From Pyropia haitanensis (taxonomy: Eukaryota; Rhodophyta; Bangiophyceae; Bangiales; Bangiaceae), in assembly GCA_008729055.1 (NCBI GenBank), contig SDUX01000010.1, forward strand, positions 3,425,090 to 3,489,089: 64,000 nt of DNA, read 5' to 3'. The notes below the pieces were generated by a model. That model was not told where the DNA came from. It saw nothing but the letters and a program-made list of their open reading frames with translations, and did not search any database. How positions within the stretch are numbered: the stretch's first letter is position 1; every line of letters begins with the position of its first letter. The position numbers and the translations under genes were made by a program. This document shows, piece by piece, positions 1 to 64,000 of this stretch.

Positions 1-989
1 CCACCGGTCCCCCCTTCGTGGCGGGGTGGGCGCCCCCGCCGCACCCCCGACGGCGGAGCGGCAGCTACCAGCGGCTGGTATGTGGCACCCATTTTTGACG
101 AATGTGAGCGTACAATGAAGTGTATATCTCTGGCGAAGCTGGTGCTGTCGGAGACCTTGTCAATAAATGCAACTCAAGTGCAGCGGGGTCGCAGTATAGC
201 TTCAGAAGACTTGGGCTGTGGCTGGCCCAAGTCGCAGTGTGCATTTCGAGGGCTTGGCCCGCACTAGACCGAAAATGCTCAGGCAATACCGAGTTGAGGC
301 ACGCCGCTGCACGAGGAGGAGCAGCCTCCTGCACGCCCCCTCACGTCGGCGGCACGCGGCGCTCACGAAGGCTGACACGCCTCGCGTGCCGCACATGCAC
401 AACTTCGGGCCGGAGTCGTGCTGATTTCACGTCCCGCACGCTCGCCAGGGGTCCACGGGTTTGACACCACTGCGCCGCCGGCGGCGGCCGCCGGCGCGTG
501 TCGCACCGCCGTGGGGATATATATCTCCACGCCGCGCGATTCCGCCCGATATCGCGGCGGCGCGGGCGCGCCGCGGCGGCCGCGGCGCGGTACCGCTCGC
601 TCACCGCGGCTGGGCGCTCGGTCGGTTGGTCGAGCCGCCGGGCAGAGAAAACAGACGCCGACGGGGCCACACCATTGAAATCTGTGCGCCCTTGTGCTCC
701 GTGCTGTGCACATTTCATTCGGTTGGGGCGGGCCGAGACGGCTGGAACGGCGGGGGGGGAGAGAGGGGGGGGGGGGGAAACTCCGCTCGCCCCGCGCACC
801 TCGCCCGCCCCCCCCCGGCCACGCCGCGTCCCGCCGGCGGCCCGCCCATCCCGCCGCGTCCCGCCGCCGCGGCCGCACGCCGCCCGCGGCGCCCGCGGCG
901 GGCCGCGCCCCGCGCCCGCGTGTGCCGCCGCCGCCGCGTCGGCTGCCGCCCCCGCCCTCTCCTTCTCCGTCCCCGCCGCGGTCGGCGCC
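1..989. other. Gene-poor, GC-rich leader region
   Basis: No convincing coding region was found. The first 470 bases have mixed composition with short frames only. From about 470 onward CGG/GCC triplets dominate. A short AT-rich island at 514-528, with alternating T and A, sits in an otherwise very GC-rich stretch about 470 bases upstream of the next start codon. It could be a core promoter element for the plus-strand gene, but nothing else supports that. Confidence 0.4.
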
Positions 990-1187
990 ATGGCGGGGGG
1001 ACCGCCACGCCCGCCGCCCCCCCCCCCGCCCCTCCTCTTCCACCCCCCCGCCGGCCTGCCGCGACGCCCCGCCGCGGCGCCCGCCGCGGCGGCGGCGGCG
1101 GCAGCGTCTCGGACGACGCCCCGCCGCTGCCGTCGCTGCCGGCGGCGGCGGCAGCAGCAGCAGCCGTGGCTGGCGGCGGCGCTCGCC

Positions 1188-1225
<38 letters not shown>

Positions 1226-1916
1226 GGCGGCACCCCCCCCCCCCGCGCGGCGGCCTTCCCGCCGCTGCCGCCCCCCTTTTCCGGCCGCCCCCCGCCGGGC
1301 ACCCCCGCCAGCGGCGCGCCGCCGGCGGTGGCGGCGGCGGTGGCGCTGGTGGCGCTCGCCGCCGCGGCGGTGGTGGTGGCCGCCCGGCGCGGCCGCGGCG
1401 GCGCGGCCGGCGCGGCCGGCGGTGGTGGCGGCGGAGGGGGGGGGGGGGGGGGGGGGGGGACGCGCACGCCCCCGCCGCGGCGGCTGGGACGCCGCCGCCG
1501 TCGGCGGCGGCGGCGGCCACGGCGGCGGACGCGGCCGCCGGCCGGCCGGCCGGCGGGACCGCCGTCGCCGTCGCCGCTGCGACGGGCGCGGCCGGTGGGG
1601 GCGGCGGTGGCGGCGGTGGCGGCGGTGGTGGTGGGGGCGGCGGCGGCGGCGGCGTTGGCAGCTGGTCTGGCCTGTATGGCGGCAGCCGCGCCGCGTGGGA
1701 CGACGAGGACGATGGCGACGCGGGCGGTGCGGGTGGTGACGCCGCCGGCGGGGACGCCGACGACGTGATTGTCGCGTCGGACGGCACGCGCTACGTGCCG
1801 CGGCCGGTGGAGCGGGTGGGGGAGGTGCTGCCGCCGCCGCCGCAGCCGCCGGCCACCGCCGCCGGCGTGCCGCCGCCGCCGCCCTCCTCGTCCTACTCGA
1901 TGGCCTTTCGGCGGCG

Positions 1917-1960
<44 letters not shown>

Positions 1961-2166
1961 CACCGCCGCGGCCGGCCCGCCCGGCCGACGCGGCACCACC
2001 CTCTCCTGGGGCGGCGGGGCCGCCGCCGCGGGAGCGGGTGGAGCTGGTCGGCTCGGCCGCCGTGTCGGTCGGCGACGGCAGCGAGCCCGTCGAGGTGTAC
2101 ACGTACCGTCCGACGCCGACGGCAGGGGGGGAGGCGGGCGGCCCGCCGGGCGGCGCCGGCCGGCCG

Positions 2167-2197
<31 letters not shown>

Positions 2198-2842
2198 AGG
2201 ACGGACGGGAGCCGGCCGGGCCAGGCGGGGACGGGGGCGCGCGCCGTGGCGACGCGCCGCCCCCCCCCCCCGCCGCCCCCCACCGGCGGCCCGCCGCGCG
2301 GCGTGCCCCCCCCGCCGCGTCGCCGTCTGCGCTCACCGTCGGCGGCGCCGTCCGCGGCGTCGTGCGGTGGGCGGGCCGGCTGCTGACGCGGGTGGTGCTG
2401 CCCGCCGCGCACGTTGCGGCGGTCGCGTGGGCGGACGTCAAGGCGACGACGCTCGGCGGTGACGACGCGGATGATGAGGACGACCTCCTCCCGCGTGGCG
2501 GCGGCTGGGACGGCGTCGGCCCGCCGGCCGGCGCGGGGGAGGATGCCGACGGGCGGGGGGGGGGGGGGGGGGGGGGGCGGGTGCCCCCGAGGGCTGGGAC
2601 CGCGTCCTCCCCGCCCGGGGGGGGGGGCGCGGCGTCGACTGGGGCGCGTGGGAGAATGTCAGCGTCGCGCGGCCGGGGGTGGGCCGCGGCGGCTGGGGGC
2701 GGCCCGACGGGGAGCGGGGGGGGGGGGTGGGGGGGCGGGTGGACGAGGTGGTTGGCGGCGTCGAGGGGGTGGTGGGGGGGTGTGGGGGGAGGTCACCCGC
2801 CGGGTGGGCGAGGTGATGGACGAGATGGAGAAGCGGCGGTGA
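990..2842 (+). CDS. Unrecognised Pro/Ala/Gly-rich protein with a likely membrane segment (frame broken at homopolymers)
   Basis: Three frames must be joined to read this as one gene. The start Met at 990 begins a Pro-rich leader. A neighbouring frame then gives an Ala/Val-rich hydrophobic stretch near 1326-1387 followed by basic residues, which resembles a membrane anchor. After a run of more than 20 G at about 1436-1459, frame 1 gives ordinary-looking protein (1660-2540) with acidic patches, a polyproline run from (CCG)n at 1918-1960, and the motif VEVYTYRP. After a second G run (2561-2578) the frame changes again and closes with a charged amphipathic helix ending in DEMEKRR at 2842. The domain family is not recognised. 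Either the G runs have wrong lengths in the assembly or small introns are hidden. Codon use with C or G in third position supports coding. The exact structure is uncertain. Confidence 0.4.
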
Positions 2843-3086
2843 GGGGTGCCGCCACACCGCTGCTGTCCGTGGCGGTGTGCGGGTGGGTGTGCGCGAGACC
2901 GGGCGGGGCGCGCGGGGACGCTACCAATGACCAAGCGGGGAGGAGGGTGCCACGGGGACGCGCGTTGCTTTGCTTTTTTTTTTTGTTTGCCCTCCCTCAC
3001 AGCTCTACGGACGGACCGACCGGGTGACAGGGGGGCCGCGCGCGCCGTCCCCACCGCCTACCCCGCCCGCGGTCTGCGCGCGCGGC

Positions 3087-4618
3087 TCAGGCGAGCGGGT
3101 TGCGGAACTTGGCGCCCGCGTAGATGCCCGCCCCAGCCAAGCTCTCCTCGATCCGCAGCAGCTGGTTGTACTTGGACAGCCGCTCGCTGCGGCAGGGCGC
3201 GCCCGTCTTGATCTGCCCCGTGCCGAGGCCGACGACCAGGTCCGCGATGAACGCGTCGCCCGTCTCGCCCGACCGGTGGCTGACCATGGTGCCCCAGCCC
3301 GCGTCGGTGGCGAGCCGCCACGCGTCGATCGACTCGGAGACCGAGCCAATCTGGTTGACCTTTAGCAGCAGCGCGTTGGCCGACCCCGTCTCCACCGCCG
3401 TCGCGATGCGCTTGACGTTGGTGACGGTCAGGTCGTCGCCCACAATCTGCACGTCCGCGCCGAGGGCGGCCGTCAGGTCGGCAAACGCGCCAAAGTCGTC
3501 CTCGTCAAACGGGTCCTCGATGGTGACCATCGGGTAGTCGGCCACAAACGACTTGTAGACGGCGGCCAGCTCGGCGGACGACAGCTTGGACGTGCTGTCC
3601 TTGTTCTTAAAGTCGAGGTCGTACGTGGCGTCGGCCTTTTTGTAAAACTCCGACGCCGCCACGTCCATGCCGAGGGTGACCTTGCCCGCGTACCCCGCCG
3701 CGTCAATGGCGGCCATGAGCAGGTCCAGGCCCTCCCCATTGTCCCGAATGTTGGGCGCAAAGCCGCCCTCGTCGCCCACGCTCGTCGCGTCCAGGCCGTA
3801 GCGGCCCTTGATGACCCCCTTGAGCGCCGCGTACACCTCCGCGCCGCAGCGCATGGCGTCGGAAAACGTGTCGACGCCCGTCGGCAGGATCATAAATTCT
3901 TGCATGGCGAGCGCGTTGCCCGCGTGGCTGCCCCCATTGATGACGTTCATGACGGGCACGGGGAGGATGACGGGCGCGTCCGCGCCGCGGCCGGCCAGCA
4001 CCGCAATGTGCTGCCAGAGGGGCATGCCCAGCGCCGCCGCGCCGGCCATGCACGCCGCCATCGACACGCCCAGGATGGCGTTGGCGCCGAGCTTGCCCTT
4101 GTTCTCCGTCCCGTCCAGCGCGAGCATCGCCCCGTCCACCGCCCGCTGGTCCGTCACGTCCACCCCCGCCAGGGCGGGCGCAATCACGTCATTGACGTTG
4201 GCAACAGCTTTGAGGACGCCCTTGCCACCAAACCGCGCCGCGTCGCCGTCGCGCAGCTCGAGCGCCTCGTACGCGCCCGTGGACGCGCCCGACGGCACCG
4301 CCGCGCGGTGGCAGACGCCGTCCTCGGTAAAGAGGTCCACCTCCACCGTCGGGTTGCCCCGCGAGTCGAGAATCTCCCGCGCGGCGATGCGGCCGATCCG
4401 CGACGCGGGCCCGGCCGCCGCCGCCGCGGCCATCCGCACCGGCGGCGGCGGGGCGGCGGCGGCCGCTGGCGGCAGCGGGGGGGGAACCCCCAGAGGGACC
4501 GCCGGCCGACGGCGGCGGCGGCAGCGGCGGCAGCGGCGGTGCGGCCGCCACACGCGGCGGCGGCAGCGGCGGGCGCCGCGGGCCGCACCCACGGGGAGCA
4601 GGTGGACGCAAACGCCAT
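3087..4618 (-). CDS. ENO: Enolase (2-phosphoglycerate hydratase)
   Basis: Enolase interconverts 2-phosphoglycerate and phosphoenolpyruvate in glycolysis. From the internal Met at 4433 there is an unbroken frame of 448 residues, close to the family length of about 430-440. Visible landmarks are the N-terminal [22 protein letters not shown] with the catalytic Glu; [18 protein letters not shown] and VGDDLTVTN with the three metal-binding acids; [10 protein letters not shown] with the catalytic Lys; and SHRSGETGD with the active-site His and Ser. Upstream, another Met at 4618 starts an Ala/Ser/Arg-rich leader ([16 protein letters not shown]) that looks like a plastid transit peptide. That leader is out of frame with the enolase body across a G run at about 4478-4485. 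If the run is one base miscounted, the product is plastid-targeted. If not, translation from 4433 gives a cytosolic enzyme. No intron is needed. Confidence 0.95.
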
Positions 4619-4861
4619 GGCGGGGGGATGCGGTGGGATGGTGAGGAAGGAAGGGAGGCGGCGCACAGAGTTGACAGCGTGACAGGGGTGGGGTGGAGTA
4701 GCGGACGAGGGTGGGTGCAGTGGCGGGCGGGGTCGGTGGCAATGGAGCATGGGGGCGGGGGAGGACGTCAACGCCGCAACTGGCGTGGCGGGGCAGGAAC
4801 GCGGGGGTGCGGGTCGTCCTCCCGCCGCAGACCGGATCACCGACGGGTGGGCCCCTACCGC

Positions 4862-4988
4862 ATTGGATCCGTTTTGAGTGCGGCCCGCGCAACCACCAGG
4901 AACCAAGCAGATCCGCGGCGGACCGCCGAAATCCGCGACGGCCAATTGGCCACCGCGAGCGAGGCACACCACCCGCGCTCGTGATTGG
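4862..4988 (-). promoter_or_regulatory. Cluster of CCAAT boxes upstream of enolase
   Basis: Three ATTGG (CCAAT on the minus strand) pentamers occur at 4862-4866, 4945-4949 and 4984-4988, about 250-370 bases upstream of the enolase leader Met. The middle one lies within the palindrome GGCCAATTGGCC. CCAAT boxes bind NF-Y in eukaryotic promoters. Their role here is inferred from position only. Confidence 0.25.
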
Positions 4989-5104
4989 CTACCGTGATTG
5001 TGCCCCTCTGCACACGGTTGCATCGAAGATGGACGCATGACGTGGCGACCACCGGCGCACCGAGGGCAAAGCCGTGTACCCCATTAGCTAGCTAGAGTGG
5101 GTGC

Positions 5105-5190
5105 AATCAACAGTGGATGTTGACGGTACGAGAAGGTGCAGGAAGTCGCCATCTGGACCAATGAATCCACACCTGCACGTCTGAGCAACA
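5105..5190 (+). repeat. Dispersed repeat, copy A
   Basis: This stretch of about 85 bases matches 34055-34142 in the same orientation at roughly 80 percent identity by eye. Shared words include TGGATGTTGACGGTA, GAAGGTGCA, AAGTCGCC and CTGGAC. Both copies lie in stretches of balanced composition without recognised genes. A shared relic of a transposable element is likely. No terminal repeats or target-site duplications were identified. Confidence 0.6.
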
Positions 5191-6901
5191 TCCGCTATTG
5201 AGCGGAAGCACAGCAGAATCGGACGACTTGACCTGTTCAGATCTGCTCGACTCTTGTACGTGTGTCTGCAATGTGGCCGTCAGCGCCCCAGAACGCAGTT
5301 TCACGTGTTCCTGTGGCGGACGCTCAGTGCAGGCGGGCTCTCTCCTGAAGGGGAAGCTGCGGTGAGTCCCCGTTTCTGGTATAGAGCATGAGAACCACCT
5401 CGTCGAGGTGTGTGCGAAGGTTTTTTCTTTGTCGGTGAAGCCCCTGTCAGATACGACTTCTTTGCGTTCTTGGACCCTGCACCAGAGCACGTTCCCGTGC
5501 ATGGCTTGCACCCTCACGGTGCTCGATGCGTTCTTCAAATGTTTCGTAAACCCGAGAAGTCTGTTCGAATGCGTGCCGCCGTGCACCATAATTCGTGCAC
5601 TCGTGCAGTACCATGCAGGACATCTGCATACAGACTGTTGCCTCTGCTCGTGTTCTGTACGAAGGAACTCTCTTCTTCAAGCAGGAAGTGAACTCAGCAT
5701 GCAGTGCGTGCTCAGAGGCACGCGTACGTACGCTTCATCAGCCGAGCCGCTCACTTCCCCGTGTGTTGCAGAATTTCTATGCTCGCTCAGTGCACGGAAC
5801 GTGTGCTATCGGTGCAGGACTCTTGCAAGAGTGCTCGTGCACCGGGTGCATTTCTCGTGACAATCTGCAACGGCAAGCTACCCGCGTAGCATCATACTTC
5901 CAAGGGGAAAAAGGTCGCGCGCGGTGCATGGTTTCCGGGCCCCGTGTCCGCCAAACAGGGTCGTGCAACACGTCCTGGCAGGCCCAGAACACAAACTTGG
6001 GCTCGAGTAAGGTACATGGTCTAGCTAGGCCCCGCTGCGCGGTCCAGCTGGTCCGTAGGACAGTGCACGGTCGCCCCCCGTGGCGCCGTCATAGACACGC
6101 GGCCGTGCCCAACGCGGAGGCACCCACGCCTGGACAGGGTTGTGCGAGGCGGGGGTCTGATAGAAAGGAATCCACCACCCACTCACACACCTTGAGAGGG
6201 CGGCCGTGAGCGCCGATGGTCTCAAGCCAACTTCTTCCGTTCTTCTTTTGTGACATCACGGCTACGGACGCGGGCGCTGTAGCCCGACCACCCAGCGACG
6301 TCATGGCCGCCACCGCCGCCGCCGCCATGTTCCACGTCTTACAGATGGGACCGCCGCTGCCCAACGGGGCTCGCACGGCGCGTTTGACTCAGCCGCTGCC
6401 GCGGCGGGGATTGTGGCCAGTTTGCCGCAGCGGCGCCGGCACGGCACGGCCGTGGGAAGGCACTCCCGTGGATCCTAGCGGCCGCACGGATCCAGGGCGG
6501 CGTACAGAGGGGGGATTACTGGGCGGTCGCTGCGCGGGTAACCTGCGCCGCGAGCGAGGAGGCGGGGCGCGGCCGCGGCGGCTGCAACGTTTGCAGTGTC
6601 ATCCCCGCCAGATGCCTTTCCGTCTCCCTCTGCCTGTCCTTTGTCCCCCGCCGTCGCGGGCTGCCCACGCTTGCCCCCCCTCCGCCGGCTCACCTGCCGC
6701 CACCGCCGCAGCGGGCAGAGCCTTCCTTCCCCGCCGCTACCGCCGCCACCGCCGCCACCGCCGCCGACGATGTCGCAGTAGCACGCCTGCCAATGCCTGC
6801 CACCCCCTCGCCCCCGCGCGTGCACTCGCGTGCGAGAGAGAGAAGTGGGAGGAAGCGACAAAGCCAACGGTTGCCCTCCCTCCGGCCCCCCGCGGCACCC
6901 A

Positions 6902-9331
6902 TCAGTCAACATTGCCCCCCCACGGCGGGGGCGCTTCCGACTCCAAGCCGCCGCCGCCGCCTTCGGCGGCATTGCGCCGCCGCCCGCGGGCGCGCAGTCC
7001 GAAACAGCAGCACCTGTCTCGCCTCCCGGCGGGGTGCGCGGCGCCGCCGTCGTCGGCGTCATAGTCCCCCGGCTTGGCACTAGCACCGGGCTCGGCCGCG
7101 GCGTCGGCCACGTCATCGAGCGGGCGGGACCGCTCCAGGCGGCGCGCAACGGCGAGCACCGCCCAGATCGTGCCCGCAACGTAGACGGCCACGAAGCAAC
7201 CGGCGATAGCGGCGAGCGTCCGCGGGCGGTAGCCGTTGCGCGCGACAATGATGAGCGTCTCGGAGAGGAGGAGCGCGGAGCCGCGGAGGCCCGGCGACGT
7301 GCACCCGTTGGGCCCCGCCCGCCCAACGCAGTCCCCCGCCGTGGTGGTTAGGTACACGAGGATGCTGCTGCGGACGGAGGCGGCGCGCCACCGCTCGCCG
7401 CGCAGCTCGGCCAGCGCTAGGAGGAGGATGCCTGACAGGGCCACCATGCCCGTGACGAGCACGACGCCGAGGGAGAGGAGCTCCCGCCGCCGCCACCGCG
7501 CCGTCGACAGGTACATGACGACGGCGGCGGCGGCTTCGGGGAGGACCAGCACCAGCGCGATGGCCACGTCCGCCAGCGACGCCGGGTCGGGCGGCGGCGG
7601 CACCGCAAAGACGCCCTGGTCGTACCCAATGCTCAGGCGCTGCAGGTCGACCACCCGCGACGACTTTTCCGTCGCCCGCAGCGCCCCGTACTCGTCCACC
7701 GGCGACGACTCGAGCAGCGGGAAGGCGCAGCGCGACAGGTTGGCGGCGAGCGCCCGCTCCGCCGCGGCCGCCGCGTTGATCTCGCGGCTGGCCGTGCCGG
7801 CGAGCCACGACGGCAGCGGCTGCGTCGCGGCCATGGCGAGGCCCACCGGGCAGCGGCGGAGGGGCGCCGGCGATGGCGGCGCGCCGGCGGCGGCGGCGGC
7901 CGCGCCGCGCAGCCCGCGGGGGCGGACCGACCAAAAGACACCCGCGTAGGACGGCGACGGCGCGTTGCTAGACGTGTCCACCTCCTCCCCATTGAGGATC
8001 CTTGTCTGGACGGCGCGCGTGCGCTGGAAGAGGCCGTCGCACAGGCCGCTGTCAAACGTAAACGCGCGGCCACCGCCAGCACAAAAGACGTACGCGAGCA
8101 TCTGCGGCCACGACGACGTGAGCGTTGGCGCCGCGGTGGCGCCCACCGCGGCCGCGTCGTCGCGGTCGCCGAGGCGGCCGCCCAGGTTCCACACCCCCGC
8201 CTCCATCGCCGCGTCCACCCCGTCGGGCAGCACGTGGCGGTGCAGGTTCTCCACCACCACGTTGGCGGTCAGCGCCCAGCGGGGGTCCTCAAGCCACCTG
8301 CTGTCCGCCAACACCGCCCGGCCGAGCGACAGCAGCGGCGCCTGCAGCATCGACACGTAGCGCGTCTCCCCGTCGGCGCCCGTGTAGGTCACGACCGACA
8401 CGGTGCCCGCGTCGGCGGGCTCGGCGCCGCCGGCCGCGGCCGGCGGCGCCGCCTTGGCCGCCGCCCGCGCGCGCGCCTTGAAGCTCGGCAGGTCCGCCCG
8501 CGCGTTGGCGGCGAGCGGATTGAACCGGTTGGCGCAGTTGAAGTTGGCGCACGCGCCGTCGCCGGTCGTGTCGACGGCGGTCAGGTCGTTGCACTGCTGG
8601 TGGCGGCACACGCCCCGGCTCGTGCGCGTGACGCTGAGCACTTCCAACGCCGCCGACGACCGCTCCACCTCCCCCGCGTCGGTGTTGCGCTGCAGCGTCA
8701 ACAGCGCGACAATGTCCGCCTCAAACGCCAGCCGCGGGCGGCCGCGGCCGCCGTCGTCGCGGCCGCCGCGGCCGCCACCGCCGCCGCGCGCGACGCGGCC
8801 GCCGGCGGCGGTGGCGGTGGCCAGCGCCAGCGGGTGGTACCGCGTGTACGCGTTGGTCGGGTCCGCGCCCGGCACAAAGTCGCGCGCCATCCGCAGCACC
8901 TGCCGGCCACGGAACGACTCGGCCGCCGTGGGGGAACCGTCGTCCGCCAGGCGCGTCAGCCGGCTCAGCGGCGCCGCACACACGCCCGCCGCGGCGGCGT
9001 GCCACACGCCGTCGAGGGTGTAGCCGGACCGGCCGTCGGGCGCCGGGCCGCCCGCGTGGAGGCCGTCGCGGACGCAGCCGAGGGCGGCCACCTGGGGGAG
9101 CCGCCCGTACTGGGGGAAGAGGCCCGGGGGAAAGGGCAGCCAGCCCGTGTCGGCGGCGTCGTCCGCCGCGGTGGCTGCTGCTGCCGCCGACGACGCCGCC
9201 GCCGCCGCCGCCGCCACCACGACGGCAACGAGCACGGCAATGGTGACGATGGTGGGACGGGGCGGCGGACCCCCGCGGGGGGGCTCCCGCCACGTGCTCA
9301 TGGGGAGGCCACCGCACGGGAGGGTATCCAT
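6902..9331 (-). CDS. Unrecognised multi-pass membrane protein with a large Cys-containing ectodomain
   Basis: This is a single uninterrupted frame of 809 residues starting with ATG (Met at 9331; Met-11 is an alternative). Residues about 27-48 form one hydrophobic signal-anchor (IVTIAVLVAVVVAAA). A large, mainly polar region follows to about residue 580, with paired cysteines near residues 240-265 (CRHQQCNDL, CANFNCANRF). Three to four hydrophobic helices follow, near residues 585-605, 615-640, 680-695 and 705-730. The tail is acidic and then basic, with a CCCFG cluster that could be palmitoylated. A membrane protein with a large lumenal or extracellular domain is the likely topology. I recognise no family. 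Third positions are strongly C or G, as in neighbouring genes. The long open frame with typical amino acid variety makes it a real gene. Confidence 0.75.
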   Translation of the reverse strand: MDTLPCGGLPMSTWREPPRGGPPPRPTIVTIAVLVAVVVAAAAAAASSAAAAATAADDAADTGWLPFPPGLFPQYGRLPQVAALGCVRDGLHAGGPAPDGRSGYTLDGVWHAAAAGVCAAPLSRLTRLADDGSPTAAESFRGRQVLRMARDFVPGADPTNAYTRYHPLALATATAAGGRVARGGGGGRGGRDDGGRGRPRLAFEADIVALLTLQRNTDAGEVERSSAALEVLSVTRTSRGVCRHQQCNDLTAVDTTGDGACANFNCANRFNPLAANARADLPSFKARARAAAKAAPPAAAGGAEPADAGTVSVVTYTGADGETRYVSMLQAPLLSLGRAVLADSRWLEDPRWALTANVVVENLHRHVLPDGVDAAMEAGVWNLGGRLGDRDDAAAVGATAAPTLTSSWPQMLAYVFCAGGGRAFTFDSGLCDGLFQRTRAVQTRILNGEEVDTSSNAPSPSYAGVFWSVRPRGLRGAAAAAAGAPPSPAPLRRCPVGLAMAATQPLPSWLAGTASREINAAAAAERALAANLSRCAFPLLESSPVDEYGALRATEKSSRVVDLQRLSIGYDQGVFAVPPPPDPASLADVAIALVLVLPEAAAAVVMYLSTARWRRRELLSLGVVLVTGMVALSGILLLALAELRGERWRAASVRSSILVYLTTTAGDCVGRAGPNGCTSPGLRGSALLLSETLIIVARNGYRPRTLAAIAGCFVAVYVAGTIWAVLAVARRLERSRPLDDVADAAAEPGASAKPGDYDADDGGAAHPAGRRDRCCCFGLRARGRRRNAAEGGGGGLESEAPPPWGGNVD

Positions 9332-10810
9332 GAACAGCAGGGGGGGGGGAGGCGGGAGGGGCGCCCCGCCACAGCACCTTGGCCGCTAACGCTGTGGCAC
9401 GGACAAAGCCGGCGCCTGCCCCCGCTGGCAGGACCCTGCCTCGGGCGGCGGTGCCGCCACCGCAGCCGCACCGGCGGCGGCAGTGGCGGCAGCCGCGGCA
9501 GCAGCCGCAGCGGCGGCCGCGGCGGCGGCGGCGGCGGCGGCGGCAGCGGCAGCACCGGCGGCGGCGGCAGCGGCAGACGCACCCGCACCAGCGGAACGGG
9601 GCGGCGGTGACCAGGGCGCGGCCGCCATCCACGCCGCCCCGCCCGGCCGCCGCGCCCAGGCGCCGCGTCGCGCCGGGCGGCGCCGGCGGCGGGCGTGCCG
9701 TCGCCGCCGCCGCCGCCGCCGCCGCCCCCGCCGCCGCCGCCCGCCGTCGTTGACGCCCGCGGCGCGGCGCCGCCGCCGCCGCGGCGCGCCGCGCGCGCGC
9801 GCGGGGTGGCGGCGCGCCGCGGCCGCCGCGGCCGCCGCCGCGCGCGCGGCGGGGCGGGCGGACCCCACGGGCGGCGCCGCCCCGTGGCTGGGGCGGTCCA
9901 GAGGGGGGGCGGGCCGCCGCCGCCACGCGGCGCGGCGGGCCGCGGCCGGGCCGGCGGCGGCGGCGTGGCCGCCGGCCGCGGCGACGGTCCCTCCCCTCTA
10001 GTGACGGGAGAGACAACGTCCCGGCGTCCCCCCCCACACGCCCCTCCGCCCGCCAATGGCACCTGCAAGAGGGGAGGTGACGAGGTGACGGGGCGGCCGC
10101 GGCTGACGGCGGGCGGGGCGCGGGGCGAGGGGGGGGGGCGGCGGCCGGGCGTCCCCCAACTGCCCGTACGCCGAAACGGGGCGGCCGGTGGGCGCAGGGG
10201 GACCCCCGTGGGCGGGTGCGGCCGGCGAGAGCGGTGCACTGGTAGCCGCGAGCGGCGACGCGAGCCGGCACCGCCGCGGCCGACGCGAGACGCTCGCCGC
10301 GACACCCTGCGCGGGGGGGGGCGGGTCCTCTCCCCACACGGGGTAACGTGATCACCGTCAGCCGAGCACCGGTCCACGCTGCGGGGCAACGGGCGACTTT
10401 TTTCTGGGAATTCATTCCACGTAACGGCCCTGTGCCTCCCCAGAGGGATATTTTTTCGCCGCTTTCCGTTGGATTCGCCCAGCCTGCTGCGCGTGGCACG
10501 GGGCGGCCGCCGCGCGGCCGCCGCGCACGCACCCCGCCGTGCGTGCCAGACGCGACCGCCGCGGCGGCGCGGCCCGCGGCGCCGGCGGCGCTGACCACCA
10601 CCACCACCGCCACGGCGGCTGTGGACCGCCGCCGCCACGTCCCGCCGGCGTCGCCGCCGGCGGGTGCCGCGGGGGGGTTGGTGCCGTTCCCGGTGCGGTT
10701 GCGCCGCCCCGCGCCGGGCAGCGCCATCGTTCGTTGGCGGCGGCGGTCGCCGCCTTGCGCCTATCCCCCCTCCGCTCCCCCCCCCCCCCGGCCCCGCTCC
10801 ATCGTGGGCA
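9332..10810. other. CGG-rich spacer between divergent genes
   Basis: This separates a minus-strand gene from a plus-strand gene, so it should hold both promoters. About 9480-9990 is nearly pure GCG/GCC/CGG triplets that translate as polyalanine, polyarginine or polyglycine in every frame, so none is credible as protein. A short AT-richer island with homopolymer T and A runs at 10397-10470, including ATATTTTTT near 10450, is the only region resembling a core promoter. It lies about 350 bases upstream of the esterase start. Confidence 0.4.
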
Positions 10811-12099
10811 ATGATGTCAGACGAGGACCCGCCGCGGGCCGTCGCGTACGCGGCACCGCGGCGCCCCCCCCCGGCAGGGGCGGCGGCGGCGGCGGCGGCG
10901 CCCCCCGGAGCGCCTTTACCCTCACCGACGACCCGTCCCTGCCCGAGACCGTCGACGGCATTGACGCGGACGGCGCCGCGGGGCGTGCGGGCGGAGCCGC
11001 CGCCGGCGCGGCGGGGGCGCCCCCCCCCCCCCCCGTCCCACTGGGCACCTCCCTCTTTGGCGCCATCTCGCGCATCAAAGAGTCGCTGCTGCCGCCGCTG
11101 CCGCCGTCGGCGGCGGCGGCGGTCGCGGCGCTCCGGCGGGACCCCCCCCCCGCGGGCCTCCGCCCCGGCGCGGCGCGCCCCCCAACGGTGCTCCTCTTTG
11201 GCGACAGCCTCACCGAGTCGGCCGCCGCCGACGCCGCCGGCTGGGCGCACCCGCTCGCCGCCCGCTACGCCCGCCGCGCCGACATTGTCGTCCGCGGCTT
11301 TGCGGGCTACAACTCGCGCTGGCTCCTCCGCCTCTTCCCGCACCTGCTGGGTGCGCTCGGCGCCGCCGCGGACGTGCGGCTGGTGACGCTCTGGGTCGGC
11401 GCCAACGACGCGGTCGCCGACGGCGCGGCGCAGGCGGTGCCGCTCGCCGAGTTTGTCGACAACCTCGCGCGGCTGGTCGGCGCCACCCGCCGTGCGGGCG
11501 CCGCGCCGCTGCTCATCGGGCCGCCGCCGTGTGCGGGCGGCACCTGGGCGGCCGCGTGTGCGGCGCGCGGGCAGGGCGACGGGGACGGGCGGGGGGTGGC
11601 GCTGACGCGCGTCTACGCACGCGCGGTGGTGCGCGTCGGCGAGCGCCTCGGCGTGCCGGTGGTGGACCTGTTTGGCGACATGCGCTCGCGGGGGATGGCG
11701 GCCGCCACCGCCGACGCGGCGGCGGCGGTGGCGGCGGCGGCGGCGGCAGCGGCGGCGGGCGGCGCGGGCAGCAGCAGCGCCGCCGGCGCCGGCGCCGGCG
11801 CCGGCGCGGCGCGGGCAGCGAATGGCGGCTCGCCGCCGCCGCCGCCGCCGCCGTCGGCCGACGCGGTCGACGACGCGACGGTCGCGGCGGCCGAGGAGCA
11901 CCTGCTGGGCGATGACGGCCTCCACCTGAGCGCCGCGGGCCACGCGTACGTCTATGAGCGGGTGGTGGCGGCGGTGGCGGCGGCGCTGCCGGCGCTCGAC
12001 GCGGCCGCGCTGCCCCGGTTCGCGCCCGACTGGCGGGAGCTGGTGCCCCCGGGCGAGCTCGACCGCCTCCTCGGCGCGCCCCCGCACCCGGACGGCTGA
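10811..12099 (+). CDS. GDSL/SGNH-family esterase, isoamyl-acetate esterase-like
   Basis: SGNH hydrolases cleave ester bonds with a Ser-His catalytic pair. Visible blocks in order are LLFGDSLTES (block I, nucleophile Ser in GDS, near 11197), RGFAGYNSRW (block II oxyanion Gly), LVTLWVGANDA (block III Asn) and DGLHLSAAGH (block V Asp and His, near 11913). The spacing resembles IAH1-type isoamyl-acetate hydrolases. An Ala/Pro-rich loop from (GCG)n around 11700-11870 is inserted before block V. The C terminus ends in a short helical tail. The only plausible ATG upstream, at 10811 (MMSDEDPPRAVAY), is in a different frame from the catalytic domain. The frame open through the domain begins at a GTG and has no upstream ATG. 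A C run at 10864-10872 lies between them, so a miscounted homopolymer is the likely reason. The substrate is unknown. Confidence 0.85.
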
Positions 12100-13011
12100 C
12101 GTGGCCGCGCCGGCCGCCACCACTGCCACCACCACTACCACCCCCGTCCGCGCGTGCGAGACGGGCCAGTGCCGGCGCGCGCGCTTCTGACTTGCCATGC
12201 CGGGGTGGTAGAGGGGTGGGGGGGGGGGGGCGAGCGGCTGGGGCTCTTACTCTTTGGTGGTGCTGTGTCATCAGTTGCCATTGGGGGTTTCCTTGAGGGG
12301 GCAGGGCTTGGCCGCCCCCCTGCCGCACACCCCCGCGTGCGTGCGTGGCGTCCCGCGTCAGTCCCCCGCGCACGGCGGCTGGGTCTCGGGCGTGCGTCAA
12401 CGCCCGGCGGCTGGCCACCCCACGCCGTGCGGTGTGCTCTGAGCGGTTGGTGCCTGGGCGGAGGCCTGGGTGCGGGCGTCGGCGTGCCACCGGGTGCCCT
12501 CCCCGCGCCTGGACACTGCCCTGGCGACCCCGCCCCCGCTCCCCCGGCTCACCCCCCTGATGCTCACTTTGGTGCCACACTCGCCATTGCGCGCTGCGCC
12601 AGCAGTCTTCCTGACCTCTTACTTTTATCTTCCTCCTTTGGTAAGTATGTTCACCGCAACCACAACGCCCGTGCACCACCACCCGACTCTGCCGCCCACC
12701 CCCACCCGCACCCCCACAGCCCCCCACACCCAGCAGTGCCAGCGTCTGTCGTTGTTACTGTCTCGCCCCCCCCCACCCCTCGGGGGAGCTCGGTTCACAA
12801 ACTGACGCTGCCGTCGCCACCGGGCCGCCACCCTCTCCGTCCATGCGCGTCCGTGGTCGCCCACCACGCCGCCCCCCGCGTGTCCCGCTTCCCCCCGCCC
12901 AAACCAAGGGTGCGTGTGCCACACTGTGTGCGCAGACCTCCCCGGCACGGCGCCAAACACGGCATACGCAGGGGAAGGCAAGGGGGGGGGAATGAGGCCA
13001 CGCCTCCCGCG
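12100..13011. other. Intergenic region between convergent genes
   Basis: No gene was recognised between the esterase stop and the stop of the copine-like gene. Short frames here have no family resemblance. A sequence close to a 5' splice consensus (GGTAAGTATG near 12638) occurs, but no exon could be attached to it. Composition is mixed with C-rich runs, consistent with two 3' flanks. Confidence 0.35.
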
Positions 13012-14444
13012 TCACGCCGCGAAGTTGATCTCAAACTCAAACGACGAGACGTTGATGTCGAGGACGACCGACCGGAAGATGATCTCGCCGACGGCCTCCC
13101 CGCCCAGGCCCAGCGACAGGCGCTTGCCCGCCGTCTGCCGGCGGAGGCTGGCGAGGGACATTTGCGTCGCGCCAATCAGCCGGTGCTCCGTGTTGGACTT
13201 GTGCGCCCGCAGCTCGATGCGGAGGGGCGTCTCCTCACACCGCCCCCTCCCATTGTACGTGCGGATGGTGGCGGAGGTGACCAGGTCGTGCGAGTAGGCG
13301 GGGTCCTCCTCCCGGCGGGTCGCTTTGGACCGAAAGATGGGCGCCCACTTGTTGTTGGACCGGCGCCTGTAGATGACCAGGTAGGGCTTGGTGAGGAACT
13401 GGCCGAGCGCGCTCATGTTCTTAAACGACGACCGCTCGACGTGGAACTTGAGCTCGTGCGACGGCGCCGCCTCGTCGTACAGGTCCGCGATGAGGGTGAC
13501 CTTGCCCACCGACTTGTCCTTCCCCTTTGGCGGGTCCAGCTGGAGGGACACCCCCTCCGTGCCAGACGCGATCACGTCCTGGATGGTGCAGTTGGCGACG
13601 CCAATGAGGTCTTGCTTGTCGAGGTCCGACGACTTAGAGTCTCTGTCATAAATGGACACGTTGAGGGGCATCCCGTTGGGCGTGTCGGGCTGCAGCACAA
13701 ACGACTTGACAAAGCACGGGTTGAGGACGTCCCACTGCGTCTCGGTGCGGCCGAGGATCATGGCGTTGGATTTGCCGCGGCCGTCGGGCACCTGCGCGTG
13801 GGCGCCCGGTGCCGACAGGATGGCAAACGGGTCCGACAGGCTGCGCGGCGGGTTGTGCCGACATGCACCAGACAAGCCATGAAGCCGCCGACGGGAAAAA
13901 AACAAAACCCCACACCGCCGCCATAGCCACAGCCACCATGAAGAGGCAGAGACAAAAAGAAAAAAGCCGAGCAAGCAGGACGTCAGGCGGGCGTCCCACC
14001 ACGCGCGTCGCACCGGCCAGCGATGCGCACCAGGCCACGGCGGCCTTCCGCTGGCGACAACCACCCCTCGCGACCACCGGCGGGGGAACAGCCGCCCGCA
14101 TGCCGGCACCCCGAAGCCCGCCACCGTCGGTAACGCGACACGCCCCCCCCCCCCGCCGCCGCCGACAAGGCGCATGGGCTTGGCACATGAGCATCGCTGC
14201 GCGGCAGCAACTCGCCATCCCCCCCCTCCCCCCCCCCCCCCTCCTCAAGCCTCGGGGAGCCTCTACCACCACCCCTCGCCCCCACCCCTCGCGACTCCCT
14301 GCACCTCCCAGCACAGCAACACCCCCCCCACCCCCCCCCAACCTCTCCATTCACGCACCTGAACAGGTCCATGTTGGCCAACGACGACGCCTCAATCGCA
14401 ATCTCCACACAAAAGCCCACCGGCTCGGAGGCGTGAGCGGCCAT
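13012..14444 (-). CDS. Copine-like double C2-domain protein without a vWA domain (two exons)
   Basis: Copines are calcium-dependent phospholipid-binding proteins with two C2 domains. Exon 1 is 14444-14359 and encodes MAAHASEPVGFCVEIAIEAS onward. It ends at a CAG|GTGCGT donor. Exon 2 is 13840-13012, preceded by a GCGCAG acceptor. The 518-base intron is in phase 2, and joining restores MDLFSLSDPFAIL, the first C2 calcium loop. The product is 304 residues (915 bases, in frame). C2A (about 10-120) keeps the loop Asp residues in SLSDPF and YDRDSKSSDLDKQDLIG. C2B (about 145-265) has lost them: the expected SDP is TKP (FLTKPYLVIYR) and the second loop reads LRAHKSNTEHRLIG. The C terminus (VLDINVSSFEFEINFAA) is short, and the vWA domain of canonical copines is absent. 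Membrane binding through C2A is expected; the partner function is unknown. Confidence 0.85.
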
Positions 14445-16579
14445 GTCGCCGCCGCCCGCCCGCGCGCCGGCCGTGCGGCGGCCGCCGTCGCCACGCCCCC
14501 GGCACGGCCGACCCACGGCCCGACGCCCGCGCCGCCGCCGCCGCGCCGCCGACGGCCAACCCCCCCCACGCGACTGCGTCAACGACCACCGTCGGTGGCT
14601 CGGGTGCGCACAGGGCGTCCCGGCGCGTCAGGGACACACAACACGGCCACGCCGGCCAGCGCGGCCGTCCGGTCGCCGCCGGCTGAGCGGGCTGCCGGCG
14701 GCGCGCGCGTGGGAGAGACGCCCTCCTCCTCACCACCACCCCCCACCCCCTCCCCCCACTTCACCCACACACACTCCGCCCCCCTTCACCCACACACACG
14801 ACGGCACAACGCCCGCACCACCGGCAGACGCTGGTCTCCTGCTCCACGGGAAGGGAAAAGGAGGGTGACGGCGACAAGGAGCGTGAGGGGGGGGGGGATG
14901 GCAGTCGTGGGGGGGGGCGGAGCGAAGCGGGAGCAAGGCGCAGACGCCCACGCGCGCGCGCGCGCCAGCGGGCGCTTGACAAAGACGACGAGCGCGTGGG
15001 CGTCGCCGGCAAAACGGACTCTGACGGGCGCAGCAAACGGCGGCGCGCCAGAAGCGGGGCGTCCTGCCACCCACGCGGGACGGGCGGCCACCCCCCGCTG
15101 CCGTTCCCCATTACCCGTCTCCGCCGCTCCGCGGTCGCATGGCGGGCAGCAGCCGGCGACTCCCCGTCCCCCCGCCTTCCGCCCCCTCTCCCGCCCCCCC
15201 TCGCCTCGCCCTCCCCCTACCGGCAGCAACGCAGGGACGAAACCAGGACGACGCGCCACCCAATGCACATCCGTGCGGGGGGGGGAAGCGCGGCGCGCCC
15301 CACCCCACCCGCTTCTCCCTCTCTCCCAAAGGAGGAGGGGGAGAGGAGGGTGATGGAGTTCCATCTCAGCAATGGGCAAGAGAGGAAAGAAAACGTCAGC
15401 GCAACGCGGCCACACTTCGAGGCCACCCCCCCCTCTGCCCTTCTTTCCACCACCAAACGGTTGGCAGCGACGCCGTGGGGGGGGGGAGTGGGGGGAGGGG
15501 GGGAGAGGTAGTCGCCGCGGCCCGAGGAGAGAACCCTCCTCGGCCCAAAGGGGATGTCCTCCCGGCCGAGACAGGGGAACATGTGCTCTGCTCGAACCGG
15601 AACAGCGAATGCGGATCTTCCCGCACCGGGAGTGATGATCAAATCCCCCACCACCCCCCTGTCCGGAGAACAGAGGAGCGGCAGATGGGCAGACGATCGG
15701 GGCAAGCCTGCCTGCCCAACCGTCACCGTCCAGCCTTTGTCCGCGTGGGCCGTCATCATGATCCGCCACGTCGCAGCCGCCGACCAAGACCGCCCGCCGC
15801 GAATTATTCCCTGGAGTGCATCCCCCCTCCCCACTCTACAACAAGGCTGGCCGTCTTGGCGCACAGGCCGGCCTGCCCGCTGCATACCGGGACGGGAGGA
15901 GGGGGTGGGTGGGGGGGGAGAGGCGGACGGCGGCAAGGCCGAGGCGAATAATTCGGGAGGCGTGTCCCCGCAGGCCGGCGAGGGGGCTGGCGGCGAGGGG
16001 AGGAAGCAGGCTGCGGCCCGCGTTGGCCGCCGCGCCCCCCAGCTTCCTGCAGGGTGAGAGGGCCAAGGGCTCCCGCTGCGCGCCAGGGCGGCGCCGCCAG
16101 CGTCCGCGGGGGGGTGGGACGCGTGGCGGGCGCGTGGGTGGGGACGTCGGGATTTTCGAACCTCTCTGCGAAGGGGGGGGGCGATGGGGGCGGCCGCTGG
16201 AGGGGGACGGGAGGGCGCGGCCGCCGCAGCCGGCGACGGCGGGAGGTCGGCGGCGGCCGAAAAACAGAAGCAAGGAAAAAAAAAAAAAGAGTAGGAGGAA
16301 GGGCGGGCGGGAGCACGTCCCCGAGGCGAGAGTGGCCCCGTGGCGTTTGGCCCCGTGCGCTGCGTGGCGCCCTCCCAGTCTATGGAGGGGGGTGCCCCGT
16401 TGTCGCGTGGTCCCCCCTGGTGCGCCCGAGGCGCCGTATGTACAGTCTCGCGGGTGGGGGTGCCCCACGATCTCGCCGAGGGCGCATCACCGCCCTCCCC
16501 CCCTCTTCCCCTCCCCGTCTTGTTCGCCGTTGCCTCCGCGTCAGCTTTCCACCCCCCCACCCCTCCAACTGTCTCCTAG
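14445..16579. other. Region without a recognised gene
   Basis: Several long frames overlap on both strands here (for example minus 15217-16560 and plus 14996-15511). They are mostly simple Pro/Arg/Gly sequence, and none matches a known family. G runs (14888-14897, 15478-15510) and a run of A (16276-16288) are present. A minus frame around 15550-15760 (LIITPGAGRSAFAVPV) is the most protein-like piece, but it has no support as a gene. The region may contain 5' flanks of the minus-strand copine-like gene and the 3' flank of the next minus-strand gene. Confidence 0.35.
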
Positions 16580-17467
16580 CTAGCGGCAATCAAAGGTGCA
16601 CCTGCACAGGCGGCACGCACACCTCCGCAGTAGCCTAAACTGCTGCTCAAAGGAGCTCAGGTTGCAGCACGACGGGCAGATGCGGCGGGAGGAGAGGCCG
16701 GTCAAGTCCAGCCGCAGCGTCTGGGGCGGCGCGCGGCGCGCGGCGCGCCGCCCGCGGCGCCGTGCCGCCGCGTCGGTGGGGGCGGTAGACGCCGCCGCGG
16801 CGGGTGCGCTGACGGCAGCGGCCCGGCTGGTCGCCGTGGCCGGTGTGGCCGCCGCCGCGGCGGCGTCGCCGCCCCGCGCGCCGGCAACGGCCATCCGGTC
16901 GTCCACCTCAGGCGTCCCCCCGTCGTCATCATCCGAGTCATCGCCAATGGTGCTGCCACCCGCGGCGATGTACCGCTCAATAATAAACTCGGCGGTGACC
17001 TCCTGCTTCCAGCAGAGCACCCCCGGCTGGGACGGGTCCGCGAGCAGCAGCTCGGACGTGGCCACCCCCGCCACGGGTGGCCGCGATGCCCCTTCACCGC
17101 CGTCGTCGTCACCGCCACCGCCGCCGCCGCTGGCGGGCGCCGCCTCGTCGTCATCGTCGCTGCCGCCGCCCTCATCGTCGCTGTCGTCGCGGAGCCACGG
17201 CTGCGCCAGCAGCCCGGATGTCACGTCGGTGCTGAACTGGGCGGCCGCGGCGGCGGGCAGGCCCGCCGCCTCCATGGCCGCCGCCACCTGTGCCGCGCGG
17301 GGCTCCAGCTCCGCGACGGGGAAGCAGACGCGGGTGAAGGCGGTCTCGGAAGCCGGCGGCGGGGGGGTTGCAGTCAGCGGTTGTGCGGCCGCCCCAAGGT
17401 GGGGGGGGGCGCCAACCGCCGCGGCGGCGACGGCCAGCAGTACCGCACATGCCCGCAGGGTCCCCAT
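16580..17467 (-). CDS. Unrecognised secreted acidic protein with a Cys-rich C-terminal tail
   Basis: The single-exon frame starts at ATG 17467 and encodes 295 residues. The N terminus (MGTLRACAVLLAVAAAAVGA) is a clear signal peptide. Residues about 40-100 (TRVCFPVAELEPRAAQVAAA) look like a folded segment. Two Asp-rich, Gly-rich acidic stretches follow (about 98-125 and about 165-180) around a conserved-looking piece, VLCWKQEVTAEFIIERYIA. A basic Ala/Arg-rich linker leads to a C-terminal tail with CPSCC, CACRLCRC and a final CR, giving seven or more cysteines within 30 residues. The tail could bind metal or form disulfides. Acidic secreted proteins of this kind occur in algal cell walls and calcium binding, but no family is identified and the role is unknown. 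Confidence 0.65.
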   Translation of the reverse strand: MGTLRACAVLLAVAAAAVGAPPHLGAAAQPLTATPPPPASETAFTRVCFPVAELEPRAAQVAAAMEAAGLPAAAAAQFSTDVTSGLLAQPWLRDDSDDEGGGSDDDDEAAPASGGGGGGDDDGGEGASRPPVAGVATSELLLADPSQPGVLCWKQEVTAEFIIERYIAAGGSTIGDDSDDDDGGTPEVDDRMAVAGARGGDAAAAAATPATATSRAAAVSAPAAAASTAPTDAAARRRGRRAARRAPPQTLRLDLTGLSSRRICPSCCNLSSFEQQFRLLRRCACRLCRCTFDCR

Positions 17468-20266
17468 GGCGCCGGCAATGGGGGACCGGCAGAGAGGGAG
17501 GGGCAGAGGCGCACGGGTAGAGGGGGGGGGGGGGGGGTGGGAGGGTGCGAGTGGTGTCGGACAGGAGGAGAGCCCGATGCGTGCTCGCACCGCACCCGTC
17601 TCGCCCGTCGCTCCCCCTTGATGAAGGCAGCCACCGGCGAGCGTCGAAAGAGCGTCTGAAGACTGTGCTGGGGCGGTCCTCCGGATGCTGCGTGGCGGCG
17701 CTGCCAGGATACGCACAGCCTGCCACGAACGGGCAGGCATGAGTAGCGACCGCCACCGCCCGCGGAGGGACGGTTTTTACCGCGTGCCGCGCACGGTGCC
17801 GCACTCGTTCCGCCGCTGGCGCACGCCCGCCGCCCGTGCCCACCACGAACCGCGCGGAGGAAAAGGCAGGCGGCGCGCCCGCAACGTGCAGCCGTGGCTG
17901 TCCCAGCCGCCGTCGCCGCTGTCGCCGCCGCCGCCGCGCCCCCCCCCTCCCTCCCACACAGGGAAATCCAACTGCACCGCCGCCTCCCCCTGGCTCGTGG
18001 CTCCTGCCAAAGCACCGGGTGCACGACTTGCTTCTCCCCCGCCGCCCACCGGCGCTCCCCGCCAAGGTCCCACACTACGCCTTTCCCCGCCGACGCGCGG
18101 ATCGTGGCCGCTCCCACGTGACGCACCAATGACACGGCAGAGGGTGTGGGCGGGAGTAGCCGCAGCGGAGGCGCGTGCCTCCACCGGCACGGCGACAAAC
18201 CGTTCCCTATGCCCGCCCCCCCCTCCCCCGCCGTCTCACTGGCCTCGACGTTGAGTTGTCACTGCATCCGGTCGAGAGTCGTAACCGTGGAGGGCCGCCG
18301 CCCGCGGGTGATCGTCGGTGCTGTCCCTCGCTGTCGCCTATGCCGGCGCCGGGCGCACCCCACGTGGAGCGGCACGGTCCGCCCGGCATGGCGCCACGAG
18401 CGGGCGGCACCGCAGGCGCCCCGGGTGTCGAGCAGTCAGAACCCAACGACGATGGCCCTACCGACTTGCGCTGCTGTAGTGGTATCGTGCGGGGGACGGG
18501 CCGGGTTCGTGTGGGCAGAGGCGGGGAGAGAAAAGCAAGCGGGACGTCTCTGGCCATCCGCGATGCAGCGTGCCCCCCTCCTCGCGGCGGGCAGGGCGGC
18601 AGAGGTCGGGCGTCACGGGGCTGCCGTGCTTGAAAGGATGGTGGTCCCCGCAGCTCTGCCACGCACCCATACACCACTAGCTGAGGAGGGTCCTGGGGTG
18701 AGGTGCGTCCCGGAACACTGGGCGTGGTGTGTGGTGGGCTGGGTGGGGGGGGGCGCTGCGGCTGGAGTGGTCTGTGGGAGAGAGGCGGAGAGGCCCCGTG
18801 GTTGACGACCCAAAATCCGGGCATCCGCGTTGGTGGCCCGCTGACACGAGGACGCCACCCAGAGCCCGAGTCGTGGCGAGCATTGGGCGCGGCTGCCCGT
18901 CCCGCTGGCTGTAGTGCAAATGGGGTTCACCGGCCGTGCCCCCCTCCCCCCCCCTCCCCCCCCCTCAGCGCGCCCAGAACATCGATCCTCCCCCCCTACC
19001 CACGCGTTCCACACTGTACTGCACTCTGGATGGCGCCATCCACACGGCGCGGACGATTGCCGACGCCGCCAGCCGTGTTCGCTACCACGGTCGTGCGGCA
19101 CCGCCCGTACGCGGCGGGGAGAGGACGGCGGCGGCGGCGGCGGCGGCGTCGGCGGCCCGTGTGCGCGCCGGCCGACGCGGCGCGCACGGCGCCGCTCGTG
19201 GTAAAATGACACATCCGACGCACCGCCTGCCACAGGGTGTCCGCGACCGTGATTGGGCCGCCACCGCCGTTGCCAGCGGCGCGCAGCGCGTGTCACCAGC
19301 GGGGCCCGCGCGGGGGCGGTGACGACGGCGGGCCGGGTGAAGGCCGGGGCGGCGCGCAGCCACTCGTTGACAGGACGGGCGCGGCCAGCTTGACAGGCGG
19401 CGGCGGCGGCGCGTTGGTCGACGGCCGAGGCGCCGCCACGAAGGATGCGGGCGCCGAGCTGCGGACCGCGCCAGGCGGGCTCGCCCGTGTCATCGACAGG
19501 TGACGTCTGTTTTGGATGGAGTGTTGGACGTGTCGCTGCGTCGATGGGGCTGAGTACGGAGGGAAAATTGGGCAGCCGACGGGGGTCCAACTGTATGTAT
19601 TGACCGAGGGTGGTTTCTTCAACTATGTACACGTCAGGGGCCTCTCGGACCTGTCCTCGTCGCGGGCTGCAGAAGAGACAGTGTGGAGCGAAGGCAGCCG
19701 ACGGCGCTCTCCCTGCAGAGGTGGTCCCTGGGTCCTATAGAAAGCCTACCGCAGTGTCGTCGAGGCCAAGACCTGCCCGTCGAAGCGCCTACCGGGTCTT
19801 CCTGCGCTTCGTTGTCTGCGGTTGGATTCTCACCGACGAGGTGCATCATCTCCGGGATCTCGCCGGTACGGATCATCGCGTATGTGCCTGCCGTGGGGCA
19901 GCAGAGGAGCGTGCGTCGCTGTCCACGCACCACAGTGTCGCTGGGGCCAGCACCTGCTCGTGGACACTCTGGCCGCGCCTGGACCTGCGCTTCGTTTGCA
20001 ATATGCTACTTGGGGACGCGTTAAGAACTCTCCAAAGAGGAGCTGTTCCAGCAGTGTGACCACGCCGGCACGACGCGGCAGTGGTATACGCGAAACACAA
20101 AAAACTGCGCCAAGGGCAGCCCTGTTGCTACACGTGCAGACTACCTGGGCTTCAGGGAAGCACACCCTCCTCCCTCGTCAATGGTGTACTTCCCCACACC
20201 CTACACCCCAGCAACCCCCACCAACCGTCCGTCGTCTTCCTCCTCACCCCTACCCTCCGCGCCACC
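17468..20266. other. Region without a recognised gene, including a possible mobile-element relic
   Basis: From 17468 to about 19500 there are many short overlapping frames and CGG/CCG tracts. A plus frame near 19020-19110 (LDGAIHTARTIADAASRVRY) is protein-like but cannot be extended. From about 19500 to 20170 composition becomes balanced and an internal repeat of about 70 bases is visible (annotated separately). The last 100 bases, 20170-20266, are C-rich and flank the 3' end of the WD40 gene. Confidence 0.35.
19745..20016. repeat. Diverged internal repeat in a possible mobile-element relic
   Basis: Two copies of about 70 bases occur in the same orientation, at about 19748-19815 and 19930-20001. 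Shared words are GCAGTGTCG / ACAGTGTCG, GGCCA(A/G)(G)ACCTGC(C/T)CGT and CCTGCGCTTCGTT. On the minus strand both copies encode similar short peptides (GRSWPRRHCG and SRCWPQRHCG). The composition differs from the flanking CGG-rich DNA. I cannot assign it to a transposon family. Confidence 0.45.
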
Positions 20267-21472
20267 TCAAAGCAGCAGCTCCCCCAAAAAGATGACCTTG
20301 TCTGCCCCCCCACTCGCCACCACCGGCTGCGTCGCGTGGAACGCCACCGCGTTCACGGGCCCCTCGTGGCCCGGCAGCCGGTACCGCACCGCCCGGTCGG
20401 CCACCTCCCACACCCACAGCGTGCCGTCCGCGGCGCCCGCGGCGACCACCTCGTCGCGTCCCCCCCACGCGGCGCGCAGCAGGGACTTGTCAAAGCCGTG
20501 GCGGTGGCCAATGAGCACCGCCGCCTGCCGCGCCGCATCGCCGCCGTCCACAAACGGCCGTACGTCCCACACCCGCACCGAGTGGTCCATCGCGTTGGAT
20601 ACCACGTGCGTGCGCGCCGCGTTGAGCGCGAGGCCCGTGACGGGCTCCGTGTGGCCCCGCAGCCGCCGCACACAGCCTGCCGCCGCGTCGGCGGCCGCCG
20701 CGGCGGGGGCGGCCGCCGCCGCGGGCGGGCCCAGGCCCGCGGCAGCCCACGCGCACGACGCGGCGCGGAGGTCCCACCCCAGCACATCCCCCTCCACGCC
20801 CGACGAGTAGAGGAGGTGGTCGGCCTCCCCCCACGCTACTGCCAGCGCCTGCGCTCGGTGCGGCAGCAGCAGCTCCGCCCCGCGCCGCCGGTCCCGCCCG
20901 TCCCACACCCGCACCGTCTTATCATTGGAGGCCGTCGCGACCATGTACTCGCCGAGGCCGCCATTGGCGTCCGTGCCGGCTGGCGCGGCGGCGGCACCAG
21001 GCCCGTCACCCGGCACGGCCGCCCCTGCAGGCGGCGGCGCGGCCACCGCATTGACGTGCGAGCGGTGCCCCCGCAGCACCTTGAGTCGCTCCCCCGTCAC
21101 CACATCCCACAGGGCCGCCGTGCCGTCGGCCGAGGCAGTCGCCGCGAGCCCCCCGTCCCGCCCAGCAAACACCACGTCCGTCACCGCCAGGCGGTGGCCC
21201 TTGAGCAGCGCCACTGCCGGGATGTCGGGCGATGACGAATCCCACACCATCACGGTGCCGTCAAAGGATGAGGAGGCGAGCAGATGCGCCGACGCAGGGA
21301 CCGGATGAAAGGCCAGGCCGAGGACTTCCCCCTTGTGGCCCTCAAGTTTCATGATGGGGGCGGGGAGGGAGGAAAGGCGGCCATCTGCTTCAGGTCCAGC
21401 TTTGGGCGAGCGGGGGCGCTTGGCCACGACCTCGCGCGAGGGTGGGCGCGAGGGAGCAACGACGAGCGACAT
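20267..21472 (-). CDS. SNRNP40: U5 snRNP 40 kDa WD40-repeat protein
   Basis: SNRNP40 is a WD40 propeller in the U5 small nuclear ribonucleoprotein that binds Prp8 in the spliceosome. The frame from ATG 21472 gives 401 residues without introns, compared with about 355 in animals. A basic, Pro-rich N terminus contains KRPR, as in the family. Repeat 1 begins IMKLEGHKGEVLGLAFHP, and seven WD blades follow with endings such as GTVMVWD, GTAALWD, KTVRVWD, DVLGWDLR, HSVRVWDVRPF and GTLWVWE. The phrase SNAMDHSVRVWDVRPF, followed by HGFDKSLLRAAW and the closing LPGHEGPVNAVAFH, is diagnostic for this family rather than a generic WD40 protein. Extra length comes from Ala/Gly-rich inserts (about residues 150-170 and 250-275). 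A longer open frame upstream to 21718 is probably 5' flank. Spliceosome components are consistent with the introns seen in nearby genes. Confidence 0.93.
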   Translation of the reverse strand: MSLVVAPSRPPSREVVAKRPRSPKAGPEADGRLSSLPAPIMKLEGHKGEVLGLAFHPVPASAHLLASSSFDGTVMVWDSSSPDIPAVALLKGHRLAVTDVVFAGRDGGLAATASADGTAALWDVVTGERLKVLRGHRSHVNAVAAPPPAGAAVPGDGPGAAAAPAGTDANGGLGEYMVATASNDKTVRVWDGRDRRRGAELLLPHRAQALAVAWGEADHLLYSSGVEGDVLGWDLRAASCAWAAAGLGPPAAAAAPAAAAADAAAGCVRRLRGHTEPVTGLALNAARTHVVSNAMDHSVRVWDVRPFVDGGDAARQAAVLIGHRHGFDKSLLRAAWGGRDEVVAAGAADGTLWVWEVADRAVRYRLPGHEGPVNAVAFHATQPVVASGGADKVIFLGELLL

Positions 21473-22257
21473 GACGCAGCCGGCACTTGGATGGACGTGG
21501 GCGGCGACAAGAGCAACGATGCTGAGGATGAAAAGAAGAAAAGGAGAGATGCAGCGACAAGGCAGCAGCAGAAGAAAACACGACAGCACGGGCTCGGCAG
21601 ACAACGACGGGTAGGCGATGTCACGGCGGGTAGGTACGGCGGTAAACGCGGCGGCGCGCGCACTCGTCCCAGCACGTGGGTGGCCAAAGTTTACAACACA
21701 AACAGTATTGGATGTCAATAAATTGTTGACATAAACTCAGAAAAGTCCACAGAATCTTGCCAATACTCATGCACATTCCCCTTAGCAGCCAATGAGCAGC
21801 GGGTTCGCATCGGTCAGGCCACAAACGAACACTACCTTGTCAGTGTCTAAGATGCAAAACGAGTGCAAGGGCATTCAATCGCAACGCCTGTGTCTGTCTT
21901 GTCGACCTGACTCCTCTCCCCGGCTCGCCCTGACAGCGCACGCCCGCACCCCTCCCCATCAACACGCCCCAAATGCAGTCGCTGCGGCCCGCACGCCCGC
22001 AGATGCCGCACCGCCTCGCGGCCGGGCCGGTCCAGTCCACACACGCCCCCCCTTCTCCCCCTTTCGCCGTGCCCTGCTGGCCCCACCTTCTCCCGCTCCC
22101 TTCCCCACCTTACTGACCCCCTCCCCCTCGCTTCCGCTGCGCGTTCCCGTTTGACGAGCGGCCGCCTTGGTCGCGGCTGCACGGGCGGTCGTGCTGCCGC
22201 CGCTTTCCGTCCGAGGTCGCCTGACCACCGCAGCGGCGGCCAGACGACGACAGAATC
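21473..22257. promoter_or_regulatory. Divergent intergenic region with an AT-rich promoter-like island
   Basis: This lies between the minus-strand WD40 gene and the plus-strand transporter gene, so it should contain both promoters. An AT-rich island at 21685-21800 includes CCAAT/ATTGG pentamers (for example near 21707, 21761 and 21789) and an inverted repeat, TGTCAA at 21713-21718 with TTGACA at 21726-21731. The words AAAGTTTACAA and AGCCAAT recur near 34624-34655 in another gene-free stretch. Roles are inferred from position. Confidence 0.3.
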
Positions 22258-25200
22258 ATGGCGGCTTCCGATACGGTAGCACCAGGAGGCACCATGGTGG
22301 CGGCTGATGCTGCAACCGCAGGCGGCGCCGTGCCGGCGGCTGTCGACGGGCCAACCAAGAGTACGTTTCTGCGGGCTGCGCGGTGCGCTGGCCCGCGGCG
22401 TGGGGGGCGTGTCTGGTGGGGGAGGGGGGTTGGCTGGGAGTCTGACTGGCAATAGGAGGTGCCGTTTGCGGCTGGGGTGCGGACGGCGGCGACGATGACC
22501 CCCGGGCTGGGTGGACAACGTCGTCCTGCAGGGAGCGCGGTCGGGGGAGCGCCTTTTGTGTTGCGGTAACCAAGAGGAGAGACCTCTCCCTTCCGGCGCG
22601 GTGAACGCGTTTCTGTCCCAGTAGTGGTGGTGGACGCCGGGCCTACCTCTGCTGTCAGGGCAACTGCCGCGCCTCGTGGCCAGAAGCTGGGTGCTTCCCG
22701 CAGCGGCGGTGGTCTAGGCCCGCCTGCACTATCTCCGCGTCGGGTGGCTTGGGTGCTGACGCTCGCACATACTCTCTTCTGGGCGATGTGCTCTCTGTGC
22801 TTGTGTCTTGGTATGTTTTCCGTGCTTTCGGTTGTGGACGCGTGTTGTTGACGACGCCCCGCCCAACTCCTCCGTCACAGGCCCCTCCCCCCCAGGCGGG
22901 CCACCCTCTGGCGTGCTCCCCATGTCCGAAGAACCCCAGCCGCCCGCCCCCTCCACCCCCCGGGAGTACTTGGTGGACGTTGCGAACATGCTGAAGGCGT
23001 TTATTGGCCTGAACGTCATGTACGCATCGTATGCCTTTGCCCAGGCCGGCCTCGTACGCGGCATCTTGGGGCTGTTGCTCGTCACCTACCTCACCGAACA
23101 CTGTTGCTTGCTGCTGATTGACGTCAAGAATGGGCTGCCTGCGTCGGCGCTGCGGCGACGCCGTAACACCTTTTCTGACGCGTCCCCAGCCAACGACGAC
23201 GCCACCGGCGCTGCAGCCGAGAGCGCGCCGCGCGATAGCGACGACGGGATGAGTGATCCGCACGGTGGCGGCGGTGGCTACACCTACGCCGACATTGCTG
23301 GGGCTGTACTCGGTCCCGCCGGCGACGCGTTTGTGTCGGCCGCCCTTGTGCTGACCCAGTTTGGCTACTGTGTCGGCTACCTCATCTTCATGTCCCAGAC
23401 TGTCCACGACCTGGTCGCATCCGCGGGCAGCCCCGTGTGGGCCTACGTGCTCGTGCCGCTGCCTCTTTTGGCAGGCCTGTCGCTATTGAGAAGCATCCGG
23501 TCGTTGGGGCCCTTCTCCGTCCTTGCCAACGTGGCACTGATTGCGGGGGTGTTTGCCGTCATCGTGTACATCGGTGGTCACTTTCGGTGGGCACCGAGCC
23601 ACCCACCCCTGTCGTCGCTCCCCCTATTCTTTGGTCAGATGACTGCTGCGATTGAGGGTATCGGCCTGGTCGTGCCGGTGGAGAGCAGCATGCGGCGGCC
23701 GGCCGAGTTCAGGGGCGTCCTCCGCTCTGCACTGGCGGTGCTGACGGTGGTGTTGGGGGTGGTGGGCGTCCTGGGCTTTGTGACCTTTGGGGCTGGCACC
23801 CGCAGCATTATCCTGCTGAACATGGTATGTCGGGAGTACTGAGGGGAAGGTGGGACACGGGATATGCGACACGCGGGGTTCCCCCGACCCGTGGGTAATG
23901 ATCCCTCCCTGCGTGGTATCTACTACTTGACGTTGGGGGGTGGGATGGGAGAGTGGTCTGGCACGTCCCCAGACAGTAGATGAATGGACGACGTGCGGGA
24001 GTGGATGAGGTGCGGCTTTGGTGCTGTGCACTCTCCGACTTCGGTTTTTTTTTTTTCCTGTCTAACCGTATTCATGTCTTGGTCTGTCCTGCTCTTGTTG
24101 CTCTTCTTCCGTATGTGCTCTCTTTCTGTTGTCGTCTTCTGCGTGCAGAAAGGGAGCGCTCTCGTCTCTATTGTCAAGGTAGTGCTCGTTGTGGGCATTC
24201 TCTTCACCTACCCCCTCCAGCTTGTGCCCGTTATCCAAGCGCTGGAGACTTGGATGCAGTCGGATTCCCCCTTTGAGCCGGTGTTGCTCAGTTCGGCGTC
24301 CAGCTCGCCCGGCGCGTCGCCTCGGCCAGCGCCTCCCACCGATGAAGAACATGAGGAGCGAGGCCTGGGGACGGTCGGGGGAAGCTCTCACGCCCAGACG
24401 GGCGGTGAGTACGCGTCATGTACGTTTTGGGTCTCGGGGGCTCTTTTTGCGTGGGGCTTGGACGTCCGAGTGTCGGCCGAGACACTCGTGTGCCTGTCAC
24501 TAGCAAGGATTGGTTTCAGGGCATCGGACGGCGTGAGAAGGCCTCAGATTGCAAGTATTGCGGGCCATTATTGCGTGCATGAACACACCCCTTGTGCTCT
24601 TTCTCTTTGATGAGAAGCCACTAACGCGCGCTTTGTCATTGTGCCTGTGCCTTCTTCCCTATCTGGTGCCCTGGCCGTGTTGTTGCCAGTAGCCTCTGAC
24701 GGCGCAGCGCAACCCACTTCGCGAGCCACCCCGGGCGACGCTGCGGCGTCAGGTGGTGATGGCAGCAGTATCTTTGTCAGAGACGCCCGGCGCGTGCTTG
24801 GCCGCTTCTTGATTGTGGCGGGCACGGCGGTGGTGGCCATGCTAGCGGGCGCCAGCTTTGGTCTCTTTCAGTCGCTCGTCGGATCGCTTGGTACGTTTTG
24901 CGTGCGGTGTCTCATACTGTATTCCTGCCTGGGACTGTACGGCTGGCGCCGGCTATGCCGCTACTGTAGGGCTGAGCAGGACCCTCTTGTTCTTCCGGTT
25001 ACGTCCAGTGCTAACTGTTTCTTTTCTGGTGTCTGGCTCGGTGTGGTTGTGCTGTCCAACTGTCATGAACTCGGTGCGTGGGTTTGTAGGTGCGGCCACC
25101 CTCGCCTACACCATCCCGGCCATTCTACACCTCAAGCAGTTTGGCAACACCCTACCCATGCACATCCGGATAAAGGACTACATTATCCTCGCTTTTGGGT

Positions 25201-25280
25201 TGACGGGCGCGCTGCTGGGCACGCTGGAAACGCTGAAGCAGATCGCGCTCATCCACACGGGGGAGGCGGCACCGCAATGA
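22258..25280 (+). CDS. Amino acid transporter of the AAAP (amino acid/auxin permease) family, five exons
   Basis: AAAP permeases move amino acids across the plasma or vacuolar membrane by proton coupling. The proposed exons are 22258-22360, 22881-23824, 24149-24404, 24690-24890 and 25090-25280. Donors are GTACGT, GTATGT, GTGAGT and GTACGT; acceptors are CAG, CAG, CAG and TAG. Phases match throughout, giving 1695 bases and 564 residues. The N terminus is Ala-rich. The first helix begins after REYLVDVANMLKAFIGLNVM. Signature-like segments are FGYCVGYLIFMSQTVHD, VVPVESSMRRP and VVGVLGFVTFGAG. About ten to eleven hydrophobic helices are visible, with hydrophilic loops after helices 2 and 8. The closing part is TLAYTIPAILHLKQFG and a last helix, LAFGLTGALLGTLETL. 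Introns have a T-rich 3' half, unlike the GC-rich exons. An extra small exon at 22622-22810 would also be in phase but its T-rich 3' end looks intronic. The substrate is not predictable. Confidence 0.88.
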
Positions 25281-25565
25281 GGCGTGATGCGCCCCGAGTC
25301 TTCCCGCGGCACACCTGCAGGGGAGCAAGGGGTGCTGCCCGCGGGCGACGCAAGGGGAGCGGGTGCACTCCAACTCTTGAATAGTATTTTCTCTAGGGTC
25401 CCACATCACGTCGCGCCGGGCGCGTTTCCATGTACACGACAAAGCACAAGCGGCCAGCTGGAGACCCCAAATGGGCGCCCACCCAGAAAGAGGTGACTGT
25501 ACAAATATCAGCGGCCTGCAAGCCCCACACGCCTGCTCCCCTTGTGCAACCACCAGTCCATCCCT

Positions 25566-26213
25566 TCATCCCCCAATCACCTGGACGCTGAAGCTGCACT
25601 TCGCACCGCCCGCAATCTCTGCGGTCACTCGACACCGTACGCCCAGCCGGGTGAGCGCCCCGCAGATGAGTCCGCACGGAAACACCACGTAGTCCTCGAC
25701 CTTGCCGCGCCCCCCTAGCGGCCCCCCCCCCTCTGGTCCGTCGCCGTCATCCCCCCCTTCGGCCGTCTCGTCATTGGCCCATACCCGCCCCAGCCATCGA
25801 AAGTTGCTGTCGGTGAGGACGTACAGGCCCTTGTGGTTGGTCCGCAGCACGTCCACCTGCTTTTTAAAGACCCCCTCCCAAAAGTCGCGGCACACAAATT
25901 TGACCGCCTCCAGGTCCGAGTCCATCCGCTCCTTCTCCACCGCGTACCGCTCCACCAGGCGGTGACCAACGTCGTAGCCGACGCCTTCCAGGCGGCGGCG
26001 GGTTTCCGCCGCCGCAGCCGCCGCGTCAGCAGGGCTCAGGGGAGGGGGGGGAGGGTGAGTGACGCTGCCGTCAGCAGCCATGGTGGTGGCGGGTGGGAGA
26101 TACGCCGCCGCCCCTGGACCGTGAAGGAAGTACGTCACGACCTGCATCATCAGGAAGTCGAGAGAGGACTCCGCGACCTGCCGCTTGTGAGGGGGAGGGC
26201 GTGCAGAGTTCAT
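25566..26213 (-). CDS. TRAPPC6: TRAPP complex subunit TRAPPC6/Trs33 (Bet3 family)
   Basis: TRAPPC6/Trs33 is a small core subunit of the TRAPP tethering and Rab-GEF complexes at the ER-Golgi and Golgi. The frame from ATG 26213 encodes 215 residues without introns. An N-terminal helix, SLDFLMMQVVTYFL, is followed by a Pro/Ala insert (about 40-65). The Bet3-family core then follows: LEGVGYDVGHRLVER, KFVCRDFWEGVFKKQVD, LRTNHKGLYVL and FPCGLICGALTRLGV, with the C-terminal strand CSFSVQVIG. The FW..VFKKQ..LRTNH.G segment distinguishes the Trs33 branch from Bet3 and Trs31. A Gly/Asp-rich insert (about 150-170) extends the protein beyond the usual 160-175 residues. It converges on the transporter gene, with 285 bases between stop codons. 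Vesicle tethering is the expected role. Confidence 0.9.
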   Translation of the reverse strand: MNSARPPPHKRQVAESSLDFLMMQVVTYFLHGPGAAAYLPPATTMAADGSVTHPPPPPLSPADAAAAAAETRRRLEGVGYDVGHRLVERYAVEKERMDSDLEAVKFVCRDFWEGVFKKQVDVLRTNHKGLYVLTDSNFRWLGRVWANDETAEGGDDGDGPEGGGPLGGRGKVEDYVVFPCGLICGALTRLGVRCRVTAEIAGGAKCSFSVQVIGG

Positions 26214-27330
26214 TGTGTACGGGAGGAAGGGCGTGGCCAGGGCGAGGGCGGGAGGGTAGGCCAACGGGTGAAAGGCGAGGAACGTTCTGCGACGATGGCT
26301 CGGACAGACGGCAGGGGCAGCGCAGGGAGAGGCCAGAACACGGTTGGAAGAGGCGACACCGACCTACGAAAGGCGTGATGTGTACTGCCGGTAGGAGTTG
26401 AGCCGAGGGGCGACCGCGGAGAAACAGACGACGGGATGCCGTGCCCACCAGAGCCGATGCCGTGTCAGTAACGGAACGACCCTTTCCGCCTAGCAACACG
26501 GCAGAGGAACGCCCCCGTCCACGTTCACTACGCCTGGGTAGCACCACAGCCACCGCCTGACACGACGCCGCGACAACGTCGAGAGAGAATACCACGTGGA
26601 GCTGCCGCGCGACAGACGAGACAGTACAGAAGCGCATCGACGCAAGGCTCGCCGGCGGGTTGGTAGCGTGCAGACTGGCCGAAATGTCAAGTTGGGAGGG
26701 TCGCTCGCTATTCCGGGACAGCAGTCCTTGTTAATTGTATCAGACTTATCTGCATGTGAAAAGTAAAGCTCCAATGTTACCGTGTGTGAGTGGAAGAAAG
26801 GAGTGTCGGTTCAGCGCAGACCGATATAAGTGTCGGGACGGCGGCGTAACTACACTCATGAGTCCTCCCGCTCGCTCACGAGTCTTGTTGACGTACTGTA
26901 CAGGACTGTCTGGTCTCGAGGTACACGTCCACAATTCGAAACCCCGTATCGGCTCCTCTGTTGGTACACGTGTTCACACGGGGCCTTCCCATCGAGGTCA
27001 TTGCTGGGCGCACGTGTGTTGAATTCAGCACCAACGTGGCGCGAGCTAGAAGAAATGCTACAGCACCACAGCACGCGGACGCCCGCCCGCACGCGAGAAT
27101 TTTTCTTGTCAAGGCGCGCATGGGCCTCCCTGCTCGAGCCGCGTCCCACCGAGTTGTCGTCCCTCTCCCCGCCTTCTACGACTGCCGCCCCGTCGACGTC
27201 AACCGCCACGAGGTCCATTCGCCTCCAGCCCGTTCTACCACTGACCCCGCCGACGTCGTTCCGTGCGGCTTTACCTTCGACCCCCTGTCGCGACACCCTC
27301 CCCACCCAGGCACAAGCGGTCGCGTCGGCC
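26214..27330. other. Divergent intergenic region
   Basis: This holds the upstream flanks of the minus-strand TRAPPC6 gene and the plus-strand LURP-one-like gene. About 26690-26960 is AT-richer, with GTTAATTGTATCAGACTTATC near 26731 and a CCAAT near 26771. It is the most promoter-like stretch. The plus frame is open upstream of the next start, but its sequence is not protein-like, so it is treated as 5' flank. Confidence 0.35.
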
Positions 27331-28563
27331 ATGGCCTACCACGGTGGCGGAGGAGGACCCGACCAGTGGGGTGGCGGAAGCGCCCCTCCGTACGGCGGCG
27401 GGCCGCCCCCGCAGCCGCCCTATGGCGGTCACGCCCCCCCGGCCGGCGGGTACGGCGGGGGCCCTCCGCCCGGCGGTGCGCCGCCGTATGGCCCGCCGGG
27501 CGGTGGCTACGGGCACGCTCCGCCCGCATATGGGGGCGGTGCTCCCGGCGCGTATGGCCAGGGTGACGGCGGCTATGGCGCCCCCGGCGCGTATGGCCAG
27601 GGCGACGGCGGCTATGTCGCCCCGCCGTACAATCCCCATGGGGGCTACGGCGGTCCTCCGTCGCCGGCATATGGCGGCGCGCCGCAGGGCTACCCCCCGC
27701 CTGGGGGCTATCCCCCCCCGGCGGGTGGCGCTCCAAGCGGCTACCCCCCGCCGGGGGGTTATCCCCCCCCGTCGTCGAGCGCGCCGGGCGGCTACCCCGC
27801 TCCCGGTGGGTATCCCCCCCCGGGGGGCGGTGCGCCAGGCAGCTATCCCCCTGCGGCCGGCGGTTACCCCCCCGCGGCCTACCCCCACGAGCAGCTGGCC
27901 AGCGGCGGCGGCGGCGACGCGCAGCGGTTTCTCGGCCACGGCGCCTCACACCACGTGACGGGCCACGCGCCCGCCGCGTCTGCGCGGGGCCGCCCCGTCG
28001 CGGCGGGAGCGCACATCTTTCCCCACCCCGAGACGTTTTCGGTCAAGGAAAAGGTTTTGAGCGCGTCAGGCGACTCGTTTAACATCAAGGACGCTTCGGG
28101 CCGCCTCCGCTACCTTGTGGACGGCACAACCTTTACGATGCGGCAGCGGAAGCGGCTGCTGGGCCCTGCCAAGGAGCCGCTGCTGGGCATGTCGCAGGAG
28201 CGGATGTCGCTCCGCAGCCGTATGGTGATTTCGGACAGCACTGGACGGCCGGCGGTGACGCTGCGGAAGCGGGGGTTCGTGTCGGGAATGGGCAACTCGA
28301 CGGTGTACGCGTGGTGGGGGTCGGACCCCGACGCGGCGTCGCCGTTCCTTGAGGTCAAGGGCGACGTGTTTAAGAAGAGCTACACGATCACCGAGGTTGG
28401 CTCGGGCGCCCAGGTCGGCACCGTCAAGCGCCATGCGCTCAGTTTCAAGAACTTTGTGACGGACAAGGACGATTTCACGCTCACCGTCCAGCCTGGCTAT
28501 GACTGCGCCTTGATGGTCATGCTCGTCGTTGCGCTCGACGAGATGTACACCGATGGCAACTAG
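27331..28563 (+). CDS. LURP-one-related / scramblase-like (tubby-fold) protein with a Gly/Pro/Tyr-rich N terminus
   Basis: The family has a tubby-like beta-barrel (LOR domain, DUF567) related to phospholipid scramblases. The chosen start is ATG 27331, giving 410 residues without introns. Residues 1-200 are low-complexity repeats of the type GGYPPPGG, GAYGQGDGGY and APPYGGG, a disordered Pro/Gly/Tyr-rich region similar to those on scramblases and annexins. The LOR domain spans about 227-410: PETFSVKEKVLS, FNIKDASGRLRYLVDG, KEPLLGMSQERMSLRSRMVI, VYAWWGSDP, FLEVKGDVFKKSYTI and the final hydrophobic helix CALMVMLVVALDEM, which is buried in tubby folds. In plants such proteins are linked to defence and membrane binding. 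The Pro-rich repeats may drive self-assembly, which is inference. Confidence 0.87.
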   Translation: MAYHGGGGGPDQWGGGSAPPYGGGPPPQPPYGGHAPPAGGYGGGPPPGGAPPYGPPGGGYGHAPPAYGGGAPGAYGQGDGGYGAPGAYGQGDGGYVAPPYNPHGGYGGPPSPAYGGAPQGYPPPGGYPPPAGGAPSGYPPPGGYPPPSSSAPGGYPAPGGYPPPGGGAPGSYPPAAGGYPPAAYPHEQLASGGGGDAQRFLGHGASHHVTGHAPAASARGRPVAAGAHIFPHPETFSVKEKVLSASGDSFNIKDASGRLRYLVDGTTFTMRQRKRLLGPAKEPLLGMSQERMSLRSRMVISDSTGRPAVTLRKRGFVSGMGNSTVYAWWGSDPDAASPFLEVKGDVFKKSYTITEVGSGAQVGTVKRHALSFKNFVTDKDDFTLTVQPGYDCALMVMLVVALDEMYTDGN

Positions 28564-29453
28564 TCGTGGCCGTGATGGTGTCTCATCTGTCATTGCTGTT
28601 GGGCCGGAGCTGTTGTCGACGTGGGCGTTGCACTCGTCGTCGGCGCCCGCATGGCGCCCACTGCCTGTGACGGCTAGGAGGTCCTGGGAGGGTGCTGTGA
28701 GGTGACAGTGTGAGCGCGTACGAGCGGATGCTGGTCGGGCGACTGTTGATTGCTGCGCCAACAGGCAGTTGGTGTGGGATGGTCTTGGCTCCCTGGCCAA
28801 TTGCCCTCTGTGTGTGTGCCTGGGCGTTGGCGGTGTCCGCTGGCGTTGTTCATTGTTTGGCCTCCTCTCCTTGTGTGTAAGTAAATCGTGCAGTGCAGGG
28901 CTGAAGATTGTGTGTTTGCGTTCTGCCAGGTGCGTTTCAAACTCCCTTGTCCCGCTTCGTTATGAGAGGTGGTACCGCCCATTTGGGTGGGAGATGTCCT
29001 TCGTATGTGGCTCGTCACTGGCCACCTGTCCGTGCGCCCCGCCTTGCTTGCCTGTCAAGGAGTGAAAGGGGCGGCAGAATCTGCAGGCGTAGTGTCGTTG
29101 ACCATGCACTGGGGAAAACACAGTAGTGCCTGTCGGTTCGTGCACGTCGACGATGCTATGTGCAGGCGGTAGAGGAGGCCGAAGACAGGAGGGGGTGGGA
29201 GGTACGCCTGAACTCTCCTCCGCACAGGTGTTGCGAATTTTGCGTGTGTGGCTGTGTGCGGGGCGGCCCAATAGCTCATGGCCATGGATGTGGGCGTGCC
29301 CAAGAGACCTCACACAGCGTACAATGGCGACACAAAAGGTACCTACGAAAATAATATGTAGTCACATCGCGTCCCATGTACAAGAGCACGGCGCCAAGCT
29401 CCTTTGCAGTCCTGCGCCCAACCCCGCCCCCGCAGTGGCATACCCTCCCGCCT
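28564..29453. other. Intergenic region between convergent genes
   Basis: This lies between the stop codons of the LURP-one-like gene (+) and the CBS gene (-). Its left half is T/G-rich and its right half is A/C-rich, the strand bias seen beyond other 3' ends in this window, so it probably holds both 3' untranslated regions. No gene was recognised. Confidence 0.4.
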
Positions 29454-30470
29454 CTATCCCGAAAACCACTGCCGCCAGCCCGCAGCACACCCGCCAGGTG
29501 AGGCAGAAGCCATGGACGAGCCGCCGCCCGCCGTGCCCACCCCCCCACCCAGCCCTGGCGAGTGGGGGTGGTGCCCCCCGCCGCCCACGTGCGCCACGTT
29601 GGCCAGCCGCGTAATCTGGGTGTGGAGGTAGGCCAGCGTCCGCTCGTGGTCCTCGGCCAACGCCCCGACCACGTCCCGCATCGAGACGAGGCCCAGGAGC
29701 TCCCCTCCCGCCCCAGGCGGACCCTCCAGGACGGGCAGGTGGCGGATGTGGCTGGCGCTCATGATCCGCATGCAGTCCCCAACGGTGGCGTCGGCCGAGA
29801 CGGTGATGACTTGGCGGGACATGACGTCCGCCACACGTGTCGTGTCGGGGCTACGGCCGCTGAGGCTCATGGTCAAGTAGTCTCGCTCCGTGATGATGCC
29901 CTCCAGGCGCAGACCCACCCCATCACCCGCATCACCGCCCGTGGCGATGCGTTGAGGAGACCCCGACGGGGCGGACGACGGTGGCCCCTCCAATGTCGGT
30001 GCGTCGGCCCCCCCGACGGGCGACACGACCAGCAAGGAGCCCGTGTTGAGGTCGACCATCTTGCGCACAGCGTCGGTCACACTCGCGTCGGGGCCAATCA
30101 CGTGGGGTGCACTCCGGCCGTCGACGAGCTGCGAGACGGCCGCCATGCGGGCGTCTGTGCCAAGCCCCCCAGCGGCGGCGTTCAACAGGTGGGACGACGG
30201 CGCGGGAGAACGCGGGGGAGGGGGCGGCGGCGCCGCCGACGCCGCTGCCGCCGCCGCCGCCGACGCCTCGACCGCAGGGACGGTGCTCAGCGACGCGCTG
30301 TGCTGGCCGGCCCATAGGTCGGCACGGCCAAGCAGCGCCGGCATGCACGCCGCGTTGGCAATGGTCCGCGACAGGGAGGAAGGAGGTGGGAGGGGGCGGC
30401 CGACCCCGCGGCCACGCACCGCCCGCCAAATGGTGGCAGCGGCAGTGGTGCCAGTGGCACGGGACGCCAT
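29454..30470 (-). CDS. Mitochondrial-type two-CBS-domain protein (CBSX3-like)
   Basis: CBS pairs (Bateman modules) bind adenosine nucleotides and regulate partner proteins. Plant CBSX3 regulates mitochondrial thioredoxin. From ATG 30470 the frame gives 338 residues without introns. The first 75 residues are Arg/Ala/Ser-rich with almost no acids (MASRATGTTAAATIWRAVRG), a mitochondrial or plastid presequence. CBS1 begins HVIGPDASVTDAVRKM (about 115) and holds NTGSLLVVSP. It is interrupted by a Gly/Ser/Pro insert (about 150-180) before LEGIITERDYLTMSL. CBS2 is VADVMSRQVITVSADATVGD, then RIMSASHIRHLPVLE and LLGLVSMRDVVGAL (about 205-285). The organisation of two CBS domains plus RDY/RDVV matches CBSX3. 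A Gly/His-rich tail with no family resemblance follows. A longer open frame upstream to 30572 is probably untranslated. Confidence 0.85.
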   Translation of the reverse strand: MASRATGTTAAATIWRAVRGRGVGRPLPPPSSLSRTIANAACMPALLGRADLWAGQHSASLSTVPAVEASAAAAAAASAAPPPPPPRSPAPSSHLLNAAAGGLGTDARMAAVSQLVDGRSAPHVIGPDASVTDAVRKMVDLNTGSLLVVSPVGGADAPTLEGPPSSAPSGSPQRIATGGDAGDGVGLRLEGIITERDYLTMSLSGRSPDTTRVADVMSRQVITVSADATVGDCMRIMSASHIRHLPVLEGPPGAGGELLGLVSMRDVVGALAEDHERTLAYLHTQITRLANVAHVGGGGHHPHSPGLGGGVGTAGGGSSMASASPGGCAAGWRQWFSG

Positions 30471-31411
30471 GGTGGGTAGGGGTGACCCGCGGGTTGCGGT
30501 GGAGGCGAGGAAGAGCGGAGAAAGCGTCGGTACCCGCACACTGGTGGGTAGCGCCGGGGAGTCAATCAGCACGTGGATGACCTGCCGAGCAGCAGAGCGT
30601 GACTGGTGGGTGCCGGCGACCAGCTTGGGGATGGGTACCCGAGAGAAGCTGTGTCGGAGCAGCGTAGGGAGCCACTAGCAGAAGAGCACGGGTGCGGTAG
30701 AGCTGATGAACCCCGTGGACGACACTGTCGCCCTCGACACCCTCAGGACGGGGATACTACCGAGCTCGACGGCACGTCCGGGAGACAGGAAAGGCGGTAG
30801 CGGGGGTGGCCTGGAGCGGGGTATACGGCATTCGTCGGAGGTCGAGTCCGCAGAAGCCCCGCCACCAAATCCTGGGCGAGCGGTGGTTGCAGTGGCGTCT
30901 GGGGCGAGCTGAGGAGTTGTCAGTCGCGCACCCGCCGCGCCCGCCCTTGCACACAGCGCCTGTGGCGCGGGAGGGCCTCTGGAGCACGGAGGGGGTGCGT
31001 GTTGCCGTGACGCTTCTGGCCTGCGGTGGCACAACTGCCAGCATGGCCGCCAGCCGCGACACGTGGGGCCACGGATAGCCGCAGAGCAAAAAGATCCGGA
31101 CACGTGGGGGCCGATGACCACACACTGCTCAGTCTTGCAGGGCAGCCGCCGCCGCGGCCGGTCAACAGAATCGAACCAGCGGCTGCGGCGTGCCGTGTGG
31201 GCTGGGTGGTAGAGGCTGCATCTGGCGGGTCGGGAGGCGTGACGGTTCGCGAAAATTGCCAAATTGCTCAGCGTCGGTACACGTCGAACCATCGTCTGTA
31301 GTCGAGCGGCCGGCGGACACAGGCACTCGCGGGCACGAGGAACACCTTCTGCCACTCGTGACCCTGCTCAGCACCCACGTACACCCGCACTCCCCACCAT
31401 GGGACGACCTC
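30471..31411. other. Region without a recognised gene between two minus-strand genes
   Basis: It separates the 5' end of the CBS gene from the 3' end of ArgJ. A minus frame of 226 residues (30675-31355) is open but has no family resemblance, no typical codon pattern and lies where the CBS promoter should be. It is not called as a gene. Confidence 0.35.
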
Positions 31412-32907
31412 CTAGGTGGTGTACTCGGCGTTGATCTCCACGTACTTGTAGGTCAGGTCGCACCCCCACGCGACACCCGCGCCCGCCCCCCCTCCCAGCG
31501 CCACGTCCAGGCGCACCGTATCCTCCCCCCCCTGCCCCAGGTAGGCCGTCGACGCGGCCGCAGCGGCCATGTAGCCACTCACGGCGGCCTCGTCGTACGG
31601 CACGGGCGTGCCGCCCACCATCAGCGGCACGCCGCCGAGCGCGACGCCCAGGCGGGCCGGGTCAAACGCGACGCCCGCCCGGCCCGCCGCGGCGGCGATG
31701 CGCCCCCAGTTGGGGTCCCGCCCGTACACCGCCGCCTTGGTCAGCGACGACCCCGCCACCGCCCGCGCCACCGCCCGCGCGTCCGCGTCCGTCGTCGCGC
31801 CCGTCACCGACACCTCTAGGAGGACGGTGGCGCCCTCGCCGTCCCGCGCAATCGCCTTGGCCAGCCGCACGCACACGGCGGTGACGGCGGCGGCGAGCGC
31901 CCGCCCGTCGGCCGACGCCGCGTCCGCCACGGGCGCGTTGCCCGCCGCGCCCGACGCCAGGCCGACGAGGGAGTCGTTGGTGGACGTATCCCCGTCGACG
32001 GTGATGGCGTTGAAGGAGGCGTCGGCGGCGGCCGCCACCAGCGCCGCCCACGCCGCCGGCTCGACCGCCGCGTCAGTGGTGACAAAGCCGAGCATCGTTG
32101 CCATGTTGGGGTGGATCATGCCGCTGCCCTTGGCCATCCCCCCCACCGTAACGGCCTTGCCACCGACCGTACCCGTCACGCACGCGGTCTTTTCCACCAG
32201 GTCCGTGGTTAGGATGGCGCGCGCCGCGGCCGCGCCGCCGTCGGGCGTGGCGGCGGCCACCAGGCCCGGCACCGCCGCCGCGTACTTGCCCATATCCACC
32301 CGCTTGCCAATGACGCCCGTGCTCGCCACGAGCACCTCTGTCGGCTCACACGCCGCCGCCGCGGCGACCGCCGCGGCCATGGCCGCCGCGTCTGCCGCCC
32401 CGCCCGCGCCCGTGCACGCGTTGGCCTGCCCCGAGTTGACCACCACCGCCCGCGCGGTGCCGCCGCTTGCCGCCAGGTGCGCGGCGCACAGGTCCACCGG
32501 CGCCGCCCGCACGACCGTCTGGGTCAGCACCGCGGCGGCGGTCGCGGGCGCGGCGCCCGTGGCCAGGATCACCGCCATGTCGGGGGACCCGGACGCCTTG
32601 AGCCCCGCCGTCGTCGCGGCGGCGGCAAAGCCCGCCGCGGACGTGACGCCCCCGCCAGGGAGGGTGGTCCACCCGGGCGGGTCCCCGCCGGTAGCGACCG
32701 TCACGGGTGTCGCGGCGGGGGGGGGGTGGTGGTCATGGCCGGTGGGGGGGACGGGTGCTGCCGCCAGTGAGCCGCCGGCGAGACGGCAGGCGCCCGCGAG
32801 GCCGGCCGGCGGGGGGGGGCGCCCGCCCAGGTAGACCGCCCGCCCACGGCGGCGACGCGGGGGGGAGACGGCCACGTCGCGCCGCCGGCAATGACAAAAG
32901 CGGCCAT
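31412..32907 (-). CDS. ARGJ: Arginine biosynthesis protein ArgJ (ornithine acetyltransferase / N-acetylglutamate synthase)
   Basis: ArgJ transfers acetyl from N-acetylornithine to glutamate in the cyclic arginine pathway, in plastids of algae and plants. The catalytic frame is continuous from about 32730 to the stop at 31412. Landmarks are NSGQANACTGAGG, STGVIGK, ILTTD with the Thr that is the self-cleavage nucleophile, GGMAKGSGMIHPNMATML, TVDGDTSTNDS, GRDPNWGRIAAAAGRAGV and the closing CDLTYKYVEINAEYTT. The best start, ATG 32907 (MAAFVIAGGATWPSPPRVAA), begins an Arg/Ser/Pro leader like a plastid transit peptide. It is in another frame, separated by a G run at 32717-32726. A longer open frame in the catalytic frame begins at 33100 with a GTG and is not protein-like. 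So the leader and body are one gene with a probable homopolymer miscount. No intron is required. Confidence 0.93.
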
Positions 32908-35900
32908 GGGGAGCGGGGCGGCTCACAAGCGTGACGCCGCAAGGTGGAGGATGAAGTGTGACAGGAGGTGGTCTGCGGCGAAGAAGGGGGAAGGCGGGAA
33001 ATGAAGAAAGGCAGGTGGTCTGTAGAGAGGAAGGGGAAGCCGCGTACTGGTGAGGGGGGGGGGTTGTATAGGCGTTGCGGAAAGGCGTGGGACCTCCCAC
33101 GGGGCAGCGGTGGTTGCAGCGGATAGGGCCAGCGCGTCCGATGCCGGCTTACTCGTAACTCGGCGATACCGCCGCCCGGCGATCACCACGTCCAGCAGAG
33201 ACACGTGGAGACGAGCCCGCTCTCACTCGGACTTCATAACTAGTACACTTACAGAGGAATTGAGCTCGACCAGCGATGACGAGGACGACACCTCCACGTC
33301 GCCGCGTCGAGTGACGCCTTGGGCAGCGTCCTTGCCCGCCCCGACTTGGACCACCTCGAACGGCAGGGCGTCACGCGGGTGTAGTGACCGATCCTTCCCC
33401 CCCTACACCTGTCACGCCCCCTTCACACCCCCCCCCCTCCCCCGACTCCACACACCCCATCCTTCCCCCACCACATCATCCCGTGCACCCCTCATGATGC
33501 TACCGCCTGCCGCACCCTTTTCCACTGCGATAGTCGCATTGTCGCCGGTTCTCCGCTGCGACTTCCCCGCGAGCCACCGCCGGGTGGTGGTCACCTGGAC
33601 CGACGGCTGGTCGCAAGGGTCACCACACCGGCAGCCTTGCCCCTACCCGCGGCCCGTCGAGGCGGCTGCCCCGCAGCTTTCCTCCTTCGCACCGGCCCCT
33701 ACCACCACCTCTCCCACCGCCCTCTCTCCCGCCGTTGCTGCTGCCACCCCCGCTCCCGTCGCCCACTCGATGCCACCCAGCGACCGATAGGCCGTGCTTG
33801 ACAAGGCCACCCGCGACCCCGCCACCGCCGCCACCATCTGGGCCGCCCACCTTGCCACTGCCCGGTTCGGGCATGCCAACACCACTGCGGCAGCGGCCGC
33901 CGCCGCGCACGCCGACGGCGGCGTGCCCGCGCCTACGGCGGCGGAGGCCGGCGACATGGGCGACGTGGTCGGCGCATCCACGGTGCTGTCAGATCATAGG
34001 ATTGAGGCTGCGACATTCAGTCGGTACCGCGAGTCGCTCTTGTAGTGCGTCCTATAACAAATGGATGTTGACGGTAGGTGAAGGTGCATCAAGTCGCCGT
34101 CTGGACAAATGGATCCCACACCAGCACGTCCCCGAACATGACACGTATTGACAAAGAATGATTCATCCGCCAAGCTGGTGCGCCTGCCCTCCTGGCGCAC
34201 ATGCACTCTGCACAGACTCCAAGGACGCAGGGTCTTTTCTGGCTCGTTCTCTCGTGGGAGAGCCACCGGGGCTCTCAAAATCAATGAGCCTCGGACAAGC
34301 TCGCTGGGACGGACGCCAGGGGTTTCTGTCGGGTCATCCGCCTCATTAATTGATGTCGAAACGGCAGGAGTGCGGGGGAGAGGCGCACTCGGTTTGCGTT
34401 CGCCGTGGGGACAGGTGAGGGGGCAAGCAGCTGGACAACTCCTCACCCAGTCCGGGAAGAGTCCCCTAGAATACCTGACAAGAGTACTTAAGCTCCCTAT
34501 CACAGACTATGGCGGTGTGTCTTGGCCAGCATGGAGACGACGGCGCAAAACTCAGAACACACATTCACTGCAAAAAAGCATCAAACGAGACCAAAACTGA
34601 GTTTGAACCTTTTCACACACAAGCAAAGTTTACAAGACAAACTGGACAGCCAATCAGCGCTCGCATGAGCGACACTCACAAGCAACCCATGAACATCATT
34701 GGCGTGCACGTGAACATAGAACATGCTTTTGAGTGACATTCCAAAGTTTCCTGTTGGCCAGCAAGATTGTTTCGCGCTCGTCCGTTGGCCTCGCGAGCAC
34801 CGTCACATCGGGCTGGCCGCCTGGCCGCGTGTTGCCATTGGTTGGCCCGTGCTGGCGCCACGCTAACCGCCGCCGGGAGGCGCCTCGCAGTTGCCGACAG
34901 ACCCGGCCCTGCGGACGCTGCCTTCGAAACCGCTGGAAGCAGTGGGTGGTCCGCCACCATCCCACGACGGCGGCGCGGCGGGGCCCACCGAGAGCTCTTC
35001 TGGGCTCTCGTGTGGTTCGATCGGCCGGTCAAGGGCGCCAGGTGGGCAACTGGGGTGGTGGTTCCGAAGACTGACAGGTGTGCGGCCTGCTCGCCCAGCC
35101 GTCGAACCTGTCCGCTTGACCCCGTTTTTTTGTGCCGGCTGGCTAGGGCTTCGGAGCGGTGATCAGGGCCCAAAAGCGGGCGGCGGGGTCACCGGCGACG
35201 CCGCCGCCCCCCTCTCCCCCACCCCCCCACCTGCCGCCCCCACCGAACAAGACCGTGCCACAAAGGCCATCCGCCGCCTGCCGGGCGGATCACCTGTCCC
35301 AAGACCCACCGGTTGCCACCCGGGCATGCGGTCAAGCGCGGCGGTGGTGGCCCGCGAGCCGCGGGCCCGCCACGCCGCCTTTCGCCGCGGTGCGCCGGGC
35401 GCCGCCGACCGGCACCGCGACCAATCACTACCGACAACGGCGCGCCGTGGTTCGTACTTTCCTCTGCCGTCGTCGTGACCTTTGGGTGCGGCCTCTGGAG
35501 GGCAGTGGTGCCCCACACGCAAGCGGTTTCTTTTTTTCGCCGTCGCGGAGCCCACGGGGGCACTCCGAGAAAGGGGGGGGGGCGCCCCGTCTCTCAACCT
35601 GAGTCGGGAGCTAAAGTGCGCCAGGGCTCATTCCGGGTCAGAAGTTGGGCCCCCGCCAGGCCCTCAGGCCAGTTCTTGGTGTCCCCTCCCCCCCCCGTGA
35701 CGGGGCTTCCAGACTGTATCTCCCGCGACAATGGCCAGGGCTTGACCTCCCTTCCCGCGCCGCAGAGAAGGCTGATGCAGCCCCACCGCGGCCACTGCAG
35801 CGATTTGGGGCAATCTGCAGCAGCGCAAGCCCTCTTTCGGCAGCAGTGCCGCGGCCGCCGCCGCCCCCCCTTCCCCTCCTCTGCTGCCCTCTGCTTGAGC

Positions 35901-37943
35901 CAGAGACCCAGAGTAGGTGACCTTCGCCCGTGGACCGGCGGAGTTGCCCCTGGCTGGCGCTCCCGAGATTGGGGAACCCCCCCCCCCCCACACGGCTGGC
36001 CGATGGCCCCCCCGTCGTATCGCCCGCACCCCCCTCCTGCGAGGCTCTCTGGCGTGCCCCCTCCTGGCGGGTGGGGCCCTGGCCCTGGCCCGAGGGCCGG
36101 CTCAACGAGCTCAACGCCCGCCACCGGCCTGTTGGGAGCCGCCCGGGTGCCCACAACCGGCGCCGTGTGGGGGGGGGGAGCGCCACGGACCGGCGGGGCC
36201 GCCAAGAAACAGTCCAGCCACGGCGGGTGGGGGCGGCGCAACGGCGTGGCGACGCGCGGCACGGGCGGTCTTGGGGAGGGGGGCGCCAGCCACGTCGTTC
36301 AGGCGCGGCTCGCACGCATTCCCCACCGCCAGAGTTGAACAGCCGTTCTGCCGCCCAGATACCCCTCCTGGCCGGGTCTGTCGTGGGTGTTGGGGGTGGC
36401 GGCGCTCCCCCGCCCGCCCCCCCACCTCCCCGCCCACCCTCCCCCCCCCCCCCCACCACCCCCACCACCCCCACTACCCCCACCACCGCCGTCCCCCCTC
36501 TTCCCCCCTCACCCCCTGCCCCTTTCGGCGCACTTCTACCCCCCCCGTGCCCCTCGCGGCTTGACAGCCCGGCCCCCCCCTCTCCCTCCGCCGCGAGCCC
36601 GTTCACCCGGCCGCGCGGCGAGGCTTGCTCATACGAGCGGGCGGGGGGTGAGGGAGGGGGAAACCGGGGGAGAAGGCGGGCGGCCGCGGTGAGGGGGGGG
36701 GGGGGGGGAGGGTGGACCGACCGGCGGCAAGGTGGTGGGCAGCAGCCCTGGTGGGGGGGCCCACCACGCCTGCCACATCGTTGAGATATTCACCACGCCC
36801 CCGCGCGCGTGCATCCGCCCGCTGCGGAGGACCCCCGTGCACTGCACGCCCCGCGCCCCGACTCGCCAGGTCGGTCGCCTGGGCAAAGGGAAGGGCGGTG
36901 GGGAGGGTGGTTGGGGAGCGGGACGCTGCCGCCAACCACACCGTGCCGGCCCACGCTCACTCACGCCGGCCGGTGGGGGCGGACGGCGGCGGCGATTGGG
37001 GGGGCCGTCGTCCCGCAGACACCACCCACAGTGCTGGGGGTGGGGGGTGGGGGGTGGGAGGGACAGGGTGGGGTGGGACGACCCGTGCGACCGTGTGCGC
37101 GGCCGGTGGCTCGGCGTCGTGAGTGAGCCGGGGCGGTGGCGCAGCTGCGCGCCGGCCGCTGCGTCGTCGGCGCCGCCGTCGGCGCGCGCCGACCGTGCCG
37201 GCTGCAGCCCCCGCGGGGTGGATTGCCTTCTTTTTGGTGGCCTGCCGAGAGGAGACGCCTCGTGATTCCCCCGGGGAGAGGGAGTCCCACCAGACTGTAC
37301 GACCGTGGGCAGGGGCGTGTCTGGTCGGGGGGGCGGGTGCTACCGCTGCCACTACACCGCTACCGCCGTTGCCGCGTCGGCCGCCGCTGTCGCCGCGGCC
37401 CACGACCGTGTTGCTCGCAAGGCCGACCGAGTGCACGGGGGACGCGGCCCGCGGGCGGCCTCGACCTTCCTCCCCCTCCCCCCCCTCACAGCCGCGTCCC
37501 GGTTGCCACCTGCACGACCTGCGCGCGGTCTGTCGGGCGCGCCGGTGAAAGGCGCGGCCGCCCAAACAGGCGCAGTCCTGCGGCGGCCTGCTCGTTGTGG
37601 CTTGGCGTCGGGTGGGCGGCGGGGGGGGAGGGGACGCCGTCAACGCCGCCTCCCTCGCCACGCGCACCGTCTGTGGGGCGGCCCCGACACCCCTCACGTT
37701 GAGTGCCGCTGCCGTCGATCACACGCCCATCGCCTTGTTTCGTACGGCAGCTGTCACCACGACCGCTGTACCCATCTGACCTGCATCCCCGCGACTCCCC
37801 TCTGCCGTCTCGGCCCGCCGCTCGAGTGCTGACGGACGCCCTTGACGCGCCCCCCCCCCCCCCCACGTTGTCGACCGGCGTGCCGTCGGTCTGTCGCCTC
37901 CCCCCCCCTCCCCGCCCCCGACGGACGCGGCACGTCGGCAATC
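32908..37943. other. Long region without a recognised gene
   Basis: Five kilobases show no family resemblance in any frame. About 33230-34050 has short plus frames rich in Ser/Thr/Pro/Ala. About 34050-34740 is balanced in composition and includes repeat copy B. About 34600-34740 is AT-rich with CCAAT words, followed by a short plus frame from ATG 34723 (MLLSDIPKFPVGQQDCFALV, 47 codons) that could be a first exon but cannot be extended. From 35170 to 37840 both strands carry Pro/Arg/Gly simple sequence with long C runs (36439-36452) and G runs (36697-36708). This is either true intergenic DNA or contains a fast-evolving gene I cannot see. Confidence 0.35.
34055..34142 (+). repeat. Dispersed repeat, copy B
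   Basis: This is the partner of 5105-5190, in the same orientation, at about 80 percent identity by eye. In this copy a short frame runs across the repeat (MLTVGEGASSRRLDKWIPHQ), while copy A carries an early stop in the matching frame. That is what decaying coding sequence of a mobile element would look like. Confidence 0.6.
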
Positions 37944-39353
37944 ATGGCGGGTCTCGTGGCGGCGGCCGCCGCACCCCGCCCCGCCCCCCCCCCCCCCCCC
38001 CCCCCCTCCCCCCCCCCTGCTGGTGGTGTCTGCCTCGACGCGGTCGTTGCGCGCAACAGCGCACGGATCGAGGGCCTGCAGGAGCAGCTCCGGCAGTACC
38101 AGGCGGTGCTCCGCGAGATGCGCGGCGCGACCGCGGCGGCCGCCAGAGGCGACGGGGCGGACGCTGACGCGTCGGCGTCGGCGGCGTCGGCGGCGGCGGC
38201 CTCAGTGGCCGGGGCGCGCGGCGGTGGGGGGCGGCCGTCCCCACCGGCCGCGGCAGCTGCCGCAGACAAAGTGCCCAGCCCCGGCCGCAAGCCGGCTCGG
38301 TTGCCGAACGCGGCTGCCAGCCGGGCGGTCAAGGCGTCTATGGCGGCACCGGCGGTGCCTGCGCCGGCGGCGTCGGTCAACCAAGAACGACTTGGCGGCG
38401 GCGGCTGCGTGCCAGGGTGCTCACCGTCTGCCGCTGTGGTGGCGCCGCCGGCCAAGACGGCAGCGGTGGCGGCCGCGTCGCCCATGTCGGGAACGTCGCG
38501 CCCGACGTCGTCGTCGGCGGCCAACCGGCTGGCGGCCGGCCGTTGGGCGGCCTGCCCGTCAGCGGCCGCGTCTTCAGGGACCGTGTCGACGGCGGCGGGC
38601 TGCCGACGGGGCGCACACCCCTCGGCCGAGCCGGCGGGCACCGCGGCGTCGGCGACCGCAGCAGCATGCACAGCGGCCACCGCATCTGCCGGAGCGTCCT
38701 CAGCTTCCAACGCGGGGGTGCCCCGGGGCGGCCCCACCAGTTCCACCCCGTCCCCGCTGTCGCCTCCGCCATCAAGGTCGGCGGCGGCGGCGGCGGCGGC
38801 ATCCGCGCCGCGTTCACCCCAGGCGAAGACCAGTCCGGTGCTGCAGCCACGCAAGGTCGTCCGCAAGAAGGGGGGCTCTTCCTCCTCGTCGGCGGGTTTG
38901 GTGGGCGTTGGCGCCCTCCTCGGCACCGTCAGCCTCAGCAGTCGCAAGCGGAACCCAGCGCCGCAGGGTGGCGCTGGTGGCGGCGGCGGCAGTGGTGGCA
39001 GTGGCGGCAGTGGCAGCGGCAGTGGCAGTGGCAGCGGCGGCGGAGGCGGCCGCTCTCGGCGGGAGCCAGTCAAGCTCGGCCAGACGCGGTACTGGGGTGA
39101 GGACGAGCATGCCCGCTTCCTGGAAGGCATCCGGTTGCACGGGGAGAAGAACTATGTGGCCGTCAGCGGGGTGGTGCGGACGCGGACGGCCAAGCAAGTG
39201 CGGACACATCTGCAAAAGTACCTAATGCGGCTGGCGCGGCTGGCCAAGCAACGCGCCGAAGGTGGTGGCGAGGGTGAGCTTGGCAGTGGCAGTGGCCGCG
39301 GAAGCGGCAGCAGCGGCCGCGGCCGTGGCTTTAGCAGTGTTGGTGGCAGTGGC

Positions 39354-39384
<31 letters not shown>

Positions 39385-40385
39385 GCGGCGGGGGTAGTGA
39401 CCCCAGCTCGACCAGCAGCTGTCTTGATGACATGATGTCACTTGCGTCTGACGTGGCTTCCCCTCGGCTTGGCGTGCCGTCTCCGAGCGTCGGCGACGGC
39501 GGGCGGGCGGCGTCGCGGGGGGGTGGTGCCGCCGCCTCCACGCCGCCATCGCTGTCGTTGTCGATCTCGCGCCCGGTGTTTCCGCCCGGTGCAGCTGCCG
39601 CTGCCACCGCCGCGGCCGCGGCCAGCCGGCTGTTTGCAGAGGCTGGGGCCTTTCGCTCTGACGAGGCCGCGTCGCTCGAAGACGTGTGGGCCATTCCCAG
39701 CCGGGCCGTGCCAGGCAGTCCGGCGACGCCGCCGACACCCACCCAACTGCGCTACCCGCGGATTGCTGACGATGGGCTGTCGCCGTACCGAGGGCGGGGT
39801 GGGGGCAGCGCGGACCCGATGGATCTCGTCGGCCTCGGGCCGGGCATGCGTGCCGCCGCCGCTGCCGCCACCGCAGTTGGTTCTGGGTCGGCGTCGGGCA
39901 CTGGAGCGGGCACGGACGCGTCGCCAGCCGCCAACTCATCCGCTGTCTTGTGCGTCACAGACTGTGCGGACATGTTGGATGCCCCCCCCACCACGCTGGT
40001 CGATCCCTACCTCGACTTTCTGGACACCCTCGACCTGGACGCAGCTGTCGATGGCGGCTCCACCCAGGCGGAATGTGAGGCGTTTGGCGCTGCCCTGCAG
40101 CTGCAGCAGTCTCTCCTGGGCGGGCGGCCGCTGGCGCCCCCAGAGGCCACCGCCGCAGCTGCGGCGGGGTCGGTTGGGCGCCCCCCCGATGCGGCGACGG
40201 AGCTGGAGATGCTTTCGGCTGTGGGCGACCTGGCCATGGAGGACGTTGGGGGCTGCGTTGGCGTCGAGGGTGCGGCTGATGGGGGGCGGGGCGGCGACGG
40301 CGCGCGCTTTGTGGCGTCGTGCTTTACCGAGGGGGCGGGCGATGGGGATGCGCCGTTTGGCATGCTGGCCGCGGCGCTGGGGTAG
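37944..40385 (+). CDS. SHAQKYF-class single-Myb transcription factor
   Basis: Single-repeat Myb proteins of the SHAQKYF class bind DNA and regulate light, clock and developmental genes in algae and plants. The frame from ATG 37944 encodes 813 residues without introns. Residues 10-30 are a polyproline run from a long C tract. A coiled-coil segment follows (RNSARIEGLQEQLRQYQAVL, about 38-60). The Myb domain is at about 375-435: RYWGEDEHARFLEGIRLHG, with YVAVSGVVRTRTAKQVRTHL and QKYL, the THLQKYL form of the SHAQKYF motif. The remainder is Ala/Ser/Gly-rich with long Gly/Ser runs around the Myb domain. Near the C terminus are acidic, hydrophobic pieces (DPYLDFLDTLDLDAA and LEMLSAVGDLAMED) that look like activation domains. 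Low-complexity spacers could vary in length between strains. Target genes cannot be inferred. Confidence 0.88.
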
Positions 40386-43300
40386 CGCGACGCGTGCCGC
40401 GGCGCGGGGGCCGCCACGCGCTTGAGCGGGGGTGGTGGGTAGGGCAGGGGTGTTGAGGGGAGGCGGATGGAGGGTAGGAGCCACTGTGGTGGCGGCGAGT
40501 CGATTCCCACTTTGTGGGTACGTGTGTGTTGTTTTTGGGGCTGTGGGGCAGAGCGGTTGAGGGAAGCGATGAGGGGTGGCTGTGGGGGGAGGGGAGGGGG
40601 GGGGACGCAGGGCTTGTGGTGGGGCGGCGACCTACCGCCACGTCTTCGCGCGCTGCGGTCAAGGGTGGCGGGCGGATGGGGTCCTGGCAGCGGCCGTCGG
40701 GTGCGGCGGCCGTGAGACTGTTGGGAGAGGCACGGGCGGGAGGGGTGGCCGGCTGGGGGGTGCGCGGCGGACCCCCTCTCTGCCCATATCCATTGTGTTC
40801 TCATGTGGCGTGCTTTCTTTTTTTCCTGTGCCGCTTTTTCTTCCGTATTTTTTTCCTCCTGCGTGGTGGTGCCCCCGTTGTACGGTGACCTCTTTTTCTA
40901 CATACTCTCTTCTTTGTACCCTCTCGCCGCCCGTGGTCCTACCCGGCCTGCCGTGAGACTCCGCCACTGTTCGCCGCTGGGCCCTGTCGATTCGGGCTCG
41001 TGCCACCCTCACCCACATGTCCCTTCCGTGCCACGAGGGGGGGGAGGGGGGGAGCAGGTAAGGGGGTATGGGGCGGGGGGCCGCACGGCGACAGCAGTCC
41101 CTGGCGGGCGTGCTGCGGCCCGCGCCAGCGGTCGCCGCCGTGGTCGCGACCGCCGTCACTGATGCCACTGCAGCGACTGCCGTGACTGTCGTCAAGTCCG
41201 CCGCCGCCGCCGCCGCCTCCGCCGCCGCCGCCGTCGCCGCCGTCGCCGCCGCCGTCGCCCCCGCCGCCGTGCCAGCCACTGCCGCCCCGCCGCCGCCGGT
41301 GCCGAGCCCACCCGCCGTGGCGCAAGCGCCGCCGGCGTGCCCGTTGGGGTGCGGTGCCCCCCCACGGCTGGTGGCCCCTCTCCCCACGCGTCGGTTGGCC
41401 CACGTGTGAGGCACGTGTCTCTGCACGGTCAACGAGTGAGATCGGATCTCGAGCCGCGGCCGCCGTTGACGCGCGTCAGACACCAGAACGCGAAGGTGAA
41501 CAACCACCCAACGGCGGGCGGCCTCTTGGCAGCCGCGCAGCTCAATGCCAACCGGTACATGACGCCCCGGTTGTTGCCCGTGGGCCATCCCCGTCGGCGC
41601 CTTCCACCTCGTCCCCCCCCACGACCGGAGCCGCCTCTCAGCTTGTCGCTCTATCACACCGCTTGCAGTCCTCCACCCATACAGTCAGGCGGATTGGGCG
41701 GGTGCAGGTGAAGGGCGCCGTCAATTGTGGACAAGACAAAGACAAGCTCATGGAGGTACGGCCGTCGGCCGTCGCGAGGGGAACAGATGCCCCCTCTAAA
41801 TGAGGCGCTCTGTGAAGATACCGGCCTGCTTCCGCGTACGGTCGGTGTCCAGTGTCTGACGCTTTGACCCTCCCCGCTCAAAGATGAGTGTGTGTGTGTG
41901 TGTCGACATTGTGCTGTCCGCTGCGTGTGTACAGGTGACGGCAAAGCCTGCTGCCGCGGACATCACCGCCGCGGCAGCGATCAGGAGCACGAGGAGTGTC
42001 ACTTTATGGGCGGAGCTATGGCGGCCCCGAGTCGGCGTCCACCCGGGGTACGGTCCAGGTACCCGCTCCGTCGGACGGGTGGAAGTGCCGGGAGCCGCGG
42101 CAAGACAATGACTGCCTGGATTTTGGGGACAGGCGTCGCCACGGCAAGCGGCTGGAGGAACACAGATGGCATGGAAAGGAAGACACAGGTCGAGGGTGCA
42201 CCGCAACCTGTCAAGTGAGGCCAGCGCAGGGTCACCACCACCGAGGCCCTGTGCCGGCACCACCACCGCCGCTGCCGAGAGGGGAGGCCCTAGCAGCGGG
42301 GATCACCCTCCTCTCAAACGGGCGCCGCGACCGGCCAGCGCAAAGGCGATCCATCCGCTGCACGCCACCGACGCTGCGGCGCGGTGGTACGTCCCTGGGG
42401 CAGACACGCAACCCACCCGCGGTCGCCGCAGCGCGAACACAAAGAGCACAGGGAGAAGGCCACTCGAGGTGATCCAGTCGAGTCCCGTTGGCACCTCGGG
42501 CTGTCTCTCTCGCATACCTCTCGCCCTGTAGGGGTTGCTCGCGTCCCCTCCTCCACCCTTGTCCCGACGCGCGTTCCGCACTCGCTCGGCAAGAGCTCGC
42601 ACGCGTCGCGTAGGCCGGCCAAATTCAGACGACCGGAAAGAGGATGATTCCACATAAACACGGTACTCCGTGTTTCTTTTCAACCCGATTTTGCCACGTT
42701 TCTTACTTCCCCAACCGCCGCCGCATCTCGGCCGTCGTCCCCGCCCGGCCGTCGTGACGCCCACATCCCCACCCCCCCGCGCCGGCCGCCGCAGCTGCCC
42801 CCCACCGCCGCCCCCCGTTGGCCGACGCCCGCCCTTCCGCCTCTCCCTCCCCCCCCCCCCCCCTCCAGCCCACCTTTGTTACCCGCTCCGCACCCCCCCC
42901 CCCCCCCCCCCCCCAGCCTTCTTCCCCCCACCCCCCTTCCCACCCCCAACCCTCTGGCGGCGCGCCGCCGCACCGCCGCCCCTCCCCCCCCCCCCCGCCT
43001 CCATCCGCCCCCCACCCGCCCCCCCCCCCCCCCCCCCCCCCCCCCCGGCACGTGCGGCGTGGCACCCCCCGGCCGCGGTGCCCGCGTCGTCACCGCGCAC
43101 CGGCAGCGTCGGCGGCGGCGGCGGCAGCGGCGGCGGCAGCGGCGGCAGCAGCGGCGCCGCCGGCCGCGGCGGTCGCCGCCGCGGCCGCCGCCCCCGCCGC
43201 CGCGGCACCCCCCCCGCGGCCGCCGCGGCGCGTCGCGCGTCGGGCCGCCGCCGCGGCAACGACGGGCGGCGCGCCGGATCGCCCCGCCCCCCGCCGCCGC

Positions 43301-43892
43301 CGGCTCCCCGCGCCCGCCCGCCCGCCCGCCCGCCCGCCCGCCCGCGCCGTCGCGGCCGGCCGGCCCGGCCGGCCGGCGTTGCCGTTGCCGCCGCCCCGCC
43401 GACCGCGGCCGCGCGGCGGTGGCGCTGCTGCCGCTGCCGCCGCGGCGTCGGGTCGGTGCGGGCGCCCGCGCGCTGGCGCGGCGCCGCTCCCCGCCTCGGT
43501 CACCCCTGCTGCCGCTCACCTGCCGGGCCGGCCGCCAGCGCGGCCGCCCGCCCGCCCGCTGCTGCCGACGCGGCCGGGTGCGCCTGCCGGGCGTGACGCT
43601 GCCGCGGCGGCGCGTGCAGGCTGCCGCGTTCTGGGCTGCTCCCCCACCCCCCCCCCCCCCCCGCCGGTCTACCCCCCGCAGCTGACTTCTCCCCTCTCGC
43701 CCGTTCTCCCCCCTCTACCAGACCTCCCATCGCCCCCTCTGCCCCTGTCCCGCTGACGCTGTTCCCGCCCCACCCCCTCTCCCCCCCACCCCCGCCCCTG
43801 GGTACCCCACCGCACCGCACCGCACGACACGACCCCCGCCCGCCCCCCCCCGTGCGCCACCCCCCCCCCCCCTCCCCCCCCCCAAGCCAACC
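40386..43892. other. Region without a recognised gene
   Basis: It holds the 3' flank of the Myb gene (40386-40900) and then low-complexity DNA. A plus frame 41068-41409 (113 codons, ATG) is Ala/Val-rich and could encode a small membrane protein, but it is built of GCC/GTC triplets. On the minus strand near 41910-41990 a hydrophobic segment (VTLLVLLIAAAAVMSAAAGF) resembles a signal peptide without a supported gene. A short GT repeat lies at about 41888-41903. From 42680 to 43890 C runs up to about 20 bases and CCG triplets fill the sequence upstream of the pterin synthase gene. Confidence 0.35.
41888..41903. repeat. (TG)n microsatellite
   Basis: About eight consecutive TG dinucleotides, a simple repeat of the kind used as a length marker. 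It sits in a gene-free stretch. Confidence 0.8.
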
Positions 43893-44554
43893 ATGTACTC
43901 GTTGGAAAAGTCGGTCACCTTTGAGGCGTCCCACACGCTCACCCACCACGACGGCAAGTGCTCGCGCCTCCACGGCCACTCGTACACGCTGACGCTCGTC
44001 GTCGAGGCGCCGCGGCTGGCCGCGTCGGGCCCGACGGTCAACATGGTCGCGGACTTTGGCACCCTCTCCGCCGCCGCCCGGTCGCTCGTCGCGGCGGACC
44101 TCGACCACCGGCACCTCAACACGTCGCTCGGGACGGACTCGCCCACCGCCGAGTACATTGCGGGGTGGGTGTACGGGCGGCTGGTGGGGGAGCTGCCGGG
44201 ACTCGCAGAGGTGCGGCTGCGGGAGACCGCCACCGCGATGGCCGTGTACCGGCCGCCCCGGCGGGGGGGGCGGGCGGGGGGGGGGTGCACCTGCGCGTGC
44301 CGCTGTGGGGGGGGGGGGAGGGGGAGCGGGGGGGGGCGGGCGTGCCCAACGGCTCGCCCGCCGCGGCCGAGCCGGGGGGGGTCGCCGCGGGGATGGCCGC
44401 CGCCGCCGCGGCGGCGGCGGCGAAAGCGGCGGCGGCAGCGGCGGCAGCGGCGGCGGGCGGGTGCGGGCCGCCGCCCGCGGCGGTGGCCGACGGTGGTGGC
44501 GGCGGCGGCGGCGCGGGCAAGGTGCCCGACCCGGCGGGCCACGCCAGGTGCTAG
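43893..44554 (+). CDS. 6-pyruvoyl-tetrahydropterin synthase family protein (PTPS/QueD)
   Basis: The family converts dihydroneopterin triphosphate to 6-pyruvoyltetrahydropterin or related pterins and is built on a T-fold with a catalytic zinc. From ATG 43893 the first 130 residues contain all landmarks: FEASHTL (zinc His), DGKCSRLHGHSY with the catalytic Cys and two zinc His, VADFGTL, LDHRHLN with the Asp-His pair, SPTAEYIAGWVY and RETATAMAVYRP with the substrate-binding Glu. This is a full-length family core of about 120-140 residues. After a G run at 44265-44285 the original frame becomes meaningless. A neighbouring frame gives VHLRVPLWGGG and then an Ala-rich tail to a stop at 44554, so a homopolymer miscount is likely. 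The tail beyond about residue 150 is not conserved. Whether the role is tetrahydropterin, folate salvage or queuosine related cannot be decided. Confidence 0.85.
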
Positions 44555-44905
44555 TCGCCCCGCGCGGGCGGCCGTCTCTCTTTTTCTGTACCTCTGCTCG
44601 TGTTTGGCCCCCGACCCCGTTCCCGCCGCCGTCTGCCTTCCCGCGCGGGGTTGCGCCGCGCGGGGGTGGTGGCCGCACCGCGCAGCGGCGGCGGCGGTCC
44701 GCCGCGGCCGCCGCTCGCGGCCGTCGCGGACCGTCCGCCCGCGCGCGCCCCCTTTGGTCTGTGCACCCGTTTGTTTCTCTTTTGCTTTCCCCACCCGCGA
44801 CGGCCCGCCCGCCCGCCGCCCGCCCGCCCGCCCGCCCGCCCGCCCGCCCGCCCGCCCGCCCGCCGTACGGCGCGGCGGCCGCCGCGGGGTGGCGCGGGCG
44901 CGGCG
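44555..44905. repeat. (CCCG)n / CCGCC tract between convergent genes
   Basis: It contains a run of CCCGCCCG repeats at about 44806-44862 and CGG triplets. A matching (CCCG)n tract occurs at 43316-43342 upstream. It lies between the stop of the pterin synthase and the proposed stop of the aldolase, so it is 3' flank of both. Confidence 0.5.
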
Positions 44906-46387
44906 GTCACGCCGCCTCCGTCCCCCGTTCCCCCCCCCCCCCCCCCCCCCCCCTCCCCCCCCCGCCGCCGCTCCGCGCACCGCCGCCACGACCGCCACCC
45001 ACCGGCGCGCCCGCTCCGTCACGGCCGGCCAGCCGCCGTCGGGCTCGGCGGGGCGGCCGCGGCGGCCGCCCCCAGCGTCGCCCCACAGCTGCCGGCTGAC
45101 GCCCACCGCCACGACCGACGGGATGGCGAGGAGGGCGGGCAGCTCCGCGAGCGTCACCCCAGACGTTGGCAGCAGCGGGATGTGGGGGAAGGGGCCGGCC
45201 AGCGCGCGGATGTAGTCGACGCCACCTGCCAGTGGGAACAGGGCAGGGGGGGGGGGGGGTGCGCAGCGCGTGAAACGAACGCCCGAGACGGACGGGTCAG
45301 CGTGCCGAAAACGGGGAAAGGAAACGGACGGGGGGGGGGGTGGGTGCGGGACACCCCGTCCCCCGCTGCCGTCGTCTGGCTCCCGCCGGTCAGCGTCGAG
45401 ACCAGCCCCCACTGGCAGGGCGCAGCGGCCGCGGGGCGGCGGAGGTGGCGTGCCGCCGCGCCGCCACCCGTCCCTCTCCCCATCCTTCGCACTTCTTTGT
45501 CAGCGACACCCGGTGCGACCGGTCGCCACCCCTCCCCCCCCAACCCCAGGTCACCTCCCGAGTCGATGCGCGCCCCACCACCGCTGCCCAGGCGACTGCC
45601 TTCCCTCCCACCCCCCCTCCCCCGCCAACATACCAAACGCCGACAGCGGAAACACCTTGACAATGCGCCCCCGCGACCCCCCCCCCCCTCCCCCCTCTGG
45701 CCACCACTCCGCCCCCCCCCTCCCTCCTCCCCCCCCTCTGCCCACCCCCCCCCTCCCCCCCCCCCCACGCGGTCCACACCTCCGTCGGGGTCCCCCCCCC
45801 CCAATGACCACCCCCCCCCCGCCTCCACAGCCGCCGCCCACCCCTCCCCCCCCCCACCGGGCTCATAAAAAACGCCGCGCCCGCCGCGGCGGCGGCCGCC
45901 GCCCCCCGCGGCCCGAGGACGGTCCCCGCGCCCACCACCACGTGCGGGTGCCGCGCGGCGAGCGTGGCGATCACCCCCGCCGCGCCCGGCGTCGTCAGCG
46001 TCACCTCCACCGCCCCGACGCCGCCGGCAATCGCCGCGTCCGCGGCGGCAATCGCCGCCGCGGCAGACGCGAACCGCAGCGCCACGACGATGCCGGCCGC
46101 GCGCAGGCGGGCGGCCGTGGCGGACCGCGCCGCCGCGGCGGCGGGGGGGGGGAGCGCCGTGATGGGCGGCGGGGGGGGCGGCAGTGGCGGTGGGGGGGGG
46201 GGGGGGGGAGGCCGACGATGCCAGGGCTGGGGGGGGGGGGGGGGGGGTGCGCCGGCGGGCCCCGCCGGCGGCCACAGCGGGGTGGGGGGACGCCCCGCCG
46301 CGGGCGAGACGGGCGCACGCCGCGCCGCGACGGCGGCCACGACGGCGGCGTGGCAAAGGCGGCGGGACGGGGCGGGGCGGCGGGCAT
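44906..46387 (-). CDS. KDPG/KHG aldolase (2-dehydro-3-deoxyphosphogluconate aldolase family), at least three exons
   Basis: Class I aldolases of this family split 2-keto-3-deoxy-6-phosphogluconate or related sugar acids to pyruvate and a triose phosphate. Exon 1 carries RLRAAGIVVALRF, GGVGAVEVTLTTPG with the catalytic Glu, HPHVVVGAGTVLGP and AGAAFFMSP, ending near 45858 at CCG|GTGG. A middle exon includes TPTEVWTA (about 45768-45791) and RIVKVFPLSAFG with the Schiff-base Lys, ending at 45634 before GTATGT. The last exon begins at 45225 after a GGCAG acceptor with GVDYIRALAGPFPHIPLLPT and SGVTLAELPALL, then SVVAVGVSRQLWG. The middle exon is choked with G runs, and the expected segment between SP and TPTE is unreadable. 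The best start is ATG 46387, an Arg/Pro/Ser leader like a plastid transit peptide, out of frame across G runs near 46190-46250. The stop at 44906 also needs a shift. Identity is clear; structure is approximate. Confidence 0.72.
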
Positions 46388-47762
46388 GGCGGGCGTGACG
46401 GGGGAGCGGGGCGGGAGGGGGTGGGCGGGAGGGGGCGGCCGGGGCGGCCAGGGGGGGGACAGGCGACGGCACGACGGCGGGGGGTGGGGGGGGGGGGGGG
46501 GTGGATCAGGGGACGCGGAGCGCGCGACGGCCGCGGCGCGCGCACGGGGTGCTCGCGGCGAGCCGCCGCGGCGCGCGGGCGGCAGGGCTCTGCCGGGACG
46601 GCGCTTGGCACGCGCGCCGCCCCATGGATCACCGACGGAGCGTTCAAGCGCGCCGAGGCGGTGGGGGAGTAGCGGCGGTCCCAGCCTCCCTCGCTCCACG
46701 CGTCCCAGACCGCGACCACCTTGCCGCGCGCAAGAACATGGCAACACGAAAAAAAAAACGTAATAATCCTCCTAAAAGTGTAAACGAGAAGTCAACAGTA
46801 ATAGCTTGTGGGCAGCTGGGCAGGAAACGTCGATTCCCGGTGACCCACCATGAATACTTTGGATCAACGAATCCCGCACCGCTCGGCTCCCCGTGGACGC
46901 GGTCCGAGCACGGCGGGCCTCGCACACCGCGCACGGTGCGTGGGCGCCCGCGGGGGGCGTCTGCGTGCCCGTCCGCACGCGACTGTTGCCAGCCGCCGCG
47001 GCCGACGCCTCGTCGCGCGGGGTGAGCCGCGCGGGCACCCCGCGCGAGCCGGCCGGGCACGGCGCGGCCGCCCCCTCGCGATCTTGCCGACCGAGACGGC
47101 GCCCTGCCGAGCCGGTGTTGCCAGCAGAGGCGGGAGCGCAGTGGCCCCCGCCGCCGCCGTCGAGCGGTGGGCGGGGCCCAGCCGTGCCGCCCCCCGGCGC
47201 GCTCAGCCGGCAGGCCACCCCGCCAACGGGTGGGTGCGCTCCCCCGCGCGAGCGTGACGGCCCCCGTCCCCATGGGTGTGTCCCCTCCGATGGGGGGTGC
47301 GGGCGCAGGTCCCTCGCGGGTGCCGCCGAGGGGTTGCGGCCGGCGGGCCCCACCAGGTCGCTCCCCCAACACCGAGTGGCCGCTGGGGTGAGCGTGACCG
47401 TGCGCGCCGCGGGGTGGCACAGGGAGTGGCCCGCACGCCCGCAGGGCCACCCGCTGTGGGTGTGCGCCGCGCCCGTCTGGGCTGTGTGCGGCGGCGGTCG
47501 AGGCGGGGCCACGGTGTCCCACCCCGTGCGGGCGACGGCCGGCACGCGGTGACCTTTCCGCCGACCCCCCCGCCCCGCCGGCGACCGCACACCGGCACAC
47601 AGCCGGCAACGGCGCGGGCGCCCGCCCGCCCCCACCCCGTCCCCATCCCTTGCCTCTCCACGGTGCGCACCCGCACGGCCTTTGCGTCGACCGCTTGCCC
47701 CCCCCCCCCCGCCCGCCGGGAACGTCCACCCGCCTGGGGGAGACCGCCCGCCCCCCCCACCG
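46388..47762. other. Region without a recognised gene
   Basis: It lies between the 5' ends of a minus-strand and a plus-strand gene, so both promoters should be here. An AT-richer island at 46740-46870 (runs of A, TAATAATCC and TGAATACTTTGGAT) is promoter-like. The remainder is GC-rich with overlapping Arg/Pro/Gly frames that have no family resemblance. Confidence 0.35.
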
Positions 47763-47971
47763 ATGGAGCGGCCAGACACCCTCCCCGTCGTGGGCGGGCG
47801 GGTGCGCAAGGCGTGGTCCCGGTCGCGGCAGCAGCCGCCGCCGCCGGCGCGAGCAGAGCGGCCGTCCCCGTCGGGCGCCACCGCCGCCGGGCGGCGCGGC
47901 TATCTCACCCGGGCCGCCCGCCGGGCGGCGAGCGCTCCCTCCGCCGCCGCCGCCGCCACGCGCCCGAGGCC

Positions 47972-48050
<79 letters not shown>

Positions 48051-48620
48051 GCATCGTCGATGCCCCGCGTGCGGATCCTGTACGTGGACGAGGAGGCGGA
48101 CGCGCACGAGGCGGCGGCCGCGGCGGCCGCCCAACCCCTCCCCGAGCTGCCGCCGCCGCCGGTGCACCCGCGGCTGACGGCGATCAAGGCGGAGCTGGAC
48201 GCGGCCACGGACGACCGCGTGCGGGCGGCCGGGTCGGCGCTCATCGACCGGCTGCGGGTGTGCATGGCCGCCGCGTTTGCGCGGCGCGTCGACGCGGCGG
48301 TGGCCATCCGCGGGTACCAGCGGGAAAAGGAAGCGCTGGCGTCGGACGCCGCGCGCCACGCGCAAGAGGCCGAGCGGTTGCGAGGGGTCAAGGCGGACAT
48401 CAGGGCCGCGCGGACCGCCATAAACGCGCGTGCCAAGGCCATGAGGGCGGATGAGGCGGCGCTGACGACCGCCGTCGCCGCCCTGGAGGACCGCAAGGGC
48501 CGCTTTGACGCGTCTGCCGAGGGGGACGAGCGCCGCGCCGACGCGACAGCGACGGCGGCGGAGAACGCCAAGCAGGAGTCGCTGTTCCGCCAACTCCTCG
48601 ACCTGATTCGCACCAGCTGA
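47763..48620 (+). CDS. Unrecognised coiled-coil protein with a long polyproline tract
   Basis: ATG 47763 opens a 285-residue frame without introns. Residues 1-65 are basic and Ser/Pro-rich. Residues about 72-97 are polyproline encoded by a near-perfect (CCG)n run at 47971-48051. MPRVRILYVDEEADAHEAAA follows. From about residue 140 to the end the protein is one long charged helix region (HPRLTAIKAELDAATDDRV, QREKEALASDAARHAQEAER, AMRADEAALTTAVAALEDRK) with heptad spacing typical of a coiled coil, ending in SLFRQLLDLIRTS. Kinetochore, centrosome or nucleoporin subunits have this look, but no family can be named. Regular use of non-CGG codons and a clear helical pattern make it a real gene. The antisense frame over the same interval is a shadow. 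Confidence 0.7.
47971..48051 (+). repeat. (CCG)n trinucleotide tract inside a gene
   Basis: About 26 consecutive CCG triplets encode polyproline in the coiled-coil protein. Tracts of this kind vary in length by replication slippage. A similar (CCG)n run lies at 1918-1960. Confidence 0.8.
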
Positions 48621-49910
48621 AGCTGCCGCCGCGCCTGCCCAAGAACGTCCTGTGTGTCCCTGACCAGTCGGGTTTGGCTACTGCGTCGATGACGGCCAGG
48701 GAAGAGGTGGGGGGGGGCGGAGCGCGGAGCAAGGCGGTCTGCTCGTGGCAAGGCCGGCGCCACTGTGGGTGTGCAGGTCGCGGCGATCGCGTCCACGAAC
48801 CACGGGCCCACCATCAAACCAACTTGAAGTGGGTCCGCACCGGTATGTCATCATTTTTCATGACCAAGTATTCAAATTTCTCACGTGGTTTCACTCAACT
48901 GCTAAGTTGGATGGATCGGTCCAGCCCTGCGTGTCGCGGCGCGTGTGGCGACGGGGTCCGCCTACCTAGCTGGAGGGGGGCGGTGGGACGGGTTCACGCC
49001 TGTAGGCGCGGGTCCGGGGGGGCACGGGACGCTGCGAGGGCGCTGGTGCACCTCGACGATAGGCAGCGCACGGGTGGGGATACGCGGTCCGCCTTACTCG
49101 TCACGGCGTGGACGCGCGGTCCACCGTGCTGCACGTGGGCGTTGACGCGCGGCCCACCCCCTACCAGCGGTCGCTGGTCGACGACTGATGGGTGGTGAGA
49201 ATGCGAACGTGTTGGTTGCCCGCTGAAGTGCCCAGGTGTCACCGACCGGGCGGCGATGGTAGCGGTGCCTGCCGCCTCGGCGCCGACGAGCGCGTCGGTA
49301 GGAAGTCCCTCCCCGGCTGGCCATGTCTGCTCTCTTCTCACCTGTAACCGCATTGAGCCGTCCACTACCGCCGGCAGAGATAGACGGCAGAGTGTCACGA
49401 AGAGGGCGGCAGCGGCCGCAGGACAGAGGTGGGATAGGTAGAGTGCGCACGGGGGGGACGGGTGGGGGACGGCACTCCCGCCAGCCCCGCTCAGTGTGCC
49501 ACCGCCGTCGACGGCGGCGGCGTCCGCCGGGCTCGATGGCGCGACCGCTCCCGCACGTGGGACCGTCGACGCCTTCCCCTTGTACACCCCCGAGCTGCCG
49601 CTGCTCGCTCCTCTCATCCCCACTCTGGCTGTTGAGGTCCGCGCGGCGGCGCGGGCGGACAGAGGGGGTGGGGGGGGGGTGCGGGAGCTGATCGACGCGG
49701 AGGCGTCGCCACCGCGTCGGCGCCGTTGCGCGGAGCCGTGGCGCGCGCCCGCGGTTTGAAATACGGAGCGTTGTTTGAAACAGCGGGCCCCCCACGGTCC
49801 GCAAGGCAGGGGGCGCGGTGCGGTGCTCCCGCCGCGGTGCGCCCCGCTCGCCTCTCGAGAGCTCTGCACCCCCATTGGATCACCACCGTCGGTCCCGTCT
49901 GGGCGCCCCA
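48621..49910. other. Region without a recognised gene
   Basis: No gene was recognised. Frames here are short or Arg/Pro/Gly-rich. About 48810-48920 is AT-richer. The 3' flank of the coiled-coil gene occupies the left end, and the outer element of the large inverted repeat begins near 49911. Confidence 0.35.
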
Positions 49911-49965
49911 GCCTGAGGCAGGAATCCGCATCTATCCTCAACCTGTGAAATTTCACATGGTGGGG
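49911..49965 (+). repeat. Outer inverted-repeat element, left copy
   Basis: This 55-base stretch matches the reverse complement of 56241-56300 at about 80 percent by eye. It includes CCTGTGAAATTTCACATGGTGGG, in which TGTGAAATTTCACA is a perfect 14-base palindrome. It is followed at once by a G run. Together with its partner it brackets the large palindrome and the CGG-rich blocks. Confidence 0.6.
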
Positions 49966-50849
49966 ATGAGGGGGGGGGGGGGGGGGGGATGGGGTGGCCT
50001 CACAGGCTCCCACGTGGTTCCGTGGGACCCGCCACGTTGTCGCTCTGCGGCGGCGATATTTGCGAGCGCACCATGGACGGGCTACTTGGCATGCAGCTGT
50101 CCTCCAGGGATACGGTGTGCATCCAGACTCTGAGTTGCGGGCTGCACACATGCGGCTGCCCGTCTTGGTGTGGCACGGGGGTACGAACGTACGGTGGGGC
50201 AGCTGCGTCGGGCCGCGGTGGCTGGGGGACAGCTTTGGCGTGCCATCCCGCCTGGGGGGGAGGGTTTCTCCCTGCGGACGCGGCGCGACATTGCGCCGCG
50301 GGGGGGTGCACGGCGCCCAACGGCCGGGGATGGGGCGCCGCGCGGGCGGGGGGAGGCACGCCGCACAGGAGAGGATGATGCTCAGGGCAAGTTCGTTGGT
50401 GCTGTGGCCGCTCGCCATACTCCTCCCCCCGCTACCCTCCGCCCCCCCCCCCTGGCTAACCCCCCCCCCCCACCCCCCGCCCTAAACTGCCTTTTCCCCG
50501 CTCGCGCGGAGCCATGCATCCCCCCCAGATGGGGAGGCACTCCCCACGACCCCCCCCTGCCCGGCGCCAGCCCGGCCGCCGCCACCCCCAACGCACTCTC
50601 CACTCTTCGCAGCCGGCTGCCGCCGACGCCGCGCCCGGCCAACCCCGCCACCCCCGGCGCCAACGCAGACTGCTCCCTCTTCCCTCGGCTGCACCAGGTG
50701 CAACCGGCCCGCCGCCGACTGTCGTCTGCCGCCGCCAGCTGTCCCCATGGCCCCCACAGCCGCCGCCTGCATCCGCACTCCCCCCGCCGTCGCTGCATGC
50801 CGCCCCCGCCGGCTGCCGGCTGTCCCGGCCAGCTTCCCCCGCCGTCGCG
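49966..50849. repeat. GC-rich block outside the left palindrome arm
   Basis: The sequence changes from mixed composition (49990-50380) to C-rich runs and CCG-type repeats (50430-50849) that resemble, in reverse complement, the array outside the right arm. It is several hundred bases shorter than the right counterpart. No frame is credible as protein. Confidence 0.45.
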
Positions 50850-52787
50850 GCGGCCGCCGCCGCCCACTGTCGCTGCTGCCCCCGCCGCCGCCGCCGCCCC
50901 CTCCCGCCGCTGCCCCCGTGGCGGCAGCGGCCGTCGCCGCCCGCCACCGCAGCGCCCGCGGCCGCGGCCGCCGTAGTCATTGCGGCGGCCGCGACGGCCG
51001 CCGCCACCGTTTTCTACCGCCGCTACCTCCGCCACGGCGACGGCTGCCCCCGCCCGTCACGGCTGCCCCTCCCTGCCGACGCTACCATCGTGGCAGAGGC
51101 GGCGGCCGCCGCCGCCGCCCTCCACCGCCACTGCCCCCGTCGGTCAGGGGGGCCTGGCGCCCCTGCCGCGCTCTGCAGCTTCCCCCTCGGACGCCGCCGC
51201 GGCCGGCGGCCGCCGCCGCTGTGGTCAGCCGCCGCCTCTGACGCTGGTTGTGGCGGCCCGGCGCTGCCGCTGCAGGCTGCCGCCCTCCCCCCCCCGGCCT
51301 CCGCCGCGGCCGACTGCCACCGCCGCCGCGGGCTGCCCTCTCTTTCCGTGGCCTCTGCCGCGGCTGGCTGCCGCCGCCGGTTGGGGCGGCCGGCTGCGGC
51401 CGTCGCGTGTTACCGCACCCCCCTCATGCCGTTGCGGACTGCCGTCCCCCCCCCCGTCTGCGCCGCGGCCGGCTGCCGCCGGCGCCACGGGCTGCCGCCC
51501 CCCTCCGTCACCTCGCGGCGAAGGGTTGGACGACAGGGCCAGACGACGATGGTGGGGGGGAAGGGGGAGCGAACGGCAAGACAACTGGTGACCAGCAACC
51601 CAGGTTGAACGAGGAGGTATTTGTGAGTAAAATGTGCAATAGCGATTATTCAACTGAGAACAATACGTATATCCGCGACTTGGCTCACATCTCGTCGCAT
51701 ATCTAGGGAATAAAATGCGCCATTCGTCTCATGTGATAGGCTGTCACACGATCTCAGCCGTGCAACCTGAGGAGTGCATCCCGAATTCATCATTGCTGGA
51801 CAGACGATTACAATACTTGACTTGGCGAGTAACCTGGTCAGCGACTCGCGCGACTGCTGGGACACAAGCGGCTGAAGCGCCGGCGTCCGACGCCGCCCTC
51901 CACCCCGCCCTGTCGCCCGCTTCACCATTCCCCGGCCACCCAGCAGGCCGGGTAGATACACAAGCCTGTTTTACTTGTTCTATTCAGTTTTGAGTGCGCG
52001 CCTACAGGCGTCTGCTAGAGCAGAACCCCCAACGACCCCATAGACAGACACAATGCGTGCACCATCCCTCCTGGGTTCCGCAGCTCAGGGGCGCCTGTGA
52101 CGGTGAAAACACGGCTCGCTATGACATTTTAATCATCCCTGACGGTCTATGCCCCAGCAGAACGCAACCGCTTTTGTAGACAGCGCGGGAAAGCGCCACC
52201 TCTCCGTTTTGGTGTCATCAGTTGCTCAGTATGGGCCTGCATATAGCATCCATGAGAGCTCCACCGTGGGAAGGGCTCATCATTTCTGGGTAACATGATC
52301 ACGCTGAATCTATTGGTGCTCACATCCAGCGTTGTGCACCCGTACCGCCGACAGGAACAGCCACAGACTGGGTGGGTGAAGCGTTATAATCGCCTCCTCC
52401 GAGCGGTTGTGAGCACTATGGATCTACTTTTTGCACTGAACACTGAGGGAAAGGTATCTGGTGGCTACGGTGGCGTAAAAACGCAAAGAAAGCACACTGA
52501 AGCCCGCACATTGGCGACTAACTGACTGCTGCGCGGTTGCAGGCACTATGGCGCAGCTGGACGCGCCCAGAGTGTCGGTGAGAGTGAAAAAAGCAGTGGA
52601 GATAACTGGCTACACTGTCTAGATCTGACAGATGTAGGTTTTAGTGCATGAGAGCACTGTGGGGCATTGGACGGCCAGTCGAGGCGACCTGCCCAGAATG
52701 GTCATTTTGGGGGTCCATATGACCCACTTCCCATCGTTTGCGACGCTTTCTGAGCACATACTCGTGCTCAACGTCATCGTTTTAGTC
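50850..52787 (+). repeat. Left arm of a large palindrome
   Basis: Reverse-complement identity with 52941-54880 holds position by position (left plus right coordinate is 105729 or 105730). From about 50870 to 52404 I see only one difference, one extra C/G in a homopolymer at 51446-51455. From 52405 to 52500 and 52665 to 52787 the arms differ at roughly a fifth to a quarter of positions. Between those, 52500-52525 and 52541-52664 are again nearly identical. The outer half is CCG-rich. The inner part, 51600-52787, is balanced in composition and holds short ATG frames at 51715-51993 and 52295-52525. No transposase, reverse transcriptase or recombinase motif is recognised. Confidence 0.9.
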
Positions 52788-52940
52788 TACGGCGAGTGCT
52801 TCAGAAAAGTTTGTTGAGTGGTCCTTGACTCGTGTTGCACTCGGTCACAGCGCCTGATGCACTCCTGGGTGCCAGGCGCCATACACCGCTACAACGCGTT
52901 TCAGCAAGATATGCAAAATTTTTTCGACCTGGCCTCAGAT
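52788..52940. other. Unpaired centre of the large palindrome
   Basis: About 153 bases between the arms have no inverted partner. They have balanced composition and no coding frame. In a cruciform or hairpin transcript this would be the loop. Each arm bears a small hairpin (stem GAGCAC/GTGCTC) just outside this centre. Confidence 0.7.
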
Positions 52941-54880
52941 GACTAAAACGATGACGCTGAGCACGCTCATGTGCTCAGAAAGTGTAGCAGACGTCGGCAA
53001 GTGCGTCTTTCATGCCCCCAAAGTGGTCACTCTGAGCAGGTCTCCTCGACAGGCAGTCCAACGCCCCACAGTGCTCTCATGCACTAAAACCTACATCTGT
53101 CAGATCTAGACAGTGTAGCCAGTTACCTTCACTGCTTTTTTCACTCTCACCGACACTCTGGGCGCGTCCAGCTGCGCCATAGTGCCCACCACCCCATCTG
53201 CAGTCAGTTAGTCGCCAATGTGCGGGCTCCAGTGTCCTTTTTTGCATTATTACGGCACCATAGCCACCAGGTACCTTTGTATTCAGGGTTCACTAAAAAA
53301 AGAAGACCCATAACGGTCACAATCGCTCGGAGGAGGCGATTATAACGCTTCACCCACCCAGTCTGTGGCTGTTCCTGTCGGCGGTACGGGTGCACAACGC
53401 TGGATGTGAGCACCAATAGATTCAGCGTGATCATGTTACCCAGAAATGATGAGCCCTTCCCACGGTGGAGCTCTCATGGATGCTATATGCAGGCCCATAC
53501 TGAGCAACTGATGACACCAAAACGGAGAGGTGGCGCTTTCCCGCGCTGTCTACAAAAGCGGTTGCGTTCTGCTGGGGCATAGACCGTCAGGGATGATTAA
53601 AATGTCATAGCGAGCCGTGTTTTCACCGTCACAGGCGCCCCTGAGCTGCGGAACCCAGGAGGGATGGTGCACGCATTGTGTCTGTCTATGGGGTCGTTGG
53701 GGGTTCTGCTCTAGCAGACGCCTGTAGGCGCGCACTCAAAACTGAATAGAACAAGTAAAACAGGCTTGTGTATCTACCCGGCCTGCTGGGTGGCCGGGGA
53801 ATGGTGAAGCGGGCGACAGGGCGGGGTGGAGGGCGGCGTCGGACGCCGGCGCTTCAGCCGCTTGTGTCCCAGCAGTCGCGCGAGTCGCTGACCAGGTTAC
53901 TCGCCAAGTCAAGTATTGTAATCGTCTGTCCAGCAATGATGAATTCGGGATGCACTCCTCAGGTTGCACGGCTGAGATCGTGTGACAGCCTATCACATGA
54001 GACGAATGGCGCATTTTATTCCCTAGATATGCGACGAGATGTGAGCCAAGTCGCGGATATACGTATTGTTCTCAGTTGAATAATCGCTATTGCACATTTT
54101 ACTCACAAATACCTCCTCGTTCAACCTGGGTTGCTGGTCACCAGTTGTCTTGCCGTTCGCTCCCCCTTCCCCCCCACCATCGTCGTCTGGCCCTGTCGTC
54201 CAACCCTTCGCCGCGAGGTGACGGAGGGGGGCGGCAGCCCGTGGCGCCGGCGGCAGCCGGCCGCGGCGCAGACGGGGGGGGGGGACGGCAGTCCGCAACG
54301 GCATGAGGGGGGTGCGGTAACACGCGACGGCCGCAGCCGGCCGCCCCAACCGGCGGCGGCAGCCAGCCGCGGCAGAGGCCACGGAAAGAGAGGGCAGCCC
54401 GCGGCGGCGGTGGCAGTCGGCCGCGGCGGAGGCCGGGGGGGGGAGGGCGGCAGCCTGCAGCGGCAGCGCCGGGCCGCCACAACCAGCGTCAGAGGCGGCG
54501 GCTGACCACAGCGGCGGCGGCCGCCGGCCGCGGCGGCGTCCGAGGGGGAAGCTGCAGAGCGCGGCAGGGGCGCCAGGCCCCCCTGACCGACGGGGGCAGT
54601 GGCGGTGGAGGGCGGCGGCGGCGGCCGCCGCCTCTGCCACGATGGTAGCGTCGGCAGGGAGGGGCAGCCGTGACGGGCGGGGGCAGCCGTCGCCGTGGCG
54701 GAGGTAGCGGCGGTAGAAAACGGTGGCGGCGGCCGTCGCGGCCGCCGCAATGACTACGGCGGCCGCGGCCGCGGGCGCTGCGGTGGCGGGCGGCGACGGC
54801 CGCTGCCGCCACGGGGGCAGCGGCGGGAGGGGGCGGCGGCGGCGGCGGGGGCAGCAGCGACAGTGGGCGGCGGCGGCGGC
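52941..54880 (-). repeat. Right arm of a large palindrome
   Basis: This is the inverted partner of 50850-52787 and carries the same short frames on the opposite strand (53736-54014 and 53204-53434). The 76-codon frame at 53204-53434 differs from its left partner in the inner half but keeps the same length, with two compensating single-base indels. The arm runs outward into a longer CGG-rich array than the left side. Confidence 0.9.
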
Positions 54881-56020
54881 CACGACGACGGGGACAGAGG
54901 TGGCAGGTGGCCGCGGCGGCCGCTGCCGCGATGGCGGCGGCGGCAGAGGGCGGCAGCGGCCACGGGGGCAGCGGTGGCAGGCGGCGGCGGCCGCTGCCGC
55001 GCAGACGCAGCGGTGGCGGGTGGCGGCCGCCGCATGGGCTGCGGTAGTGAGAAGCGGCCGCCGCCGCCGCCGCGGGGGCAGCGGTGGCGGGGGGCGGCGG
55101 TGGCCGCCGCCGCCACGCCCGCGATGGTGGCGGCCGCAGCGACCGCGCCGCGGCCGCGGGGGAAGCGAAGGCGGGCGGTAGCGGCCGCTACCGCGGCGGG
55201 CGAAGCGGCCGCTGAGGGCGGCGGCGGCGGCCGGTGCCGCCGCGGCGGGCGTGGCGGCGTCGGCGGCCGCGGGCGGCGGCGGGCGGCAGTGGTGGCGGCG
55301 GGGCCAGCGATGGCAGCGGCGGCGGGGGGCGACAGCGGCGGCCGGCGCCGCTATGGCGGGCGCAGCGGCGGCGACCGACAGCGGCGGCGGCCGGCGCCGC
55401 CGCCGCGGGAGCAGTGGCAGAGGCCGGCGGCGGCGGCAGCCGGCGCCGCCACGGCGGGGGCAGCGGCGGCGGCCGGCGGGGGCAGCGGCGGCGGCCGGCG
55501 GCGGCAGCGGCGGCAGCCACCGCGGCGGCGGAGAAGCAGGGGTAGCGGCGGCGGGGAGGGGCGGCGGCGGCGGCCCCCGCCGCCGCGGGAGCAGCGGCGG
55601 CCGCCGCCACCGCCGCGGGAGCAGCGGCGGCACGGAGCGGCGGCGGCAGCCAGCGCCGCCGCGGCGGCGGCGGCGGCGGCGGGCGGCGTGGGCAGCGACG
55701 GCGGCCGCAGCGGCGGCGGCGGGGCGGCAAGAGCAGCGGCGGAGGGGGGCGGCGGCGGCAGCCGGCGCGGCCGCGGCGGGGGCAGCGGCGGCGGTCGGCC
55801 GAGCCAGCGACCGCAGCCGCCGCAGCGGCAGGGGCAGCGGGGGCAGCGTCGGCGGGGGGCGGCGGCGGCGGTCGCCGCTGCCGCGGCGGGGGCACCGGTC
55901 ACGGGGGCAGCCGTGACGGGGAGCGCTCGCGCCGACCGCGACGGCGACCGCGGCGGCGGGGGCAGCGGTTGCGGGTGGCGGTGGCTGCCGCGGCCGCCGC
56001 GGGGGGGCAGCGGCGATATG
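54881..56020. repeat. CGG-rich minisatellite-like array outside the right arm
   Basis: Over one kilobase is built from variants of GGGGGCAGCGGCGGCGGC and CGGCCGGCGCCGCC units. A minus frame stays open for 668 codons through it and the right arm, but the translation is only Pro/Ala/Arg runs, so I do not call a protein. The left side has a similar but shorter block, so the two sides have expanded or contracted unequally. Confidence 0.65.
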
Positions 56021-56240
56021 GGGCTGCACATGGCGCGCTCTTTCGCGGACGCACTGTCATCGCGGCCCAGAGGGCCACATGGCGCGATTTTCGCGGACGC
56101 ACTGTAGTCGAACTGGGCGCGGCTAGAATCGTTCGTTCGAAGTGACCTTGGGTGTGCTACTTTCTTGTTTTGTGCTGCGCTCTCAGGCGCCGTCGCGGGT
56201 GCGCGGCCGTGCTGAGGAGCGCTGAGGAGCCAGCATCCAG

Positions 56241-56300
56241 CCCACCATGTGAAAATTTCACAGGGTGGACCTACATCTCGTTTCCTGTATGCCCAGCCTC
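56241..56300 (-). repeat. Outer inverted-repeat element, right copy
   Basis: This is the inverted partner of 49911-49965, including CCCACCATGTGAAAATTTCA. It lies about 580 bases upstream of the alpha-tubulin start, so it could also contribute to that gene's promoter region. Confidence 0.6.
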
Positions 56301-56878
56301 GGTTTCCGACCGCCGCCGCGGGAAAGAGAGGCCCCCCCCCTCCACAGCGGTCCCGTTGGGGGGGGCGTGCTGGCTCGCAGTGCGCGGCAGGCCGCGCCGC
56401 GGCGGGCCACACCCCCGACCCCCCCGCCGTTGGTCGCTGCGGCGGGGGGCTTGGCGCGCCCGCCGTCGGGGGTCCGTGCTCGACGCCGGCGGGCCGGCCG
56501 GCAGGGGCGCCGCGGCTCCCCCCCCTCCTCTCCCCACGCGCGCGCCTGCCGTCGTGCGCCGCCGCCGCCGACCACGGGCCGCGACGCCACGCCACCCCCT
56601 CCACTAGCTACCCGCGGTCGCGTGCGTTGGGGGTGCCGGTTGGGCGCGGGAGCGGCTGGCGACGAGCGCTGCCACCCGCCCACGTGCGCCCCCGTGCGCG
56701 CCCCCGCGGCCGCTCTCACCGACGTCTGCATCGCGTACCAATCCGACGCACCACCCCCTCCTGCGCCCCCCCCTCCTGCGTCCCCTCTTCCCCACCTCTC
56801 CGCAACTCCCCCCCTGTCCACGGCCGCCGCCCTTCCCTTGTTTCATTCTCCCCCCACCCCTCCCTTCTGCCCGGCACC

Positions 56879-58246
56879 ATGAGGGAGGTCATTTCCCTGC
56901 ACCTGGGACAGGCGGGTGTCCAGGTGGGCAACGCCTGCTGGGAGCTCTATTGCCTAGAGCACGACATTGCGCCCGACGGGACGCTCAACGCTTCGGCGGC
57001 CGCGGCCGCGCCGTCGGTCCCCATTGGCTCCGCCGCGTTCAACACCTTTTTCGCCGAGACGGGCCAAAAGGACAACAAGTACGTGCCGCGGGCGCTCTTC
57101 CTCGACCTTGAGCCGACGGTCATTGATGAGGTGCGGACGGGGCCGTATCGGCAGCTGTACCACTCAGGCAACCTCATCAGCGGCAAGGAGGACGCGGCCA
57201 ACAATTACGCGAGGGGGCACTACACGGTAGGCAAGGAGATTCTGGAGAAGGCGCTGGATCGGATCCGCAAGCTCGCCGACAACTGCAGCGGCCTGCAGGG
57301 CTTCCTCGTCTTTAACGCGGTGGGCGGCGGGACGGGCTCGGGGCTGGGCTCCCTTCTGCTGGAGCGCCTGTCGGTCGACTATGGCAAGAAGTCCAAACTG
57401 GCCTTTACGGTGTACCCCTCCCCGCAGGTGTCGACCGCCGTCGTGGAGCCGTACAATTCGGTGCTGTCGACGCACGCGCTGCTCGAGCACACGGACGTGG
57501 CGGTGATGCTGGACAACGAGGCGATTTACGACATCTGCAAGAACCGCCTGGGCATCCAGCGCCCCACGTACGGCAACCTCAACCGGCTGATCGCGCAGGT
57601 GGTGTCGTCGCTGACCGCGTCGCTCCGCTTCGAGGGCGCCCTCAACGTGGACATCAACGAGTTCCAGACCAACCTCGTACCCTACCCACGCATCCACTTC
57701 ATGCTTTCCTCCTACTCGCCAGTCATCTCTTCGGATAAGGCGCACCACGAGTCGCTGTCTGTGTCGGAGATCACGTCAAGCGCGTTTGAGCCGGCCAACA
57801 TGATGGCCAAGTGCAACCCTAACATTGGCAAGTACATGAGCTGCTGCCTCATGTACCGCGGGGACATTGTGCCCAAGGATGTCAACGCGGCGGTGGCGGC
57901 CATCAAGACGCGCAAGAGCATCCAGTTTGTGGACTGGTGCCCGACAGGCTTCAAGTGTGGGATCAACAACCAGCCGCCGACGGTGGTGCCCGGCGGGGAC
58001 CTTGCCTCGGTCAACCGGGCGGTGTGCATGATCAGTAACAGCACGGCGATTGCCGAGGTGTTTGGCCGCATCGACGCCAAGTTTGACCTCCTGTACAGCA
58101 AGCGTGCGTTTGTGCACTGGTACGTGGGAGAGGGGCTGGAGGAGGGGGAGTTCTCCGAGGCGCGCGAGGACCTCGCGGCGCTCGAGCAGGACTACCGCGA
58201 GGTGGGGATGGAGTCGGCCGACGCGGACGCGGAGGAGGAGTACTAG
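56879..58246 (+). CDS. TUBA: Alpha-tubulin
   Basis: Alpha-tubulin pairs with beta-tubulin to form microtubules. ATG 56879 begins [20 protein letters not shown], diagnostic for alpha rather than beta (which starts MREIVH). The frame is 455 residues, close to the usual 450, without introns. GTP-binding landmarks are the T4 loop [38 protein letters not shown] (T3 and beyond) and the catalytic-loop Glu in [20 protein letters not shown], which hydrolyses GTP on beta-tubulin. The C-terminal tail ends EEEY, so a detyrosination site is present. The loop between H1 and S2 (residues 35-52) is Ala/Ser/Pro-rich, has no lysine and is slightly longer than usual, so the acetylated Lys40 is absent. Upstream 56500-56878 is C/T-rich. 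Codon use is strongly biased to C or G ends, as expected of a highly expressed gene. Confidence 0.97.
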
Positions 58247-59831
58247 GTTGGCAGTGACGGTGACTGCGACTGCGGCAACGGCAGCGGGGTTGGTGGCGGC
58301 ACCGGCAACCGCGTCAGCAGCCGCGACAGTGGCGATGACTGCGGCGATGGGCACCGGCACCGGCGGTGGGAACGACCGCGCTGGCGCTCGCGAGCGGCAG
58401 TGGCTGCGGGCGGGTTGGGTGGAAGCGGCGAGGAGGTCGGACTGGGTTTGAATTGAGGCGGGTGTGGGCTTGGTGTGAGCTGTCGGGGGCGTTTTGTTGA
58501 GACGGGGGGCATGGGTTGAGCCGGTGTGACGTTTGGGAGGGGAGGGGTTGTGGGCGTCGGGCGGGCATGTTGAGGTGCAGAGCCGAGCGTGGCAGTGGGT
58601 TTGCATTGTGTGTGATACTTCACTCTCACTGGTATGTTTTTCCGTGTTTACTTGTTGCTCTGCTGGGAGGGGGTCGTGCGTTTGCGGAGCGCCGCGGTCA
58701 AGCAGACGAGGTGTCTTTGCGGTCTTTGTTGGTTGGTCCGCGTGCAGCGCGGCGCTTCCGTTGTGGTCTCCTCAGCGGTTGCAGTCTTGGGGGTGAGCCT
58801 ACTCCGCCTGCCGAGCCCGCGCAGCCGCGAGCGGGCAACGCGGTCGCGAGGAGGACGACCGCGCCGCCCTCTTATTGAGGTTGGGTACAGTCTTTCTCCA
58901 TTGCTGTGACATCCTTTCTTGGGCACGGTGTCTAATAACCAATGTAGGTCGACCGACGTTTCCGATACGATCATCGCATGTGTCAGCATTCGATCGTCTT
59001 CACCGACCAATGAGAAAGCGAAATCGTGCTGCGGTCGGCGGGCTTACGGTCGCCGCAAAGGGTGCCCAACAATGGAGAAAGACTGTATAGGAACTGGAGC
59101 CGTCATTGCATTGTCAAGATTTCATGTTCCAAGGATGTTCGATATTGTGTCCTCTCGAGATGGAATTATTTCCTCATCCGCGCTGTACCGACCCCCAGCG
59201 CGCCAGGAAAACAGTGCGCAGCCGTTGCATGCCCAACCCCTCCCCTCCCTCAACCCCACATGCGGCTGCGACCGCGCGGTGGTGGCTCCGCCGGGACGCC
59301 ACCCCGCCGGGCGACACTCTGGCTTCGCGGACGTGGGCGCAGCGTGGCGCCTCCCCCGCTGCGCCGCGTTCAACCCCACTGCCCGATTGCCTTGGCAGAG
59401 CACAGCTGCTTCGTGTGGTGCCCCCTGTGAGTATCTGCCCCCTGTTGTCGCACACGCAGGAGCCTGCCGTGACGACCACCCTCCGCTGCCACCGCGCCCT
59501 GTCCGTGTCCCGCCCGCCCCCGCGGCCTGCGGGAGCCCTGTCCACGTGCCGCCCTGATGGTACGCCGCGGCTCCTTGCCTCGTTTGTTTTCGAGAGCCGG
59601 GGTGGCCTTTGGCGCGCCGCACCCCATGACGGCCCCTGATGCAGCCGCTGCGCACCGACCGACTTTGTACATCGCCGCTGGTGGCTGCTCGCTGGAGCGT
59701 TCTGTGCCCAGGTCCTCTAACTTGTGTGCCCCTTTTTCTCTCCCCCTCTCCTGCGGCTGTGACACTCGGGGGTCGTGTTTTTTGTTGCTCTGCTTGGGTG
59801 GGGCCGGGCCACTGCGGCGGGCACGGAACAG
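58247..59831. other. Intergenic region between alpha-tubulin and centrin
   Basis: The first 600 bases after the tubulin stop are G/T-rich on the plus strand, consistent with a 3' untranslated region. About 58880-59130 is AT-richer, with CCAAT at 58939-58943 and 59007-59011, and is the likely centrin promoter. A good donor-like sequence (CCCCCT|GTGAGTAT near 59426) and a T-rich tract at 59725-59790 before the centrin acceptor suggest an upstream exon or 5' untranslated intron that I could not place in frame. Confidence 0.4.
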
Positions 59832-60787
59832 GACTTGGAGAATGGCGGCGGCGAAGCGGCGGGCCGCCCGGCGCTAAGGCAGCCAGTCTTGACCGACGAG
59901 CAGCGGGACGAAATTCGAGAGGCGTTTGACCTGTACGTTCCTTGTCGGCTTTGCTATTTTGGCAGCTGGCGCCGCGCCCGTCTGTGTGGTTCTGATGAAC
60001 TCTGCGACGGGCTGAGCATGGTGGCTCCTTTTTTTTGTGTTGCTTGTGTTGCTTCTATCTACTGCGGGGGGGTGCTCATGGACACGTTTACGGAGGTGGG
60101 GTGCGGTGAGAATTGCATTGCCATTGTACATGGTGCCCCATTTAGGCTGTGTGCCACGGTGCACGCCGAGACTATTCTGCTGTTCCTGAGAGTCTCGACA
60201 ACGTTTTTCGGGCGCGTCTGGTCCCAACGCCTTCTTCTGTGATGCACTCTTGGCTCTGACTTCCTTGCTCTGAAATTGGGGAGGGTCCGGGGAGCATTGT
60301 TGTCGCTCCTCTACTACTGTTTACTTTGTGGTCGTCCGTGTGGATTATCTGGCTGCTCGTTGCGTCGTCATCCACGGGGGACAGGTTTGACTCGGACGGT
60401 TCTGGGACCATTGAAGGAAAGGAGCTCAAGACAGCGATGCGGGCGCTGGGCTTTGAGCCACACAAGGACGAGCTGAAGAAGATGATTGCGTCGGTGGATG
60501 CCCGCGGGGACGGCCGCATCAACTTGGAGGAGTTTACCGCCCTGATGGGCGCCCGCATCAATGAGAAGGACGTACAAGACGAGATGCTCAAGGCGTTTGA
60601 CTTGTTCGACTCGGGCGGCACCGGCCGCATCACGCTGGCGGACCTCAAGCGGGTGGCCGAGTCGTTGGGCGAGTCCATGACCGAGAAAGAGTTGTCCGAA
60701 ATGATCACCGAGGCCGACGTGGACGGCGACGGGGCGGTGAATAAGAACGAGTTTGTGGCCATCATGAGGAAGACAGATTTGTGGTGA
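59832..60787 (+). CDS. CETN: Centrin (EF-hand calcium-binding protein)
   Basis: Centrins are calmodulin-like proteins of centrosomes, basal bodies, nuclear pores and DNA repair complexes. The exon ending at 59932 encodes [16 protein letters not shown] and is cut at a CCT|GTACGT donor. The next exon, 60385-60787, follows an ACAG acceptor, and the join restores [20 protein letters not shown]-hand 1 and EF-hand 4 ([13 protein letters not shown]) are canonical. EF-hand 2 ([13 protein letters not shown]) has Arg at position 3. EF-hand 3 ([13 protein letters not shown]) lacks most ligands. The linker [15 protein letters not shown] and the last residues [11 protein letters not shown] fit centrin rather than calmodulin. 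ATG 59842 begins [11 protein letters not shown], a typical basic centrin N terminus. It is one base out of frame with the rest, so either a base is missing near 59870 or an upstream coding exon joins at 59832. Confidence 0.88.
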
Positions 60788-61623
60788 CGGTGTGCGCGCC
60801 ACCGGGAGTGGGGTGTCGAGATGCGGAATGAGTTGGGTGGTGGGTATGCGAGATGTCTTGCTTGGTGTATCTTCGATCAAAGATGTCTACTTGTTTTATG
60901 TAGCGCCCGTTTGTTCAGCTGCTCTTTGCCATCCAGTCGGTTACTCCCTGTGTTGGTGTCGCCGTGCACTTCTGGTCAGCGCAGTGACCAGTGAGGTTGC
61001 TCTGCCGACTGGCATCATGACGAGATAATGAAATGGAAGCACCCGCACCTACCCGCAACGCAACGAGCGACTAGAGGACCCAGGCAAATAGAAAACCCCC
61101 AAAAACCTGCCCACACCTCTTCCTTCACCATACACCCAAGCCGCAGTCCAAGCGGACGACCCATCTCACGCACCCAACATGTAAAGGAAGAACGCAGAAC
61201 CACGTGACATAAAAAAAAAACCCACAAGGGAGCGCCCACACGCACAACGCACAGTACAGAAGGCCCCTCCATACCAAAAACCAACAAACGCGGAGGCACG
61301 TCAAGCACACACCCGCACAGGTCCTCTACAGACTCAACACACAATGAATACACCACGACGCTCCACGACAGAAAAATACGCACAGCCCCCCAAAAAACGA
61401 CCCCGTCGTTCACAGCGACAGCACGACGCCACACCACCCGTACGCGCATGCGCCTGTGAACCGCAACCAGTGCACCCAAAAGACAGACGCAGACCCTACA
61501 CGCCTGCTACACAAAGTCACACCCATGCCCCAACCATCTCAAACATCCTGCGTCCCAATCTCCAATACCGCTTCCTCCCCCTGATTCCGCTTCAGCTTGG
61601 CAGCATCCCATCTACTCCGCCCT
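60788..61623. other. 3' flanks of two convergent genes, with a strong strand bias
   Basis: From 60788 to about 61030 the plus strand is T/G-rich, like the 3' flank of centrin. From 61030 to 61560 it switches sharply to A/C-rich with few G, which is T/G-rich on the minus strand, as expected for the 3' untranslated region or a 3' intron of the minus-strand gene ending at 61624. No separate gene was recognised. Confidence 0.5.
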
Positions 61624-63891
61624 TCACCACTCCGAGCCAGCCGACGGGCCCGCAAACGAGCGCCACGGCTGCTGCCAACCGGCATCACCAAACGTACCGC
61701 CCACCGCCCCATTCGTGGTGATGCGCCCCCTACCCTCACGCTCCCAAGGCCCCGGGCGGTCATCGGCGACCACCAACGCCGGCGACGACGCAGTCGCCAC
61801 GTCAGCCGCCCCCGACGCTGACGCTGACGCCGGTGCAGTGGACAAAAAGACCGATGCCGCCGTCATCACAGCCGCCATGGATGACGAGGAAGTCGGGACC
61901 TCCTGAGAGGGCTCCTCCCCCCATGAAGTCATGGCCCACGCAGACCGGGGCGGCGCGCGTGCAACGGCGTCACCCGTCGCCCACGATAGCGACGACGGCT
62001 GCGACAGGGCGGCAGTGCCAGGCGAGGAAAACGTACCGTCCTCGCGGGCGCCACCGCCTTCACGCCCAGCTGCGCGGCCACCCTTGTCAAGAGCCGACAC
62101 CGTGCCGGTGCGGCCGACCGGCATGGAAAGTGTGTCGCCACCCTCCTCATAGCTCCAAGACACACCGCGAGCAGATCGGACAGCGGGTTCAGTCGCCCAC
62201 AGCGAAGCGGAAGTCACAGCAGGCGCCCCCGGAGATGCCCAGCTACTGGCGACCACCCCCTCTGCCGGTTCCTCACTCGAAGACGGGGACGTGCCGACGG
62301 AGGAACGTGCTGGGACAGCCTGCGTGTGCAACGCAGGCGGGAGGCCATTCGCGCCTCCGTCGCTGACCGAGTCGGAAAGGGTCGGCCACGAGGCTCGCAA
62401 ACCATCCCAATTGGAAGATCCCGGCGCCGCCCACAGGCGAGGTCCAGCCGAGCCCAGCACGTCCGGCATGGGGTAGGACACCGTGCCAACCGACGACGGC
62501 GGCTGCGGTTGCCCTGCCGCCGCCGCTAACGCCTGTACCTCTTGATTGTTGTGCGTGGGCGCCTGAGGCGGCCTCCGCCGCTTTGGCGCCGCCCCACCAA
62601 GCGCAGTACCGTTTGGCATCCCCGCTGACGACGACAGCGACGGCAGCCGGCCCCAGTTGCGGCCAACGGCCGCTGCGGAACGTCCCGCACCAGGAGCCAC
62701 ACTCAGCCGCCCTGTCGGGGGAGAACCAACCGACGGGGACGGTCCGATGGACGTGGTCACACCAACCACCCCGCCGCTGCCCCCACTACTGCTGCCGCTG
62801 CTGCCGGGCTTCGCGGAGGGCCCCGTCGCCATGGCCGCGCGAAAGATTCGCGATAGCCGCGCCGCCTCGCCCTCCCCGTCCAGCGCCGCCATCAATGCCA
62901 CCGCATCAGAGGTGGAGAGGAAGGGCAGCAACGCGTCCAGCGCCGCCGCCGACGTGGCCGCTATTGCACTGACACCCAGCGGCGCGCCACCGAGACTGCC
63001 GACGCCACCACCCGTGGCAACGGCACCCCCCGCGCCCGAGCCCCAAGTCGGGGCAGGGGCGGAAGCACCGCCGCCACCCTCGACGACGCCGCCGCGCTCA
63101 GCCGGGTCCAAACGCAGGGTGGCCAATAGCCCATCCGGGGCACTCGACCCCCCGCCCCGTCCAAGGCCGCGGCCATTCGACCCCCCCGGCACGTCTGCGT
63201 CAAGAAAGGCCTGCATAACCGCCTCCCGTGAAGCTGCTTCATCCCGAGGTCGCGGCGCGGGAGCACCAAACGGTGAACCAACCCGGCGTCCACCCGCCGG
63301 GGTGCTCCCTGGCGCAGAGACAGCCGCCGCCGCTGCCGCAGTCGCCGCTGCCGCCGCTGCCGCCGCTGCCGCAGCTGCGCCCACCACTCCCGACGAAGAT
63401 GGTGGCGGCGGTGGTGGCGGCGGTGGCGGTGGCGGCGGAGCACAGTGGCACTTCCACGCGCGAAACGAAAGGTGGCCGCTGCCGCTGCCGCCACTGCCCA
63501 TCAGGGAACCCGTCGCCCACGCGCCGGTAGGCAGCAACGGCGGCGGAGCGCCGACCGCGGCCACCGCTGCCACCGCCGCGGCCGCCGCATCGCCGCTCCC
63601 GCTCGCCGTCGCGGCGCCCGACGGTGCAAATGGCGGCGCGGCCGCCGACACGGACGGTCGGGGCGACGGCATGACCAGCGGATCCCCGCGAGTGACCGAC
63701 GGCGACGTCAAAGACGAGCAGGGGGAGGAAGCGGGAACGCGCCACGCAGTGGAGGGGGCAGACACACCGGCAGCATACACGGGTTTCACCCCAGACCCGT
63801 GCGACGGGACAGATATGGGTTTCACTCTAGACCGGCGCGACGGGACAGCCACGGCAACGGCGGCGGCACCCAAGACGGGGGGGGGGACCAT
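61624..63891 (-). CDS. Unrecognised long Ser/Ala/Pro/Gly-rich protein (start may lie beyond the window)
   Basis: This is one open frame of 755 residues from ATG 63891, itself preceded by open sequence to at least 63915, so an earlier start outside the window is possible. Most of it is disordered and low-complexity, with a polyproline run (about 155-170) and polyalanine run (about 180-205). Two segments look structured: EAASREAVMQAFLDADVPGG (about 220) and AALDALLPFLSTSDAVALMA with DGEGEAARLSRIFRAAM (about 320-365). A basic motif, PKRRRPPQAPTHNNQEVQAL (about 455), could be a nuclear signal. The C-terminal third is Ser/Trp-rich with repeated short SWAT, SWG and SWS motifs (for example SSLSWATGD, SAWAMTSWGEE). 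A nuclear regulatory protein is possible, but no domain is recognised. The amino acid variety and absence of stops on this strand favour a real gene. Confidence 0.6.
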   Translation of the reverse strand: MVPPPVLGAAAVAVAVPSRRSRVKPISVPSHGSGVKPVYAAGVSAPSTAWRVPASSPCSSLTSPSVTRGDPLVMPSPRPSVSAAAPPFAPSGAATASGSGDAAAAAVAAVAAVGAPPPLLPTGAWATGSLMGSGGSGSGHLSFRAWKCHCAPPPPPPPPPPPPPSSSGVVGAAAAAAAAAAAATAAAAAAVSAPGSTPAGGRRVGSPFGAPAPRPRDEAASREAVMQAFLDADVPGGSNGRGLGRGGGSSAPDGLLATLRLDPAERGGVVEGGGGASAPAPTWGSGAGGAVATGGGVGSLGGAPLGVSAIAATSAAALDALLPFLSTSDAVALMAALDGEGEAARLSRIFRAAMATGPSAKPGSSGSSSGGSGGVVGVTTSIGPSPSVGSPPTGRLSVAPGAGRSAAAVGRNWGRLPSLSSSAGMPNGTALGGAAPKRRRPPQAPTHNNQEVQALAAAAGQPQPPSSVGTVSYPMPDVLGSAGPRLWAAPGSSNWDGLRASWPTLSDSVSDGGANGLPPALHTQAVPARSSVGTSPSSSEEPAEGVVASSWASPGAPAVTSASLWATEPAVRSARGVSWSYEEGGDTLSMPVGRTGTVSALDKGGRAAGREGGGAREDGTFSSPGTAALSQPSSLSWATGDAVARAPPRSAWAMTSWGEEPSQEVPTSSSSMAAVMTAASVFLSTAPASASASGAADVATASSPALVVADDRPGPWEREGRGRITTNGAVGGTFGDAGWQQPWRSFAGPSAGSEW
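63781..63848. repeat. Two tandem copies of a 32-base unit
   Basis: Copies at 63781-63812 and 63817-63848 share GGGTTTCAC, CTAGACC/CCAGACC and GCGACGGGACAG with four differences, separated by four bases. In the minus-strand gene they encode the repeated motif SRRSRVKPI / SHGSGVKPV near its N terminus. Confidence 0.75.
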
Positions 63892-64000
63892 ATGCGCGCG
63901 TAGCCGCGGCCACACCCGGCCAGGCCAGCCGTCAAGAGAGAAAACCGCAGGGGCGGCAGGCGGATGGCGGAGAGAGATGAGAGGGCGCGTGTAGCGGTGA

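Follow-up and report, generated by a model that had tools for sequence, protein, structure and literature searches.

In Foldback elements the long inverted repeats reach the ends of the element, and the large palindromes of Y chromosomes are chromosome segments, not dispersed transposons. Gene conversion from arm to arm is reported for the Y-chromosome palindromes (PMC3403216), and such conversion between the arms of a large palindrome is what they have in common with the locus described here. Among transposons, Galileo is a member of the P superfamily in Drosophila with 7-bp target duplications. According to its description (PMC2775673), the arms of GalileoN-1 and of GalileoN-2 are more than 99% identical within each and about 7% apart between the two, and those of GalileoN-4 and -5 are about 6% apart within a copy because recombination between copies produced them. 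In the Kyakuja-Dileera-Zisupton (KDZ) group, Zisupton makes 8-bp duplications, and two Kyakuja families make duplications of 7 bp and lack terminal inverted repeats (PMC12730594). The literature searched by title and start of abstract describes no palindrome in a Zisupton or KDZ element.

The element analysed here, called family A, is very probably a non-autonomous transposon moved by a KDZ transposase, in which the right arm of a palindrome was replaced by the left, the arms are kept alike by conversion and crossovers invert the centre. It resembles Galileo in that the long inverted arms of each copy are similar to one another, whereas Galileo belongs to the P superfamily, makes 7-bp duplications and has arms that are its termini (PMC2775673). 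With Zisupton and Dileera it shares 8-bp duplications and terminal inverted repeats; a candidate KDZ-like transposase is encoded by an element with the ends of a chimeric relative of A, family B. Unlike them, A is non-autonomous, has an internal 4-kb inverted repeat and a GGC-rich tail, and carries unlike terminal four bases at its two ends (GAGG vs CATA/CATG). The two Kyakuja families differ from both A and B by their 7-bp duplication without terminal inverted repeats, against 8 bp with them. What is new here is a probable KDZ-type element whose inverted repeat is internal, together with decayed relatives for comparison and copies resembling states before and after conversion; arms alike within a copy were already known from Galileo.

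The window, that is, the whole stretch of 64,000 nucleotides analysed, corresponds to C4:3425090-3489089 of a 52.9-Mb genome in 136 contigs. It contains a complete family A element of 6,377 bases on the forward strand (49915-56291), which starts with GAGGCAGGAATCC, ends with GTTTCCTGTATG and has a perfect 8-bp target-site duplication, CCCAGCCT, on both flanks (49907-49914 and 56292-56299). The terminal inverted repeats lie at 49915-49964 on the forward strand (GAGGCAGGAATCC...TGTGAAATTTCACATGGTGGGG) and at 56241-56291 on the reverse strand; in family A they are imperfect and about 50 bp long, and in family B and a 23.5-kb element with B-type ends they measure 50-70 bp. The palindrome described in the sequence-only reading is not the entire unit; it is enclosed in the repeat 49915-56291, with 938 bases of the element on the left and 1,415 on the right outside the identical runs. 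Because the arms stop short of the ends, A is not a classical Foldback element. A GGC-rich repetitive tail, with a counterpart of lower identity in family B, extends on the forward strand from 54877 to 56015.

The palindrome was verified base by base in the assembled sequence. The left arm (50837-52787, forward) and the right arm (52941-54893, reverse) surround a centre of 153 bases (52788-52940), so that the arms, centre length and mosaic proposed from the letters hold. Two runs are identical between the arms, one of 593 bases (50853-51445 = 54285-54877) and one of 960 (51446-52405 = 53324-54283). They are separated by one extra base in a C/G run at 51445, the sole arm difference across 50853-52405, where the earlier claim of outer arms identical save one such base is confirmed. 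Outside the limit of identity at 50853, the arm margin 50842-50852 has three substitutions. The inner ~0.4 kb of the window's arms is a mosaic. Block 52405-52500 differs by 20 substitutions and 2 gap columns and block 52665-52787 by 21 substitutions and 4 gap columns, both divergent as previously described, and 52501-52529 shows no difference; block 52541-52664, which had been taken as identical, carries 3 substitutions.

Searching the genome with the left arm gave at least about 20 close-match places (40 of 1,038 candidates scored). The other copies that the sequence-only reading had suggested looking for thus exist: 20 loci, the window's own included, were examined as 10-kb stretches and comprise nine family A copies (L009, L010, L011, L012, L018, L021, L023, L025 and L028, which is the window) and 11 of family B. 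L009 and L011 are half copies that end at window 52736 and 53045, near the centre. In L010 the left arm is truncated and the centre holds a nested insertion, hAT-like by its ends as read by eye. Insertions are apparently present in L015 and L024 as well. The latter (C3:2109540-2120174) is a B copy split by a 10.6-kb stretch, with the query overlapping by 8 bases at the join, and a KDZ-like match is located in a 1,552-residue open frame within the interrupting stretch.

Wherever the fetched stretch includes both ends, in five of five A copies and nine of nine B copies, the 8-bp target duplications are perfect, and those of the 14 copies are all distinct. Among the other relatives the duplications are perfect in L030 and L031 and match at 7 of 8 bases in L029. 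For L025 the presumed right end is located 5.7 kb further on, and the flank there has no matching target duplication. Families A and B have similar tips, GAGG[C/T]AG at the left end and CAT[A/G][C/T]AG at the right, and the own ends of family B are GAGGTAGTATTCC and GACGTACTACATG.

B-type ends also delimit a giant element of 23,460 bases (C4:926668-950128) with the perfect duplication GCGAGAGC. One of its frames, of 1,322 residues, matches KDZ with E 5e-4 and 20.2 bits against a Pfam cut-off of 26.6; the element also encodes a PIF1-like helicase (E 1e-15), and a frame of 995 residues has no Pfam match. Residues 500-1322 of the KDZ-like frame matched seven proteins, including one at 100% identity (7,997 candidates scored), and in the resulting set KDZ is found at E <= 0.01 in five of the eight aligned sequences, query included, with a best value of 1.4e-4. 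On these sequence comparisons, A and B are most likely non-autonomous elements of KDZ type. The earlier description as a non-autonomous, foldback-like element is upheld. The suggestion of an undescribed type lacking a transposase is not, given the ends that B has in common with this element encoding a KDZ-like protein and the Galileo precedent for alike arms (PMC2775673). The left end of A has 18 strong matches, every one of them within the fetched A and B copies (3 short matches were left aside). Among these matches there is no coding element with A-type ends, and the partner of A is for this reason an inferred one.

A different superfamily with 8-bp duplications, such as hAT, could be the mover, with the KDZ gene as cargo or as a nested insertion. 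This seems unlikely. The KDZ score is weak and the hAT dimerisation domain is matched 12 times in the genome, once inside a relative (L035), but the frame in L035 interrupts element sequence which continues on both its sides; it is therefore nested and was rejected as partner. KDZ-like proteins are moreover common in the genome, the last 330 residues of the frame having 38 matches, itself included. Two further candidates were set aside. A 700-residue DDE_1-like frame in L031 (C6:1349700-1358300; Pfam E 0.0017, under the cut-off) has its own terminal repeats, as judged by eye, inside a B relative, and L029 contains a frame recognised by eye as Copia-like. A P-type transposase gave no Pfam match in the three giant-element frames scanned. 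KDZ-like frames also occur 2.5-3.5 kb from diverged arm matches at C93:52475-59277, C6:1643428-1650230 and C2:1538127-1542990, possibly autonomous relatives with the same core.

In the copies compared, the arms of family A evolve in concert. They were compared over 50839-52404 in six copies (L028, L012, L018, L021, L023 and L025; L010 omitted, gap columns skipped). Of about 1,548 bases in each of these copies, 0, 9, 1, 2, 12 and 2 differ between the arms, against a mean distance of 2.7% between arms of different copies. In 86 columns that vary among copies the two arms agree in all six, and in 25 columns they disagree in at least one. Out of 720 possible pairings of left with right arms, two, the true one included, reach a mean as low as that observed; L021 and L023 are almost interchangeable in this test. 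Variants private to one copy occur in both of its arms in 59 cases and in a single arm in 10. The arms of A thus appear to be kept alike by copying of sequence from arm to arm within the copy.

Homogenisation by exchange between element copies, and not within a copy, is judged quite improbable. It would agree with the 2.2 kb that A and B have in common at 97-99.5% and with the several sequence types that circulate in 52100-52404, but the private variants found in both arms of a copy are absent from the other five copies compared, and a tract in L021 is that of its own other arm. Over 6.4 kb, 31 substitutions separate L021 from L023, and 29 of them lie within a 265-bp tract of the right arm (53228-53492), where the right arm of L021 equals its left. 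This clustering in one tract indicates gene conversion, in line with the conversion tracts proposed from the window's mosaic. Similarly, 35 of the 71 substitutions between L012 and L018 are found within 53064-53323, over which the arms of L018 agree in the zones measured. These sister copies look like an element first without and then with a single conversion tract a few hundred bases long.

The inner arms include a segment of two sequence types, P and Q, either of which occupies either arm in different copies; the window has P in its left arm (52405-52500, forward) and Q in its right (53228-53323, reverse). The left/right state is P/Q in L028 and L012, Q/P in L023 and L010, P/P in L018 and Q/Q in L021 and L025. 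The centre is likewise found in either orientation relative to the flanks, namely that of the window in L028, L012, L018 and L025, and the reverse in L009, L010, L011, L021 and L023. This distribution, four against five of the nine copies, indicates crossovers between the arms. In the four A copies with distinct P and Q the order tracks the orientation of the centre, as expected if crossovers fall in the outer arms. Among the single-arm copies, the P/Q segment of L009 agrees with its centre orientation and that of L011 disagrees. The centres of all 11 B copies match best in the window orientation (76%). A weaker parallel to this inversion within the element is given by the opposed middles of GalileoN-4 and -5, which concern two copies at the breakpoints of a chromosomal inversion (PMC2775673).

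Ten of the 11 family B copies have arms of about 69% identity over the entire palindrome; the eleventh, L015, gave a partial alignment only (76%). In the six A copies, by contrast, the arms are near-identical up to an inner limit that varies by copy, and in L010 unlike inner arms bring the identity down to 92.5% over 1,635 columns. The right-arm core of B is widespread, with 85-100% identity in the 40 scored of 211 candidate places. It also forms the right arm of L029, L030, L031 and L035 (88-99%, save one 48-base piece), and the left arms of these four, where present, match that of B piecewise at 57-82%. The relatives therefore show an asymmetry of their own, with a conserved right arm and a left arm that matches B only piecewise. 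Of the copies compared, only those of family A carry a left-arm copy in the right-arm position. From the left end through the left arm, A and B are 97-99.5% identical up to about 52115, where identity drops sharply to 57-91%, and on this pattern B is a chimera with 2.2 kb in common with A by recent transfer. For this reason B alone is no proof that the left arm of A was the donor; replacement of the right arm in A is suggested by the type of right arm that the other relatives have in common.

Within the B copy L019, the arm differences comprise 156 transitions and 159 transversions, with no transition excess, and deamination was rejected as the source of the divergence. The mismatches between its arms show no clear three-base periodicity, and Pfam matches are absent from the 10 frames scanned of the 26 open frames overlapping 51550-54200; a coding function of the core was discarded on these two grounds. 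Rfam at gathering scores gave no match in 49000-57000.

According to the preferred reading, a KDZ-group transposase would move family A in trans. The core would be an old inverted repeat whose arms are about a quarter or more apart in the relatives measured, and in family A a left-arm copy would have replaced the right arm and produced a near-perfect 4-kb palindrome. Since then the two arms of a copy have been kept alike by recurrent gene conversion, with recombination between these arms converting them when resolved as non-crossovers and inverting the centre when resolved as crossovers. The trigger would probably be breaks or stalled replication forks at the extruded palindrome. Of these points, the sequence comparisons show the transposon structure with its target duplications, the concerted arms, the conversion tracts and the inverted centres; the KDZ protein as mover of A, the direction and timing of the founding replacement and the trigger are inferred. 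The half copies L009 and L011, broken near the centre, fit breakage there, as two cases.

It is very unlikely that the palindrome instead had one recent origin, by fold-back synthesis or inverted duplication, and is too young to have diverged, with no ongoing conversion. Five of the six A copies compared have their outer limit at 50853, and L025 has it near there, as such an origin would leave it. However, the arms of A have diverged between copies, with variants mostly the same in both arms, the inner limits vary by copy, fresh tracts are seen in two sister pairs, and the 59:10 ratio of private variants is unfavourable to it. An artefact of assembly or sequencing that created one arm or polished it into likeness is scarcely credible, given that the flanks on the two sides are unique and carry matching 8-bp duplications, that mosaic differences remain between the arms and that there are five further whole-palindrome A copies, four of them with matching duplications. 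The palindrome of the window is real, and the earlier preference for a true inverted repeat over a sequencing hairpin was correct.

A bolder version of the preferred reading is doubtful. Family A would be a self-renewing palindrome, with one arm regularly rewritten from the other and the centre flipped through transposition or through break repair at the extruded centre, so that a near-perfect hairpin is actively maintained while the arms of the relatives measured decayed. If true, the hairpin may give the family an advantage, either in DNA form or in that of a double-stranded transcript, and favour its persistence. The decayed arms of B, the renewed arms of A and the before/after-like sisters are found in one genome, which makes arm conversion, tract length and the link to arm identity measurable. 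These copies suggest that a palindrome in a mobile element can be near-perfect without being young.

Matches of 764 bases and 76% identity to window 51351-52108 are also found on seven small contigs (C128, C105, C77, C46, C33, C94 and C63); with equal or near-equal scores, they possibly represent one repeated locus. Next to the window element, an alpha-tubulin-like gene (Pfam Tubulin and Tubulin_C, alpha judged by eye) is located at 56879-58249. It begins 580 bases past the right target duplication, and the element is thus inserted in its upstream region.
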